Origin: a bacterium
GTDB lineage: Bacteria; Patescibacteriota; Patescibacteriia; UBA9934; GWF2-40-263
DNA: 37,699 bases
NCBI GenBank assembly: GCA_021789915.1
Contig: JAJYIV010000010.1
Location: 1 to 37,699, forward strand
Direction of reading: 5' to 3'
A model generated the notes under the pieces. That model had not been told where the DNA came from. It saw nothing but the letters and a program-made list of their open reading frames with translations, and searched no databases. The position numbers and the translations under genes were made by a program. This document shows positions 1 through 37,699 of the stretch, piece after piece (positions within the stretch are counted from its first letter, which is position 1; each line of letters starts with the position of its first letter).

Positions 1-1
1 T

Positions 2-112
2 AAGGGGCTCGTCGTGCGGCTCGTGGCCAAACTCACGGCATTCGTCTTCGGCATCTTCATCAACCGTCTTCACGGCCGCCCGCCCCTCGCCCTCGCTGAC
101 TGGGCCGTGTGA
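2..112 (+). pseudogene. C-terminal end of an IS transposase (cut by the window edge)
   Basis: An open frame enters from the left edge and ends at TGA 110-112. Its last residues include VAKLTAFVFGIFINRLHG, then RPPLALADWAV. This ending (a K-T-A-x-hydrophobic helix, then NRLxGRP) resembles the C-termini of IS982-type DDE transposases. Only about 36 residues are visible, so whether the gene is intact outside the window is unknown. It runs toward the convergent gpmI end 46 bp away. The family assignment is from memory of the motif and is tentative. Confidence 0.5.
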
Positions 113-158
113 ACTAGCACTACTCATTCATATATGTTTTTCGTTTCACACGCAATCA

Positions 159-1742
159 TCAGACCAGCGCTTGTCCCGTCATTTGCGGCGGCTGCGGCAA
201 ATTCATCACCTTCAGGATCGTCGGCGCCACGTCGGCCAGCATGCCGACCGGCGGCATGAGTGACAAATCCCCGTTGGGGACTTCCCCGGCGATGCCGGGC
301 TTGCCCTCGAACGCCTTGCCGATGACGAGGAACGGCACGGGATTGGTGGAATGCTCCTTGTCGATGTCGCCCGTGCGCAGATTCTTGAGCTCTTCCGCGT
401 TGCCGTGGTCGGCCGTCAAAAAGACGACGCCGCCATGCTCCAAGGTCGTCGGAATGATGCGTCCGAGGCAGGCGTCCACTTCTTCGTCCGCCTTCACCGA
501 CGCCGCCATGTCGCCCGTGTGCGCGACCATGTCGGGATTCGCCAGATTGACGGCGATGAAATCGTAGGCGTTGGACTGGATTTCCTCGACCACGCGGTCC
601 GTCACCTTTTCCGCGCTCATCTCCGGCGCCTGATCGTAGCTCGCCACCTTGGGCGACGGGATGATGACGCGGTCCTCACCGGGAAACGGCTGCTCCCTGG
701 TGCCGTTCAGGAAGAACGTCACGTGCGCGTACTTTTCCGTCTCCGCGATGTGCAGCTGCGTGAGCCCGGCCCTGGAAATCACGTCGGCCAGGCACAGGTC
801 CACCGCTTGGGGCGGATAGGCGACGGCGACGGGCAATCCCGCCTCGTACTCGGCCATGGTGACCGGAAAGAAATCCCGCAGGAACGCGCGCGGAAACCCC
901 TTGAAGTCCGGCAGCACGAAAGCCTTGGCAAGCTGGCGCATGCGGTCGGGCCGGAAATTGAAGAAGATGGCGGCGTCGCCGTCCTTGATGCGTCCGACCG
1001 GCACTCCGTCCTTGACGATGACGGTCGGCATGAATTGTTCGTCGTAGACTTCGCGCGCATACGACGCCTTGAGCGCCTCCAGCGCATCCTCGGCCGTCGG
1101 CCCCTGCCCCAGCGCCATCGCCTCGTACGCCTTTTGCGTGCGGTCCCAGCGGTTGTCGCGGTCCATGGCGTAATAGCGGCCGGACACGGACGCGATGCGG
1201 CCGACGCCGAACGCCTTCATCTTTTGCGCAAGCGTGGTGAGAAAATCGATGCCGGCATTGTAGATGGTGTCGCGGCCGTCCGTGATGGCGTGCACGGCCA
1301 CGTCGGTGAATTTCCGGCGCTTGGCGAGATCCAGCAGCGCGTGGCAATGCTCGTCCATCGAATGGACGCGCCCGGCGGAAACCATGCCGATCAAATGCAG
1401 CGTGCCTTTGTTTTTGCGCGCGTGCTCGATCGCTTTCAAAAACGCCGGGTTCTCAAAAAATCCGCCGGCGGCGATGTCGCGGTTGATGCGCGGGAAGGTC
1501 TGGTAGTACACGCGGCCAGCCCCGATGGCGAGGTGGCCGACTTCCGAATTGCCCATCTCGCCCCACGACAGGCCGACTTCCTCGCCGGACGCCCGGAGCG
1601 TTACGGCCGGATAGCGCTTCACCAAGTCGCGGAACACGGGCATGCTGGCGCGCGTGACGGCGTTGCCGTCGGAGTCCGGCGCCACGCCGAAGCCGTCCAG
1701 AATGAGCAAAACGCACGGTTTGGGGCGGGGAGAGTCGGGCAT
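159..1742 (-). CDS. gpmI: 2,3-bisphosphoglycerate-independent phosphoglycerate mutase
   Basis: Interconverts 3- and 2-phosphoglycerate in glycolysis; cytoplasmic, Mn-dependent, alkaline-phosphatase superfamily. The N-terminus PCVLLILDGFG carries the first metal-binding Asp (D16). The catalytic phosphoserine lies in GNSEVGH (S66). Later motifs include ITDGRDT, FFNFRPDRMRQL and FLTADHGNAE with metal ligands. The length of 527 aa is normal for GpmI. The open frame extends far upstream, but ATG 1742 gives the conserved start, so the extension is rejected. It lies 56 bp downstream of a P-loop gene on the same strand and belongs to a glycolytic cluster with eno, pgk and gap. Confidence 0.97.
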   Translation of the reverse strand: MPDSPRPKPCVLLILDGFGVAPDSDGNAVTRASMPVFRDLVKRYPAVTLRASGEEVGLSWGEMGNSEVGHLAIGAGRVYYQTFPRINRDIAAGGFFENPAFLKAIEHARKNKGTLHLIGMVSAGRVHSMDEHCHALLDLAKRRKFTDVAVHAITDGRDTIYNAGIDFLTTLAQKMKAFGVGRIASVSGRYYAMDRDNRWDRTQKAYEAMALGQGPTAEDALEALKASYAREVYDEQFMPTVIVKDGVPVGRIKDGDAAIFFNFRPDRMRQLAKAFVLPDFKGFPRAFLRDFFPVTMAEYEAGLPVAVAYPPQAVDLCLADVISRAGLTQLHIAETEKYAHVTFFLNGTREQPFPGEDRVIIPSPKVASYDQAPEMSAEKVTDRVVEEIQSNAYDFIAVNLANPDMVAHTGDMAASVKADEEVDACLGRIIPTTLEHGGVVFLTADHGNAEELKNLRTGDIDKEHSTNPVPFLVIGKAFEGKPGIAGEVPNGDLSLMPPVGMLADVAPTILKVMNLPQPPQMTGQALV

Positions 1743-1798
1743 AGGTGCCGCCAGTGTACCCGAAGGACGCCGCGCGGGGCAAAAGAAAATCCCCTCGC

Positions 1799-2371
1799 TC
1801 AAGGCAAGGAGACGTAGGCGACGCAGAGATCGTTGAGCGCCGCCAGGGCGCGCGCGAGGCCGTCGGCGGCGAAGTCGTTCTCGATCTCCGCGTAGAAGTC
1901 CGGCGGATGCTTCGCCCGCTCGGCGTCGTCGGCAAGGCGCGCCGGATCCGTCGGCGTCAGCCGCTTGGGCCGGTTTACCGGCACGATCCGGATCGGGACG
2001 ACGTGGTACCCGGCCTGCGCGAACGTGCGGCAGCCGTCCTCCGTCAGCGCCATGACGGCGGGCCCGTCCGCAAGCGCGCGGCGGATCTCCGCGTGCGTGA
2101 CCGCGTAAAAGTGGCCGGCGTGCGGCGCGCACTCCGCCAGCCGGTTGCGTCCGCGCAGGGAGAGAATGCGGCGGCGGTCGACGAACTCGTACGGGATGAG
2201 CTCTTCCTGCTTGCGCGACCGCGGCGCGCGGTCCGTCAGCGTGCGCACGTAGGAGAGCGGGCGATCGCGCAGCGGCCACAGGTTCAGCAGGCGGACGGAA
2301 AGTTCCGTCTTCCCCGCTCCGCCTGGCCCGACGAGGGCGAAGAGCGGGAACGTCGGTATGGCATCCTTCAT
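1799..2371 (-). CDS. guanylate-kinase-like P-loop protein
   Basis: A 190-aa protein with a Walker A loop LVGPGGAGKT near residues 13-22, followed at about residue 40 by SYVRTLTDRAPR. That segment mimics the guanylate kinase lid motif (SYTTRxPR in Gmk). A nucleobase-like region (EELIPYEFVDR) and an H-A-E-I-x-x-A segment also follow Gmk order. It is therefore probably a nucleoside-monophosphate-kinase-fold ATPase. Substitutions in the GMP-binding motif make true Gmk activity uncertain. It is transcribed with gpmI and diverges from the Nudix gene across a 65-bp gap. Confidence 0.65.
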   Translation of the reverse strand: MKDAIPTFPLFALVGPGGAGKTELSVRLLNLWPLRDRPLSYVRTLTDRAPRSRKQEELIPYEFVDRRRILSLRGRNRLAECAPHAGHFYAVTHAEIRRALADGPAVMALTEDGCRTFAQAGYHVVPIRIVPVNRPKRLTPTDPARLADDAERAKHPPDFYAEIENDFAADGLARALAALNDLCVAYVSLP

Positions 2372-2384
2372 GTCGTCCTCCTCG

Positions 2385-2412
2385 TTGCCGTTATGGCAAA
2401 CGCCGGTATACT
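2385..2412 (+). promoter_or_regulatory. sigma70-type promoter of the Nudix gene
   Basis: TTGCCG (2385-2390), a 16-nt spacer and TATACT (2407-2412) precede ATG 2437 by a short leader. Confidence 0.55.
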
Positions 2413-2436
2413 GGCAGCAGGCGATTCTGTCAATCT

Positions 2437-2904
2437 ATGCCCAAGCTCACCAATCTCATTTTGATCCGCGACGGGAATCGCATCCTGTTCGCGATGAAAA
2501 AGCGGGGCTTCGGCGCCGGGCGCTGGAACGGCTTCGGCGGCAAGGTGCAGCCGGGCGAGACGATGGAAGAAGCCGCCGTGCGCGAGACGCAGGAGGAAGG
2601 AGGCATCACGCCGAAGGACGTGCGGCGGTTCGCCGTGCTGGAGTTCCGGTTTGAAGGCGATCCGCAGGACGCGCAGGCCATCGACTGCCACTGCTTCACG
2701 ACGAACGCGTGGGACGGCGAGCCGGTCGAGACGGAAGAGATGGCGCCGCGCTGGTTCTCCGTCGACGAGATCCCGTTCGACGACATGTGGCCCGACGACC
2801 GGCACTGGTTCCCGCTCTTCCTTGCGGGCAAAACCTTCGAAGGGTCCTTTCTTTTCTCCCAGGACCAAAAAACCATCCTGCACCAGGAAATCATTGAGCG
2901 CTAA
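2437..2904 (+). CDS. Nudix hydrolase, MTH1-like (8-oxo-dGTP diphosphatase family)
   Basis: A 155-aa protein with a complete Nudix box: GKVQPGETMEEAAVRETQEE, then GG (GX5EX7REUXEEXGU with U positions I/L-like). The preceding GFGAGRWNGFGGK is the MTH1 signature. A C-terminal Trp/Asp segment (DDMWPDDRHWFP) matches the purine-recognition end of MTH1-type enzymes. The likely role is hydrolysis of oxidised purine nucleoside triphosphates to sanitise the nucleotide pool. It is the only plus-strand gene inside the glycolytic block. Its stop overlaps the convergent hicA end by 4 bp. Confidence 0.9.
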   Translation: MPKLTNLILIRDGNRILFAMKKRGFGAGRWNGFGGKVQPGETMEEAAVRETQEEGGITPKDVRRFAVLEFRFEGDPQDAQAIDCHCFTTNAWDGEPVETEEMAPRWFSVDEIPFDDMWPDDRHWFPLFLAGKTFEGSFLFSQDQKTILHQEIIER

Positions 2905-3146
2905 ATCTCATTTTGAATGCGCTCCCATGTGACCCCGCTGCAAGCTTCGACCTCTTCAAGAACGTATTTGAGAACCTGCTTCGGCAAATTCCGCGGTATT
3001 GTCACGGCCTTGTTGGTGCTCGGCCACGTCGCCTTGAAATGACTTCCGTTCCCGCCGATGGTGTCGATTCGAAAACCAAGGCGAACGAGCGTCTTGGTAA
3101 ATTTTTTTCGTGGCAATTCCGCTGGCAATTGGCTAAGCGGGGGCAT
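2901..3146 (-). CDS. hicA: HicA-family mRNA interferase toxin
   Basis: About 81 aa from ATG 3146 (a 17-codon upstream extension is possible). The fold is the small double-stranded-RNA-binding-like HicA: KFTKTLVRLGFRIDTIGGNG, then SHFKA, with the catalytic His in G-S-H, and a C-terminal VTIPRNLPKQVLKYVLEE segment typical of HicA. HicA cleaves mRNA and is held by HicB. The start overlaps the end of the upstream antitoxin by 14 bp, a translationally coupled arrangement. ATG 3146 is preferred because the family begins just before the L-R-K-K/R-F segment. Confidence 0.85.
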   Translation of the reverse strand: MPPLSQLPAELPRKKFTKTLVRLGFRIDTIGGNGSHFKATWPSTNKAVTIPRNLPKQVLKYVLEEVEACSGVTWERIQNEI

Positions 3147-3468
3147 ATTCCGCCTGCCGATCGCGCGCATCCCCGACTTTCCGGAGAGCGGCTTCACGCG
3201 CGTAGGACGCCGGAATATCGAAGGCCGTGAGAAGCGCGTCGCGGATCGAGGTATCGAGTTCCTGGCGCGTCGCGCCGGACGTCACGATGCTTCCATAGCG
3301 AAAATTCGCGCTGCGCGCGACGAACAACCCGTCATCTTGACTCTCGTCGAAGGTGATCGGACCGTACAGGCGGAAATAGCGTTCCATCTCACGAAGGCCG
3401 GACGGAACCGCGGCTTTTCCAAGCAGGATTTTTACGACGTAATCACGGACGACTTTCGCGATATTCAT
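3133..3468 (-). CDS. hicB: HicB-like antitoxin
   Basis: About 111 aa. The core DDGLFVARSANFRYGSIVTS, then GATRQELDTSIRDAL, has the HicB pattern (acidic turn, G-x-x-V, then T-R-x-E-A/L-x-x-x-I-x-x-A). It is placed directly upstream of hicA with a 14-bp overlap. Start is uncertain: the frame stays open to ATG 3510, but a TACAAT-like -10 overlaps that ATG, so ATG 3468 is preferred. No obvious C-terminal DNA-binding domain is visible. Confidence 0.7.
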   Translation of the reverse strand: MNIAKVVRDYVVKILLGKAAVPSGLREMERYFRLYGPITFDESQDDGLFVARSANFRYGSIVTSGATRQELDTSIRDALLTAFDIPASYAREAALRKVGDARDRQAEYAPA

Positions 3469-3543
3469 AAGGTTCGCATGTTTCCACGGCGAATCATCCT
3501 CGTCAAGCATTGTAACACAACGGCAAAGACCCTGCGTTCCCTT

Positions 3544-4815
3544 TTATCCTTTCATCGCGTCGAGTTCTTCCTCGATTTCCATCAGCCGGTTGTACTTGGC
3601 CAGGCGTTCGCCGCGCGAGAGCGAGCCCATCTTCGCGTAGTCCGCGTTCACGGCCACCGCGAGATCGGCGATCGTCGCGTCGACCGTCTCGCCGCTGCGG
3701 TGCGACACCGACACCTTGTAGCCCGCCTCCTGCGCGAGATTGACCGTCTCGATCGTCTCGGAGAGCGTGCCGATCTGGTTCACCTTGATGAGCACCGCGT
3801 TCGCCACGTGCCGCTCGATGCCCAGGCGCAGGCGCTCCACGTTCGTGACGAACAAGTCGTCGCCGACCAACACCGCGTCCTTGCCCGTCTCCTTCGTCAG
3901 TTTTTCCCAGCCGTCCCAATCGTCTTCCGCCAAACCGTCTTCCAGGGAAATGATCGGGAACTTCCGCATCCAGGCCTTCCACATCCCGATCATCTCGGCG
4001 CTCGTCATCTTTTTGCCGTCGACCTTGAGGTCGTAGAGCTTTTTCTTCGGGTCGTAAAACTCCGATGCGGCCGGGTCCATGGCGAGGAACGCGTCCCTGC
4101 CGGCGTGATAGCCCGCGGCGTCCACGGCTTTCAGGATCATCTTGAAGGCCTCCTCGTTGCGCGCAAAAGGCACGGCATAGCCGCCCTCGTCGCCGACCGT
4201 CGTGGCGTAGCCGGCCTTCTTGAGCAATCCGCCCAGCGCGTGGAAGATTTCCGCGCCGCAGCGCACGCGCTCGCGGAATTTCTTCTGCGCGGGCACGACC
4301 ATGAATTCCTGGAAGTCCAAAATCCAGCCGGCATGCGCGCCGCCGTTCAGGATGTTCATCGTCGGCGTCGGCATGCGCCAGCCCGCGTGGTGCAGGTCGA
4401 AGGCGAAGCGCAGGTACCGGTACAGCGGCAGGCCTTTGGCCTTGGCGGCCGCGTGCGCGCACGCGAGCGAGACGCCGAGGATCGCGTTGGCGCCGAGCCT
4501 GGACTTGCCGGCCGTGCCGTCGAGCTCGATCATCTTGGCGTCGATCTCCCGCTGCTGCGCGACGTCCATGCCGCGCAGCGCCGGATAGATTTTCTCCTTG
4601 ACGTTCTTCACGGCCTTCCGCACGCCCTTGCCGCCGTAGCGCTTCGGGTCGCCGTCGCGCAGCTCGAGCGCCTCGTGCACGCCGGTCGACGCGCCGCTCG
4701 GCACCGAAGCGGAGGCCGACGTCCCGTCTTCCAGGAGCACCGTCACATCGACGGTGGGGTTGCCGCGCGAGTCGAGGATCTCGTGCGCGTGGATGAATTC
4801 GATGGCGTGGGACAT
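3544..4815 (-). CDS. eno: enolase (phosphopyruvate hydratase)
   Basis: Converts 2-phosphoglycerate to phosphoenolpyruvate; cytoplasmic, Mg-dependent. The 423 aa start [14 protein letters not shown] and contain [15 protein letters not shown] (mobile loop), DFQEFMVVP and [11 protein letters not shown] (catalytic Glu). They also contain [23 protein letters not shown] (catalytic Lys) and SHRSGETVD. The last motif differs from the usual SHRSGETED by one residue. The lysine near the C-terminus ([17 protein letters not shown]) is kept. The protein is nearly full length. It sits between the four-helix-bundle gene and hicBA on the same strand. Confidence 0.98.
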
Positions 4816-4825
4816 AGGAAGCGCG

Positions 4826-4858
4826 GGTTGTAGGTTGTAGCTGGTAGCTTGTAGGGGG
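4826..4858. repeat. heptamer array (TTGTAGN), left of the four-helix-bundle gene
   Basis: Four tandem 7-nt units of the form TTGTAGG / TTGTAGC / TGGTAGC / TTGTAGG. The 13-mer GTAGCTGGTAGCT (4837-4849) occurs in exact inverted orientation at 5245-5257 on the other side of the gene. Confidence 0.8.
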
Positions 4859-4859
4859 A

Positions 4860-5222
4860 CTACTGCAACGATGCAGACATTCGATTAAGCATCTTCATAA
4901 CCTCCCGAAGCAGCGAATCGGATGCGTCTATGTCGGCTGGATTTCCGAAGGCAAGACGTTTCGTTATTTCCAACTGTGTTTCAAGTTCTGCGCCCGATGC
5001 GTAGGCAACGACGATGAACTGTCGAAAATCCTTGCGTGTGCCACGCCGGCGCCCTTCTGCGATATTCGACGGAATGGAGACGGATGCACGCCTCATTTGC
5101 TGGCTCAATCCGTACATCTCCGACTTTGGAAATGCTTCGGTCAGGCGATAAATACAAACGACAAGATCCATGGACTTTTGCCAGACGATCAAGTCTTTAT
5201 GTGTCTGCACTGTATCTCTCAC
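4860..5222 (-). CDS. four-helix bundle protein (23S rRNA IVP-like)
   Basis: A 120-aa all-helical protein of the four-helix bundle / 23S rRNA intervening-sequence protein family. It begins [14 protein letters not shown] (the family's W-x-K/R-x-M/A-x-x-L-V motif) and continues [20 protein letters not shown], then PSNIAEG, the family hallmark. Function is unknown; some members lie inside 23S rRNA intervening sequences, but this copy is free-standing between pgk and eno. Base composition is visibly less GC-rich than its neighbours, and inverted heptamer arrays flank it, suggesting acquisition as a unit. Confidence 0.9.
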
Positions 5223-5224
5223 AT

Positions 5225-5257
5225 CTACAAGCTACAAGCTAAAAAGCTACCAGCTAC
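5225..5257. repeat. heptamer array (CTACAAG), right of the four-helix-bundle gene
   Basis: CTACAAG units in tandem followed by AGCTACCAGCTAC (5245-5257), the exact reverse complement of 4837-4849. Confidence 0.8.
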
Positions 5258-6438
5258 GCCCTCAGCGCTTCGACGCCGGGGAGTTTCTTGCCCGCGAGGA
5301 GCGCGAGCATGGCGCCGCCGCCGGTGGAGAGCAGCGTGAAGGCGTCGGCGAGATGCAGCTCTTCCATGAGCGGCACGGTGTCGCCGCCGCCGACCACCGT
5401 GAGCGCCGCGCCCGTGCGCGCGGCGATGGCCTGCGCCAGCGCGCGCGACGCCGCGCGGAACGCGGGAACCTCGGCGTAGCCGAACGGGCCGTTCCAAACC
5501 ACGGTCCTGGCGGGGCGGACGCGCTGCAGGCAGGCGTCGACCGAGGCGGGGCCCACGTCGACGATGCGGTCCGACGGCCCGACGTCGGCGGCGGCGACCA
5601 CGCGCGTCCGCGCGCCGGCGCGGAACGTCTTGGCCACGACCACGTCAACGGGCACGACGAGCTTGCCCTTCCCTTCCTGCAGGAGACGCCGGGCGTCGTC
5701 CACGCCCGCCTCGTCGTACACGGAACGGCCTACGGCATGTCCCTGCGCCTTGAGGAAGGCCGTCGCGAGCGCGCCGCCCACCAGCACGGCGTCGGCCTCC
5801 GGCAGCAGGCGCTCCATCACCGGCAGCTTGTCGTCCATCTTGAGGCCGCCCATCGCCAGCACGAAGGGCCGGCGCGGATGCGCGGCGGCTTTCGACAGGA
5901 CCTCGACTTCGTGGGAGAGCAGCGGCCCGGCATAGCTCGGAAGCTCGGAGGCGATCGCGTCCACCGACGCATGCGCGCGGTGCGCCACGGCGAAAGCGTC
6001 GTCGACATAAAGATCGGCCAGCCGCGCCAGCTCGCGCGCCAGGGACGGGCTGTCCTGCTCCTCGCGCGGATCGAAGCGCACGTTCTCCAAGAGCAGTACG
6101 TCGCCGTCGTCCAGCCGCCGCGCCGCGCGCTCGACCTCCGGCCCGACGACGCCGCGCGCCATCTGCACCTTCACGCCCAGGAGCTCCGACAGGCGCTTGG
6201 CGACGGGACGGACGGAATACGCCGCCACGTGCTTGCCGGCGGGCCGGCCGAGATGCGTGCAGACGACGACGCGCGCGCCGCGCTGGCGCAGCCACTCGAG
6301 GCCGACGGCGGCGCGGGCGATGCGGCCGTGCGGCCCGTCCTCCGCGCGGCCTTTCTTGACGGGCACGTTGGCGTCGATGCGGACGAGCACGCGCTTGCCG
6401 CGCAGCGCGGCGTCGGATCGGAGAGTGCGGAGGCGCAT
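5254..6438 (-). CDS. pgk: phosphoglycerate kinase
   Basis: Transfers phosphate from 1,3-bisphosphoglycerate to ADP. The 394 aa contain KRVLVRIDANVPV (3-PG site; family usually R-x-D-F-N-V-P), HLGRPAGK, LLLENVRF, VDDAFAVAHRAHAS, AMGGLKMDDKL (family usually GGAKVxDK), VVWNGPFGYAE, and the C-terminal nucleotide-site GGGDT followed by STGGGAMLALLAGKKLPGV. The start ATG 6438 is preceded by a heptamer array. It lies between NDH-2 upstream and the four-helix-bundle gene downstream, on the same strand as gap and eno. Confidence 0.97.
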   Translation of the reverse strand: MRLRTLRSDAALRGKRVLVRIDANVPVKKGRAEDGPHGRIARAAVGLEWLRQRGARVVVCTHLGRPAGKHVAAYSVRPVAKRLSELLGVKVQMARGVVGPEVERAARRLDDGDVLLLENVRFDPREEQDSPSLARELARLADLYVDDAFAVAHRAHASVDAIASELPSYAGPLLSHEVEVLSKAAAHPRRPFVLAMGGLKMDDKLPVMERLLPEADAVLVGGALATAFLKAQGHAVGRSVYDEAGVDDARRLLQEGKGKLVVPVDVVVAKTFRAGARTRVVAAADVGPSDRIVDVGPASVDACLQRVRPARTVVWNGPFGYAEVPAFRAASRALAQAIAARTGAALTVVGGGDTVPLMEELHLADAFTLLSTGGGAMLALLAGKKLPGVEALRA

Positions 6439-6439
6439 A

Positions 6440-6475
6440 GCGTAGAGCGTAGAACGTAGAACGTAGAACGGCTGA
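6440..6475. repeat. heptamer array (CGTAGAA) upstream of pgk
   Basis: Tandem 7-nt units CGTAGAG, CGTAGAA, CGTAGAA, CGTAGAA immediately before the pgk start. Confidence 0.85.
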
Positions 6476-6505
6476 AAAGCGAAGGAGGATGAAGAACAAA
6501 GATCT

Positions 6506-7780
6506 TTATCCGCCCATGCGCAAAAATCCGCTCAGGCCGCGCATCCAGAGGGAGACCGCGCGGCGCGGCGGCAGGATGGACAGGAAATACATCAGGTCGG
6601 CGGCCTTGCGCATCGCGTAGCCGAGCAGGCCTGACACGTGCGCGAAGCCGAGATCCGCGATCGCCCACGCGCCGCCCAGCGGCACCACGGTGTTCCACGT
6701 CGGCGGCGGGACGAACGGCACCGTCGCCTTGCGGTCCATCGTGCGGATGATGTTCTCCGCGAGAATCGCCGCTTCCTTGGACGCCGCCTGGCCGAGCGCC
6801 GGCACGCGCGCGCCGGTCGTCGGGTGCTTGGCCGCCACGGCGTCGCCGAGCGCCCACACGTGTTCCAGGCCGGGAACCGCGAGCGTCGCGTCCACGGGCA
6901 CGCAGCCGCGCTCGTCCACGGGAAAGCCCCACGCCTTGATCGCCGCAAGCGGCTTCATGCCGGCCGCCCACACGACGACGCCGGCGGGCAGCACGCCCGC
7001 GGGCGACACGACGCCGTCCGCGCGGACTTCCTGGATCTTGACGCCCGTCCTGACGGCGACGCCGAGCGACCGCAGCCGCCGCTGCGCGAGCGCGCGCTGC
7101 GGCGGGCGGAACATGCCGAGGATGGACGGCGACGCGTCGACCAGCGTGACCGAGGACTGCGACGGACGGATGCGGCGCTCGCGCGCCAGCCGGCGCAGCG
7201 AAAGCGCGAGCTCCGAGGCGCCTTCGCAGCCGTTCGGCCCCCCGCCGACGACGACCACGTCGAGCCGCTCGCGCTTCTTGGACTTCAGCTCGTTCAGCGC
7301 GCGCTCGATGTGACGGCGGATCTTCAGCGCGTCCTGGAGCGTTCTCATCTTCACCGTGTGCTCCGCCACGCCGGGGATGCCGAAGCTCGCGGATTCCACG
7401 CCGAGCGCGAGCACGAGATCGTCGAACGGAACCGTCTCCCCGCCGGCGAGCTTCACCTGCCGTCCCTGCCAGTCGACGCCGTCGATGGTGGCGCGGCGAA
7501 AGGCGAGCCTTCCGTCCTTGCGGCGCAGGTACGGATTTTCCGCGTACGGCAGGCAGACGCACGCGCGCAGCTGGCGCTCGGCCTCCGTCTCCGGCTGGTC
7601 GAGCCCCGCCATGGCGACGCCGTACAGGAGGGGCGAATACACGTGCGCCTCCTCGGCGTCGATCAGCGTGATCGACACGTTGCCAAGCCGCGCGCGGCGC
7701 TTGAGCAGTTCGAGCGCGGTGCGCAGGCCGCCGAAGCCGGCGCCGAGGATGACGATGCGTTGCGGGTGCGGAACGGGCAT
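6506..7780 (-). CDS. ndh: type II NADH dehydrogenase-like FAD oxidoreductase
   Basis: A 424-aa flavoprotein with two Rossmann dinucleotide motifs: RIVILGAGFGGLRTA (FAD, residues about 8-22) and VVVVGGGPNGCEGASELA (NADH, about 175-190). The FAD-binding VWALGDAVA lies in the C-terminal third. The last about 60 residues (GLLGYAMRKAADLMYFLS) form the amphipathic or hydrophobic membrane anchor typical of NDH-2. It would oxidise NADH with a quinone or other acceptor at the inner face of the membrane. It sits between gap and pgk, so it may recycle NADH made by GAPDH. Electron acceptor unknown; no respiratory genes in view. Confidence 0.87.
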   Translation of the reverse strand: MPVPHPQRIVILGAGFGGLRTALELLKRRARLGNVSITLIDAEEAHVYSPLLYGVAMAGLDQPETEAERQLRACVCLPYAENPYLRRKDGRLAFRRATIDGVDWQGRQVKLAGGETVPFDDLVLALGVESASFGIPGVAEHTVKMRTLQDALKIRRHIERALNELKSKKRERLDVVVVGGGPNGCEGASELALSLRRLARERRIRPSQSSVTLVDASPSILGMFRPPQRALAQRRLRSLGVAVRTGVKIQEVRADGVVSPAGVLPAGVVVWAAGMKPLAAIKAWGFPVDERGCVPVDATLAVPGLEHVWALGDAVAAKHPTTGARVPALGQAASKEAAILAENIIRTMDRKATVPFVPPPTWNTVVPLGGAWAIADLGFAHVSGLLGYAMRKAADLMYFLSILPPRRAVSLWMRGLSGFLRMGG

Positions 7781-7789
7781 AAGAAAGGC

Positions 7790-7972
7790 GAAAACGTAGA
7801 AGGCGTAGAAATCGTAGAATCGCTCGTCACGGTTGGGGCCAAACTCGCTCGTAGAAATGACGCGGACGAGATGCTTCTACGACTTCTACGCTCTACGAGC
7901 CCGGCGCAGCCGGGCGATTCTACGTCTTCTACGTTCTACGAGCGAGGCCGAAAGGCCGAGCGATTCTACAAT
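7790..7972. repeat. 180-bp array of CGTAGAA / TTCTACG units with internal hairpins
   Basis: The whole gap between NDH-2 and gap is filled by direct (CGTAGAA, CGTAGAAT) and inverted (TTCTACG, CTCTACGAG) copies of a 7-9-nt unit. They are interspersed with small perfect hairpins such as CCCGGC-GCA-GCCGGG and GGCC-GAAA-GGCC. No coding potential is visible. Confidence 0.85.
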
Positions 7973-8976
7973 TTCCCCACATGCTCCACCATGTCCATCA
8001 GACGCTGCGAATAGCCCCATTCGTTGTCGTACCAGGCGAGGATCTTCACCAAATCGCCGCCCACGACCTTCGTCATCTCCGCGTCCACGACGGACGAAAC
8101 GGACGAGCCGATGAAATCGGACGAGACGAGCGGCACGTCGGACACGCCGAGGATCCCTTTCCAGCGCGCGGACTTCGCGGCCTTGCGGAACACGGCGTTG
8201 ACTTCCTCGACCGTCGTCTTGCGCTTCAGCACGAACGTGAAGTCCGACAGCGAGACGTCGATGGTCGGCACGCGGATCGCCAGGCCGTCGAATTTGTCCT
8301 TGAGCTCGGGGATGGCCTCCGTCGTGGCGATGGCGGCGCCCGTCGTGGTCGGCACCATGTTGACCATGGCCGAGCGCGCGCGGCGCAAATCATGCGCCTT
8401 GCCGTGCGGCGGCAGGCCGTCCACCAAGTTCTGCTCGGCCGTGGCGGAGTGCACCGTCGTCATCATCGCCTTGGCGACGCCGAAGGCCTCGTGCATGATC
8501 TGCGCCACCGGCGCGATGGAATTGGTGGTGCACGACGCGTTGTTCACCACCTTGTCGGATTTCTTGCAGGCCTTGTGGTTGACGCCCATCAAATAGGTCG
8601 GCACGCCCTTGGCGGGCGCGGAGATCACCACCTTGCGCGCGCCGGCCTGCAGATGCTTGCTCGCGCCGGCCATGTCCGTGAAGCGTCCAGTCGATTCGAT
8701 CACCACGTCGACCTTCATCTCCTTCCACGGCAGCAGCGTCGGATCCGTCTGCGCGACGACCGGAATCTTTTTCCCGTCGACGATCACGTGCTTGGCGTCG
8801 GCGGAGACGTCCGAGCTCCACGCGCGGAAGACGGAATCGTACGTCAGCAGGTGCGCCAGGACGGCGGGCTCCGTGAGGTCGTTCACGGCGACGAATTCGA
8901 CGTTCTTGCGGCCCCAGCCGGCTTTGAAAACCGTGCGGCCGATGCGGCCGAATCCGTTGATGGCGACGCGAAGCAT
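7966..8976 (-). CDS. gap: glyceraldehyde-3-phosphate dehydrogenase, type I
   Basis: NAD-dependent oxidative phosphorylation of glyceraldehyde-3-phosphate. The 336 aa begin LRVAINGFGRIGRTVFK (Rossmann loop) and continue FVAVNDLTEPAVLAHLLTYD. The acidic residue after the second strand favours NAD. The catalytic Cys is in NNASCTTNSIAP. Substrate-binding TTVHSATAEQNLVDG, ARSAMVNMVPTTTGAA and the C-terminal AWYDNEWGYSQR are all present. First gene of the minus-strand glycolytic block. Confidence 0.98.
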   Translation of the reverse strand: MLRVAINGFGRIGRTVFKAGWGRKNVEFVAVNDLTEPAVLAHLLTYDSVFRAWSSDVSADAKHVIVDGKKIPVVAQTDPTLLPWKEMKVDVVIESTGRFTDMAGASKHLQAGARKVVISAPAKGVPTYLMGVNHKACKKSDKVVNNASCTTNSIAPVAQIMHEAFGVAKAMMTTVHSATAEQNLVDGLPPHGKAHDLRRARSAMVNMVPTTTGAAIATTEAIPELKDKFDGLAIRVPTIDVSLSDFTFVLKRKTTVEEVNAVFRKAAKSARWKGILGVSDVPLVSSDFIGSSVSSVVDAEMTKVVGGDLVKILAWYDNEWGYSQRLMDMVEHVGKL

Positions 8977-8989
8977 AGAAAAAGCCTTT

Positions 8990-9056
8990 AGCCATCAGCT
9001 TTTAGCCCTCAGCACGCATTTCTCTCCTGACGGCTGATGGCTGACGGCTGATGGCT
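8990..9056. repeat. heptamer array (GCTGATG/GCTGACG) in the gap leader
   Basis: Tandem units GCTGATG, GCTGACG, GCTGATG on the plus strand plus inverted relatives (CCATCAG, CCCTCAG) between the gap start and its promoter. Confidence 0.8.
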
Positions 9057-9077
9057 GTATGTGAATAAAGCTCCCCG

Positions 9078-9106
9078 ATTGTAACACCCGCGCCGCCGGA
9101 GCGGAA
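9078..9106 (-). promoter_or_regulatory. promoter of gap (minus strand)
   Basis: On the minus strand: TTCCGC, 17-nt spacer, TACAAT. The -10 is strong and the -35 weak. It is followed by a long repeat-filled leader to ATG 8976, and lies next to a divergent promoter at 9110-9138. Confidence 0.5.
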
Positions 9107-9109
9107 CCG

Positions 9110-9138
9110 TTGACGAAATAGCAGAGGCGCGCTAGGTT
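9110..9138 (+). promoter_or_regulatory. promoter of the coiled-coil membrane protein gene
   Basis: TTGACG (9110-9115), a 17-nt spacer, TAGGTT (9133-9138), 74 bp before ATG 9213. Confidence 0.6.
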
Positions 9139-9212
9139 CAGGCGTCCCGTTTGCCGCGGGAACTCACGACCTTTCACCGTCCGCCCTGGCTGGCGGATAC
9201 GGAGACACGAAG

Positions 9213-10280
9213 ATGGGACAAAGCGAACTCGAACGCCTGCAGAAACTCGTCGAGCAGTACAAGTTGGTCGAAGGCCAAGTCACGGCCAAGCCGCTCAAGA
9301 CGTTCGACGATCTCGCGGCGGAAACCGACGTGCGCTTCGAGCGGCCGCGCTGGTGGCAGTTCTGGCGCACCGACGACTTCTCGTGCGAGGACGCGGGAGC
9401 GGAGAAGTCGTGCGGAAAGCACAAGAAGGAAAACGGGGAGATCTTGGGCATGGCGCTGATTTCGTTCATCGTGCTGCTGGTCGCAGCCTTGATCAACGCG
9501 AAAATGAAGAACCTTTACGCGGACGACCTTCATCTCGGTTCCGTTTTGCTCTTTGCGGCGACTTGGATACTTGCAACGCTCTCGTCGACGGCAATGGTCG
9601 ATTGGTTCGACGCGAACCGCGCGTGGAAGGATCACGCGCACGACCGCGCGCAGCGCTTGAGCCCCGCGGGTCGCGTCGAAGCGATCACGAAGAAGAGCCG
9701 CGAGCAAATCGAGGCCTGGCGCGACGAGACCGTGGGCCAGTATGCGCCGCTCACGCGAGCGTCCGGCGAGGCCGGGGAACGCCTGCGGGTTGCGCGCGAA
9801 CTCATCGAACAATTCCGCGCGCAGCAGGCGTCCGTGAAGGGCGACCTTAAAAGCGCCGTGGACGAAGGGCTCGCACGCGCGCAGCAGGCGGCGGACGCCT
9901 TCGAGGCCGTCAAGAACCGCGTAGACGAACTCATCGCCCGCTACGGCGCCTTCTTCAACGATTGCCTCGCGCCCGCCGATGTCCGCAAGCTGTTCGGCAG
10001 ACTCGGGCAGCTCGAAGCGCAGGTGCAGGATTTGACCTTGCGCGCGGACGCCGCGATCATCGCGACGCAACTGCGCGTGCAGGCGCAGGTCGCTACGCTC
10101 AAGGAGACGGCGCAGGGCGTTTCGATGCGCGTCCCGGCGCTCACGGCGCTCGCGCACGACGATGCGTCGCTGCCCGAGCGGTCGGAGACGCTCACCGATG
10201 ACATTCTCACGGCCATCGACGCGTGCCCAACAGAGCCGTCGTTCTCGGCCGTCGCCTCGACGCCCGTCTCCGCCTCCTGA
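9213..10280 (+). CDS. hypothetical membrane protein with long coiled coil
   Basis: Not recognised as a known family. The 355 aa fall into four parts: a charged N-terminus with an aromatic patch (RPRWWQFWRTDDF, about residues 48-60); two adjacent transmembrane segments (MALISFIVLLVAALI and SVLLFAATWILATL, about 80-125); a long Ala/Glu/Gln-rich helical region of about 180 residues (coiled-coil-like, for example EAQVQDLTLRADAAIIATQL); and a Ser/Pro tail. Both termini are probably cytoplasmic. It stands alone, with its own promoter and a terminator at 10296, divergent from gap. A GGAG-containing Shine-Dalgarno precedes ATG. Confidence 0.8.
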   Translation: MGQSELERLQKLVEQYKLVEGQVTAKPLKTFDDLAAETDVRFERPRWWQFWRTDDFSCEDAGAEKSCGKHKKENGEILGMALISFIVLLVAALINAKMKNLYADDLHLGSVLLFAATWILATLSSTAMVDWFDANRAWKDHAHDRAQRLSPAGRVEAITKKSREQIEAWRDETVGQYAPLTRASGEAGERLRVARELIEQFRAQQASVKGDLKSAVDEGLARAQQAADAFEAVKNRVDELIARYGAFFNDCLAPADVRKLFGRLGQLEAQVQDLTLRADAAIIATQLRVQAQVATLKETAQGVSMRVPALTALAHDDASLPERSETLTDDILTAIDACPTEPSFSAVASTPVSAS

Positions 10281-10295
10281 CGTCCGCACGCCCTT

Positions 10296-10333
10296 CCCCG
10301 CCCGCTCCCTCGTGAGCGCGGCGGGGTGTTTTT
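10296..10333 (+). terminator. Rho-independent terminator
   Basis: GC-rich stem with arms CCCCGCCCGCTC and GAGCGCGGCGGGG (one bulge), then a T-rich tail, 16 bp after the stop of the membrane-protein gene. Confidence 0.8.
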
Positions 10334-10348
10334 ATCCACAAGCGACGG

Positions 10349-10377
10349 TTGACAAAGTCGGAACATCCTGTTTGAAT
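10349..10377 (+). promoter_or_regulatory. promoter of a structured non-coding RNA
   Basis: Consensus TTGACA (10349-10354), 17-nt spacer, TTGAAT (10372-10377). The predicted start is near 10384. Confidence 0.6.
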
Positions 10378-10399
10378 AGCCTCATCACCTGAGGCTATT
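10375..10399. promoter_or_regulatory. operator-like inverted repeat over the -10 / start region
   Basis: Perfect 10-bp arms AATAGCCTCA and TGAGGCTATT with a 5-nt spacer, overlapping the -10 box. It could be a repressor site. Its right arm is also one strand of an RNA helix (see the ncRNA). Confidence 0.45.
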
Positions 10400-10600
10400 G
10401 GTGGTGTCAATAAAGAATCCCCCTGTGGTTGAAAAACCGCCGGGGGATCTTTATTTCGACCCGGGAAATGGAAACGGCGTGACGGGCCACGGGCCCGGGC
10501 ACGGTTGCCTCAGGTGCATTGACACCACCTCATGCGGGTTCAACTCCCGCCGGGTCCACAATCCCGGGACCAACCGCCCCGCCTGCATGCAGGCGGGGTT
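10384..10600 (+). ncRNA. candidate structured RNA with tRNA-like 3' end
   Basis: No convincing plus-strand gene lies here. From the promoter onward: segment A (10386-10395) is fully complementary to A' (10507-10516, 10 bp). Segment B (10400-10411) is fully complementary to B' (10518-10529, 12 bp). A 46-nt hairpin (arms ATAAAGA.TCCCCC / GGGGGATCTTTAT) fills 10411-10455. The 3' part has a canonical T-arm, GCGGG-TTCAACT-CCCGC (10534-10550), then CGGGTCCA. This can pair with GGGCCCG at 10491 to give an acceptor-like stem with a G3:U70 wobble, as in tRNA-Ala and tmRNA. A perfect palindrome (10577-10598) followed by T-rich sequence could terminate it. It is not the tmRNA, which is at 33316. Identity unknown. 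Confidence 0.4.
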
Positions 10601-11406
10601 TGGTTTGGCGTGAGACGTTCGGCGTAGATCACGTTTCCCACCGGCGACAGGCTCGGGAAGCCGGAGGAACCGTTCGCCGTCCTGATCCACACGCCCGACG
10701 ACGGCCCGCCGTCGAGATTCAGGACCGAGGTCCACGCCACCGACAGCGCCGCCAGTCCGACGGAGAGCTCGCGCAGCGTGACGAATTGATCCGGCACGAG
10801 GCCGACGTACGCGCGGCCGGACGCGTCCAGGCCGAAGAACGTGCGGCGCGAGGCATGCCCCGTGTCCGCTTCGACGGCGGCGCGGCCGCGATCCACGAGC
10901 AGCGGATAGCTCTGCAAAGCGTCCGTGAATGGCGGCGCGACGAGGTCCGCGGCCGAGAGCACCCGGATGGACGGACGTGCGCCCAGAACGAGCAGCGCGG
11001 AGCGGTCCGCGTCGAAACGTCGCGCACCGACGCGCACGCCATTCGCCAAGAGATAGCCCGACGGAGAACCGTCCGCGGCGAAGTAGCTCCCGTTGGCGAC
11101 GAACGCGGCGCCGGGGAGCGCGGCCGCCCACGCGGCGACATCCTTGCTCGGCGCCGAGGCCGCCGCCGGGTCATCCGCCGTCACCCGCCAGACGAAAGCA
11201 CCAGCGGCAAAGCGATACAGCACGACGCGCGCCGGCGTGCCCGGCAGCGTGCCGTCCCATGCGTCGATCCCGTCCGCCGCGCGCGTCCATGCCGGCGCGG
11301 CGGGAGCGGCCGCCGTCGACGCAACGCGATGATGCGCCAATGCAAAAACGGCCGCCGCGGTTATGACGACGAGCGAGCAACCGACAAGGATGTTGCGAGG
11401 GCGCAT
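10540..11406 (-). CDS. phosphodiester glycosidase (NAGPA/DUF2233)-family secreted protein
   Basis: 288 aa. An N-terminal signal or anchor helix (NILVGCSLVVITAAAVFALA) is followed by the NAGPA-type domain: FVANGSYFAADGSPSGYLLA, a middle FFGLDASGRAYVG, and LNLDGGPSSGVWI, the family's conserved D-G-G-x-S motif. It is probably extracytoplasmic and acts on a glycan or phosphodiester-linked sugar; the substrate cannot be read. The expected end is near GNVIYAERL. The last about 20 residues are encoded by a perfect palindrome and by the T-arm of the overlapping RNA candidate, so the native stop seems to have been overrun. Downstream of the MFS gene. Confidence 0.8.
   Translation of the reverse strand: MRPRNILVGCSLVVITAAAVFALAHHRVASTAAAPAAPAWTRAADGIDAWDGTLPGTPARVVLYRFAAGAFVWRVTADDPAAASAPSKDVAAWAAALPGAAFVANGSYFAADGSPSGYLLANGVRVGARRFDADRSALLVLGARPSIRVLSAADLVAPPFTDALQSYPLLVDRGRAAVEADTGHASRRTFFGLDASGRAYVGLVPDQFVTLRELSVGLAALSVAWTSVLNLDGGPSSGVWIRTANGSSGFPSLSPVGNVIYAERLTPNQTPPACRRGGWSRDCGPGGS
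10577..10598. repeat. 22-bp perfect palindrome in the 3' end of the DUF2233 gene
   Basis: Arms CCCCGCCTGCA / TGCAGGCGGGG. In the minus frame it encodes TPPACRRG. On the plus strand it is followed by TTTGGTTTGG. Confidence 0.85.
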
Positions 11407-11465
11407 AGGCGGATGATGGCGGGGACGGCGCGGCTATCGGCGCTCGGCACGGCGGCGGGCAAGCT

Positions 11466-11528
11466 CGTAGCGGAAGGCTTCAGCCTTCCACGTGACGCCC
11501 GCGTGGAACTCTAAAGGAATCCGCTACG
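11466..11528. repeat. nested REP-like palindromic element between MFS and DUF2233 genes
   Basis: Outer arms CGTAGCGGA (11466-11474) and TCCGCTACG (11520-11528) enclose a hairpin AAGGCTT/CAGCCTT and another, CCACG-n-CGTGG. This makes a cloverleaf-like cruciform. It lies in a co-directional intergenic gap. Confidence 0.75.
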
Positions 11529-11542
11529 TGGCTTCACGTCCT

Positions 11543-12799
11543 TCATCTCTTGTGCCTCGCCCGCCGCGGCATCGCCGGCACGTCGGCGCCAGCGGGGACC
11601 GGCACATGCGCGTGCATCAGGAATTGGTACGCGATCCAGCCGGCGAAGATGAGCGCGGCGGCGGAAACGATCGTCCACGACGCGCCGATCGCGCCGTACA
11701 GGATGCCGGCCAGGATGGGCCCGACGGCCCAGCCGAGATCGTCGAACAAATTGATCGCGCCGGAAACGGTGCCGTCCTCCACGTGCGTGCGGTCCAGCGC
11801 GTGCATCCACGACCACAGCGAGATGCTGGCCATCTCGTCGCCCGCCGTCGCGAGGAAGCCGAAGATCAGGAAGAGCCAGTCGAAGTGGAAGCCGAGGACG
11901 ACGCCGGAGACGGAAAACAGCAGCAGGCCGAAGAAGACGAGCGCGCGCTTGTTGCCGCGGTCGGCCAGCGAGCCGAGCAGGAAGCCGAGCGCCACGATGG
12001 CGAAGTCGAACACGCCCAGGCCGAAGCCGAGAATTCCCGCGTGCGCCTCGCCGGCGATCACGAGCGGCACGACGAACCACACGACGCCGTAGAACGTCGA
12101 GGAGGCGAACGTGGAGATGAGCAGCATCGTGGAGGCGGGGTTCAGCCGGCGCAGCGCGGCGAGCACCGTGCCGAGCGCGTGGCGGCCGGCGAAGAAATCG
12201 TGCGTGGCCAGCTGCCGCCGCGTCTGGACGTTGCGCGTGCCGCGCGGCGCGAACAGCAGGGCCAGGATGCCGAGCAGCATGCCGTCGGCGACGATGAAGC
12301 CCATGGCCGAGGTGCTCGTCGAGAGGACGAAGCCGAGCACGGCGCTCGCGACGACGACGCCCAGGGATTCGAACACGTCGCGGAAGGAGATGAACGTCGC
12401 CGCACGTCCGTCGGGCGCTTGCGACAGGACGTACGCATTCACGCCCGGACCGAAAAACTGCCAGCCGGCCGTCGAGAGAACGAAGCTTGCCGCGTACGCG
12501 AACGTGGTGAAGCGGAACATCCATGCAACGCCGGCCAAAAGGAAGGCGGCCGTGCCGAACAGCAGGAATCTCACGTAGCCGCGGCGGTCCATCAGACGGC
12601 CGACGGGCACGTCCAGAAGAAGCTGGACGACGGAGCCGCCGCCGATGATGAGGCCGACAAGCCACACCGGCAGCAAGCGCGCCCCCAAGGGCGAGAGCAA
12701 CGAGTAGTGCAGCGAGCCCGCGAATTTGAACAACGCGAGGAAAAGCCAGAACGGCAGGAAATGCCAGAGGATTTTTTTCTCCTGTGCGAGGGCGGGCAT
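11543..12799 (-). CDS. MFS family transporter
   Basis: 418 aa with about 12 hydrophobic segments in two halves separated by a basic cytoplasmic loop near residues 190-215. Motif-A-like loops are visible: LLDVPVGRLMDRRGYV after TM2 and GSLADRGNKRALVF in the second half, the classical G-x-x-x-D-R-x-G-x-R/K pattern. The C-terminus is basic (PRRARHKR). Substrate cannot be inferred; the closest type is drug or sugar efflux. The start ATG 12799 lies 66 bp from the stop of tsf on the same strand. Confidence 0.9.
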   Translation of the reverse strand: MPALAQEKKILWHFLPFWLFLALFKFAGSLHYSLLSPLGARLLPVWLVGLIIGGGSVVQLLLDVPVGRLMDRRGYVRFLLFGTAAFLLAGVAWMFRFTTFAYAASFVLSTAGWQFFGPGVNAYVLSQAPDGRAATFISFRDVFESLGVVVASAVLGFVLSTSTSAMGFIVADGMLLGILALLFAPRGTRNVQTRRQLATHDFFAGRHALGTVLAALRRLNPASTMLLISTFASSTFYGVVWFVVPLVIAGEAHAGILGFGLGVFDFAIVALGFLLGSLADRGNKRALVFFGLLLFSVSGVVLGFHFDWLFLIFGFLATAGDEMASISLWSWMHALDRTHVEDGTVSGAINLFDDLGWAVGPILAGILYGAIGASWTIVSAAALIFAGWIAYQFLMHAHVPVPAGADVPAMPRRARHKR

Positions 12800-12833
12800 A
12801 CCGCGTGCATCCTATCACGCCTGGCGCGGGCGA

Positions 12834-12864
12834 AACAAAACGCCCCGCCGGAGCGGGACGCTTT
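12834..12864 (-). terminator. Rho-independent terminator of rpsB-tsf
   Basis: On the minus strand a GCGTCCCGC-TCCG-GCGGGGCGT stem is followed by TTTTGTTT, directly abutting the tsf stop. Confidence 0.8.
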
Positions 12865-13446
12865 TCAGCCGATCTGGAACCGCGCGAAGCGGCTGACCTG
12901 CATGTTCTCGCCGATGGTGGATATCTTTTCCTTGAGCAGCTCGTCCACCGTCTTGTCCTCGTCCTTGACGAACGCCTGTTCGAGCAGGCACCTCTCCGCG
13001 AACCACTTGTCCATCTTGCCGTCGACGATCTTCTGCTGAATGTCTGCCGGCTTTCCGGCGACGTCCTCCGCGAAAAGCGCGCGCTGCTTTTCGACGACTT
13101 CCGGCGGCACCTGCTCGCGCCTCACGTAGAGCGGATCGGAAGCGGCGACGTGCATCGCCACGTCCTTGCACAGTTCGAGGAACTGCTCGTTGCGCGCGAC
13201 GAAGTCCGTCTCGCACAGGATTTCGACCATGGCCCCCATCTTGCCGGATGCGTGGATGTAGGCGTACACGCGGCCTTCCCGCGTTTCGCGTTCGCCCTTC
13301 TTTTCGGCTTTCGCGAGCCCCTTCTTTTTGAGCGCCTCGGCGGCGGCGGCAAGGTCGCCATCGGTTTCCTCAAGTGCTTTCTTGGCATCCATCATGCCGG
13401 CACCGGTCATTTCGCGCAGCCGGGCGACGGTTTTCGCTTCGATCAT
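12865..13446 (-). CDS. tsf: elongation factor Ts (short form)
   Basis: Nucleotide exchange factor for EF-Tu. 193 aa from ATG 13446: TVARLREMTGAGMMDAKKAL (UBA-like domain with the EF-Tu-contacting MTGAGMMDxKKAL), then the core VEILCETDFVARNEQF (TDFV motif), MHVAASDPLYV, and a C-terminal EDKTVDELLKEKISTIGEN, then MQVSRFARFQIG. Only one core dimerisation repeat is present, as in short EF-Ts of Thermus, cyanobacteria and CPR. Upstream frame extension rejected. It follows rpsB by 41 bp containing a short repeat array. Confidence 0.96.
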   Translation of the reverse strand: MIEAKTVARLREMTGAGMMDAKKALEETDGDLAAAAEALKKKGLAKAEKKGERETREGRVYAYIHASGKMGAMVEILCETDFVARNEQFLELCKDVAMHVAASDPLYVRREQVPPEVVEKQRALFAEDVAGKPADIQQKIVDGKMDKWFAERCLLEQAFVKDEDKTVDELLKEKISTIGENMQVSRFARFQIG

Positions 13447-13487
13447 AGGACCTATTGGACCTACAGGCCTTAGAGCCTTGGAAGGAA

Positions 13488-14243
<756 letters not shown>

Positions 14244-14390
14244 ACGCTGATCTCCTTTTGACTGCGGCGGGACGGTGGCTCGCCCGGGTTCGGCCCGGGA
14301 GGAGGAGCGCGTCGTGATCCGCCTGATGGGTTAATGGCTAACGCGCGGCAGTGTACGGGAAACGCGCCGGCGCGTCAAGGCAAAAAGAAA

Positions 14391-14433
14391 AGCAAAAAGA
14401 AAAGCCCGTACGCCCACGATGGACGCACGGGCC
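14391..14433 (-). terminator. Rho-independent terminator of the small membrane protein gene
   Basis: Stem GCCCGT...ACGGGC with an inner extension, followed on the minus strand by TTTTCTTTTTG. Confidence 0.75.
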
Positions 14434-14450
14434 AAGAGAGCCGCGCCGGT

Positions 14451-14984
14451 TCACGCCGTCGGCGCACGCCGTGCCGGCGCGTGGCGGTGCTGCGCGACGT
14501 ACAGCCCCGCCAGGCCGACCAGTCCGACGCCGAGGCACAGCGCCTGCTGCCACAGAGCGATCGCCGTCAAACCGACGAAGATCGCGCTTGCCTCGATGGC
14601 GAGCATGGCGATGGTGTTGTCCCAATACGCTTTATCCACGCCGAAAATGACGATGGCGAGGAGGAGGAAGATGAAAACAAGGATTGAGAAGGAGACAGCG
14701 GAATCGATTTGAACAACGACGATGAAAGCGGCGGCGGCGGCAAAGGCGGCGGCGGCGACGATGGCGACGACGTCAGTAGGGATGTTGGGAATGTCGCCTG
14801 TGGACATGGTGGTGACGAACATGACGCCGACGATGGAGCTGGCGAACATGATAACAGTGACCAACAGTGCTGCCTCATGCGGAGTTCTCTCAAAAAACTC
14901 CCCGAGGAGCTCCATCCCAATCACCGAGACCGTCATCACGACGGCCCAGAAAAGATTCCTCATCATCTCGGTCATCTCGGTCAT
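14451..14984 (-). CDS. hypothetical small integral membrane protein
   Basis: 177 aa from ATG 14984, chosen because GAGGAG lies 6 nt upstream. About five hydrophobic helices are seen: NLFWAVVMTVSVIGMELLG; ALLVTVIMFASSIVGVMFVT; VVAIVAAAAFAAAAAFIVVV; SFSILVFIFLLLAIVIFGV; and the two C-terminal stretches AMLAIEASAIFVGLTAIAL and LCLGVGLVGLAGLYV. No family recognised. The N-terminal MTEMTEMM is encoded by a 9-nt tandem repeat (GAGATGACC), so the true start could be as late as 14963. It lies between rpsB and queA. Confidence 0.7.
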   Translation of the reverse strand: MTEMTEMMRNLFWAVVMTVSVIGMELLGEFFERTPHEAALLVTVIMFASSIVGVMFVTTMSTGDIPNIPTDVVAIVAAAAFAAAAAFIVVVQIDSAVSFSILVFIFLLLAIVIFGVDKAYWDNTIAMLAIEASAIFVGLTAIALWQQALCLGVGLVGLAGLYVAQHRHAPARRAPTA

Positions 14985-15093
14985 CTCGTTCTCCTCGACG
15001 GCGCTCATGCGCCGCAAAAAATCTTGTGATCCGACTCCCTGTCGGACGAGGCAGCATGGCAGAAAACCGGCCGAGCGTCAAGCGGGCGGTCCC

Positions 15094-16341
15094 TCATCGG
15101 ATGAACATCGCGTCGCCGAAGGAATAGAAGCGATAGCCCTGCTTGACCGCCTCCTCGTACGCGGCGAGGACGTGCTCGCGCCCCGCGAACGCCGAGACGA
15201 GCACGAGCAGCGTCGACTTCGGCAGATGGAAATTCGTGATCAGCGCGTCCACGATGCGGAAGCGGAACCCGGGCGTGATGAAGAGATTTACGTCGCCGAC
15301 AAAGCCGTCCGCGGGGAGCGGGCAACCGGCAACAACCCCTAACCCCTCCTTGGAAAGGAGGGGACGCGAATAGACGCGTCCTCCCCTTTCCAAGGGGAGG
15401 CTGCCTGCTGGCCCTTCTTCGGCAGGCGGAGGGGTTGCCGCGGCAGCGCCCTCGAGCGCGCGCACCGTCGTCGTGCCCACGGCGATCACGCGGCGGCCCT
15501 CCGCCTTGGCCTGGTTGATCCGGCGCGCCGTGTCTCCCTCGATCTCGACGTATTCCGCGTGCATCTCGTGCTCCTCGATCGTCTCCGTCTTCATCGGACG
15601 GAACGTGCCGATGCCGACGTGCAGGACGATCGTCTCGAACTGCACGCCCTTCCCTTTCAAGCGTTCGATGAGTTCCGCCGTGAAGTGGAAGCCCGCGGTC
15701 GGCGCGGCGACGGAGCCGACGCGCTCCGCGTACACCGTCTGATATCGGTCGAACGCGTCCGGCGCGGTTTTGACGTACGGCGGCACGGGAATCTCCCCAT
15801 GCGCGTTCGCGAAGGCGATCACCTCGTCCGCCGTCTGCGCGAAGGAAAGACGCACGCGCCCGTCCTTCTCCTTCGCGACGACCACGCACGACCATCCCTC
15901 AGCGAGCGCGATCACGTCGCCGACGCGCACGCGCCGGCCCGGCCGCGCGAGCGCCTCCCACGACGAGCCGGCGGCCTCCACACGCGGACGCAGCAAAAAA
16001 ATCTCCACGTCCTTGCCGCCACCAGAACTCCCCCCTGCCCCCTCTTCAAAAGAGGGGGTGACGCGCCCGCGCAGACGCGCCTTGAACACCTTGGTTTTGT
16101 TCACGACCAAGACGTCGCCGGCCTGCAGCTCGTCGGCAATCTCGAAGAAGCGCTTGTGCCGCCATGGCGCAACATTTGCCCCCCTGCCAAGGGGGGCTGC
16201 CTGCTGGCCTTCCGTTGGCAGGCGGGGGGTATGAATGCGGTCGAGCGCCATCAGCCGCGACCGGTCGCGCGGTTCCACGGAGCATTGGGCGATGCGCTCG
16301 GGCGGCAAGACATAATCGAATTGCGAGACGGGCGTGGCCAT
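15094..16341 (-). CDS. queA: S-adenosylmethionine:tRNA ribosyltransferase-isomerase with three in-frame palindromic insertions
   Basis: Makes epoxyqueuosine in the tRNA wobble base from preQ1 and SAM. Recognisable core: FDYVLPPERIAQ, DRSRLMALDR, GDVLVVNKTKVFKARL, HGEIPVPPYV, DRYQTVYAERVGSVAAPTAG, then FHF, LHVGIGTFRPM, EEHEMHAEY, RRVIAVGTTTVRALE, VDALITNFHLPKSTLLVLVS, then AFAG, and YRFYSFGDAMFI. At 415 aa it is about 60 aa longer than typical. The excess lies at residues about 36-61, 94-108 and 303-346, each encoded by a GC-rich palindromic repeat and each between conserved blocks. Start ATG 16341 gives the conserved N-terminus. The open frame implies a translated product. Confidence 0.95.
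   Translation of the reverse strand: MATPVSQFDYVLPPERIAQCSVEPRDRSRLMALDRIHTPRLPTEGQQAAPLGRGANVAPWRHKRFFEIADELQAGDVLVVNKTKVFKARLRGRVTPSFEEGAGGSSGGGKDVEIFLLRPRVEAAGSSWEALARPGRRVRVGDVIALAEGWSCVVVAKEKDGRVRLSFAQTADEVIAFANAHGEIPVPPYVKTAPDAFDRYQTVYAERVGSVAAPTAGFHFTAELIERLKGKGVQFETIVLHVGIGTFRPMKTETIEEHEMHAEYVEIEGDTARRINQAKAEGRRVIAVGTTTVRALEGAAAATPPPAEEGPAGSLPLERGGRVYSRPLLSKEGLGVVAGCPLPADGFVGDVNLFITPGFRFRIVDALITNFHLPKSTLLVLVSAFAGREHVLAAYEEAVKQGYRFYSFGDAMFIR
15334..15438. repeat. palindromic insertion element 3 in queA (about 105 bp)
   Basis: Contains hairpins CCCCTCCTT/AAGGAGGGG, GGACGCG/CGCGTCC and CCCCTT/AAGGGG, and the outer pair ACCCCT/AGGGGT. Its first about 33 bp recur almost identically at 20850-20885. 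Its second half resembles 16171-16232. It encodes PLLSKEGLGVV in the queA frame. Confidence 0.9.
16028..16063. repeat. palindromic insertion element 2 in queA
   Basis: Hairpin CCCCCTCTT/AAGAGGGGG within a GC-rich block; encodes TPSFEEGAGG in the queA frame. Confidence 0.85.
16171..16232. repeat. palindromic insertion element 1 in queA
   Basis: Hairpin CCCCCCTGCC/AAGGGGGG plus GCCTGC/GCAGGC. It shares GGCTGCCTGCTGGCC and GGCAGGCGG with 15391-15431. It encodes TPRLPTEGQQAAPLGRG. Confidence 0.85.
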
Positions 16342-16392
16342 AACGGGCAGGAAGCATACGTCGGCGGACGATGCCCGGCAAGCCTCGGGGAC

Positions 16393-16421
16393 TTGACGGA
16401 TCGGCGGCGCGGCGCTACGCT
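16393..16421 (+). promoter_or_regulatory. promoter of the 92-aa hypothetical gene
   Basis: TTGACG, 17-nt spacer, TACGCT, 36 bp before ATG 16458. Confidence 0.6.
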
Positions 16422-16457
16422 CGCCCGTCCACTGGCGGACAAAGGAGGTGACGGGCG

Positions 16458-16736
16458 ATGGAAACGCTGAAAGATTGGGTCGCAAAAGCCGTGCAAGGTT
16501 TCGCCGAAGAATTCAGCGGCGGGGAATGCGTCGAGTTCGTCCTTCCGGACATCCGCGGCCCGACGCTGACGGACGAAGACACCGCGCGGATCGCCGCGCT
16601 CGTGGATGAGCTGCGCCTGGATCCCGTCCCGACGATTTGCTTCGCCTCGACGCAGACGGACCCCCCGCGGTCGTACGCGTTCTTCACGTACGAAGGCTTA
16701 TCCAAGGCTCTCACCCGCCGCACCGTGGCGTTCTGA
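16458..16736 (+). CDS. small hypothetical protein
   Basis: 92 aa; family not recognised. It is acidic and mixed alpha/beta in appearance, with no signal or membrane segment: METLKDWVAKAVQGFAEEFS, then GGECVEFVLPDIRGPTL and DEDTARIAALVDEL, ending in a basic segment. The gene is convincing because it has a promoter, an almost ideal Shine-Dalgarno (AAAGGAGGTGA, 16441-16451) and a terminator just after the stop. Divergent from queA. Monocistronic. Confidence 0.75.
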   Translation: METLKDWVAKAVQGFAEEFSGGECVEFVLPDIRGPTLTDEDTARIAALVDELRLDPVPTICFASTQTDPPRSYAFFTYEGLSKALTRRTVAF

Positions 16737-16758
16737 CGGATGCGCGCGGCTCTCGCGC

Positions 16759-16785
16759 GACGCCTCTTCGGAGGCGTCGTTTTCT
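16759..16785 (+). terminator. Rho-independent terminator
   Basis: Perfect 8-bp stem GACGCCTC-TTCG-GAGGCGTC followed by GTTTTCTCTT. Confidence 0.9.
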
Positions 16786-16786
16786 C

Positions 16787-16815
16787 TTGACGGACAAAAC
16801 GGCCCCTGTTATCCT
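16787..16815 (+). promoter_or_regulatory. promoter of rpmE
   Basis: TTGACG (16787-16792), 17-nt spacer, TATCCT (16810-16815), immediately after the previous terminator. Confidence 0.65.
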
Positions 16816-16912
16816 TCGACCCATCCTCTGGAAGGAGACAGGAGTTAGAACAAGAACGGGATGAACAACCCTTCATCCTCTTCATCCCCTTCCTACACTT
16901 CATCCCCTTTTT

Positions 16913-17191
16913 ATGAAGCCCTCCATCCACCCCGAATACGTCGAGAAAGCCAAGATCACCTGCGCCTGCGGCGCCGTCTACGAAGTCGGCTCCACGTCGC
17001 CGGAGATTTCGGTCGAGCTGTGCGCCGCCTGCCATCCCTTGTACACGGGCAAGCAGAAGATTCTGGACACGGCCAGGCGCGTGGAGAAGTTCCAGGAAAA
17101 AGTCTCCAGGAAAGCCGTGAACGCCGTTTCCAAGAAGGAGAAACAGGCGAAGCGCGCCGCAACCCGCAAGGCCAAGGAAGCGAAGGCGTAA
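16913..17191 (+). CDS. rpmE: 50S ribosomal protein L31, zinc-ribbon type
   Basis: 92 aa. [20 protein letters not shown] is followed by [20 protein letters not shown], then KQK. Cys17, Cys19, Cys37 and Cys40 supply the zinc ribbon of the C+ form of L31. The C-terminal about 30 residues form a Lys/Ala-rich extension ([20 protein letters not shown]), longer than in E. coli and typical for rRNA-contacting tails. The leader contains a 9-nt TTCATCC-type repeat. It is upstream of prfA, as in many bacteria. Confidence 0.95.
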
Positions 17192-17204
17192 GGAAGGAGT
17201 CGGT

Positions 17205-17265
17205 AGACGGGAGCCGGCAGTCGGGGCGAACCCCTGATTGCCGACTACTGACTACTGACTATTTT
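17205..17265 (+). promoter_or_regulatory. GACTACT heptamer array providing a promoter-like element before prfA
   Basis: Tandem GACTACT units (17243-17260) separate TTGCCG (17238-17243) from TATTTT (17260-17265) with a 16-nt spacer. The heptamer array itself forms the spacer of a plausible promoter ending just before the prfA start. Confidence 0.4.
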
Positions 17266-17271
17266 TGTTTT

Positions 17272-18360
17272 ATGCTGCTTTCGACTATGGATCTCCTGAA
17301 GGAACTCGAACCCGTCAAAGCGCGCGCCGCCGAGCTTGAGGCCGCGCTGGCCGATCCGGCGCTGTTTTCGGATCCCAAACGCCTGCGCGCCGTGAACGCC
17401 GAGTACAAGCGCGTCCGCGACGTGCTTGCCGCGGCCGCCGCGTACGAGACGGCCGCGCGCGATCTCGCCGACGCCAAGGCGGCGCAGGCGGACGCGGCGG
17501 ACGCGGAGCTGCGCGCGATGGCCCAAGCGGAAATCGAGCGCCTCACGCGGCGTCTGCCCGCGCTCGAAGAGGCGCTGGCGCAAGCCCTCGTGCCGCCGGA
17601 TCCGTTGGACGACAAGGACGTCATCCTGGAAGTGCGCGCGGGCGCCGGCGGCGACGAGGCGGCCCTGTTCGCGGCCGAGCTCGTGCGCTTGTACACGCTC
17701 TACGCGGAGCGCCGCGGTTGGAAGGTGTCGCTCGTGTCGTCGAACCGCAACGACGTCGGCGGGTTCAAGGAAGCCGTCGTGAAGATCGACGGCGACGGCG
17801 TCTACGGGCGGCTCAAGTTCGAAAGCGGCGTGCACCGGGTGCAGCGCGTGCCGGAAACGGAAAAGCAGGGGCGCGTCCACACGTCCACGGCCACGGTCGC
17901 CATCATGCCGGAGGCGGAGGACGTGGACGTGCGCATCGACCCGAAGGACCTGCGCGTCGACACGATGACCTCGGGCGGCAAGGGCGGCCAGAGCGTCAAC
18001 ACGACGTACTCGGCCGTGCGCATCGTCCATCTGCCCACCGGCATCGTCGTCCAGTGCCAGGACGAACGCAGCCAGACGCAGAACCGCGAGCGCGCCATGG
18101 AAGTGCTGCGCGCGCGCCTGTTCGCCCTGGAACAGGAGAAGCGCCGCGCGGAGCGCGAGGCCCTGCGCCGCGGGCAAGTCGGCACGGGCGAACGCAGCGA
18201 AAAGATCCGCACGTACAACTTCCCGCAGGACCGCCTCACGGACCATCGGCTGGAGGAAAACTTCCACGACCTGCCGGGCGTCATGGACGGGAATCTCGAT
18301 CCTGTGATCGACGCGCTGCGGCGCCGCGAGCGGGCGCAGCGGGCGGAAGGCGCGCTTTGA
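17272..18360 (+). CDS. prfA: peptide chain release factor 1
   Basis: Terminates translation at UAA/UAG. 362 aa from ATG 17272; ATG 17287 (357 aa) is an equally good start. N-terminal coiled coil ([18 protein letters not shown]); domain with [19 protein letters not shown]; decoding motif in [15 protein letters not shown] (PxT class, here P-E-T instead of the common PAT/PVT); catalytic loop [19 protein letters not shown] with the invariant GGQ; and C-terminal [15 protein letters not shown]. No Shine-Dalgarno is visible. UGA is a normal stop in this window, so RF2 should be encoded elsewhere. Confidence 0.96.
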
Positions 18361-18386
18361 CGACTTATCCCTTATCGAATCATGGT

Positions 18387-18701
18387 ATGCCAGAACGCAT
18401 GACGCCGCCGCAGGCCAACCGCGTACAAGCGTTTGAAACGTTGAAGGCGCTCAACGACGAAGTCGCCGTGATGGAATCGTCGTTCACGGAACTTGCGCAC
18501 CGGTACGGAGCCCTGAGGAGCGTCATCCTGCACGCGCAGGACACGCTGCCGGAAGGCGCCGCCAAACGGCGGCGTCTGGAGGAACTCGCCCGTCAGGGCC
18601 GCGGCATCATCGCGGAGGCGAACCGTCTCTCCATGCGCATGGCCGTGCTGCAGGAAGCAGGCGAAGAAGTTTCGACGCACCATCATCTGCCGCAAGCCTG
18701 A
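18387..18701 (+). CDS. small helical hypothetical protein
   Basis: 104 aa from ATG 18387. Almost wholly helical and heptad-like: RVQAFETLKALNDEVAVMES, then SFTELAHRYGALRSVIL, and RRRLEELARQGRGIIAEANR. It ends in a His-rich tail (STHHHLPQA). No signal peptide or membrane segment. No family recognised. It lies 26 bp after prfA and 1 bp before the nucleotidyltransferase, so it is probably co-transcribed and translationally coupled with it. Confidence 0.7.
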   Translation: MPERMTPPQANRVQAFETLKALNDEVAVMESSFTELAHRYGALRSVILHAQDTLPEGAAKRRRLEELARQGRGIIAEANRLSMRMAVLQEAGEEVSTHHHLPQA

Positions 18702-18702
18702 T

Positions 18703-19398
18703 ATGCAAGCCGTCATCCTCGCGGCGGGAAAAGGCACGCGTCTGGCGCCGCTCACGAACGCCGTGCCGAAGGCCCTTGTCGACCTTGGCGGCGGGCGGAC
18801 GCTGCTTGAAGCGATCCTCGAACAGCTGCCGGAAGAGGCGGACGAACTCGTATTCGTCGTCGGCCATCTCCAGGAACAGATCCGGGAACGTTTCGGCGCA
18901 TCCTGGAGCGGGCGCCCCATCCGCTACGCCGTGCAACAGCCGCTGGACGGCACGGGAACGGCGCTTCACGCCGCGCGGATGATGTTGCGCGGAACCTTCC
19001 TCGTGGTGAACGGAGACGACGTGTACGCCGCCGAGGATTTGGAGCGCTTGATTTCGCATCCGCTCGCCATCCTCGTGCAGGCGACGCGCGAGCGGCTTGC
19101 GCACACCGCACTCGTTTCCGGCGACGGGCGTTTTCTCGGCCTGGAAAGCGACCCGCCGCCGGCTCAGCCGCATGTGCGCGTGTGCGGCGCGTACGTGCTC
19201 GACGAACGGTTCTTCCGGTATCCGCTGGCGGCCATCGACGTCCGCGGTCGGCGCGAATACAGCCTGCCGCATACGCTGGTCGAACTCGCCAAGGACGCGC
19301 CCGTCGCCGCCGTGGAGGCGACGCGCTGGCTGCCGGTGGGGACGCCGGAAGAACTGGAGGCGGCGCGGCGGATGAGAAGAAAGATGGTCGATGAGTAG
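18703..19398 (+). CDS. sugar-1-phosphate nucleotidyltransferase (NTP_transferase family)
   Basis: 231 aa with the pyrophosphorylase signature at the N-terminus, MQAVILAAGKGTRLAPLTNA, then VPKALVDL (GxGxRxxPxT-x-x-x-P-K). Further motifs are VVGHLQEQIRERF, QQPLDGTGTAL (nucleobase/sugar site) and FLVVNGDDVY (metal-binding D in GDD). The C-terminal part WLPVGTPEELEAA matches single-domain GlmU-N/RfbA-like enzymes. It would make an NDP-sugar, plausibly feeding the glycan genes at 22-28 kb. Exact sugar unknown. No left-handed beta-helix domain is present. Confidence 0.9.
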   Translation: MQAVILAAGKGTRLAPLTNAVPKALVDLGGGRTLLEAILEQLPEEADELVFVVGHLQEQIRERFGASWSGRPIRYAVQQPLDGTGTALHAARMMLRGTFLVVNGDDVYAAEDLERLISHPLAILVQATRERLAHTALVSGDGRFLGLESDPPPAQPHVRVCGAYVLDERFFRYPLAAIDVRGRREYSLPHTLVELAKDAPVAAVEATRWLPVGTPEELEAARRMRRKMVDE

Positions 19399-19404
19399 GC
19401 GATT

Positions 19405-19446
19405 GGGCGCGTGCATCGTCCGGCGCGCCCCCGTTTCCTTTTTTCC
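19405..19446 (+). terminator. Rho-independent terminator after the nucleotidyltransferase
   Basis: Arms GGGCGCG (19405-19411) and CGCGCCC (19424-19430) followed by CCGTTTCCTTTTTT. It occupies most of the short gap before the RT gene, leaving no room for an upstream retron RNA. Confidence 0.75.
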
Positions 19447-19481
19447 GCCCGCATGGAAAGATGCGGCCGGGAGGAGAACCC

Positions 19482-20378
19482 ATGCGTTCCTTGTCTGATC
19501 TGCTGCGCGTGATCGGCTATGCGCCGAACGCCTTCGCCTGCGTGCTCGCCCAAACGGCGGCATGTCGGACGGTCGCCATATCCAAGCGCCGTGGCGGCGT
19601 GCGCACGCTGACGATTCCGCCGCCGCCCGTCCGCGAAGCGCAGGCGCGTTTCGCGCGCTGGTTCCTGCACTTCGCGCCCGTTCCCGTCTGCGTGCACGGC
19701 GGCGTGCGCCGGCGCAACGTGCGGACGCTCGCCGAGACGCACCGCTTCGCCGGCTCGATGGTCACGTTCGACCTGCGCGACGCCTTCACACAGGGGACGA
19801 TCCCGCGCGTGCAGGCCGTGTTCCGCCGACTTGGTTTCGATGCCGAAGCCGTCAAGGCGTTCACGCGTCTGTGCACGTTCGGCGGCTGCCTGCCGCAGGG
19901 AGCGCCCTCGTCCAACGCGCTGTGGAACCTCGTGTGCGCCGACCTGGACGCGCAGGCACTTGCCTTCGCCGCCGCGCACGGTCTCGTCTTCACGCGCTAC
20001 ACCGACGAGCTCACGTTCTCGTCGCGCGCGCCGTCCATCCCGCCGGACGTACGCGCGCATGCCGCGAGGGTCATCGCGGAAGCGGGCTTCGCGTCCAACG
20101 CGCGCAAGACGCGTTACCAGGAATCGCGCCGCGGCGCCCTGATCGTCTGCGGCGTCTCCATCCATGGCGGCCTGATCACGCTGACACGCGCCGAGCGCGA
20201 ACGCATCCGCGCCATCATCCATTTGGCCGCCACGCGGCCGGGAATCCCGCGGGCGTACGTCGAGGCGCAGGTGGGGCGCGTGCGCGGCCTGGCCCGCGAC
20301 CGGCGCGGCCGCGCGGGATTGCCGAAGCGGCTGCGCGAGCCGTACGAACGGTATCGCCGCTTGCAGACCAACGGATAA
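19482..20378 (+). CDS. retron-type reverse transcriptase with altered motifs
   Basis: 298 aa from ATG 19482, preceded by GGGAGGAG. RT palm motifs run in order: A, VTFDLRDAF (D97); B, CLPQGAPSSNALWNL (138-150); C, FTRYTDELTFSS, where Y173-T-D-E replaces the usual YADD; then RKTRYQESRRGALIVCGVSI (220s), where VCG replaces retron VTG. Region X, VHGGVRRRNVRTLAETH, parallels retron NAxxH (here LAETH). The first catalytic Asp of motif C is kept. There is no maturase, endonuclease or other domain. It is placed alone between a terminator and a structured non-coding stretch; no classical msr-msd upstream. It may be active with a divergent partner RNA, or decaying. Confidence 0.88.
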   Translation: MRSLSDLLRVIGYAPNAFACVLAQTAACRTVAISKRRGGVRTLTIPPPPVREAQARFARWFLHFAPVPVCVHGGVRRRNVRTLAETHRFAGSMVTFDLRDAFTQGTIPRVQAVFRRLGFDAEAVKAFTRLCTFGGCLPQGAPSSNALWNLVCADLDAQALAFAAAHGLVFTRYTDELTFSSRAPSIPPDVRAHAARVIAEAGFASNARKTRYQESRRGALIVCGVSIHGGLITLTRAERERIRAIIHLAATRPGIPRAYVEAQVGRVRGLARDRRGRAGLPKRLREPYERYRRLQTNG

Positions 20379-20399
20379 GCGCGTACGCTCGCTTCAGCT

Positions 20400-20668
20400 G
20401 GCCGCCCTTGTGCCATGAATAAGGGATCGGGAGGGCATCCGCCTTCCCGACGACAGGAAGTACGAGCCCGTCGGTTTTCCCTTTCGGTCGGCGGCATCCG
20501 CCGGCTCACCTCGCGCGCGTGCGCGTTCCGGCTCTCGTACCGGAAGGAGGCACCCGGCCGCTGCCCGGACGTCCGGCCCGTGTCCGCTCCTTCATCCACG
20601 CTTCCCGCGTGAATTGGAGGGCGCGGACCGGACGCCCGTTCTCGACCCCACGCGGGGTCTTTTCTTTT
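20400..20668 (+). ncRNA. candidate structured RNA downstream of the RT
   Basis: No plausible gene. A succession of perfect stems: CCCTT/AAGGG (20405/20421); CGGGAGGG/CCTTCCCG (20428/20442, one GU); CGGCGG-CAT-CCGCCG (20489-20503); TTCCGG/CCGGAA (20526/20540); GGCCG/CGGCC (20556/20574). These are followed by a compound hairpin with GTCCGC/GCGGAC (20582/20623), CTCC/GGAG and CACGC/GCGTG. It closes with a terminator (GACCCC-ACGC-GGGGTC, T-rich) at 20644-20668. Candidate template or partner RNA of the RT, but high GC alone creates stems, so confidence is limited. Confidence 0.35.
20644..20668 (+). terminator. Rho-independent terminator downstream of the RT region
   Basis: GACCCC-ACGC-GGGGTC followed by TTTTCTTTTC. 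Confidence 0.85.
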
Positions 20669-20734
20669 CTGCCGTGAGCCATTAGCCTTGAGCCACTGGG
20701 GATGGGCATTGGCGGAGCGGCACGGACAAGGCGT

Positions 20735-20938
20735 CCCCCTCCGGCCGGCTGCGCCGGCCATCTCCCCCTGCCTAGCAGGCTCTGCCGGGCCGGATGAGGG
20801 CGCGCAGGCGGGAGGGTTGTAGAAGAGACACTGGGCGCATTCCACGGCAACCACCCCTAACCCCTCCTTGGAAAGGAGGGGACGCAAAAGGACTCGCGCG
20901 GCTGGTTCCTCCCGTCCCTCAAGTCCCTCAAGTCCCTC
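20735..20938. repeat. repeat-filled gap before prmC (palindromic element copy and CCCTCAAGT array)
   Basis: 20735-20812 holds GGCCGGC/GCCGGCC-type palindromes. 20850-20886 is a near-identical copy of the queA element at 15334-15366. 20918-20938 is a 9-nt tandem array CCCTCAAGT. No gene in this stretch. Confidence 0.8.
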
Positions 20939-20939
20939 T

Positions 20940-21848
20940 GTGACTACCTACCTCGAAGCGCTCCAATGGGCCAACGAGATGCTCCGCGCCGCCAGCGGCC
21001 GCTTCGCGTCGCCCATGCTCGACGCGGAGGTCCTGCTCGCGGAGGCGACGGAGATTCCCCGCTCCAGGCTGTTCCTCCGCTTCGATGCGCCGCTGCGGCC
21101 CGACCAGATCGGGCGGTTCGAAGGATTCGTGCGCCGCCGCGCGGCCTTCGAGCCCGTCGCATACATCGTGGGCCGCAAGGAATTCGCCGGCCGTCTTTTC
21201 CGCGTGAATCCGTTCACGCTAATTCCCCGCCCCGCGACGGAGGCGCTGGCCGCCGCCGCCATCGAGCTGGCCGGCGAGGGCAGCCGGGACGCGACGATCT
21301 TCGCCGACGTCGGCACCGGTTCGGGCGCCATCGCCGTCACCCTGGCGGCCGAGACGCACCTGCCGGTCATCGCGACCGACGCGAGCCGCCCGGCGCTCGC
21401 CGTCGCGCGCCTCAATGCCGAAGCCCACGGCGTGGCCGGTCTCGTCGAAGGGCGGCACGGCCGCGGGCTGGAACCGGTGGCGCGCGTGTGCGAGGCCGTC
21501 CGCGCGTCCGGCCGCCGCCTGCCGTACGATCATCTCATCCTCTGCGCCAACCTGCCGTATCTCCCTGAAACGCGTTGGGAGGAATTGCAGGAGGACATTC
21601 GCCGGTACGAGCCGCGTTCCGCGCTTCTGTCCGGCCCCGACGGCCTGCGCGACTATTGGGAACTGTTCCGCGCGCTCAAGAGCCGACGCGCGGTTTTGCC
21701 CATGCGCGCATCCTGCATCATCGAAATAGACCCGACGCAGGCCCTGACGGCGCCGGCGCTCATCCGGCACGCCTTCCCCGCCGCATCCGTGCGCATCGCC
21801 AAGGATATGGAAGGATTCGACCGCGTGGTGATCGTCACGGGGTTGTGA
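20940..21848 (+). CDS. prmC: peptide chain release factor N5-glutamine methyltransferase (HemK/PrmC)
   Basis: SAM-dependent methylation of the GGQ glutamine of release factors. 302 aa from GTG 20940; the upstream open frame runs through repeat sequence and is rejected. N-terminal helical substrate-binding domain, then GRKEFAGRLFRVNPFTLIPR (PrmC G-x-x-x-F-x-G-x-x-F), SAM loop FADVGTGSGAIAVTLA (residues 121-136), acidic ATDAS, and the catalytic tetrapeptide as NLPY (204-207) instead of the usual NPPY. The C-terminus MEGFDRVVIV fits the family. The target prfA lies 3 kb upstream on the same strand. Confidence 0.92.
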   Translation: MTTYLEALQWANEMLRAASGRFASPMLDAEVLLAEATEIPRSRLFLRFDAPLRPDQIGRFEGFVRRRAAFEPVAYIVGRKEFAGRLFRVNPFTLIPRPATEALAAAAIELAGEGSRDATIFADVGTGSGAIAVTLAAETHLPVIATDASRPALAVARLNAEAHGVAGLVEGRHGRGLEPVARVCEAVRASGRRLPYDHLILCANLPYLPETRWEELQEDIRRYEPRSALLSGPDGLRDYWELFRALKSRRAVLPMRASCIIEIDPTQALTAPALIRHAFPAASVRIAKDMEGFDRVVIVTGL

Positions 21849-21901
21849 TGAAAAAATCGGTTCTTTTGCTTCTGAAGCGTTTGCTTTTTGTTCGGCGTTG
21901 A

Positions 21902-21970
21902 CAGCCTCCGTGCCAACCGTCGAAAACGGCTTGTCGAAGGACGCCCGAGGGAGGCTTGACGGTTTTTTCA
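21902..21970 (+). terminator. probable terminator between prmC and the convergent glycosyltransferase gene
   Basis: Arms AGCCTCC and GGAGGCT enclose a small CCGT/ACGG hairpin, followed by TGACGGTTTTTT. Confidence 0.5.
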
Positions 21971-22024
21971 GGAAAAAAGGAGCGGGATTCCGTCTTCCCG
22001 AGATTCTTTTATCCACAGGACGCC

Positions 22025-23278
22025 TCACGACGCATGGACGTCGATGGCGTCCCGGTACGCCTCCAACACGCGTTGCCAGTGTTCTTCGGCCTGAAACCGG
22101 CGTTCCACGGTTTCGCGCGCATGGCGGGCCAGGCTCGACCGGAACGGCTCGTCGACGGCGATGCGCTGCAGGGCCTCCGCCCAGGCACGGACGTCCAGGG
22201 GCGGCAGGAGCCAGCCGTTGAAGCGGTCTTCGACGATTTCCGGCAGGGCCCCGGCATCGCTGGCCAAAACCGGCTTGCCGCGCGCCATCGCTTCCAGGGC
22301 GACGAGCCCGAAGGTCTCGCGCATGCGCGACGGCATGGCGACCGCCAGGGCGCCTGCGTATTCCTCTTCCAGCGCGGCGCCGGTCTTATATCCGGCGAAC
22401 GCGACGTTCGGCATGTCCTGCGCCAAGCGCTTCAACGCCGCTTCCTGCGGACCCGCCCCTACGAAACGAAAGGAGAGCCACGGCAAAAGGCGCGCCGCGT
22501 CGAGGAGCGTTTCCGGCCCTTTCACGGCGGCGAAGCGGCCGACGAACAGCACGTACCGTCCCGTCCCATAGGCGGGACGGATGGCGGACGCATCCAGCCC
22601 GAACGACAGGACGCGGATTTTATGCGCCGGAAATCCGGAGGCTTTCAACGCCTCCGCCAGCGAGGCCGACGGGCACAGAAAGAAATCGACAAAGCGCTCG
22701 TACAGCCGCAGCCGACGATGGAACGCAAAGACGGCGGCCTGCAGGAAACTCGCCGCGTACGAATGTTTGTGAAAGCGCGTCGCGGCGGCGGAGAGCACGC
22801 CCATGCCCTGCACATCCGGCCCGCAGCCGGGCGCCCAGCGGTCGTACTGCGGCGACACGAGATGGTGATCATGAACCGTCATTACCGTCGGCACATGCTG
22901 CAGGTGCAGCGTGTGCAGGATGGACGGGGAGATCTGCGTGTAAACGTTGTGGAGATGGCAGACATCCGGCCGCGTGTCGGCGATCAAATGCGCCAGCTTG
23001 CGGCGCGCTTCCAACGAATACGCCATGCGGCCGGCCGTGCGCAGCGCCTGCCAGCCGGCATCAAACGGATGCCGCGCAGCCTCGCGTGCATCGACGCGCT
23101 CCGTCCGTACGTAGGACGGAAAATAGCGCGCAAAGGGCGTGGGAAAATTGTCCGGATGCGCCATGGCGAACGGAATCACCGTCTGTCCGTGCGCGGCCAG
23201 CCAGGCGGAGAGGTCGAACACATAACGATCGGCTCCCCAGCGCGGGAAATAGAATTTGTTGGCCTGGATGATGGTCAT
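22025..23278 (-). CDS. glycosyltransferase family 4 (GT-B)
   Basis: 417 aa from ATG 23278. N-terminal acceptor domain: QANKFYFPRWGADRYVFDLS, then DVCHLHNVYTQISPSIL and VMTVHDHHLVSP. C-terminal donor domain: YVLFVGRFAAVKGPETLLDA, FVGAGPQEAALKRLA, VAFAGYKTGAALEEEYAGA, and the EX7E signature in PSRMRETFGLVALEAMARGK, then PVLASDAGALPEIV. Adds a sugar to a cell-surface glycan in the cytoplasm; the sugar is not readable. The start overlaps the upstream O-antigen-ligase-like gene by 4 bp (ATGA), indicating coupling. Confidence 0.93.
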   Translation of the reverse strand: MTIIQANKFYFPRWGADRYVFDLSAWLAAHGQTVIPFAMAHPDNFPTPFARYFPSYVRTERVDAREAARHPFDAGWQALRTAGRMAYSLEARRKLAHLIADTRPDVCHLHNVYTQISPSILHTLHLQHVPTVMTVHDHHLVSPQYDRWAPGCGPDVQGMGVLSAAATRFHKHSYAASFLQAAVFAFHRRLRLYERFVDFFLCPSASLAEALKASGFPAHKIRVLSFGLDASAIRPAYGTGRYVLFVGRFAAVKGPETLLDAARLLPWLSFRFVGAGPQEAALKRLAQDMPNVAFAGYKTGAALEEEYAGALAVAMPSRMRETFGLVALEAMARGKPVLASDAGALPEIVEDRFNGWLLPPLDVRAWAEALQRIAVDEPFRSSLARHARETVERRFQAEEHWQRVLEAYRDAIDVHAS

Positions 23279-24840
23279 ACGCGTTTTTTTCCGACTCCCG
23301 CCGGGAGCAGGCAAAGGACGAAGCCGCCGCAGAGCCAAAGGTAGAATCCGAACGTGCGTATCTCGAATGCCGTGGAGAGGAAGCCGATCAGCGAGGCGCC
23401 CAGCAGGGCGGCCGCATAGCCGGCCCCCAGGCCGCGGGAAAACGCATCGGTTCCCCGATGCGCCAGGCGCCAGGCATTTCGAAACAGGAGAGCGAACATC
23501 CAGAGGAAGACGATCAGCCCGAGCGTGCCCGTTTCACCCCAGAGGGAAAACCAGTTGTTGTCGATGTACCCGTCCGTCCCGTAGACGCCGAACGGGAGGT
23601 TCAGCCGGTCATACGCCGCCGTCCGATGCAGCGCGGCTGCCGCTCCCCCGCCGTATTGGCCCGGCCCCACGCCGAAGAACGGCGCGGACCGGACGACGGC
23701 GCGCGGCGTTTCCACGATCCAGTACAGGCGCCCGAGGCCGTAGTATTCGCTGACCCAACGCGTGTAGCTGAACGTCTCGAAAAAGCGCTCGGCCAGCGTT
23801 TGCCCCGGTTCCTCGACGATGACGCTCACATTGAGCTTGGAGAAGACCAGGTAACCGGCGAGGAGCGCGACCGCCACCAGAAAGGCTGCCAACGCGCGAC
23901 GGTCGCGGTACAGGATGACGGCGATGAACAGCGCGGCGCCCAGAAAAGCGAACCAGGAGGCGCGAGAGTAGGTCAGCACCAGCGCGGGAATGCCCAGCGC
24001 CAGAAGCCACCACAGCTCGCGGCGTATCAAGCGCACGCGGCTCCACGCGGCCCGGGCGCCGGAAGACGCTGCCGAAGCCAAAGGCTGATACAGAAATGCG
24101 ACGGCAAAGGCCAAAAAGAATCCCAGGAATTCGCCGAGGCGGTCATAGCGGCCCAGCGTCGCGAACACGCGCGAGCCCGGATCCCAGAACTCCGACACGC
24201 CGGACGTCAGCGTGATGTCGCTGAACTGGCGGGCCGCGGACGGCAGAAGGAAAGCATCGAGCTGCCCGCCCGCAAAATGCTGGATCAAACCGAGCGCCGC
24301 CTCGAAGGCAGCCACGCCAAACAGCGCGATCGTCAGACGGCGAATGTACGCCTGGTCGGGTTCAAGCTGGCGGACGATGAAAAAGAGAAGGATGAAACGG
24401 ATGATTTGCCGAATGCCGAGAACGGCGACGAACGGCGGGACGGCGTTGATCAATGAAGAAGCGGCGAGAATGACGAGGAAGATGGCGAACGGAACGTCGA
24501 GCGGCGAAGGATGCCAGCGCGCCCGGCCGCTTGCCAATCTCCACAAAACCAATGCGACGAGACAATAGATGAGGATTTCCGGAACGTAGCGGACGAAAAC
24601 GTAAACGGCGTCGGGGAGGAATTTCAATAAAAGGGGTTCGAACGGAAGATACACGGCCAGCGCGAACAAGGCCGTGAGCGGATGACGTACGGCCCAAACG
24701 GCGCCGACCAAGGCAAGCACGACGATGGGGACGAGCCAGGCGGACGCGAACAATTGCAGCGAAATGAGAAAAGCCAACAACGCTCCGCTTGCGAGAAGCA
24801 GGATCCGACGGGAACGATCTGACGCGACAGCCGCCTCCAT
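23275..24840 (-). CDS. O-antigen ligase/polymerase-like membrane protein (Wzy_C family)
   Basis: 521 aa with about 12 membrane helices. A large extracytoplasmic loop lies in the second half (about residues 350-440) containing the Wzy_C core: TYSRASWFAFLGAALFIAVI, then the loop with SAPFFGVGPGQYG and YIDNNWFSLWGETGTLGLIV (family pattern H/D-N-x-x-x-x-x-x-x-E-x-G). Joins or polymerises glycan chains on the outer membrane-facing surface. Start ATG 24840 is preferred over longer upstream frame. It forms a module with the GT4 gene downstream and, before interruption, the Wzz-like gene upstream. Confidence 0.9.
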   Translation of the reverse strand: MEAAVASDRSRRILLLASGALLAFLISLQLFASAWLVPIVVLALVGAVWAVRHPLTALFALAVYLPFEPLLLKFLPDAVYVFVRYVPEILIYCLVALVLWRLASGRARWHPSPLDVPFAIFLVILAASSLINAVPPFVAVLGIRQIIRFILLFFIVRQLEPDQAYIRRLTIALFGVAAFEAALGLIQHFAGGQLDAFLLPSAARQFSDITLTSGVSEFWDPGSRVFATLGRYDRLGEFLGFFLAFAVAFLYQPLASAASSGARAAWSRVRLIRRELWWLLALGIPALVLTYSRASWFAFLGAALFIAVILYRDRRALAAFLVAVALLAGYLVFSKLNVSVIVEEPGQTLAERFFETFSYTRWVSEYYGLGRLYWIVETPRAVVRSAPFFGVGPGQYGGGAAAALHRTAAYDRLNLPFGVYGTDGYIDNNWFSLWGETGTLGLIVFLWMFALLFRNAWRLAHRGTDAFSRGLGAGYAAALLGASLIGFLSTAFEIRTFGFYLWLCGGFVLCLLPAGVGKKRV

Positions 24841-24891
24841 AGGATGACTGCATGGTATCACGAAAGAGCGCCTGCGACTGAGCGTTTGGAC

Positions 24892-24943
24892 AAAAAGAAA
24901 ACGGGCCGCCGGATGGAACATGATGTTCCGAGCCGACAGCCCG
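24892..24943 (-). terminator. terminator of the lipoprotein gene
   Basis: On the minus strand GGGC...GCCC encloses GGAACAT/ATGTTCC and is followed by GTTTTCTTTTT. Confidence 0.75.
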
Positions 24944-24960
24944 CAAGGTTGTGCCCGTCG

Positions 24961-25542
24961 TCAGTTGGTGACGATGGGGTTCGGGTAGGCGGTGGTTCCG
25001 CAGAAGTCGATCACGGCCTCCGCGCCGTTCCCCACCGCACCGCTGGCGCTGCGTCGCGCGACCGCTGTGGCGTCGGTCTTGGCGCTCGTCTGGGAGTTGA
25101 CCCCGTAGACGTTCGTCTCGAGCGTCGGTGCGGAGTAGTTCTCGGCGAGGTAGTGGCCGTTCGACAGTCGAGCGGTCACACGTATGATGCCGACGCTGCC
25201 GTCGATGCACAGCGTCGACGTGCTGCCGCTGCCCGAGAGCGTGCCCACGGAGTGCCAGGCGTTCTTCCCGAGCGACGAGTAGTCGCCGCCGAGAGGAATG
25301 GCCTCGTACCCGACCTCGGTGAGGCTCGAGGCGGAGAAGACCACGGCGGTCTGCCCGCTCGAGCAGGGGTTGGTGACGGTCGTGCCGCCACCGTTGCTCG
25401 AGGACGTCGAGTTGGCGACGCACTGGCCGCTCGCCGAGTCGAGATGCTCGTTGGCGGCGCACGTCGCCGCGCCGTTGTTCGCGAGGCCGCCGCAGGCGGC
25501 CAGGCTGAGGGCGGCCGCGGCCGCCAGGATCAAGCGCTTCAT
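24961..25542 (-). CDS. predicted lipoprotein, unknown function
   Basis: 193 aa. MKRLILAAAAALSLAACGG is a textbook lipoprotein signal with Cys17 in the lipobox LAAC. The mature part has a low-complexity Ser/Gly linker (NSTSSSNGGGTT), four further cysteines and a beta-rich domain (SVGTLSGSGSTSTLCIDGSV, then IIRVTARLSNGHYLAENYS). No family recognised. It starts at ATG 25542 after the strong Shine-Dalgarno GGAGGAA. It has its own promoter, leader hairpin and terminator. With the next gene it forms a cassette that looks Gram-negative in origin; wording and motifs differ from the neighbours. Confidence 0.8.
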   Translation of the reverse strand: MKRLILAAAAALSLAACGGLANNGAATCAANEHLDSASGQCVANSTSSSNGGGTTVTNPCSSGQTAVVFSASSLTEVGYEAIPLGGDYSSLGKNAWHSVGTLSGSGSTSTLCIDGSVGIIRVTARLSNGHYLAENYSAPTLETNVYGVNSQTSAKTDATAVARRSASGAVGNGAEAVIDFCGTTAYPNPIVTN

Positions 25543-25581
25543 CGTTCCTCCGATTCCAGGGAGACGTCCCCGGACAGCTGC

Positions 25582-25633
25582 CGCCTTTTCCGGCATGAGG
25601 CGAATGCCGAGAGCATCCATCTCCTGCCGGAAA
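25582..25633 (-). promoter_or_regulatory. long hairpin in the 5' leader of the lipoprotein gene
   Basis: Arms TTTTCCGGCAGGAG and CTCATGCCGGAAAA (13 of 14 pairs) with an inner GGATGC/GGCATTC stem. It lies between the promoter and the Shine-Dalgarno. Confidence 0.6.
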
Positions 25634-25656
25634 AACACGGCTCGAAGGAAGGCGTC

Positions 25657-25685
25657 AATCTAACAAAAGTTGTCCTCTCTGTCAA
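25657..25685 (-). promoter_or_regulatory. promoter of the lipoprotein gene
   Basis: On the minus strand TTGACA, 17-nt spacer, TAGATT. The region just upstream (25685-25711) is a 13-bp direct repeat of GAGCTCGGCCAAA. Confidence 0.7.
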
Positions 25686-25711
25686 GAGCTCGGCCAAAGA
25701 GCTCGGCCAAA

Positions 25712-25768
25712 GAAAAATGCCCCGTCCCACGCGCCTCCGGAAGTCTGGAGGGCGTGAGGCGGGACTGA
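25712..25768 (-). terminator. terminator of the outer-membrane-like gene
   Basis: Long stem CCCGCCTCACGCCCTCC pairing with GGAGGCGCGTGGGACGGG (a few mismatches), followed on the minus strand by ATTTTTCTTTGG. Confidence 0.8.
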
Positions 25769-25779
25769 GAGAACCGGCT

Positions 25780-27222
25780 TCAGAAGAGCGGAATCGGGAC
25801 CGAGATCCCGACGTCCAGTCCGATGCCGGCGCCATCGGCGTGGACGATGTCCGTGCCGCCGGGAGCCTGCGCCGAATCCCACTGGTAGCTGATGGGCAAC
25901 GTGACCGTCAGTACGAAGTGGGAAGCGGGCTGCCACTCGAGAGCTGGATCGATCTCCAGCCCGAGGCCGGCCACGTGCGCAGGGTCGAAGCTCGGGGCCT
26001 GGCCGGTCGCGGCGTAGAACAGCCCACCGCCGAGGCCGAACTTCACGGCGTCGCTCCCCCACGCCATGTCGACGGCGCGGAAGGCCACGCGGTTGCCCCA
26101 CGTGGTGCCAGAGCCGCCGGTCTCGGCAACGCGGGTCCACTGCGTGTTGAACCGCAGCTTGCCGATGCCGAAGCCGATCTCGGGGCCGGCACCTGCGCCA
26201 TTGCCGCCGCGCAGCGTCTTCCCGTCCGCCTTGACCTCCGGCTGAGAGAGCGCTGCCCCGGCGTCGAGGCCGAAAGACATGCGGAAGCCTTTCTTCAAGG
26301 TCTTCGCGGCGGCCGCGGCGGTCTGCGCCTGCTCCTGGGCTTTCCGAGCCTTCTGATACACGCTTCGTACCGTGGGCTCGAGGCCCTCGCAGCGGAACAG
26401 GACGTCGTCGGGCACTTCCTTGCCCGCCGCGATGAGTGCCTTGACTTCATTGCAGGCAGCCTCATCACCGCCGCTCAGGACGCCGTCGATGGCGTCGATG
26501 TTGGCGCCGTTCTTCTTGGCCGCGGCGGCGTTCGCCGCGATCCGTGCGTCGGCGGCCTTGCTGGCGGTCTCGAGCAGCGCGAGACGACTGGCGATGGCCT
26601 TGGCATCGGCCTCGGCCTGGTCGGCGGCCTTCTTCGCGGTGGCGGACTGGTCGTTCGCCACTGCGACCGCGGCCTTCAGCCCCTTGTTCTTACAGGCCTT
26701 CAGGTCGCGCGCCTTGGCCTTCTTGCCTCGAGCGCCCTTGGCGTACTTGTTGGCCGCCAGGCGCCGACAGGCGGGATCGCCGTCGATCTCACGAACGGAG
26801 TGGTACGCCGCCCAGCGAGTGCCCACCGTTGCCGCCCACGCCTCGCACTCGGTGGTCTTGTGAACCGCGCGAGCCGAGCCCGTGTCGGTGTCCAGGTGGC
26901 AGAATGCCGCCAGCCCCTTCGCCGACGACAGGTCGCAGAAGCAGTTGGTGACGACGTAGCTGCCACCGCCCGCCTTGCAGTTGGTCTGCTCGGCCGCTTT
27001 CACCTCGGGAATGCCCAACCGCTTCGTGCACTGATTGGGCATCACGGGCGTGAGGCCCAAGTCGAGCCCGCTGACCGTGCAGCCGGTGGTGCCGTTCTTG
27101 CACTTGATGGACACGCCGGACGATCCCGGCGCGGCGTTGACCGCGGGCGCGGTCTGCGCCTGGGCCGTCGAGACGACGAGCGAGAGGACGGCCGCGATGG
27201 CCGCCATGGACGTACGCGTCAT
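25780..27222 (-). CDS. predicted outer-membrane protein: Cys-rich head, helical spacer, beta-barrel
   Basis: 480 aa from ATG 27222 (GGAAGGAG at good spacing; an in-frame ATG 27273 with its own GGGAGG would add 17 residues). Sec signal MTRTSMAAIAAVLSLVVSTA, then QA with cleavage after AQA. Mature protein: a Cys-rich segment (at least ten Cys up to about residue 230); a long Ala-rich coiled-coil-like stretch (ATAKKAADQAEADAKAIASR); and a C-terminal beta-strand-rich region (GPEIGFGIGKLRFNTQWTRV, VKFGLGGGLFYAA) ending in the Phe-terminated strand GLDVGISVPIPLF, the beta-signal of outer-membrane barrels. Such a protein is unexpected in a CPR cell lacking an outer membrane. Confidence 0.8.
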   Translation of the reverse strand: MTRTSMAAIAAVLSLVVSTAQAQTAPAVNAAPGSSGVSIKCKNGTTGCTVSGLDLGLTPVMPNQCTKRLGIPEVKAAEQTNCKAGGGSYVVTNCFCDLSSAKGLAAFCHLDTDTGSARAVHKTTECEAWAATVGTRWAAYHSVREIDGDPACRRLAANKYAKGARGKKAKARDLKACKNKGLKAAVAVANDQSATAKKAADQAEADAKAIASRLALLETASKAADARIAANAAAAKKNGANIDAIDGVLSGGDEAACNEVKALIAAGKEVPDDVLFRCEGLEPTVRSVYQKARKAQEQAQTAAAAAKTLKKGFRMSFGLDAGAALSQPEVKADGKTLRGGNGAGAGPEIGFGIGKLRFNTQWTRVAETGGSGTTWGNRVAFRAVDMAWGSDAVKFGLGGGLFYAATGQAPSFDPAHVAGLGLEIDPALEWQPASHFVLTVTLPISYQWDSAQAPGGTDIVHADGAGIGLDVGISVPIPLF

Positions 27223-27272
27223 GACGTGCTCCTTCCGGCCCTTGCGGCCGCTGGGGTTGAAGAACTTCGACA

Positions 27273-27550
27273 TTGGAACCTCCCGTCGGGCTTCCAGCCC
27301 GCTCGGGTGATCGGAGGCAGATCCATTCTGCCATCCCGCCGCCCGAGGGGGTGGCGCCCGTTTGTCTCTTCTTGAACCGGTTGTAAAGGTTCGTGAGAGG
27401 CTGCGAACGGGCCAAGACACGCGGGCAGAAACCGCGTCGCCTGGTCCGTCCGCAGACTCGGGTGGCCCGGCCTTCGCATCGCCGTAAGGAGGAGGTACGA
27501 CGAACGGAGACCGGACCGCCTGAATCGGCGGAATCCGCAAATTTCGAAGG
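27273..27550 (-). promoter_or_regulatory. long structured 5' leader of the outer-membrane-like gene
   Basis: About 270 nt between the predicted start near 27548 and the first ATG. It contains hairpins CCGCC/GGCGG, GCAGA-ATGGA-TCTGC and CGGGC-TGGAA-GCCCG just before GGGAGG. It could be a regulatory leader; no riboswitch class recognised. No plausible gene on either strand. Confidence 0.4.
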
Positions 27551-27554
27551 GACG

Positions 27555-27583
27555 AACGTATCACAAGCGGCCTATCTTGTCAA
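27555..27583 (-). promoter_or_regulatory. promoter of the outer-membrane-like gene
   Basis: On the minus strand TTGACA, 17-nt spacer, TACGTT. Confidence 0.6.
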
Positions 27584-27734
27584 GAAAGCTCGGGGATTGG
27601 AGCGGCTGACAGGAAGATGCCGCAAAAAACGTGCTTGTGGACAAAGGAACTCATCCGCCTATTTCAGCGAAAAAATCCAGCATTGACCCGACATACGACC
27701 CGTGTTAAAACATTCCGCGTTCCACGCCCGTTTC

Positions 27735-27796
27735 GGCGGCTTGGTACAGCGGTCGCGATGCCTCCTCCTCACCGTGATTCGCCAGGCCAAGCCGCC
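27735..27796. repeat. inverted repeat
   Basis: Perfect 10-bp arms GGCGGCTTGG (27735-27744) and CCAAGCCGCC (27787-27796) in the non-coding gap between the cassette and the Wzz-like gene. Confidence 0.7.
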
Positions 27797-27811
27797 CAAG
27801 CGGGTGGAAAA

Positions 27812-27934
27812 AGAAGAACCAAGATTCAAAAAGGACCAAATGAAACAAAGAACCAAGAACCAATTGGGTTCTTGGACCTTTGCCTCATTTGATCCTTTTT
27901 TGGTTCTTGGACCTTTGCAGCCATTTGGTTCTTT
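27812..27934. repeat. large AT-rich hairpin built of AAGAACCAA units
   Basis: Arms of about 45 nt meet at AATT (27862-27865): AAGAACCAAG...CAAAGAACCAAGAACC against GGGTTCTTGGACCTTTG...TTTGGTTCTT, with few mismatches. A further copy of GGTTCTTGGACCTTTG follows. Much less GC-rich than the surroundings. It immediately follows the stop of the Wzz-like gene and may act as its terminator. Confidence 0.85.
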
Positions 27935-27940
27935 TCTCAT

Positions 27941-28579
27941 TCACTCCTCATGCGCCAGCTGATGCCGTCGGCGCACGCGCTCCGCGCGCATGACCGCAAA
28001 CAGCGCGCCGACGAAAGCGCCGAGGAAAAGGCCGGAAAGGCCGTTTGCCATCAGATTGGGCTTTACCGGCCACTTCGAGTTGAGCGGCGCATCCACCAGC
28101 TTGACCTGGACATTGCCGCCCGAGGTGTAATCGCTCACGTGTTTTGTGAGGACGAACGCGATGGCGCGCGCGAGCTGCTCGGCCTGGGCCGGATCCTGAT
28201 GATACGCGGTGATCGTGAGGAAGCCCGTCCCGCTTGCAACGCTCGCGTCCACGGACTGCTTCCACGCGCGGCGGCGGGCATTGTCGTCCGTCGGAAACGT
28301 CTTCGGATCGATGCTGAAGCCCGACGACATCACCTGGTCATAAAACGATGTCGTGTAAATGACGGTGACGAGGTCGTCCGCGATGCGCTCTTCCGAACGG
28401 CCGGCCGTGTAGGCGTCCACCGCGCCGACGTCCTGCAGGATAAGCAGCTTGACCGTGGACGAATAGCGCAGCGGTTGGAGAAAAGAGAGGCCCAGGGCCA
28501 GCACCAGGCCGGCAATCGCGAAATTGGCGATGGCCCTCCATCCATGAGTCAGATCCGATGCATAGGCGGAACGCGGCAT
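27941..28579 (-). CDS. Wzz/chain-length-determinant-like protein
   Basis: 212 aa. Two terminal membrane helices (IANFAIAGLVLALGLSFLQP near residues 16-35; GLSGLFLGAFVGALFAVM near 180-198) bracket an extracytoplasmic domain. YSSTVKLLILQ follows TM1 as in Wzz proteins, and the Pro-rich APLNSKWPVKPN precedes TM2, the polysaccharide-copolymerase hallmark. No tyrosine-kinase domain. Probably sets glycan chain length with the O-antigen-ligase-like protein. Last gene of the 32710-27941 operon before the inserted cassette. Confidence 0.85.
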   Translation of the reverse strand: MPRSAYASDLTHGWRAIANFAIAGLVLALGLSFLQPLRYSSTVKLLILQDVGAVDAYTAGRSEERIADDLVTVIYTTSFYDQVMSSGFSIDPKTFPTDDNARRRAWKQSVDASVASGTGFLTITAYHQDPAQAEQLARAIAFVLTKHVSDYTSGGNVQVKLVDAPLNSKWPVKPNLMANGLSGLFLGAFVGALFAVMRAERVRRRHQLAHEE

Positions 28580-28604
28580 ATCGCCTGAAGTATATCAGAA
28601 ACCG

Positions 28605-29618
28605 TTATGGCAAAACCAGCGTGACATCCATCTGCGCCGCGCCGCGCTGCAGGGCGGCCGCGACGGTCTGCTTCGGTGCGTCGCCCAGCAGCAATTCATC
28701 GAGCGGATGCGCCGCGTCGACGGTGCGTCCGTCCCACGCAAGAAACACGTCGCCGACGCGCACGCCTGCGGCTTCGGCCGCGCTGCCTTTGGCGACGGAC
28801 AAGACCCGCGCCCCCACGTTGGGAGCGGATGACGGCGACGCGGCCGGGAGAAGGATTTGGGAAAGATCCGCCGCCGTGACGCCCAGCGAGGCGCGCTTCA
28901 CCGTCTGATCCGCCAAAACGGAACGGACGGCAGGAAGCATCCCGTTGACGGGAGACAGCGTCGCGTCGGCCGAAACGAAACCGAGGAAATTCCCCGTTCC
29001 GCCGAACCACGGCGCTCCGGCCGAGGAAGCGGGCGCGTCCGTGGCGATGCGGCGGGCCGGGCGGTCGGATGCGTAATCCGCCGGACGCGTGACGGATATC
29101 ACCGTGGCGCGTCGGAAAGATCCGCGGCCGTCCAGGAGCTCGCCCTCGTCCCCTGCCTGAACGCCGAATGCGTCGCCAAAACCAACTGGCGACAAGTCCT
29201 GCGCGTCCACCTTCAGGAAAACGGTTTCGGACACGGCGTCGGGGATCTCCCGCTGCACGGCATAGACGCGGCGGCCGATCAGAGCCGTCAGCAACGGACG
29301 GCCCGGGTCGGACGCCAAGATCCAGCCGTCGGACGTGAGGACGATTCCCTGGCGGTCGGCGTGGAACGGATCGGGCGCGTCCGTGCGCGCGGCGTACAAT
29401 TGCGCCGTGGATGCGAACGCCTGGTCGCGGATGTCCGCGAAGGCGGGAGAAGCCGGGGAGCGCGGCGCGCGGAGCGGCGAGACGGCGCTGCCCAGGCTGG
29501 CCGCGTAATCGGACACGTAGGCGGTGGTCCACGCGGCGCCGATGACGCCGCTCGCGGCGCCGACCAGGAGGGAGAGGACCATTACGCGGACAGCGATGGA
29601 CAGAGGAAGGTGGGGCAT
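28605..29618 (-). CDS. S1C (HtrA-like) serine-protease fold with PDZ domain, catalytic site eroded
   Basis: 337 aa. N-terminal signal anchor (VRVMVLSLLVGAASGVIGAA). The trypsin-like domain follows: QGIVLTSDGWILASD, where HtrA has the catalytic His a few residues on but none is present here; FLKVDAQDLSPVGFGDA retains the Asp region; and TDAPASSAGAPWFGGTGNFL, then GFV, replaces TDAxxNxGNSGGPL, so the nucleophile motif is lost or altered. C-terminal PDZ (GARVLSVAKGSAAEAAGVRV, then GDVFLAWDG). Probably a membrane-tethered, non-proteolytic binding protein. 25 bp upstream of the Wzz-like gene. Confidence 0.8.
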   Translation of the reverse strand: MPHLPLSIAVRVMVLSLLVGAASGVIGAAWTTAYVSDYAASLGSAVSPLRAPRSPASPAFADIRDQAFASTAQLYAARTDAPDPFHADRQGIVLTSDGWILASDPGRPLLTALIGRRVYAVQREIPDAVSETVFLKVDAQDLSPVGFGDAFGVQAGDEGELLDGRGSFRRATVISVTRPADYASDRPARRIATDAPASSAGAPWFGGTGNFLGFVSADATLSPVNGMLPAVRSVLADQTVKRASLGVTAADLSQILLPAASPSSAPNVGARVLSVAKGSAAEAAGVRVGDVFLAWDGRTVDAAHPLDELLLGDAPKQTVAAALQRGAAQMDVTLVLP

Positions 29619-29627
29619 ACGAAATCA

Positions 29628-30404
29628 TCATTGCCACGCGGCGGTTCCAAGCAGCACGGAAGCCAGCACGACGCCGGCGGCCACGTAGCGGACGGCCAGC
29701 GGACGGGTGAGCTGCTTGAGAAAGGACGCGCGGGACAATCCGAGGAACACGTACAGGACAAGGGTCAGGACGGCTGCGTCAACATAAAATCCCGTCGGGA
29801 GAAGCGCCAGGGCCCAAACCGACTCTCCGGCCGCCACGCCGGCCGCCACGCCGAAGACTGCCGCGCGTCGCCCCTCCATCTTGCTTGCCCACAGCGCCTG
29901 GAAGACGCCGTAGCCGGCAACGACGGCCACGGCCGGGACCAGGACGGCGAACGGCGCTTGCAGGAAGACCCGCGTGCCGAATGCGACGGCGCCGGCGCAA
30001 AACACCGTGACAAGATTCATGCCAAGCGACACGTGCTGAATGGCGAACGGCTGGTACAGTGCCGGTGCGTGCACGTAAGTAAAAACCTGTTCCGCGTAGA
30101 AAAAGAGGGTTAGAGACGCCAACATGGCAAGGGCGACGCGTCCCGCGACGGTCTCCGCGAGCAGGAAGAGACCTTGTACGGACGCAAGGAACAGAAGGGA
30201 CGGCAGGATCAGATGCCAGGACGACGCGCGGTGCGACGCCCATCCGCCCAGGCGCGCGAACAGAAAAAAGCAGAGGACGAGGGAAACAAACAGCGGCCAC
30301 AGCGGAAACAGGCCCCAGGGCTGCATGGCCGCCCAAAATCCGGCCGCCGAAACGATGAGCAAGGCGAAAGGAGTGATCCGGTGAAGCAGTATCATACGCA
30401 TCAC
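29628..30404 (-). CDS. hypothetical integral membrane protein
   Basis: 258 aa with about eight hydrophobic helices (for example FALLIVSAAGFWAAM, LWPLFVSLVLCFFLFARL, LILPSLLFLASVQGLFLLA, ALAMLASLTLFFYAEQVF, VLVPAVAVVAGYGVFQAL, and a last VAAGVVLASVLLGTAAW). No recognised family. The start overlaps the end of the upstream gene by 4 bp (ATGA) and the stop is 9 bp from the protease-like gene, so it is part of the same operon. Confidence 0.8.
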   Translation of the reverse strand: MMRMILLHRITPFALLIVSAAGFWAAMQPWGLFPLWPLFVSLVLCFFLFARLGGWASHRASSWHLILPSLLFLASVQGLFLLAETVAGRVALAMLASLTLFFYAEQVFTYVHAPALYQPFAIQHVSLGMNLVTVFCAGAVAFGTRVFLQAPFAVLVPAVAVVAGYGVFQALWASKMEGRRAAVFGVAAGVAAGESVWALALLPTGFYVDAAVLTLVLYVFLGLSRASFLKQLTRPLAVRYVAAGVVLASVLLGTAAWQ

Positions 30405-31240
30405 TTGAGGACGAACGTGCCTTCCAAGCGCAAGGATCCGTCCTCAACGTCGACGCGCGTGAACACGGCGACGTTCTTGACCGCCGAGTCCGCCGCCTGC
30501 AGGGCGGCGCGAAGGGCGTTCTGGCCGGACTGCGTGATCCAGGAAGGGATCTGAAGATCGCCGACCCATGCCTCCGTCAAATCGGCCGACAGGGACTGTT
30601 GGTCGACAAAAGGCCGGACGTACAGGCGGACGGCCGAATGGACCGGATTGTTCTGAAGCGGCAGATAGACTTCCATTCCCTTTTCTTTCGAAAGGGCAAT
30701 CTGGGCCTGCGCCATGTCGAACGGAAATTGGGGCGCGTGCGGCGGGGCGGATGGCGCGCCGGGCGGAGGGGGAATGTTCGGAAGTTGCACCTGACGTAGC
30801 GTCGCCGTCAGAACGGATTCGGGAATCGTGTAAGAGAACGAGCCGCCCGGTTTCGGCAATTGGGAACCGAACTGGGTGAGTTTCGCAAAAAGATTCTGCA
30901 GGGCTTGGTCGTTCAGAGCGCCCGAAAGGGCCGCCGGATCGCCGGCGTTTTGCGCCGACGCCAAGGCCTGCAGCGTCTCGGGCGGCAGCAGGGAAAACGT
31001 CGAGGCCGGCGGAACGGTCACGACATGCACGGGCTCCGGCCGGCGATAGACAAGGGATGTGAAGACGGGAACATCCGCAAGACCGGCCGCCGCCGCCACA
31101 TAGGCTCCGGCGCCAAGCACGACGAGCAGAAGCACCAGCGGGACGCCCAGGCATCCAAGGCAGGCGCAGCTCCACGGGCTCCTTGCTTTTTTCGGCGCGG
31201 CCGAAGCGGTCTGCGCCGCCGGGGAAACGAGTGGGTCCAT
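30401..31240 (-). CDS. hypothetical membrane-anchored protein
   Basis: 279 aa from ATG 31240. A short cytoplasmic N-terminus precedes one membrane anchor (LGVPLVLLLVVLGAGAYVAA, residues about 30-50). The extracytoplasmic part contains a helical segment (PPETLQALASAQNAGDPAAL), a Pro-rich stretch (NIPPPPGAPSAPPHAP) and a beta-rich domain ending VAVFTRVDVEDGSLRLEGTF. It looks like a LolA/DUF-type or tubular-lipid-binding fold but is not recognised. Coupled to the next gene by a 4-bp overlap. Confidence 0.75.
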   Translation of the reverse strand: MDPLVSPAAQTASAAPKKARSPWSCACLGCLGVPLVLLLVVLGAGAYVAAAAGLADVPVFTSLVYRRPEPVHVVTVPPASTFSLLPPETLQALASAQNAGDPAALSGALNDQALQNLFAKLTQFGSQLPKPGGSFSYTIPESVLTATLRQVQLPNIPPPPGAPSAPPHAPQFPFDMAQAQIALSKEKGMEVYLPLQNNPVHSAVRLYVRPFVDQQSLSADLTEAWVGDLQIPSWITQSGQNALRAALQAADSAVKNVAVFTRVDVEDGSLRLEGTFVLK

Positions 31241-31256
31241 AAAGGTCGCGGGCATC

Positions 31257-31646
31257 CTAGCGCACCCACGGGTTCGCCGCCACCGCGGCATCGAGCAGGT
31301 CCTGTCCGTCCTGCAGGGCGGCCGCATCGCCCTTGTAGCCGTCCGACAGGCGGCTTAAAGCCCGCGCGAACGCAAGATGGATGGACATGTCGTCCGCCGG
31401 CACGCGCAGGGCGAGAACATCCGACAGGGCTTTCCCCACGCGCGCGGCGCGATCCCTGGCCGCGGAGTCCAGGACGGGCCCGACGGCCTGGCGCAAAGCC
31501 GTCCGGTAGCCGGCTTCGGACGCGGCCGAGACCGGCGCCGGGGCGACGGCCGGAGCGCGGAAGGACCAGAACATCCACGCGCCCAATCCAATCGTCAACA
31601 GGACGAGCACAGCGGGAAGAAAGGAAGGGTGGCGATGGATCATCAT
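31257..31646 (-). CDS. hypothetical single-helix membrane protein
   Basis: 129 aa. N-terminal anchor FLPAVLVLLTIGLGAWMFWS, an Ala/Pro linker, then a helical domain (GYRTALRQAVGPVLDSAARD, HLAFARALSRLSDGYKGDAA). Family not recognised. The start overlaps the end of the AI-2E permease gene by 4 bp, and the stop lies 16 bp before the next gene. Confidence 0.75.
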   Translation of the reverse strand: MMIHRHPSFLPAVLVLLTIGLGAWMFWSFRAPAVAPAPVSAASEAGYRTALRQAVGPVLDSAARDRAARVGKALSDVLALRVPADDMSIHLAFARALSRLSDGYKGDAAALQDGQDLLDAAVAANPWVR

Positions 31647-32710
31647 AAGCGGTTGGACGGCTTGCTGAACAAATCCTCCAGCAAGGCGGCAGCCATCGTG
31701 GCGACGGGAATGGCCAGGAACGCACCGAAGACGCCGCCCACCTTGACGCCGACAAGCAGCGCGACGATGGACACGACCGGATTGAGCCCGGTCGCCTTCT
31801 GCATGATTTTCGGAACGAGGATGTGGGCTTCGACCTCCTGGACGATCAGAAAGAGGACGAGGACGGACACGGCCAGCAGCGGCCCTTGGGCAAGGGCGAT
31901 GAGCGCCGCCGGAATGACGGAGAGCACGGGACCGACGTACGGGATCAGCTCGAACAGTCCGGCGATCAAGGCGAGAATGAGCGCGTAATGCACGCCGAGC
32001 AGGAACAGGCCGATATAGACGCTCACGCCCACGATAAGGCCGAGCAGCAGCTGGCCGCGCAGCCAGGCGCCGACTTTCCTCTGCATCTTGGACAGCAGCG
32101 CCGCCAGATACGGCTGGTATTCCTCCGGCGCCAGATGGCGGAAGGAACGTCGGGCCGCCTCGTCTTCCACGACCATGTAAAACGTGAGGACGAGGATGAC
32201 GAACAGCGTGGCGACCGCGGCGACGGCGCCGCCCACCGTGGTGAACACCGACGCCAGCCCTTGCGTGATGCCGTTCTGCACCGCCTGGATCGCGGAAGCG
32301 GCATCGGCCTGCAGGCCGTACTGCGCCGTCACGTCGCGGAAGCGGCCGAGATAATCCGCAAACGGCAGCGCCGGCACATTGGCGGCCAGCTCCTTCAACT
32401 CATGGACCACGAGCGGCACAAGCACGACGAGCGCGCCGGAGACGGCTGCGCCAAGCAGGATATACACCAGGATGACGGCCGCGCCGCGCGGCATCCTGCG
32501 CCGGGCGAACCATTCGGCAAACGGATCGATGATGGCCGCAAGCAGGAGGGCGACGAAAACGACGGCGACGATGTCGCGGACGAACCACACAAAGGCGGCG
32601 GCCAGCCCGATCAGGACGATTTTGATCAGCGTCCCGGTCGTGATGGCGACGGAGCGCGGGCGTTCGGAGGAGACGGACGGCATAGGCGGGAAAGGCGTCA
32701 GCGTCGACAT
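31643..32710 (-). CDS. AI-2E family transporter (PerM/YdiK-like)
   Basis: 355 aa with about eight membrane helices. The family pattern is clear: an N-terminal pair (GTLIKIVLIGLAAAFVWFV, DIVAVVFVALLLAAIIDPF), a long amphipathic middle domain, and the C-terminal block VSVYIGLFLLGVHYALILAL, then IAGLFELIPYVGPVLSVIPA (hallmark P-x-x-G-P), VQEVEAHILVPKIMQ and LNPVVSIVALLVGVKVGGVF. Exports small molecules or ions; the AI-2 assignment of the family is historical. First gene of the minus-strand surface operon, divergent from smpB. Confidence 0.93.
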   Translation of the reverse strand: MSTLTPFPPMPSVSSERPRSVAITTGTLIKIVLIGLAAAFVWFVRDIVAVVFVALLLAAIIDPFAEWFARRRMPRGAAVILVYILLGAAVSGALVVLVPLVVHELKELAANVPALPFADYLGRFRDVTAQYGLQADAASAIQAVQNGITQGLASVFTTVGGAVAAVATLFVILVLTFYMVVEDEAARRSFRHLAPEEYQPYLAALLSKMQRKVGAWLRGQLLLGLIVGVSVYIGLFLLGVHYALILALIAGLFELIPYVGPVLSVIPAALIALAQGPLLAVSVLVLFLIVQEVEAHILVPKIMQKATGLNPVVSIVALLVGVKVGGVFGAFLAIPVATMAAALLEDLFSKPSNRL

Positions 32711-32732
32711 GGTACCACAATTCGTCTATCCT
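32704..32732 (+). promoter_or_regulatory. promoter of smpB
   Basis: TCGACA (32704-32709), 17-nt spacer, TATCCT (32727-32732), 12 bp before ATG 32744. Confidence 0.55.
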
Positions 32733-32743
32733 TCCTTCACGAT

Positions 32744-33187
32744 ATGGGCGACGCGCTTTCCGTGAACAAACGCGCTTCCTACGATTATGAATTCCTCGAG
32801 GTGTTCGAGGGCGGCTTGGCGCTGACGGGGCCGGAGGTGAAATCCGCCAAGGCCGGACGCATCCAGCTGGTCGGCGCGTTCCTCCACGTGCGCGGCGGCG
32901 AGCTCTGGCTCAAGGGCGCGCAGATCGCCCGCTATGCGCCGGCCGGGCCGCAGCCGACGTACGATCCGGCGCGCGACCGCAAGGTGCTCATCGCCAAAAA
33001 GGACATCCGCCGCCTTCTTGGCAAGACGCAGGCGGGCGGATTGACATTGGTGCCCGTCTCGGTCTATGTTGCGCATGGCCTGGTGAAGCTGAAGTTCGTC
33101 CTCGCGCGCGGCAAGAAGCAGTATGAAAAGCGCGAGCGCATCAAGGCGCGGCAAGTGGCCCGCGAGATCCGGCGGGAAGAGATGTAG
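32744..33187 (+). CDS. smpB: SsrA-binding protein SmpB
   Basis: 147 aa from ATG 32744; the long upstream frame is rejected as noise. Core: NKRASYDYEFLEVFEGGLAL, then TGPEVKSAKAGRIQLVGAFL and RKVLIAKKDIRRLLGKTQAG. It ends in the basic C-terminal tail KKQYEKRERIKARQVAREIR, which enters the decoding centre. Binds tmRNA and delivers it to stalled ribosomes. It is followed 128 bp later by its partner tmRNA gene on the same strand. Confidence 0.96.
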   Translation: MGDALSVNKRASYDYEFLEVFEGGLALTGPEVKSAKAGRIQLVGAFLHVRGGELWLKGAQIARYAPAGPQPTYDPARDRKVLIAKKDIRRLLGKTQAGGLTLVPVSVYVAHGLVKLKFVLARGKKQYEKRERIKARQVAREIRREEM

Positions 33188-33196
33188 AGGCGGGCC

Positions 33197-33242
33197 ATCC
33201 CGAGCTCCGGCCGCAGGCCGGGCGAGAGACCCCTCACGCGAA
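33197..33242. repeat. dispersed CATCCCGAG...GCGAG-type repeat between smpB and tmRNA
   Basis: CATCCCGAGC, a CCGGCC-GCA-GGCCGG hairpin and GCGAGAGACC resemble the unit at 35183-35232 (ATCCCGAAC...GCGAGGGACC). Confidence 0.5.
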
Positions 33243-33315
33243 GACCGCGAGGACGCATGAATGAAACGACGCATAAAGAAGTGCGCAAAAGGTGGCCTTC
33301 TGGAGGCGGCGCCAC

Positions 33316-33711
33316 GGGGCTGTAGCGGATTCGATCCTCATTTCGACCGCAACGAGCAAGCCGAGGACGCGCGGGACCTCGCAAATCCCCCGCGCAGAGA
33401 ACTCAACTGCCAACGTCTTCTCGAAGGTGAAGAGCGCCATCGCTTCGGCGCAGCGCTCCAACCTCGCTTTGGCCCTCGCGTAATCGCGACGGACCCATCC
33501 GTCCCCCGACGTCCGATACGGGAATCCGGGTGTCATATTTGATCGGGCTCGATCCCGCGGCCGCCGGCCACGCGGGATGACCTGGCGGCCGGCACGGACG
33601 AATGGGTTTGGTCCCGCCTTCACCATTCGAACGTATCCAGGCGGGACTGAGCTTGGAGAAACGTCGCGGAAGGATGAGGAGACGGGAGTTCAATTCTCCC
33701 CAGCTCCACCA
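33316..33711 (+). ncRNA. ssrA: transfer-messenger RNA (tmRNA)
   Basis: The tRNA-like domain is explicit. The 5' end GGGGCTG pairs with CAGCTCC near the 3' end (7 bp including the G3:U70 alanine identity wobble), followed by A and an encoded CCA. The T-arm is GGGAG-TTCAATT-CTCCC. A GGATTCGATCC D-region follows the 5' acceptor. Length 396 nt. A tag frame starts at about GCA 33394 and ends at TAA 33481-33483. It reads AENSTANVFSKVK, then SAIASAQRSNLALALA, about 29 residues with the hydrophobic Ala-rich end expected for ClpXP targeting. Adjacent to smpB. Confidence 0.95.
33394..33483 (+). other. tmRNA proteolysis-tag reading frame
   Basis: Resume codon probably GCA 33394 and stop TAA; 29 codons if that resume codon is right, or 24 if resumption is at GCC 33409. 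The tag ends LALALA. Most bacterial tags are about 8-15 residues. Confidence 0.7.
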
Positions 33712-33727
33712 CCCTTTGCCGGAACTT

Positions 33728-33790
33728 CCCGCGAAGGTCCGTCGAAGGGTGGCGGGAAAAAGGAATGGCCTGTCAACGCGGGTTTTTTTC
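33728..33790 (+). terminator. possible terminator of ssrA
   Basis: Arms CCCGCG (33728-33733) and CGCGGG (33777-33782) followed by seven T. Long loop containing AAGGGTGG, which can instead pair with CCACCCTT at the tmRNA 3' end. Confidence 0.4.
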
Positions 33791-33802
33791 TTTCCCCCGC
33801 CC

Positions 33803-33831
33803 TTGCCTTCCCGCGCCTTTTTCGGTATCCT
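33803..33831 (+). promoter_or_regulatory. promoter of infC
   Basis: TTGCCT, 17-nt spacer, TATCCT, about 50 bp before ATG 33882. A short CCACGCT/CCACGTT heptamer pair lies in the leader. Confidence 0.5.
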
Positions 33832-33881
33832 CCTGTCAGTTTTCGCGGGCGCTTCCCGTTCCACGCTCCACGTTCACACCT

Positions 33882-34433
33882 ATGCGCATCCACCGCCACC
33901 GTTATCAAAAACCGAAACTGAACGTCCCCGTCTTCCGCGCCAACGAGCGCATCGCCTCGCCGGAGGTGCGCGTCATCGACGAGAAGGGCGAGATGCTCGG
34001 CGTCATGCCGACCGAGAAGGCCGTGGCGCTGGCGCAGGAACGCGCCATGGATTTGATCGAGGTCAACCCGAAGGCGGAACCGCCGGTATGCAAGCTCGCC
34101 GACTTCGGGCAGTTCAAGTACCAAAAGGAAAAGGAAGCCCGCAAGCAGAAGGCGCAATCGGCGGAGGTGGAAATCAAGGGCATTCGCCTGTCGTTGCGCA
34201 TCGGCGTCGGCGACATGGAAACCCGCCACCAGCAAGCCAAGAAATTCTTCGAGCGGGGCGACAAGGTGAAGGTGGAGCTGCCTCTGCGCGGCCGTGAAAA
34301 GGCCTTCCGCGACGGCGCGCGGGAAGTGATTGAGAAGTTCATCGCGCTGCTGAAGGCGGATTATCCGCTGCGCATCGAGCAGCCGGTCGCCTATCAAAAC
34401 GGCCGCATGACGGCGATCCTGGCCCGGGAATAG
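33882..34433 (+). CDS. infC: translation initiation factor IF-3
   Basis: 183 aa from ATG 33882. N-domain: VFRANERIASPEVRVIDEKG, then EMLGVMPTEKAVALAQERAM and DLIEVNPKAEPPVCKLADFG (family L-V-E-V-x-P-x-A-x-P-P-V-C-K). Basic linker: YQKEKEARKQKAQ. C-domain: VEIKGIRLSLRIGVGDMETR and EKAFRDGAREVIEKF. Binds the 30S subunit and discriminates the initiator tRNA. First gene of the classical infC-rpmI-rplT string, though rpmI also has its own promoter here. Confidence 0.97.
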   Translation: MRIHRHRYQKPKLNVPVFRANERIASPEVRVIDEKGEMLGVMPTEKAVALAQERAMDLIEVNPKAEPPVCKLADFGQFKYQKEKEARKQKAQSAEVEIKGIRLSLRIGVGDMETRHQQAKKFFERGDKVKVELPLRGREKAFRDGAREVIEKFIALLKADYPLRIEQPVAYQNGRMTAILARE

Positions 34434-34435
34434 AT

Positions 34436-34464
34436 TGACAATCTCCAGGGCTTCCGCTACGCTT
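34436..34464 (+). promoter_or_regulatory. promoter of rpmI-rplT
   Basis: TTGACA (34436-34441), 17-nt spacer, TACGCT (34459-34464), starting 3 bp after the infC stop and followed by an AGCTAAC/AGCTAGC heptamer array. Confidence 0.65.
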
Positions 34465-34548
34465 CCATCCACTTGTAGCTAACAGCTAGCGTCCCTTCGC
34501 CCTAGCTACCGGCTCCTTGCTACGAGCTACTGTCTTGTCCTGACTCCT

Positions 34549-34737
34549 ATGAAACTCAAAACCCACAAGGCGCTGTCCAAGCGCGTGCGCGTCACCAAAA
34601 ACGGCAAAGTGATCAAGCGCCACAGCGGGCAGAACCATTTCAATGCCCGCAACCCCGGCAAGATCACGCGCAACAAGCGCCGAGATCAGACCTTGTCGGA
34701 GGCTTACAAGAAGGCCGTCGAGACGCTGATTCCATAA
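34549..34737 (+). CDS. rpmI: 50S ribosomal protein L35
   Basis: 62 aa, full length. KLKTHKALSKRVRVTKNGKV, then IKRHSGQNHF and KITRNKRRDQ, is the L35 pattern (K-T-x-K-x-x-x-K-R-x-x-x-T-x-x-G-K). Highly basic. It is between infC and rplT. Confidence 0.96.
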   Translation: MKLKTHKALSKRVRVTKNGKVIKRHSGQNHFNARNPGKITRNKRRDQTLSEAYKKAVETLIP

Positions 34738-34788
34738 ACACAAGCCGTCAGGAAGAGACGCGAGCTGATGGCTGAAAGCTCTCCCCAT

Positions 34789-35151
34789 ATGCCACGCGTG
34801 AAACGCGGCACGCAACACACCAAGCGCCGCCGCAACCTGTTGAAGAAGACGAAAGGCATGATGTGGGGCCGCAAGTCCAAGATCAAGCTGGCCCGCACCG
34901 CCGCCCTCAAGTCCGGCAAGAACGCCTATGTCGGCCGCAAGCGCAAGAAGCGCGAGATGCGCCGTCTCTGGACCGTCCGCATCAATGCGGGCGTCCGGCC
35001 GAGCGGCCTCTCCTACAGCCGCTTCATCGCGGCGCTCAAGGACGCCGGCATTATTCTGGACCGCAAGGTTCTCTCCTTCCTCGCGAAGGACGAGCCCGCC
35101 GTGTTCGAAGCGACGCTGCGGGCTGTTGCGGGTCGCAACGTCGTGAGGTGA
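34789..35151 (+). CDS. rplT: 50S ribosomal protein L20
   Basis: 120 aa from ATG 34789, which yields the conserved MPRVKRGTQHTKRRRNLLKK; the 7-codon upstream extension is rejected. Then TKGMMWGRKSKIKLARTAAL, YVGRKRKKREMRRLWTVRIN, and AGVRPSGLSYSRFIAALKDA, then GIILDRKVLS. Essential for early 50S assembly. The leader again carries a GCTGATGGCTGA-type heptamer repeat. Confidence 0.97.
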   Translation: MPRVKRGTQHTKRRRNLLKKTKGMMWGRKSKIKLARTAALKSGKNAYVGRKRKKREMRRLWTVRINAGVRPSGLSYSRFIAALKDAGIILDRKVLSFLAKDEPAVFEATLRAVAGRNVVR

Positions 35152-35182
35152 CGCCACGGTCAGTCACGGGAGATGGAGATGG

Positions 35183-35265
35183 CGTCATCCCGAACCTGCC
35201 TGCCGGCAGGCAGGCGCAGCAGCGCGAGGGACCACGTCGTCCTGAGGGCCACAAGGCCGAAGGAC
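35183..35265. repeat. two dispersed repeat units after rplT
   Basis: Unit 1: GTCATCCCGAAC...GCGAGGGACC enclosing the 20-bp perfect palindrome CCTGCCTGCC/GGCAGGCAGG (about 35199-35218). Unit 2: GTCCTGAGGGCCACAAGGCC, then GAAGGACC, a hairpin-forming unit. Together with the terminator they fill the gap before plsC. Confidence 0.75.
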
Positions 35266-35268
35266 CTC

Positions 35269-35293
35269 AAAAGCGCCACCCGGGGGCGCTTTT
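35269..35293 (+). terminator. Rho-independent terminator of rpmI-rplT
   Basis: Perfect 9-bp arms AAAAGCGCC and GGCGCTTTT with a T-containing tail. Confidence 0.8.
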
Positions 35294-35321
35294 GCGTTTG
35301 CCGGCGTTCCACGTTTGCCGA

Positions 35322-35349
35322 TGGACAAAACGGGGGGACGTGCTAGGCT
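35322..35349 (+). promoter_or_regulatory. promoter of plsC
   Basis: TGGACA (35322-35327), 16-nt spacer, TAGGCT (35344-35349). Confidence 0.5.
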
Positions 35350-35385
35350 CGACCTGCTTCGCCTCATGCGAAGGGAGGACGTTCC

Positions 35386-36234
35386 ATGAAAATCCGCGCG
35401 TACCTGGCGTCCTTCGCGGCGCTGACGCTCATCCTCGGATTGATCGGCTGCGTGTGCGGCCCTGCTCTCGTCGCCGGTGGCGCGTTCGACCGGCTGCTGG
35501 GCATGGATCCGGCCTGGCGCCGCACGCGCGCCGCGGCGCGGCACTCGCGCTGCGGCGCCTGGCTGTTCGCGCTGTTCCGTTTCCTCATGCGCATCCGCCT
35601 CGTCGTGGACGTGCCGGCCATCCCGCCCGAACGGCGCGGCTCGTGCATCGTGGTGTCCAACCACCAGCACACGCTGGACATCCTGCTGCTCTACGAAGTC
35701 CTGCGCCGGGCGCATCAGCGCGACCTGCGCTGGGTGATCAAGCGCGAGCTCGCGCGCGCGCCCGTGGTCGGCTACGCCGTCCGAAGCATCGGGTGTGCCG
35801 TCGTATCGCGCACGGGCAGCCTCGACGACCTGCGCGAGATCGAGCGCTGCGCGAAAACGGCCGATGCGGACGGTGGAAGCGTGATCATCTTCCCGGAAGG
35901 GACGCGCTGGACTCCCAAGCGCGGGGAGGATTCCCCTTTCCGCCATCTGCTGCCGCCCAAACGCCGCGGCTTCCTCGCCCTGCGCAAGGAAATGCCAAGA
36001 GCGCCGGTGTTGTCCGTGACCGTTCGTTGGGAGCGTTTCGGCGCGGCCGGCAAGACGATGTATCATCTCGCTTCGCTCTTCGGCCAGACGCTGCGCGTCG
36101 CCGTCCGTCTCGTTCCCGCCGAAGAGGCGTCGCTGCCAGGCTGGCTGGAACGGGAATGGACGCGCAAGGACGAGGAGCTGGCCGCCGGAGCGTCTTCCGC
36201 CGCGCGTCCCGACGAGCAGACGTCCGCCTTCTGA
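35386..36234 (+). CDS. plsC: 1-acyl-sn-glycerol-3-phosphate acyltransferase
   Basis: 282 aa. N-terminal membrane anchor (LASFAALTLILGLIGCVCG). The acyltransferase motif I is VVSNHQHTLDILLL (catalytic H-x4-D); block III is SVIIFPEGTRWTPKRG (E-G-T-R glycerophosphate site); and VRSIGCAVVSR is the intermediate block. Makes phosphatidate from lysophosphatidate at the inner face of the membrane. Strong GGGAGG before ATG. Own promoter and terminator. Interesting in a CPR context, where lipid synthesis is usually incomplete. Confidence 0.93.
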   Translation: MKIRAYLASFAALTLILGLIGCVCGPALVAGGAFDRLLGMDPAWRRTRAAARHSRCGAWLFALFRFLMRIRLVVDVPAIPPERRGSCIVVSNHQHTLDILLLYEVLRRAHQRDLRWVIKRELARAPVVGYAVRSIGCAVVSRTGSLDDLREIERCAKTADADGGSVIIFPEGTRWTPKRGEDSPFRHLLPPKRRGFLALRKEMPRAPVLSVTVRWERFGAAGKTMYHLASLFGQTLRVAVRLVPAEEASLPGWLEREWTRKDEELAAGASSAARPDEQTSAF

Positions 36235-36251
36235 CATAGAAGGCGGTTTTT
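36224..36251 (+). terminator. Rho-independent terminator of plsC
   Basis: Perfect 8-bp stem CCGCCTTC/GAAGGCGG whose loop holds the plsC stop codon, then TTTTTAT. Confidence 0.9.
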
Positions 36252-37254
36252 ATCTCCACAGGATGAACGCGGCGGCAAAAGCGACGTAGAGGAGGACCAG
36301 GATCAACCCTTCCCGGCGGCGGAGTCCCGAAGGGGCGCTCACGGCTGCAAGCGCGTAAACGCTCATGCCCATCAACCACAGGGCGCTCATCAGGATGACG
36401 GGCGATGGCTTGCCCAGGCCGAAAAGAAGCGCCGCCGGGAGCATCCCGAACAGCAGCGTGAGCGTGTTGCTGCTGAAGGTCGTACTGACCACCGCGACGT
36501 CCCGTCGCGCGCGGCTGAACAGGGCGGCCTCCAAGGCATTCGGCACGGAAGCGAGCACGCCGATGATCAGCGCACCGGCGATCGCTCCGGACCGGCCGAG
36601 CCCGCCCGCCAACGCGATCGCGCTGCGCACCGCGCCGTCGCTGGACGCCACCACGGCCGCCAACGCAAGGGCGGCGGACGCGATCAGGGCGATGATCGAG
36701 CCGGGCGGACGCGCCTGACCCGTCTGCCCCAAGGCGCGCTCCAGAGCCTTGGCGAGATAGGCCTTGACCGCCGCCGGCAGCGTAAGGCGTTGAATAGGGG
36801 AAGAACCGAGTCCGGACAGCAGGACGTACGGCCCGATCAGCACGAGAAAGACGGCCAAGGCGAGCCAAGGCGGGATCCAGTTGAGGATGAGCATCAAAGC
36901 GACCAAGGTGGCGATCACGTTGACGCCGCCGTTGAACAACGACGCTTCACGGCCGACGTGCACGCGGCCCACTGTCAGCGCGCTCACGCCGAGCAGGCCC
37001 GCCAGCTTGAACACGTTGGAACCCAGCACGACGCCGAGGCCGACGTCGTGCTGGCGCATGGCGATGGCGATCAGGGCCGCGGAGATTTCCGGCGTGTCGG
37101 CCGCCAGGGCGGCCACAATGCCAAGCAGCGATTCGGAAACACGCCAACGGACGCCAAGCGCGCTGATACTCTTCGTAAGCACGATGCTGGCGGCCGTCAT
37201 GAGGAACGCGGATGCGACGAATGTCAGGAACGCGGACCACATAGTCCCGTTCAT
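36250..37254 (-). CDS. cation:Ca2+ antiporter, CaCA family (sodium/calcium exchanger-like)
   Basis: 334 aa with ten or so membrane helices in two inverted halves. Each half has an alpha-repeat: AALAADTPEISAALIAIAMR, then QHDVGLGVVLGSNVFKLAGL, and GVLASVPNALEAALFSRARR, then DVAVVSTTFSSNTLTLLFGM. These match the G-T-S-x-P-E and G-S-N-x-x-N signatures of the family. In the second repeat the acidic residue is displaced (S-V-P-N-A-L-E-A) and in the first the last Asn is Lys, so transport stoichiometry or specificity may differ. Convergent with plsC. Confidence 0.88.
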   Translation of the reverse strand: MNGTMWSAFLTFVASAFLMTAASIVLTKSISALGVRWRVSESLLGIVAALAADTPEISAALIAIAMRQHDVGLGVVLGSNVFKLAGLLGVSALTVGRVHVGREASLFNGGVNVIATLVALMLILNWIPPWLALAVFLVLIGPYVLLSGLGSSPIQRLTLPAAVKAYLAKALERALGQTGQARPPGSIIALIASAALALAAVVASSDGAVRSAIALAGGLGRSGAIAGALIIGVLASVPNALEAALFSRARRDVAVVSTTFSSNTLTLLFGMLPAALLFGLGKPSPVILMSALWLMGMSVYALAAVSAPSGLRRREGLILVLLYVAFAAAFILWR

Positions 37255-37352
37255 GATACATCAAACCGACGTCCTGGGCGGCGGCCCGTGACGGCTCCCG
37301 TGACGGCTCCCGTGGCGGCGGACGATCCGATGACGGAACATGAGAAAGACTC

Positions 37353-37381
37353 TTGATGGAAAAAAATGGGCGTGCTACCAT
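37353..37381 (+). promoter_or_regulatory. promoter of tRNA-Asp
   Basis: TTGATG, 17-nt spacer, TACCAT, 20 bp before the tRNA 5' end. Confidence 0.55.
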
Positions 37382-37401
37382 GCCTCCGCAAATCACGGCA
37401 C

Positions 37402-37479
37402 GGACCGGTGGTGTAGCCCGGTTAACACGTCTCCCTGTCACGGAGAAGATCGAGGGTTCGAATCCCTTCCGGTCCGCCA
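37402..37479 (+). tRNA. tRNA-Asp (anticodon GTC)
   Basis: Acceptor GGACCGG/CCGGTCC, discriminator G and encoded CCA. Anticodon arm TCTCC-CTGTCAC-GGAGA gives anticodon GTC. T-arm GAGGG-TTCGAAT-CCCTT. All features of a functional bacterial tRNA-Asp, including the G73 identity base. Confidence 0.96.
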
Positions 37480-37549
37480 GGACAACACCTTATCGTGCAA
37501 CACGTAGGCCTATGGCTGCGGGGCGACCGATGGGGCCTTGTCCTTTAAA

Positions 37550-37578
37550 CAAAAACGGCTCTAAACGAGCCGTTTTTG
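37550..37578 (+). terminator. Rho-independent terminator after tRNA-Asp
   Basis: Perfect 11-bp arms AAAAACGGCTC and GAGCCGTTTTT; works in either direction. Confidence 0.85.
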
Positions 37579-37587
37579 TGATGTGCG

Positions 37588-37699
37588 AAGGCTTTGTTGC
37601 ACAACCATCCGCGAAGACAAACATGGGTTTGTTTGTGTGAATGGTTAGGCGACGACAGGGACGCTCACGGGCATTCCGAGGCGGAACATGACATTGAGA
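37588..37699 (-). mobile_element. end of an insertion sequence (IS5-like)
   Basis: GGCTTTGTTGCACAACCATCC at 37590 resembles IS5-superfamily terminal inverted repeats (GGCTTTGTTGnAnAA). The minus-strand frame that follows ends at TAA 37645-37647 with LNVMFRLGMPVSVPVVA, a transposase-like C-terminus. The element continues beyond the window. Family assignment is by remembered motif only. Confidence 0.55.

Follow-up and report, generated by a model that had tools for sequence, protein, structure and literature searches.

What are the three extra segments that interrupt queA in an uncultured bacterium with a tiny genome, and how did they come to lie in frame in a housekeeping gene? The host belongs to Candidatus Uhrbacteria (Patescibacteria) and is represented by the 1.06-Mb assembly G000 of 41 contigs, of which contig C11 is the stretch of 37,699 nucleotides analysed here (hereafter the window). 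An initial annotation had described the segments as three different palindromic insertions in surface loops of an otherwise intact protein and had likened them to Rickettsia palindromic elements (RPE).

An intact queA gene with three inserts

The gene queA, encoding S-adenosylmethionine:tRNA ribosyltransferase-isomerase (415 aa), occupies positions 15094–16341 on the reverse strand. Its open reading frame runs from the ATG at 16341 to the stop codon at 15094–15096, is free of internal stop codons and stays intact across all three inserts, while the protein matches the Pfam family Queuosine_synth (PF02547) over the full profile (1–322 of 322). Pseudogenisation, which had been named as an outcome speaking against tolerated insertions, is thus not seen, as frame and core protein are both intact. 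QueA proteins of 30 relatives from the same family and order align with the window protein block by block and reveal its extra segments at residues about 37–57 (insert 1), 94–107 (insert 2) and 301–345 (insert 3). A counterpart of the same sequence to inserts 1 and 2 was found in none of the 30; L036 carries an unrelated insert adjoining site 1, L035 has a few additional residues near site 2, and several relatives bear inserts of their own at site 3.

The proposed position between conserved blocks, in surface loops, is supported by structure comparisons. The phmmer alignment with QueA of T. maritima (1VKY) shows a break or gap at all three insert sites. Consistently, an AlphaFold2 model (mean pLDDT 85, with a confident core) places inserts 1, 2 and 3 as low-confidence coil (pLDDT about 60, 63 and 41–50, respectively) between well-predicted core elements. 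In the third loop, QueA of G020, G017 and G037 contains pieces of the same element type with a different sequence, and since many of their relatives lack such pieces, this loop has probably been hit more than once. The insert in QueA of L033 was considered as a palindrome and rejected, being a purine-rich stretch, and the QueA inserts of L046 and L050 contain no strong palindrome.

Palindromic repeat families in G000 and related genomes

At the DNA level, the three queA inserts belong to multi-copy repeat families whose copy number exceeds chance. Searching G000 with blastn resulted in 32 matches for insert 3, 34 for insert 1 and 13 for insert 2, counts that overlap, since a module (GCCTGCC...GGCCAGCAGGCAGCC, 84% identity over 50 nt) is common to insert 1 and the left arm of insert 3. 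Three insertions are present as described, but two of them are partly related. Within the window, a 21-bp hairpin pattern gave four matches (two palindromic sites, each read on both strands), compared with none in 100 shuffled sequences. An Rfam search returned chance matches only, to miRNA and sRNA models far below the gathering score.

All coordinates of the inserts refer to their repeat-conserved parts. Insert 3 (family A; 15321–15440, reverse strand) is an inverted dimer composed of CGGCAACCCC, the left arm, GGACGCGTCTATTCGCGTCC, the right arm and GGGGTTGTTGCCG; in order, CGGCAACCCC is followed by the left hairpin(s), GGACGCG, six bases, CGCGTCC, the right hairpin and GGGGTTGTTGCCG. The left arm (15375–15440, reverse strand) comprises the end CGGCAACCCC, a nested GCCTGCC/GGCAGGC hairpin and a CCTCCCCTTGGAAAGGGGAGG hairpin, and the right arm (15326–15368, reverse strand) reads CGCGTCCCCTCCTTTCCAAGGAGGGGTTAGGGG..GTTGCC. 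Insert 3 as a whole forms a pronounced double palindrome, with a DNA fold z of -5.4 that none of 200 shuffles matched. Insert 2 (family C; 16023–16060, reverse strand) is a perfect 9-bp hairpin, CCCCCTCTTTTGAAGAGGGGGCAGGGGGG, with a fold z of -2.3, and is absent in such form from the relatives. The fold of insert 1 (family B; 16176–16233, reverse strand; CATACCCCCCGCCTGCC...GGCCAGCAGGCAGCCCCCCTTGGCAGGGGGGCAA) is less pronounced, with a z of -1.4 and an equally good fold in 16 of 200 shuffles; its sequence is 97–98% identical to three further copies in G000.

Both full and partial forms of family A occur. A second full copy of insert 3 lies in truB (121 bp, 89% identity), the left arm is found alone as a half element (e.g., C33:16190–16255 and C34:1801–1865), and so is the right arm (e.g., C34:1397–1439, and on C20 and C28). 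An extra right-arm copy within the window (20845–20896, reverse strand) is located immediately upstream of prmC and shares 90% identity with insert 3 over 52 nt. Apart from these families, a further repeat, CCTTCGACTTCGCTCAGGACAGGC (encoding the peptide SLRTGLAGG), lies nested within or close to copies of family B (loop 3 of the L035 QueA; L015, L018 and L022 in G000), and an HPEP..QGKLREGS stretch in queA of G005 looks related to it. Short tandem runs (GAGGGACTTGAGGGACTTGAGGGAC; TCTAGGTTCTAGGTTCTAGG) adjoin several palindrome copies (L012 and L013 in G000, and the window at about 20900–20940).

To assign copies to genes, G000 was read in stretches around the repeats, using a codon model trained on the window genes together with ORF scans, followed by Pfam. 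In-frame copies were found in Pfam-supported cysS, thrS, leuS, truB, mnmA, ksgA, lepA (GTP_EFTU domain) and mltG (YceG), as well as in several glycosyltransferase genes and that of an RlmI-like methyltransferase; an O-antigen ligase gene and a comF-like gene also contain copies. The copy in valS is a weak case, with an 18-bp match only. The early suspicion of a repeat family, based on three insertions in one housekeeping gene, hence proved right, although the family is spread genome-wide over more than a dozen other genes and not confined to queA. In phmmer alignments with solved structures, the match stops at the insert and resumes beyond it in LepA, TruB, ThrS and MnmA, with residues 115–160 of LepA falling between 65 and 69 of 2ywe and residues 120–162 of TruB between 90 and 102 of 1sgv. 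KsgA shows a gap at the insert, and in CysS the insert lies within a variable linker.

The coding signal is high on both flanks of many inserts, and some copies are intergenic. As the copies occupy both orientations and all six reading frames, it is the DNA that spreads and not the peptide. One preferred frame, as would be expected under selection for a peptide, was accordingly rejected. A special design of the element keeping all six frames open found no support either, as three to five frames are open with the bounds chosen.

Across the class, the right hairpin with its tail was detected in 56 of 292 genera and in 65 of 381 genomes, with up to 28 copies, while a reversed-pattern control gave none. 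Full elements in other genera contain two hairpins and have the common ends GGCAACC...GGTTGCC. Elsewhere in the class, in-frame hairpins occur in leuS, ileS, uvrC, cysS, polA and rlmN. Near-identical copies and phylogenetically scattered insertions are in line with the mobile family that had been postulated; its description as active goes further than the data, in which neither a mobilisation event nor a strain polymorphism of the palindromes was seen.

DUF559 genes and their flanking hairpins

The interpretation of the queA inserts is changed by DUF559 genes that are bracketed by the same hairpins. In G000, such a gene (C34:1448–1819, encoding 124 aa) is situated between a right arm (1397–1439) and a left arm (1801–1865), which share 95% and 87% identity, respectively, with insert 3, a closer match than is seen for the arms of all other DUF559 loci examined. 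For inserts 1 and 2, the link to a particular DUF559 gene is less clear. In G008 (C21), a DUF559 gene lies between two full elements in direct orientation, and the exact hairpin pattern occurs within 90 bp of eight DUF559 genes.

Hairpins bracket DUF559 genes more often than control positions: a pyrimidine/purine hairpin was present in 49 of 64 DUF559 flank windows and in 2 of 184 control windows (Fisher P 8e-36). Among the 32 DUF559 genes whose ORF could be found by motif (24 loci with an ORF missed by the motif were dropped), 30 are flanked by a hairpin, 19 of them on both sides. The hairpin criterion was fixed after viewing the order-level loci, and 12 of 13 class-level loci added later still pass it. 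Moreover, the hairpins up- and downstream of one DUF559 gene are alike (mean shared word 12.4, vs 7.0 in shuffled pairs; P about 5e-5) and differ more between genes than within the pair of one gene. At the genome level, DUF559 is present in 48 of the 65 genomes with the hairpin pattern and in 112 of the 316 others (P 1.5e-8, in statistics that ignore phylogeny). That these 112 genomes lack the specific hairpin sequence tested is expected in part, because hairpins differ by lineage. In other phyla, a hairpin of this kind was found at 7 of 10 resolved DUF559 genes. Two loci from other phyla, L309 (G428) and L318 (G423), show DUF559 with matched hairpins on both sides, in frame inside large proteins or at their end.

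By profile comparison, DUF559 is shown to be a relative of homing endonucleases, of the Vsr/EDxHD type as judged from sequence. The DUF559 profile (PF04480) matches the PDB entries 3hrl (endonuclease-like, E 7.5e-36) and 3r3p ("mobile intron protein", E 8.7e-6), the latter of which we take to be the homing endonuclease I-Bth0305I. A weak match to a PADLOC homing-endonuclease model (E 2.5e-4) was obtained as well. Matches of the profile to an enterotoxin and to the cholera toxin B-chain were taken as chance (E at least 0.015).

Like the hairpins, the nuclease gene itself is found in frame inside host genes. In leuS of G006, a hairpin, DUF559 and another hairpin are read through in one open frame, and the same leuS loop, located ahead of the motif xTTRPDTxFGAT, contains hairpin-only inserts in G004, G011 and G107. 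Further in-frame DUF559 insertions are located inside tsaC/sua5 (G353) and elp3 (G277 and G295; named from its radical-SAM domains and from reading the sequence). At the G006 leuS locus (L251), the frame continues beyond DUF559 with a NUDIX domain and a stretch of Ns, which limits what can be read of its 3' part. In Chloroflexota, DUF559 lies inside intein-like proteins (L304 in G404 and L307 in G401; inteins judged by eye), which suggests that it also serves as an intein homing endonuclease.

Origin of the inserts and relation to known elements

Taken together, we consider it probable, at roughly 60%, that the inserts in queA belong to a DUF559-linked system as non-autonomous mobile elements that form hairpins (MITE- or REPIN-like) and were spread by this nuclease. 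In such a scenario, the DUF559 protein would cut or nick DNA and drive the copying of palindromes into new sites, and it could likewise copy its own palindrome-bracketed gene. Insertions breaking the frame would be lost, whereas those keeping it in surface loops would survive, the additional peptide being tolerated. A hairpin-only copy could have arisen by transposition of a miniature form, or it could be what remains after recombination between two direct copies has removed the nuclease gene. The mobilising activity of DUF559, a recent movement of the elements and the translation of the inserts are inferred. At two full copies inspected by eye, no clear target-site duplication was found.

An association of this kind does not by itself give a direction, and nuclease genes could also home into pre-existing palindromes. 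In that case the palindromes would move otherwise, e.g., through slippage during replication, through template switching or with the help of another transposase, and DUF559 genes would be passengers. A homing endonuclease could well target palindromes, half copies and tandem arrays are common, and 17 of the 65 hairpin-positive genomes have no DUF559 match, all of which would fit this explanation. Matching hairpins at one DUF559 gene and differing hairpins between genes are, however, what is expected of element ends, and the DUF559 form and the hairpin-only form share one leuS loop. We therefore regard the passenger role as unlikely, though worth serious consideration.

Mobilisation of REP/REPIN elements by RAYT or IS200-type Y1 transposases, as in Pseudomonas, appears rather improbable. 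The architecture with inverted hairpin dimers and half copies is indeed REPIN-like, and Y1_Tnp genes are present in 15 of 25 relatives. Nevertheless, the single Y1_Tnp match in G000 is a truncated IS200-type TnpA at a contig end (C14:9–290) with an unrelated end hairpin. The hairpins are also absent from the flanks of ten Y1_Tnp loci of relatives, yet present at nearly all DUF559 genes, and many of the copies are intragenic, in contrast to typical REPs.

If surface loops had expanded as coding sequence in a lineage-specific manner, or if slippage products had been retained for their peptides, with palindromy being incidental, it would be clear why the inserts sit in loops and in frame. This is highly improbable, as unrelated genes carry DNA that is 97–98% identical, oriented either way and in more than one frame, and as some copies are intergenic: the same DNA read in different frames and orientations means that the nucleotide sequence is conserved and not the peptide. 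For families A and B this explanation is refuted, while the shortness of insert 2 (38 bp) leaves it some room. Just as little credence can be given to an artefact of metagenome assembly or binning, or to pseudogenisation, since despite the 41 contigs of G000 the frames are open, with a high coding signal on both sides of many inserts, and independent genomes carry in-frame inserts at the same queA and leuS loops.

Palindromic repeats residing in frame in functional, often housekeeping genes are the common feature of RPEs, and it is found in the queA inserts too. The comparison drawn initially is hence apt as an analogy, whereas the inserts differ from RPEs in host phylum, GC-rich pyrimidine/purine double hairpins, the use of six frames and the link to DUF559 (RPEs being compared here by their description). 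The initial annotation had furthermore stated that such elements are not known to have been described in this kind of genome. While the literature searched describes none for Patescibacteria, such insertions are known beyond Rickettsia, as several phyla were described to have REPs in uvrA, truB and tRNA synthetase genes, and truB is also an RPE target (PMC3733652).

The REPs tagged with GTAG or CGTC (Di Nocera 2013, PMC3733652) resemble the present elements as inverted dimers of short hairpins, some of them intragenic, which hit tRNA synthetases and truB. The CGTC type is defined by a terminal CGTC tag, a stem of 8–9 bp, a loop of 4–5 nt, A/T pairs at the stem base and a CCA tail (PMC3733652). 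Family A shares CGTC beside its hairpins and the 9-bp stem, but has a 3-nt TCC loop, a C-G stem base and a TTAGGGG tail in place of the CCA tail; membership was rejected on stem base, loop and tail. Further differences are the missing CGTC in copies from other genera, the many intragenic copies and the nuclease partner.

The nearest functional model is that of REPINs beside RAYTs (Bertels and Rainey 2011, PMC3116915), i.e., non-autonomous hairpin pairs that adjoin the gene of a dedicated enzyme and are matched to it. Here, the enzyme is of the Vsr/homing-type DUF559 and not a Y1 tyrosine transposase, and copies enter coding sequences. Membership was rejected, as no repeat-flanked Y1_Tnp gene was found in G000 or among the ten loci of relatives and the copies are not predominantly extragenic. 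The elements correspond to MITEs in being short, non-autonomous and multi-copy, with GGCAACC...GGTTGCC as terminal inverted repeats and full copies in several genera. With Vsr-like (EDxHD) homing endonucleases of the I-Bth0305I type (3r3p) they share the DUF559 profile match and a gene lying inside other genes; in our case, this gene is in frame in host proteins without intron or intein and flanked by palindromes that spread on their own as well. Mitochondrial double-hairpin and hairpin-forming elements (e.g., PMC2800124), as far as the accessible part of that source describes them, are likewise hairpin repeats invading small genomes, but the present ones are bacterial and nuclease-linked.

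In-frame palindromes in housekeeping genes were therefore already known, and the DUF559 nuclease partner is what is new relative to the literature searched, in which no paper links DUF559 to palindromes in its title or the beginning of its abstract. Whether DUF559 and pyrimidine/purine palindromes constitute a distinct and widespread class of mobile elements in Patescibacteria, and probably in Chloroflexota and Cyanobacteria, is in our judgement evenly balanced. In this class, a homing-type nuclease would spread hairpins in trans and insert its own bracketed gene in frame into essential genes such as leuS, tsaC and elp3, with neither intron nor intein. If true, a function would be assigned to a widespread "domain of unknown function", and a nuclease-driven counterpart to REPIN-RAYT systems would exist. 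It would also account for the unusual peptides (PLLSKEGLGEV, SPPYQGE and similar ones) that recur in conserved proteins of uncultured bacteria—a warning to annotators that such loops are repeat-derived—and imply that mobile DNA within essential enzymes is tolerated by very small genomes.

Two other genes of the window may be mentioned. A reverse transcriptase ORF (19461–20378, forward strand; RVT_1 E 1.7e-9) lies just upstream of the right-arm palindrome and prmC and has weak similarity, below the NCBI cut-off, to the retron St85 reverse transcriptase. Between the genes for enolase and pgk, a gene on the reverse strand (4860–5222) encodes a four-helix-bundle protein of the type found in 23S rRNA intervening sequences.

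What the first reader, a model, noticed from the sequence alone, without database searches (positions are those of the whole stretch)
19482..20378. Retron-type reverse transcriptase with altered signature motifs (YTDE, VCG, LAETH)
The protein has the RT palm motifs and the retron-specific landmarks, yet each landmark is changed: YADD to YTDE, VTG to VCG, NAxxH to LAETH. No retron RNA fits in the 83-bp upstream gap, which is mostly a terminator. There is no adjacent effector gene. It may represent a divergent RT lineage with a different partner, or a domesticated or decaying retron.
Basis: partly seen in the sequence, partly recalled or inferred. Interest (0 to 1): 0.74.

Follow-up and report, generated by a model that had tools for sequence, protein, structure and literature searches.

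The report
Retron-like reverse transcriptase with altered core
A tiny bacterium of the candidate-phyla kind carries an intact retron-like reverse transcriptase whose second catalytic aspartate is a glutamate; the same change and the same small RNA hairpin beside the gene recur in two distant relatives, so it is a maintained RNA-plus-enzyme element, not a decaying gene.

Summary
The ORF 19482-20378 is a real, intact retron-clade reverse transcriptase (RT): AlphaFold2 pLDDT 95.8, and the top PDB folds are all retron RTs. LAETH and VCG fall within normal retron variation. YTDE does not: of 182 aligned retron-like RTs, 169 have D at that site, 10 have N and 3 have E. The three E proteins (window, L290 YVDE, L292 YTDE; 34-38% identical) come from one class of small-genome, apparently Patescibacterial, bacteria. 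With motif C masked they group together with one YADD protein (SH-aLRT 92). All three are intact and solitary.

All three also carry one 21-nt hairpin, GGUCGGC-R-G-YAU-C-Y-GCCGGCU, near the RT. The pattern occurs in 6 of 380 class genomes, three of them the YxDE genomes. So decay is unlikely; a maintained RT-RNA unit with a non-standard active site fits best. Neither cDNA nor an effector is shown. YxDD, an upstream msr-msd and a linked effector were not met, so I file it as a new variant related to retrons. Side discovery: related CPR RTs head RT-[RNA units]-MoxR-VWA operons.

The parts
19482..20378 (+). Retron-clade reverse transcriptase, 298 aa; motif A D97, motif C Y173-T-D175-E176, region X L83-AETH, VCG 222-224
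   Evidence: Pfam RVT_1 38 bits; PADLOC retron RT up to 149 bits; AF2 pLDDT 95.8; top PDB folds retron Ec67/Ec86/Ec78
19470..19476 (+). Shine-Dalgarno GGAGGAG of the RT, predicted to pair with the upstream T-run (possible translational hairpin)
   Evidence: sequence; fold
20379..20665 (+). Candidate partner RNA of the RT, immediately downstream of its stop codon
   Evidence: z -4.15, -4.0 on a repeat run; first 167 nt z -5.5, the lowest value among the window's intergenic gaps; no Rfam family; contains the RT-linked hairpin
20486..20506 (+). Hairpin GGUCGGCGG-CAU-CCGCCGGCU conserved beside all three known YxDE RTs
20566..20638 (+). Long imperfect hairpin; msd-like by position only (inference)
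   Evidence: fold
20644..20669 (+). Intrinsic terminator GACCCC-ACGC-GGGGTC-TTTTCTTTTC closing the RNA

Best explanation
A solitary retron-like RT-RNA unit. The RT is transcribed with a structured 3' RNA that ends at an intrinsic terminator. The RT recognises a short msr-like hairpin in that RNA (9 bp, YAU loop) and holds it as an RNP. The active site still binds metal through D97, D175 and E176, and reverse transcribes part of the RNA into an msDNA-like product, perhaps slowly or in a regulated way. The product or RNP most likely serves phage defence or another accessory role through the RNP itself or through a partner encoded elsewhere. Shown by computation: intact retron-type RT, a YxDE lineage, RT-linked hairpin, structured RNA with terminator. 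Inferred: co-transcription, RT-RNA binding, catalysis with E, cDNA, function.
For: Intact 298-aa frame with pLDDT 95.8 and pTM 0.90. Retron RTs are the top folds: Ec67 Z 27.7, rmsd 2.9 over 295; Ec86 Z 26.0, rmsd 4.4 over 291. D97 and D175 are kept in 182/182 aligned relatives. YxDE recurs in L290 and L292 and, with motif C masked, these group with the query and one YADD protein at SH-aLRT 92. The hairpin lies within about 120 nt of the RT in all three loci. The best 21-mer shared by the three flanks has 4 mismatches in total, against 11-16 in 100 shuffles. Only 6 of 380 class genomes hold the pattern: the three YxDE genomes, all with a fully pairable form, and three others, two of which cannot pair fully (none of those three was in the RT hit list). 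There is one compensatory G-C to A-U change. Flanking genes differ between the three loci, so RT plus hairpin is the only shared unit seen.
Against: Only three members, so covariation is one pair and not above shuffle (174/500). In L292 the hairpin is upstream of the RT, in a short RNA with its own terminator-like end, so position is not fixed. In the window's predicted minimum-energy fold the lower part of the hairpin pairs elsewhere. No a1/a2 arms enclose the RNA; the best candidate is a 6-bp GAACGG/CCGTTC at p 0.55. Two other intergenic gaps of the window fold nearly as unusually (z about -4.9). Nothing here shows that E176 supports catalysis.
Confidence: 0.55

Rival explanations
1. Pseudo-polymerase: the RT is catalytically dead or crippled by D-to-E and has been kept as an RNA-binding protein, the hairpin being its binding site (for example feedback control, or a scaffold that senses phage).
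For: The changed residue is one of the three catalytic carboxylates, and YxDE is conserved in three lineages. There is no linked effector. Other CPR RTs carry YxDN at the same site, so relaxation there is recurrent.
Against: D97 and D175, LPQGAP and the K209 region are kept. A carboxylate is kept rather than lost. There is no sign of loosened constraint elsewhere in the fold.
Confidence: 0.25
2. Ordinary retron of a known type with a trivial residue change; the msr-msd has simply moved and the effector lies elsewhere.
For: Fold and profile matches are all to retron RTs, and L294, which groups with the YxDE RTs, has YADD.
Against: The three YxDE RTs hit different PADLOC retron types best (III-A, VI, XII) with no type standing out. 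No a1/a2 arms. The MoxR partner seen with related RTs in the family is absent from the genome.
Confidence: 0.12
3. Decaying or recently dead retron in one genome.
For: Altered landmarks; no effector; no close relative in the window's family carries it.
Against: Recurrence of YxDE plus the hairpin in two genomes of another family, intact frames, coding-like GC3.
Confidence: 0.04
4. The hairpin is not an RT partner but a terminus or insertion signal of a mobile element that carries the RT.
For: Single copies at different sites, once upstream and twice downstream of the RT.
Against: One copy per genome and no paired copy on the other side of the RT; target duplications were not looked for.
Confidence: 0.04

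Closest known systems
Retrons (Ec86/Eco1, Ec67/Eco2, Ec78/Eco7; retron RT families)
   Same: RT fold and length, region X H and A, thumb, intact D97/D175, adjacent structured RNA with short hairpins
   Different: YTDE instead of YxDD; RNA downstream; no enclosing a1/a2 arms found; no linked effector; best profile scores far below NCBIfam cut-offs
CPR RT-RNA-MoxR-VWA operons (L226, L227, L228, L230, L232, L287, L288, L289, L291; this work)
   Same: Same CPR-wide RT clade; structured RNA downstream of the RT in several
   Different: Those RTs mostly keep YxDD/VTG/NAxxH, have several RNA units and MoxR plus VWA genes; the window genome lacks the MoxR gene
CPR RTs with YxDN (L233, L237, L238, L240, L241, L298, L299)
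   Same: Same active-site position altered; short hairpin beside the RT
   Different: Asn instead of Glu; hairpin CUGUCAG-AANU-CUGACGG lies upstream, the canonical retron side
Defence-associated RTs that pair with an ncRNA (DRT2, DRT9)
   Same: RT plus ncRNA logic without a separate effector gene (PMC12039810, PMC12489045 abstracts)
   Different: Different RT family; Drt2 profile only 20.9 bits against a cut-off of 390; DRT2/DRT9 structures rank below retrons

Membership tests
Retron | RT of the retron clade and fold | tested here: met
   best sequence and fold matches are retron RTs
Retron | YxDD catalytic tetrad | tested here: not met
   YTDE; 3 of 182 aligned relatives have E there, all in this lineage
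Retron | Region X NAxxH and region Y VTG | tested here: inconclusive
   LAETH and VCG; 14 of 16 verified retrons keep each motif, so deviation occurs in true retrons (PMC6868368)
Retron | msr-msd RNA upstream of the RT | tested here: not met
   83-bp upstream gap not unusually structured; structured RNA is downstream
Retron | a1/a2 inverted repeats enclosing msr-msd | tested here: inconclusive
   only a 6-bp GAACGG/CCGTTC candidate, p 0.55
Retron | Branched msDNA product with 2'-5' link | not testable with these tools
   needs experiment
Retron | Linked or fused effector | tested here: not met
   neighbours are NTP transferase and prmC; no shared neighbour in the other two loci
Group II intron maturase RT | Match to group II RT/maturase model | tested here: not met
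   24.8 bits against a cut-off of 300
DRT2 | Match to the Drt2 model | tested here: not met
   20.9 bits against a cut-off of 390
Diversity-generating retroelement | TR/VR repeat pair and Avd | not tested
   not searched genome-wide; no obvious such repeat in 19300-21000; DGR RT folds score lower than retrons (Z 20.3 against 27.7)

The most novel reading that the evidence does not exclude
A distinct RT-RNA system of CPR bacteria in which the second catalytic aspartate has been replaced by glutamate and kept, with its own conserved RNA hairpin and no separate effector: a polymerase (or former polymerase) with an altered metal site acting as a two-part RNP.
Probability: 0.5. Interest if true: 0.75.

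Novelty: new variant of a known kind. Interest (0 to 1): 0.62.

Why it matters
The YxDD motif is close to universal in reverse transcriptases. A lineage that keeps YxDE, and a neighbouring CPR clade with YxDN, both with RT-linked RNA hairpins, gives natural material to ask whether the third catalytic carboxylate is essential for retron-type synthesis or only for speed and fidelity. It also shows that retron-like RNAs in small-genome CPR bacteria may lie downstream of the RT, where upstream-only searches miss them, and it led to an RT-[RNA units]-MoxR-VWA operon type that I did not find described.

Tried and rejected
Upstream gap as retron RNA: not unusually structured. Rfam match for the downstream RNA: none credible. 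The downstream RNA as orthologue of a large non-coding transcript that other family members may have between the NTP transferase and prmC: nhmmer found no similarity in the window, and the RT-linked hairpin is absent from those loci. MoxR partner elsewhere in the genome: absent at E 1e-3. Close homologues in genome contigs, viral contigs and phages: none with the single sequence (best phage matches about 32% identity); plasmid matches at most 35%. YxDE relatives in viral contigs: none. The hairpin pattern in viral contigs gave 81 stretches; no RT of this type was found on the fetched DNA. dN/dS could not be measured: no close homologue exists in the held genomes. The library holds neither Mestre et al. 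on retron types nor papers on CPR retrons found by word search, so novelty statements are limited to what was searched.

Full report
OBSERVATION. The ORF 19482-20378 (+) encodes 298 aa with a good Shine-Dalgarno. It matches Pfam RVT_1 above the curated cut-off, many PADLOC retron RT models at up to 149 bits, and NCBIfam retron models far below their cut-offs. Its GC by codon position (0.70/0.57/0.87) is that of a coding gene of this genome. There is one copy in the 1.06-Mb genome, which is 95.6% complete. AlphaFold2 with 37 homologues gives mean pLDDT 95.8 and pTM 0.90 over the whole length. The best PDB matches are retron Ec67 (Z 27.7, rmsd 2.9 over 295 residues) and Ec86 (Z 26.0, rmsd 4.4 over 291).

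WHICH LANDMARK IS REALLY ODD. On 182 aligned retron-like RTs, D97 and the first D of motif C (D175) are invariant. The site of E176 is D in 169, N in 10 and E in 3. The N of NAxxH is N in only 140 of about 181, and the T of VTG is T in 145 and C in 10. Verified retrons also deviate at the last two (PMC6868368). So LAETH and VCG are ordinary and YTDE is the real anomaly.

A LINEAGE, NOT AN ACCIDENT. The window's family (42 genomes) and order (72) hold no close homologue. A profile search of 380 genomes of the class found two more YxDE RTs: L292 (G612, YTDE) and L290 (G688, YVDE). They are 34-38% identical to the window's RT and to each other, all with intact frames. With the motif C columns blanked, query and L292 join at SH-aLRT 83, and these with L290 and a YADD protein (L294) at 92, inside a CPR-wide group of 30 rows at 86. 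These supports are moderate. A search of the family that holds G612 and G688 found no further YxDE member. The pattern, rare and scattered at different chromosomal sites, fits an accessory gene that moves between genomes (inference).

THE RNA. The 83-bp upstream gap is not unusually structured, and its T-run precedes the stem, so it is not a terminator on this strand. Downstream, 20379-20670 folds at z -4.15. In a control over the window's intergenic gaps the first 167 nt reach z -5.5, the lowest value; two other gaps reach about -4.9, so structure alone is not decisive. The stretch ends in an intrinsic terminator at 20644 and has no credible Rfam match. Comparing the three YxDE loci revealed one hairpin in each, GGUCGGC-R-G-YAU-C-Y-GCCGGCU: window 20486-20506, 108 nt after the stop; L290 9461-9481, 41 nt after the stop; L292 8311-8331, about 115 nt before the start, in a short stretch with its own promoter-like and terminator-like sequences. 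The best 21-mer shared by the three flanks has 4 mismatches in total, against 11-16 in 100 shuffles. In 380 class genomes the relaxed pattern occurs in six: the three YxDE genomes, all with a fully pairable form, and G485, G576 and G650, none of which was listed with an RT and two of which cannot pair fully. One pair changes on both sides, which with three sequences does not exceed shuffles. In the window's minimum-energy fold the lower half of the hairpin is drawn into other helices, so the full hairpin is supported by comparison, not by that fold.

MECHANISM. Best reading (0.55): the RT binds the hairpin-bearing RNA and copies part of it into DNA, as retron RTs do, with E176 replacing the usual aspartate as the third carboxylate. 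Binding, synthesis and purpose are inferred. The main rival (0.25) is an RT that no longer polymerises and acts as an RNA-binding protein. Decay (0.04) is made unlikely by recurrence of the same substitution together with the RNA.

RELATION TO KNOWN SYSTEMS. It works most like a retron or a DRT-type RT-ncRNA pair, but YxDD, upstream msr-msd and a linked effector were tested and not met, and a1/a2 arms were not found. I therefore do not file it as a retron but as a new variant related to retrons.

SIDE FINDING. RTs of the same CPR group, mostly with intact YxDD, head an operon RT-[gap of about 320 to 2300 bp without a convincing gene, strongly structured in most loci tested]-MoxR AAA ATPase-VWA protein in at least nine loci of several families. 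In the window's family a strong MoxR match occurs in the five RT-bearing genomes other than the window's and in G031, where it lies at a contig start. In several loci the gap holds two to five repeated RNA units, spaced about 160-480 bp. L232 has one unit closed by a 12-bp AAATCCAGTTTC/GAAACTGGATTT pair. The MoxR and VWA proteins match no PADLOC model. A MoxR-vWA pair is known from other conflict systems, some linked to DGRs (PMC7159879). I found no description of this RT-RNA-MoxR-VWA arrangement in the library searched.

Noticed in passing
L226, L227, L228, L230, L232, L287, L288, L289, L291 (RT to VWA); partial in L286; L296 and L297 hold MoxR-VWA at contig starts: Conserved operon RT - structured gap, often with 2-5 tandem RNA units - MoxR ATPase - VWA protein in several CPR families; MoxR co-occurs with the RT in the window's family. 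Looks like an undescribed RT-RNA system, possibly defence.
   Followed up: partly
L233, L237, L238, L240, L241, L298, L299: CPR RTs with YxDN instead of YxDD, each with an upstream hairpin of the type CUGUCAG-AANU-CUGACGG (variant in L233), the canonical retron position.
   Followed up: partly
L067, L068, L072, L074 (strong); L051, L053, L057, L063 (weaker), between the NTP transferase and prmC: 750-1100 bp interval without a plausible gene but, in most, with promoter-like and terminator-like ends and many small hairpins: a possible large non-coding RNA, no Rfam match at gathering threshold. The window's RT occupies the same interval.
   Followed up: partly
window 20845-20900 and about 15327-15378: Short palindromic repeat (CCTAACCCCTCCTTGGAAAGGAGGGG) with further copies in the genome, one lying inside the queA-like gene frame.
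   Followed up: no
L242:9180-11138: CPR RT of 652 aa with a long C-terminal extension, followed directly by two more genes; partner domains not identified.
   Followed up: no
L294 (G688): The genome with a YVDE RT also holds a second, YADD RT that groups with the YxDE lineage.
   Followed up: no
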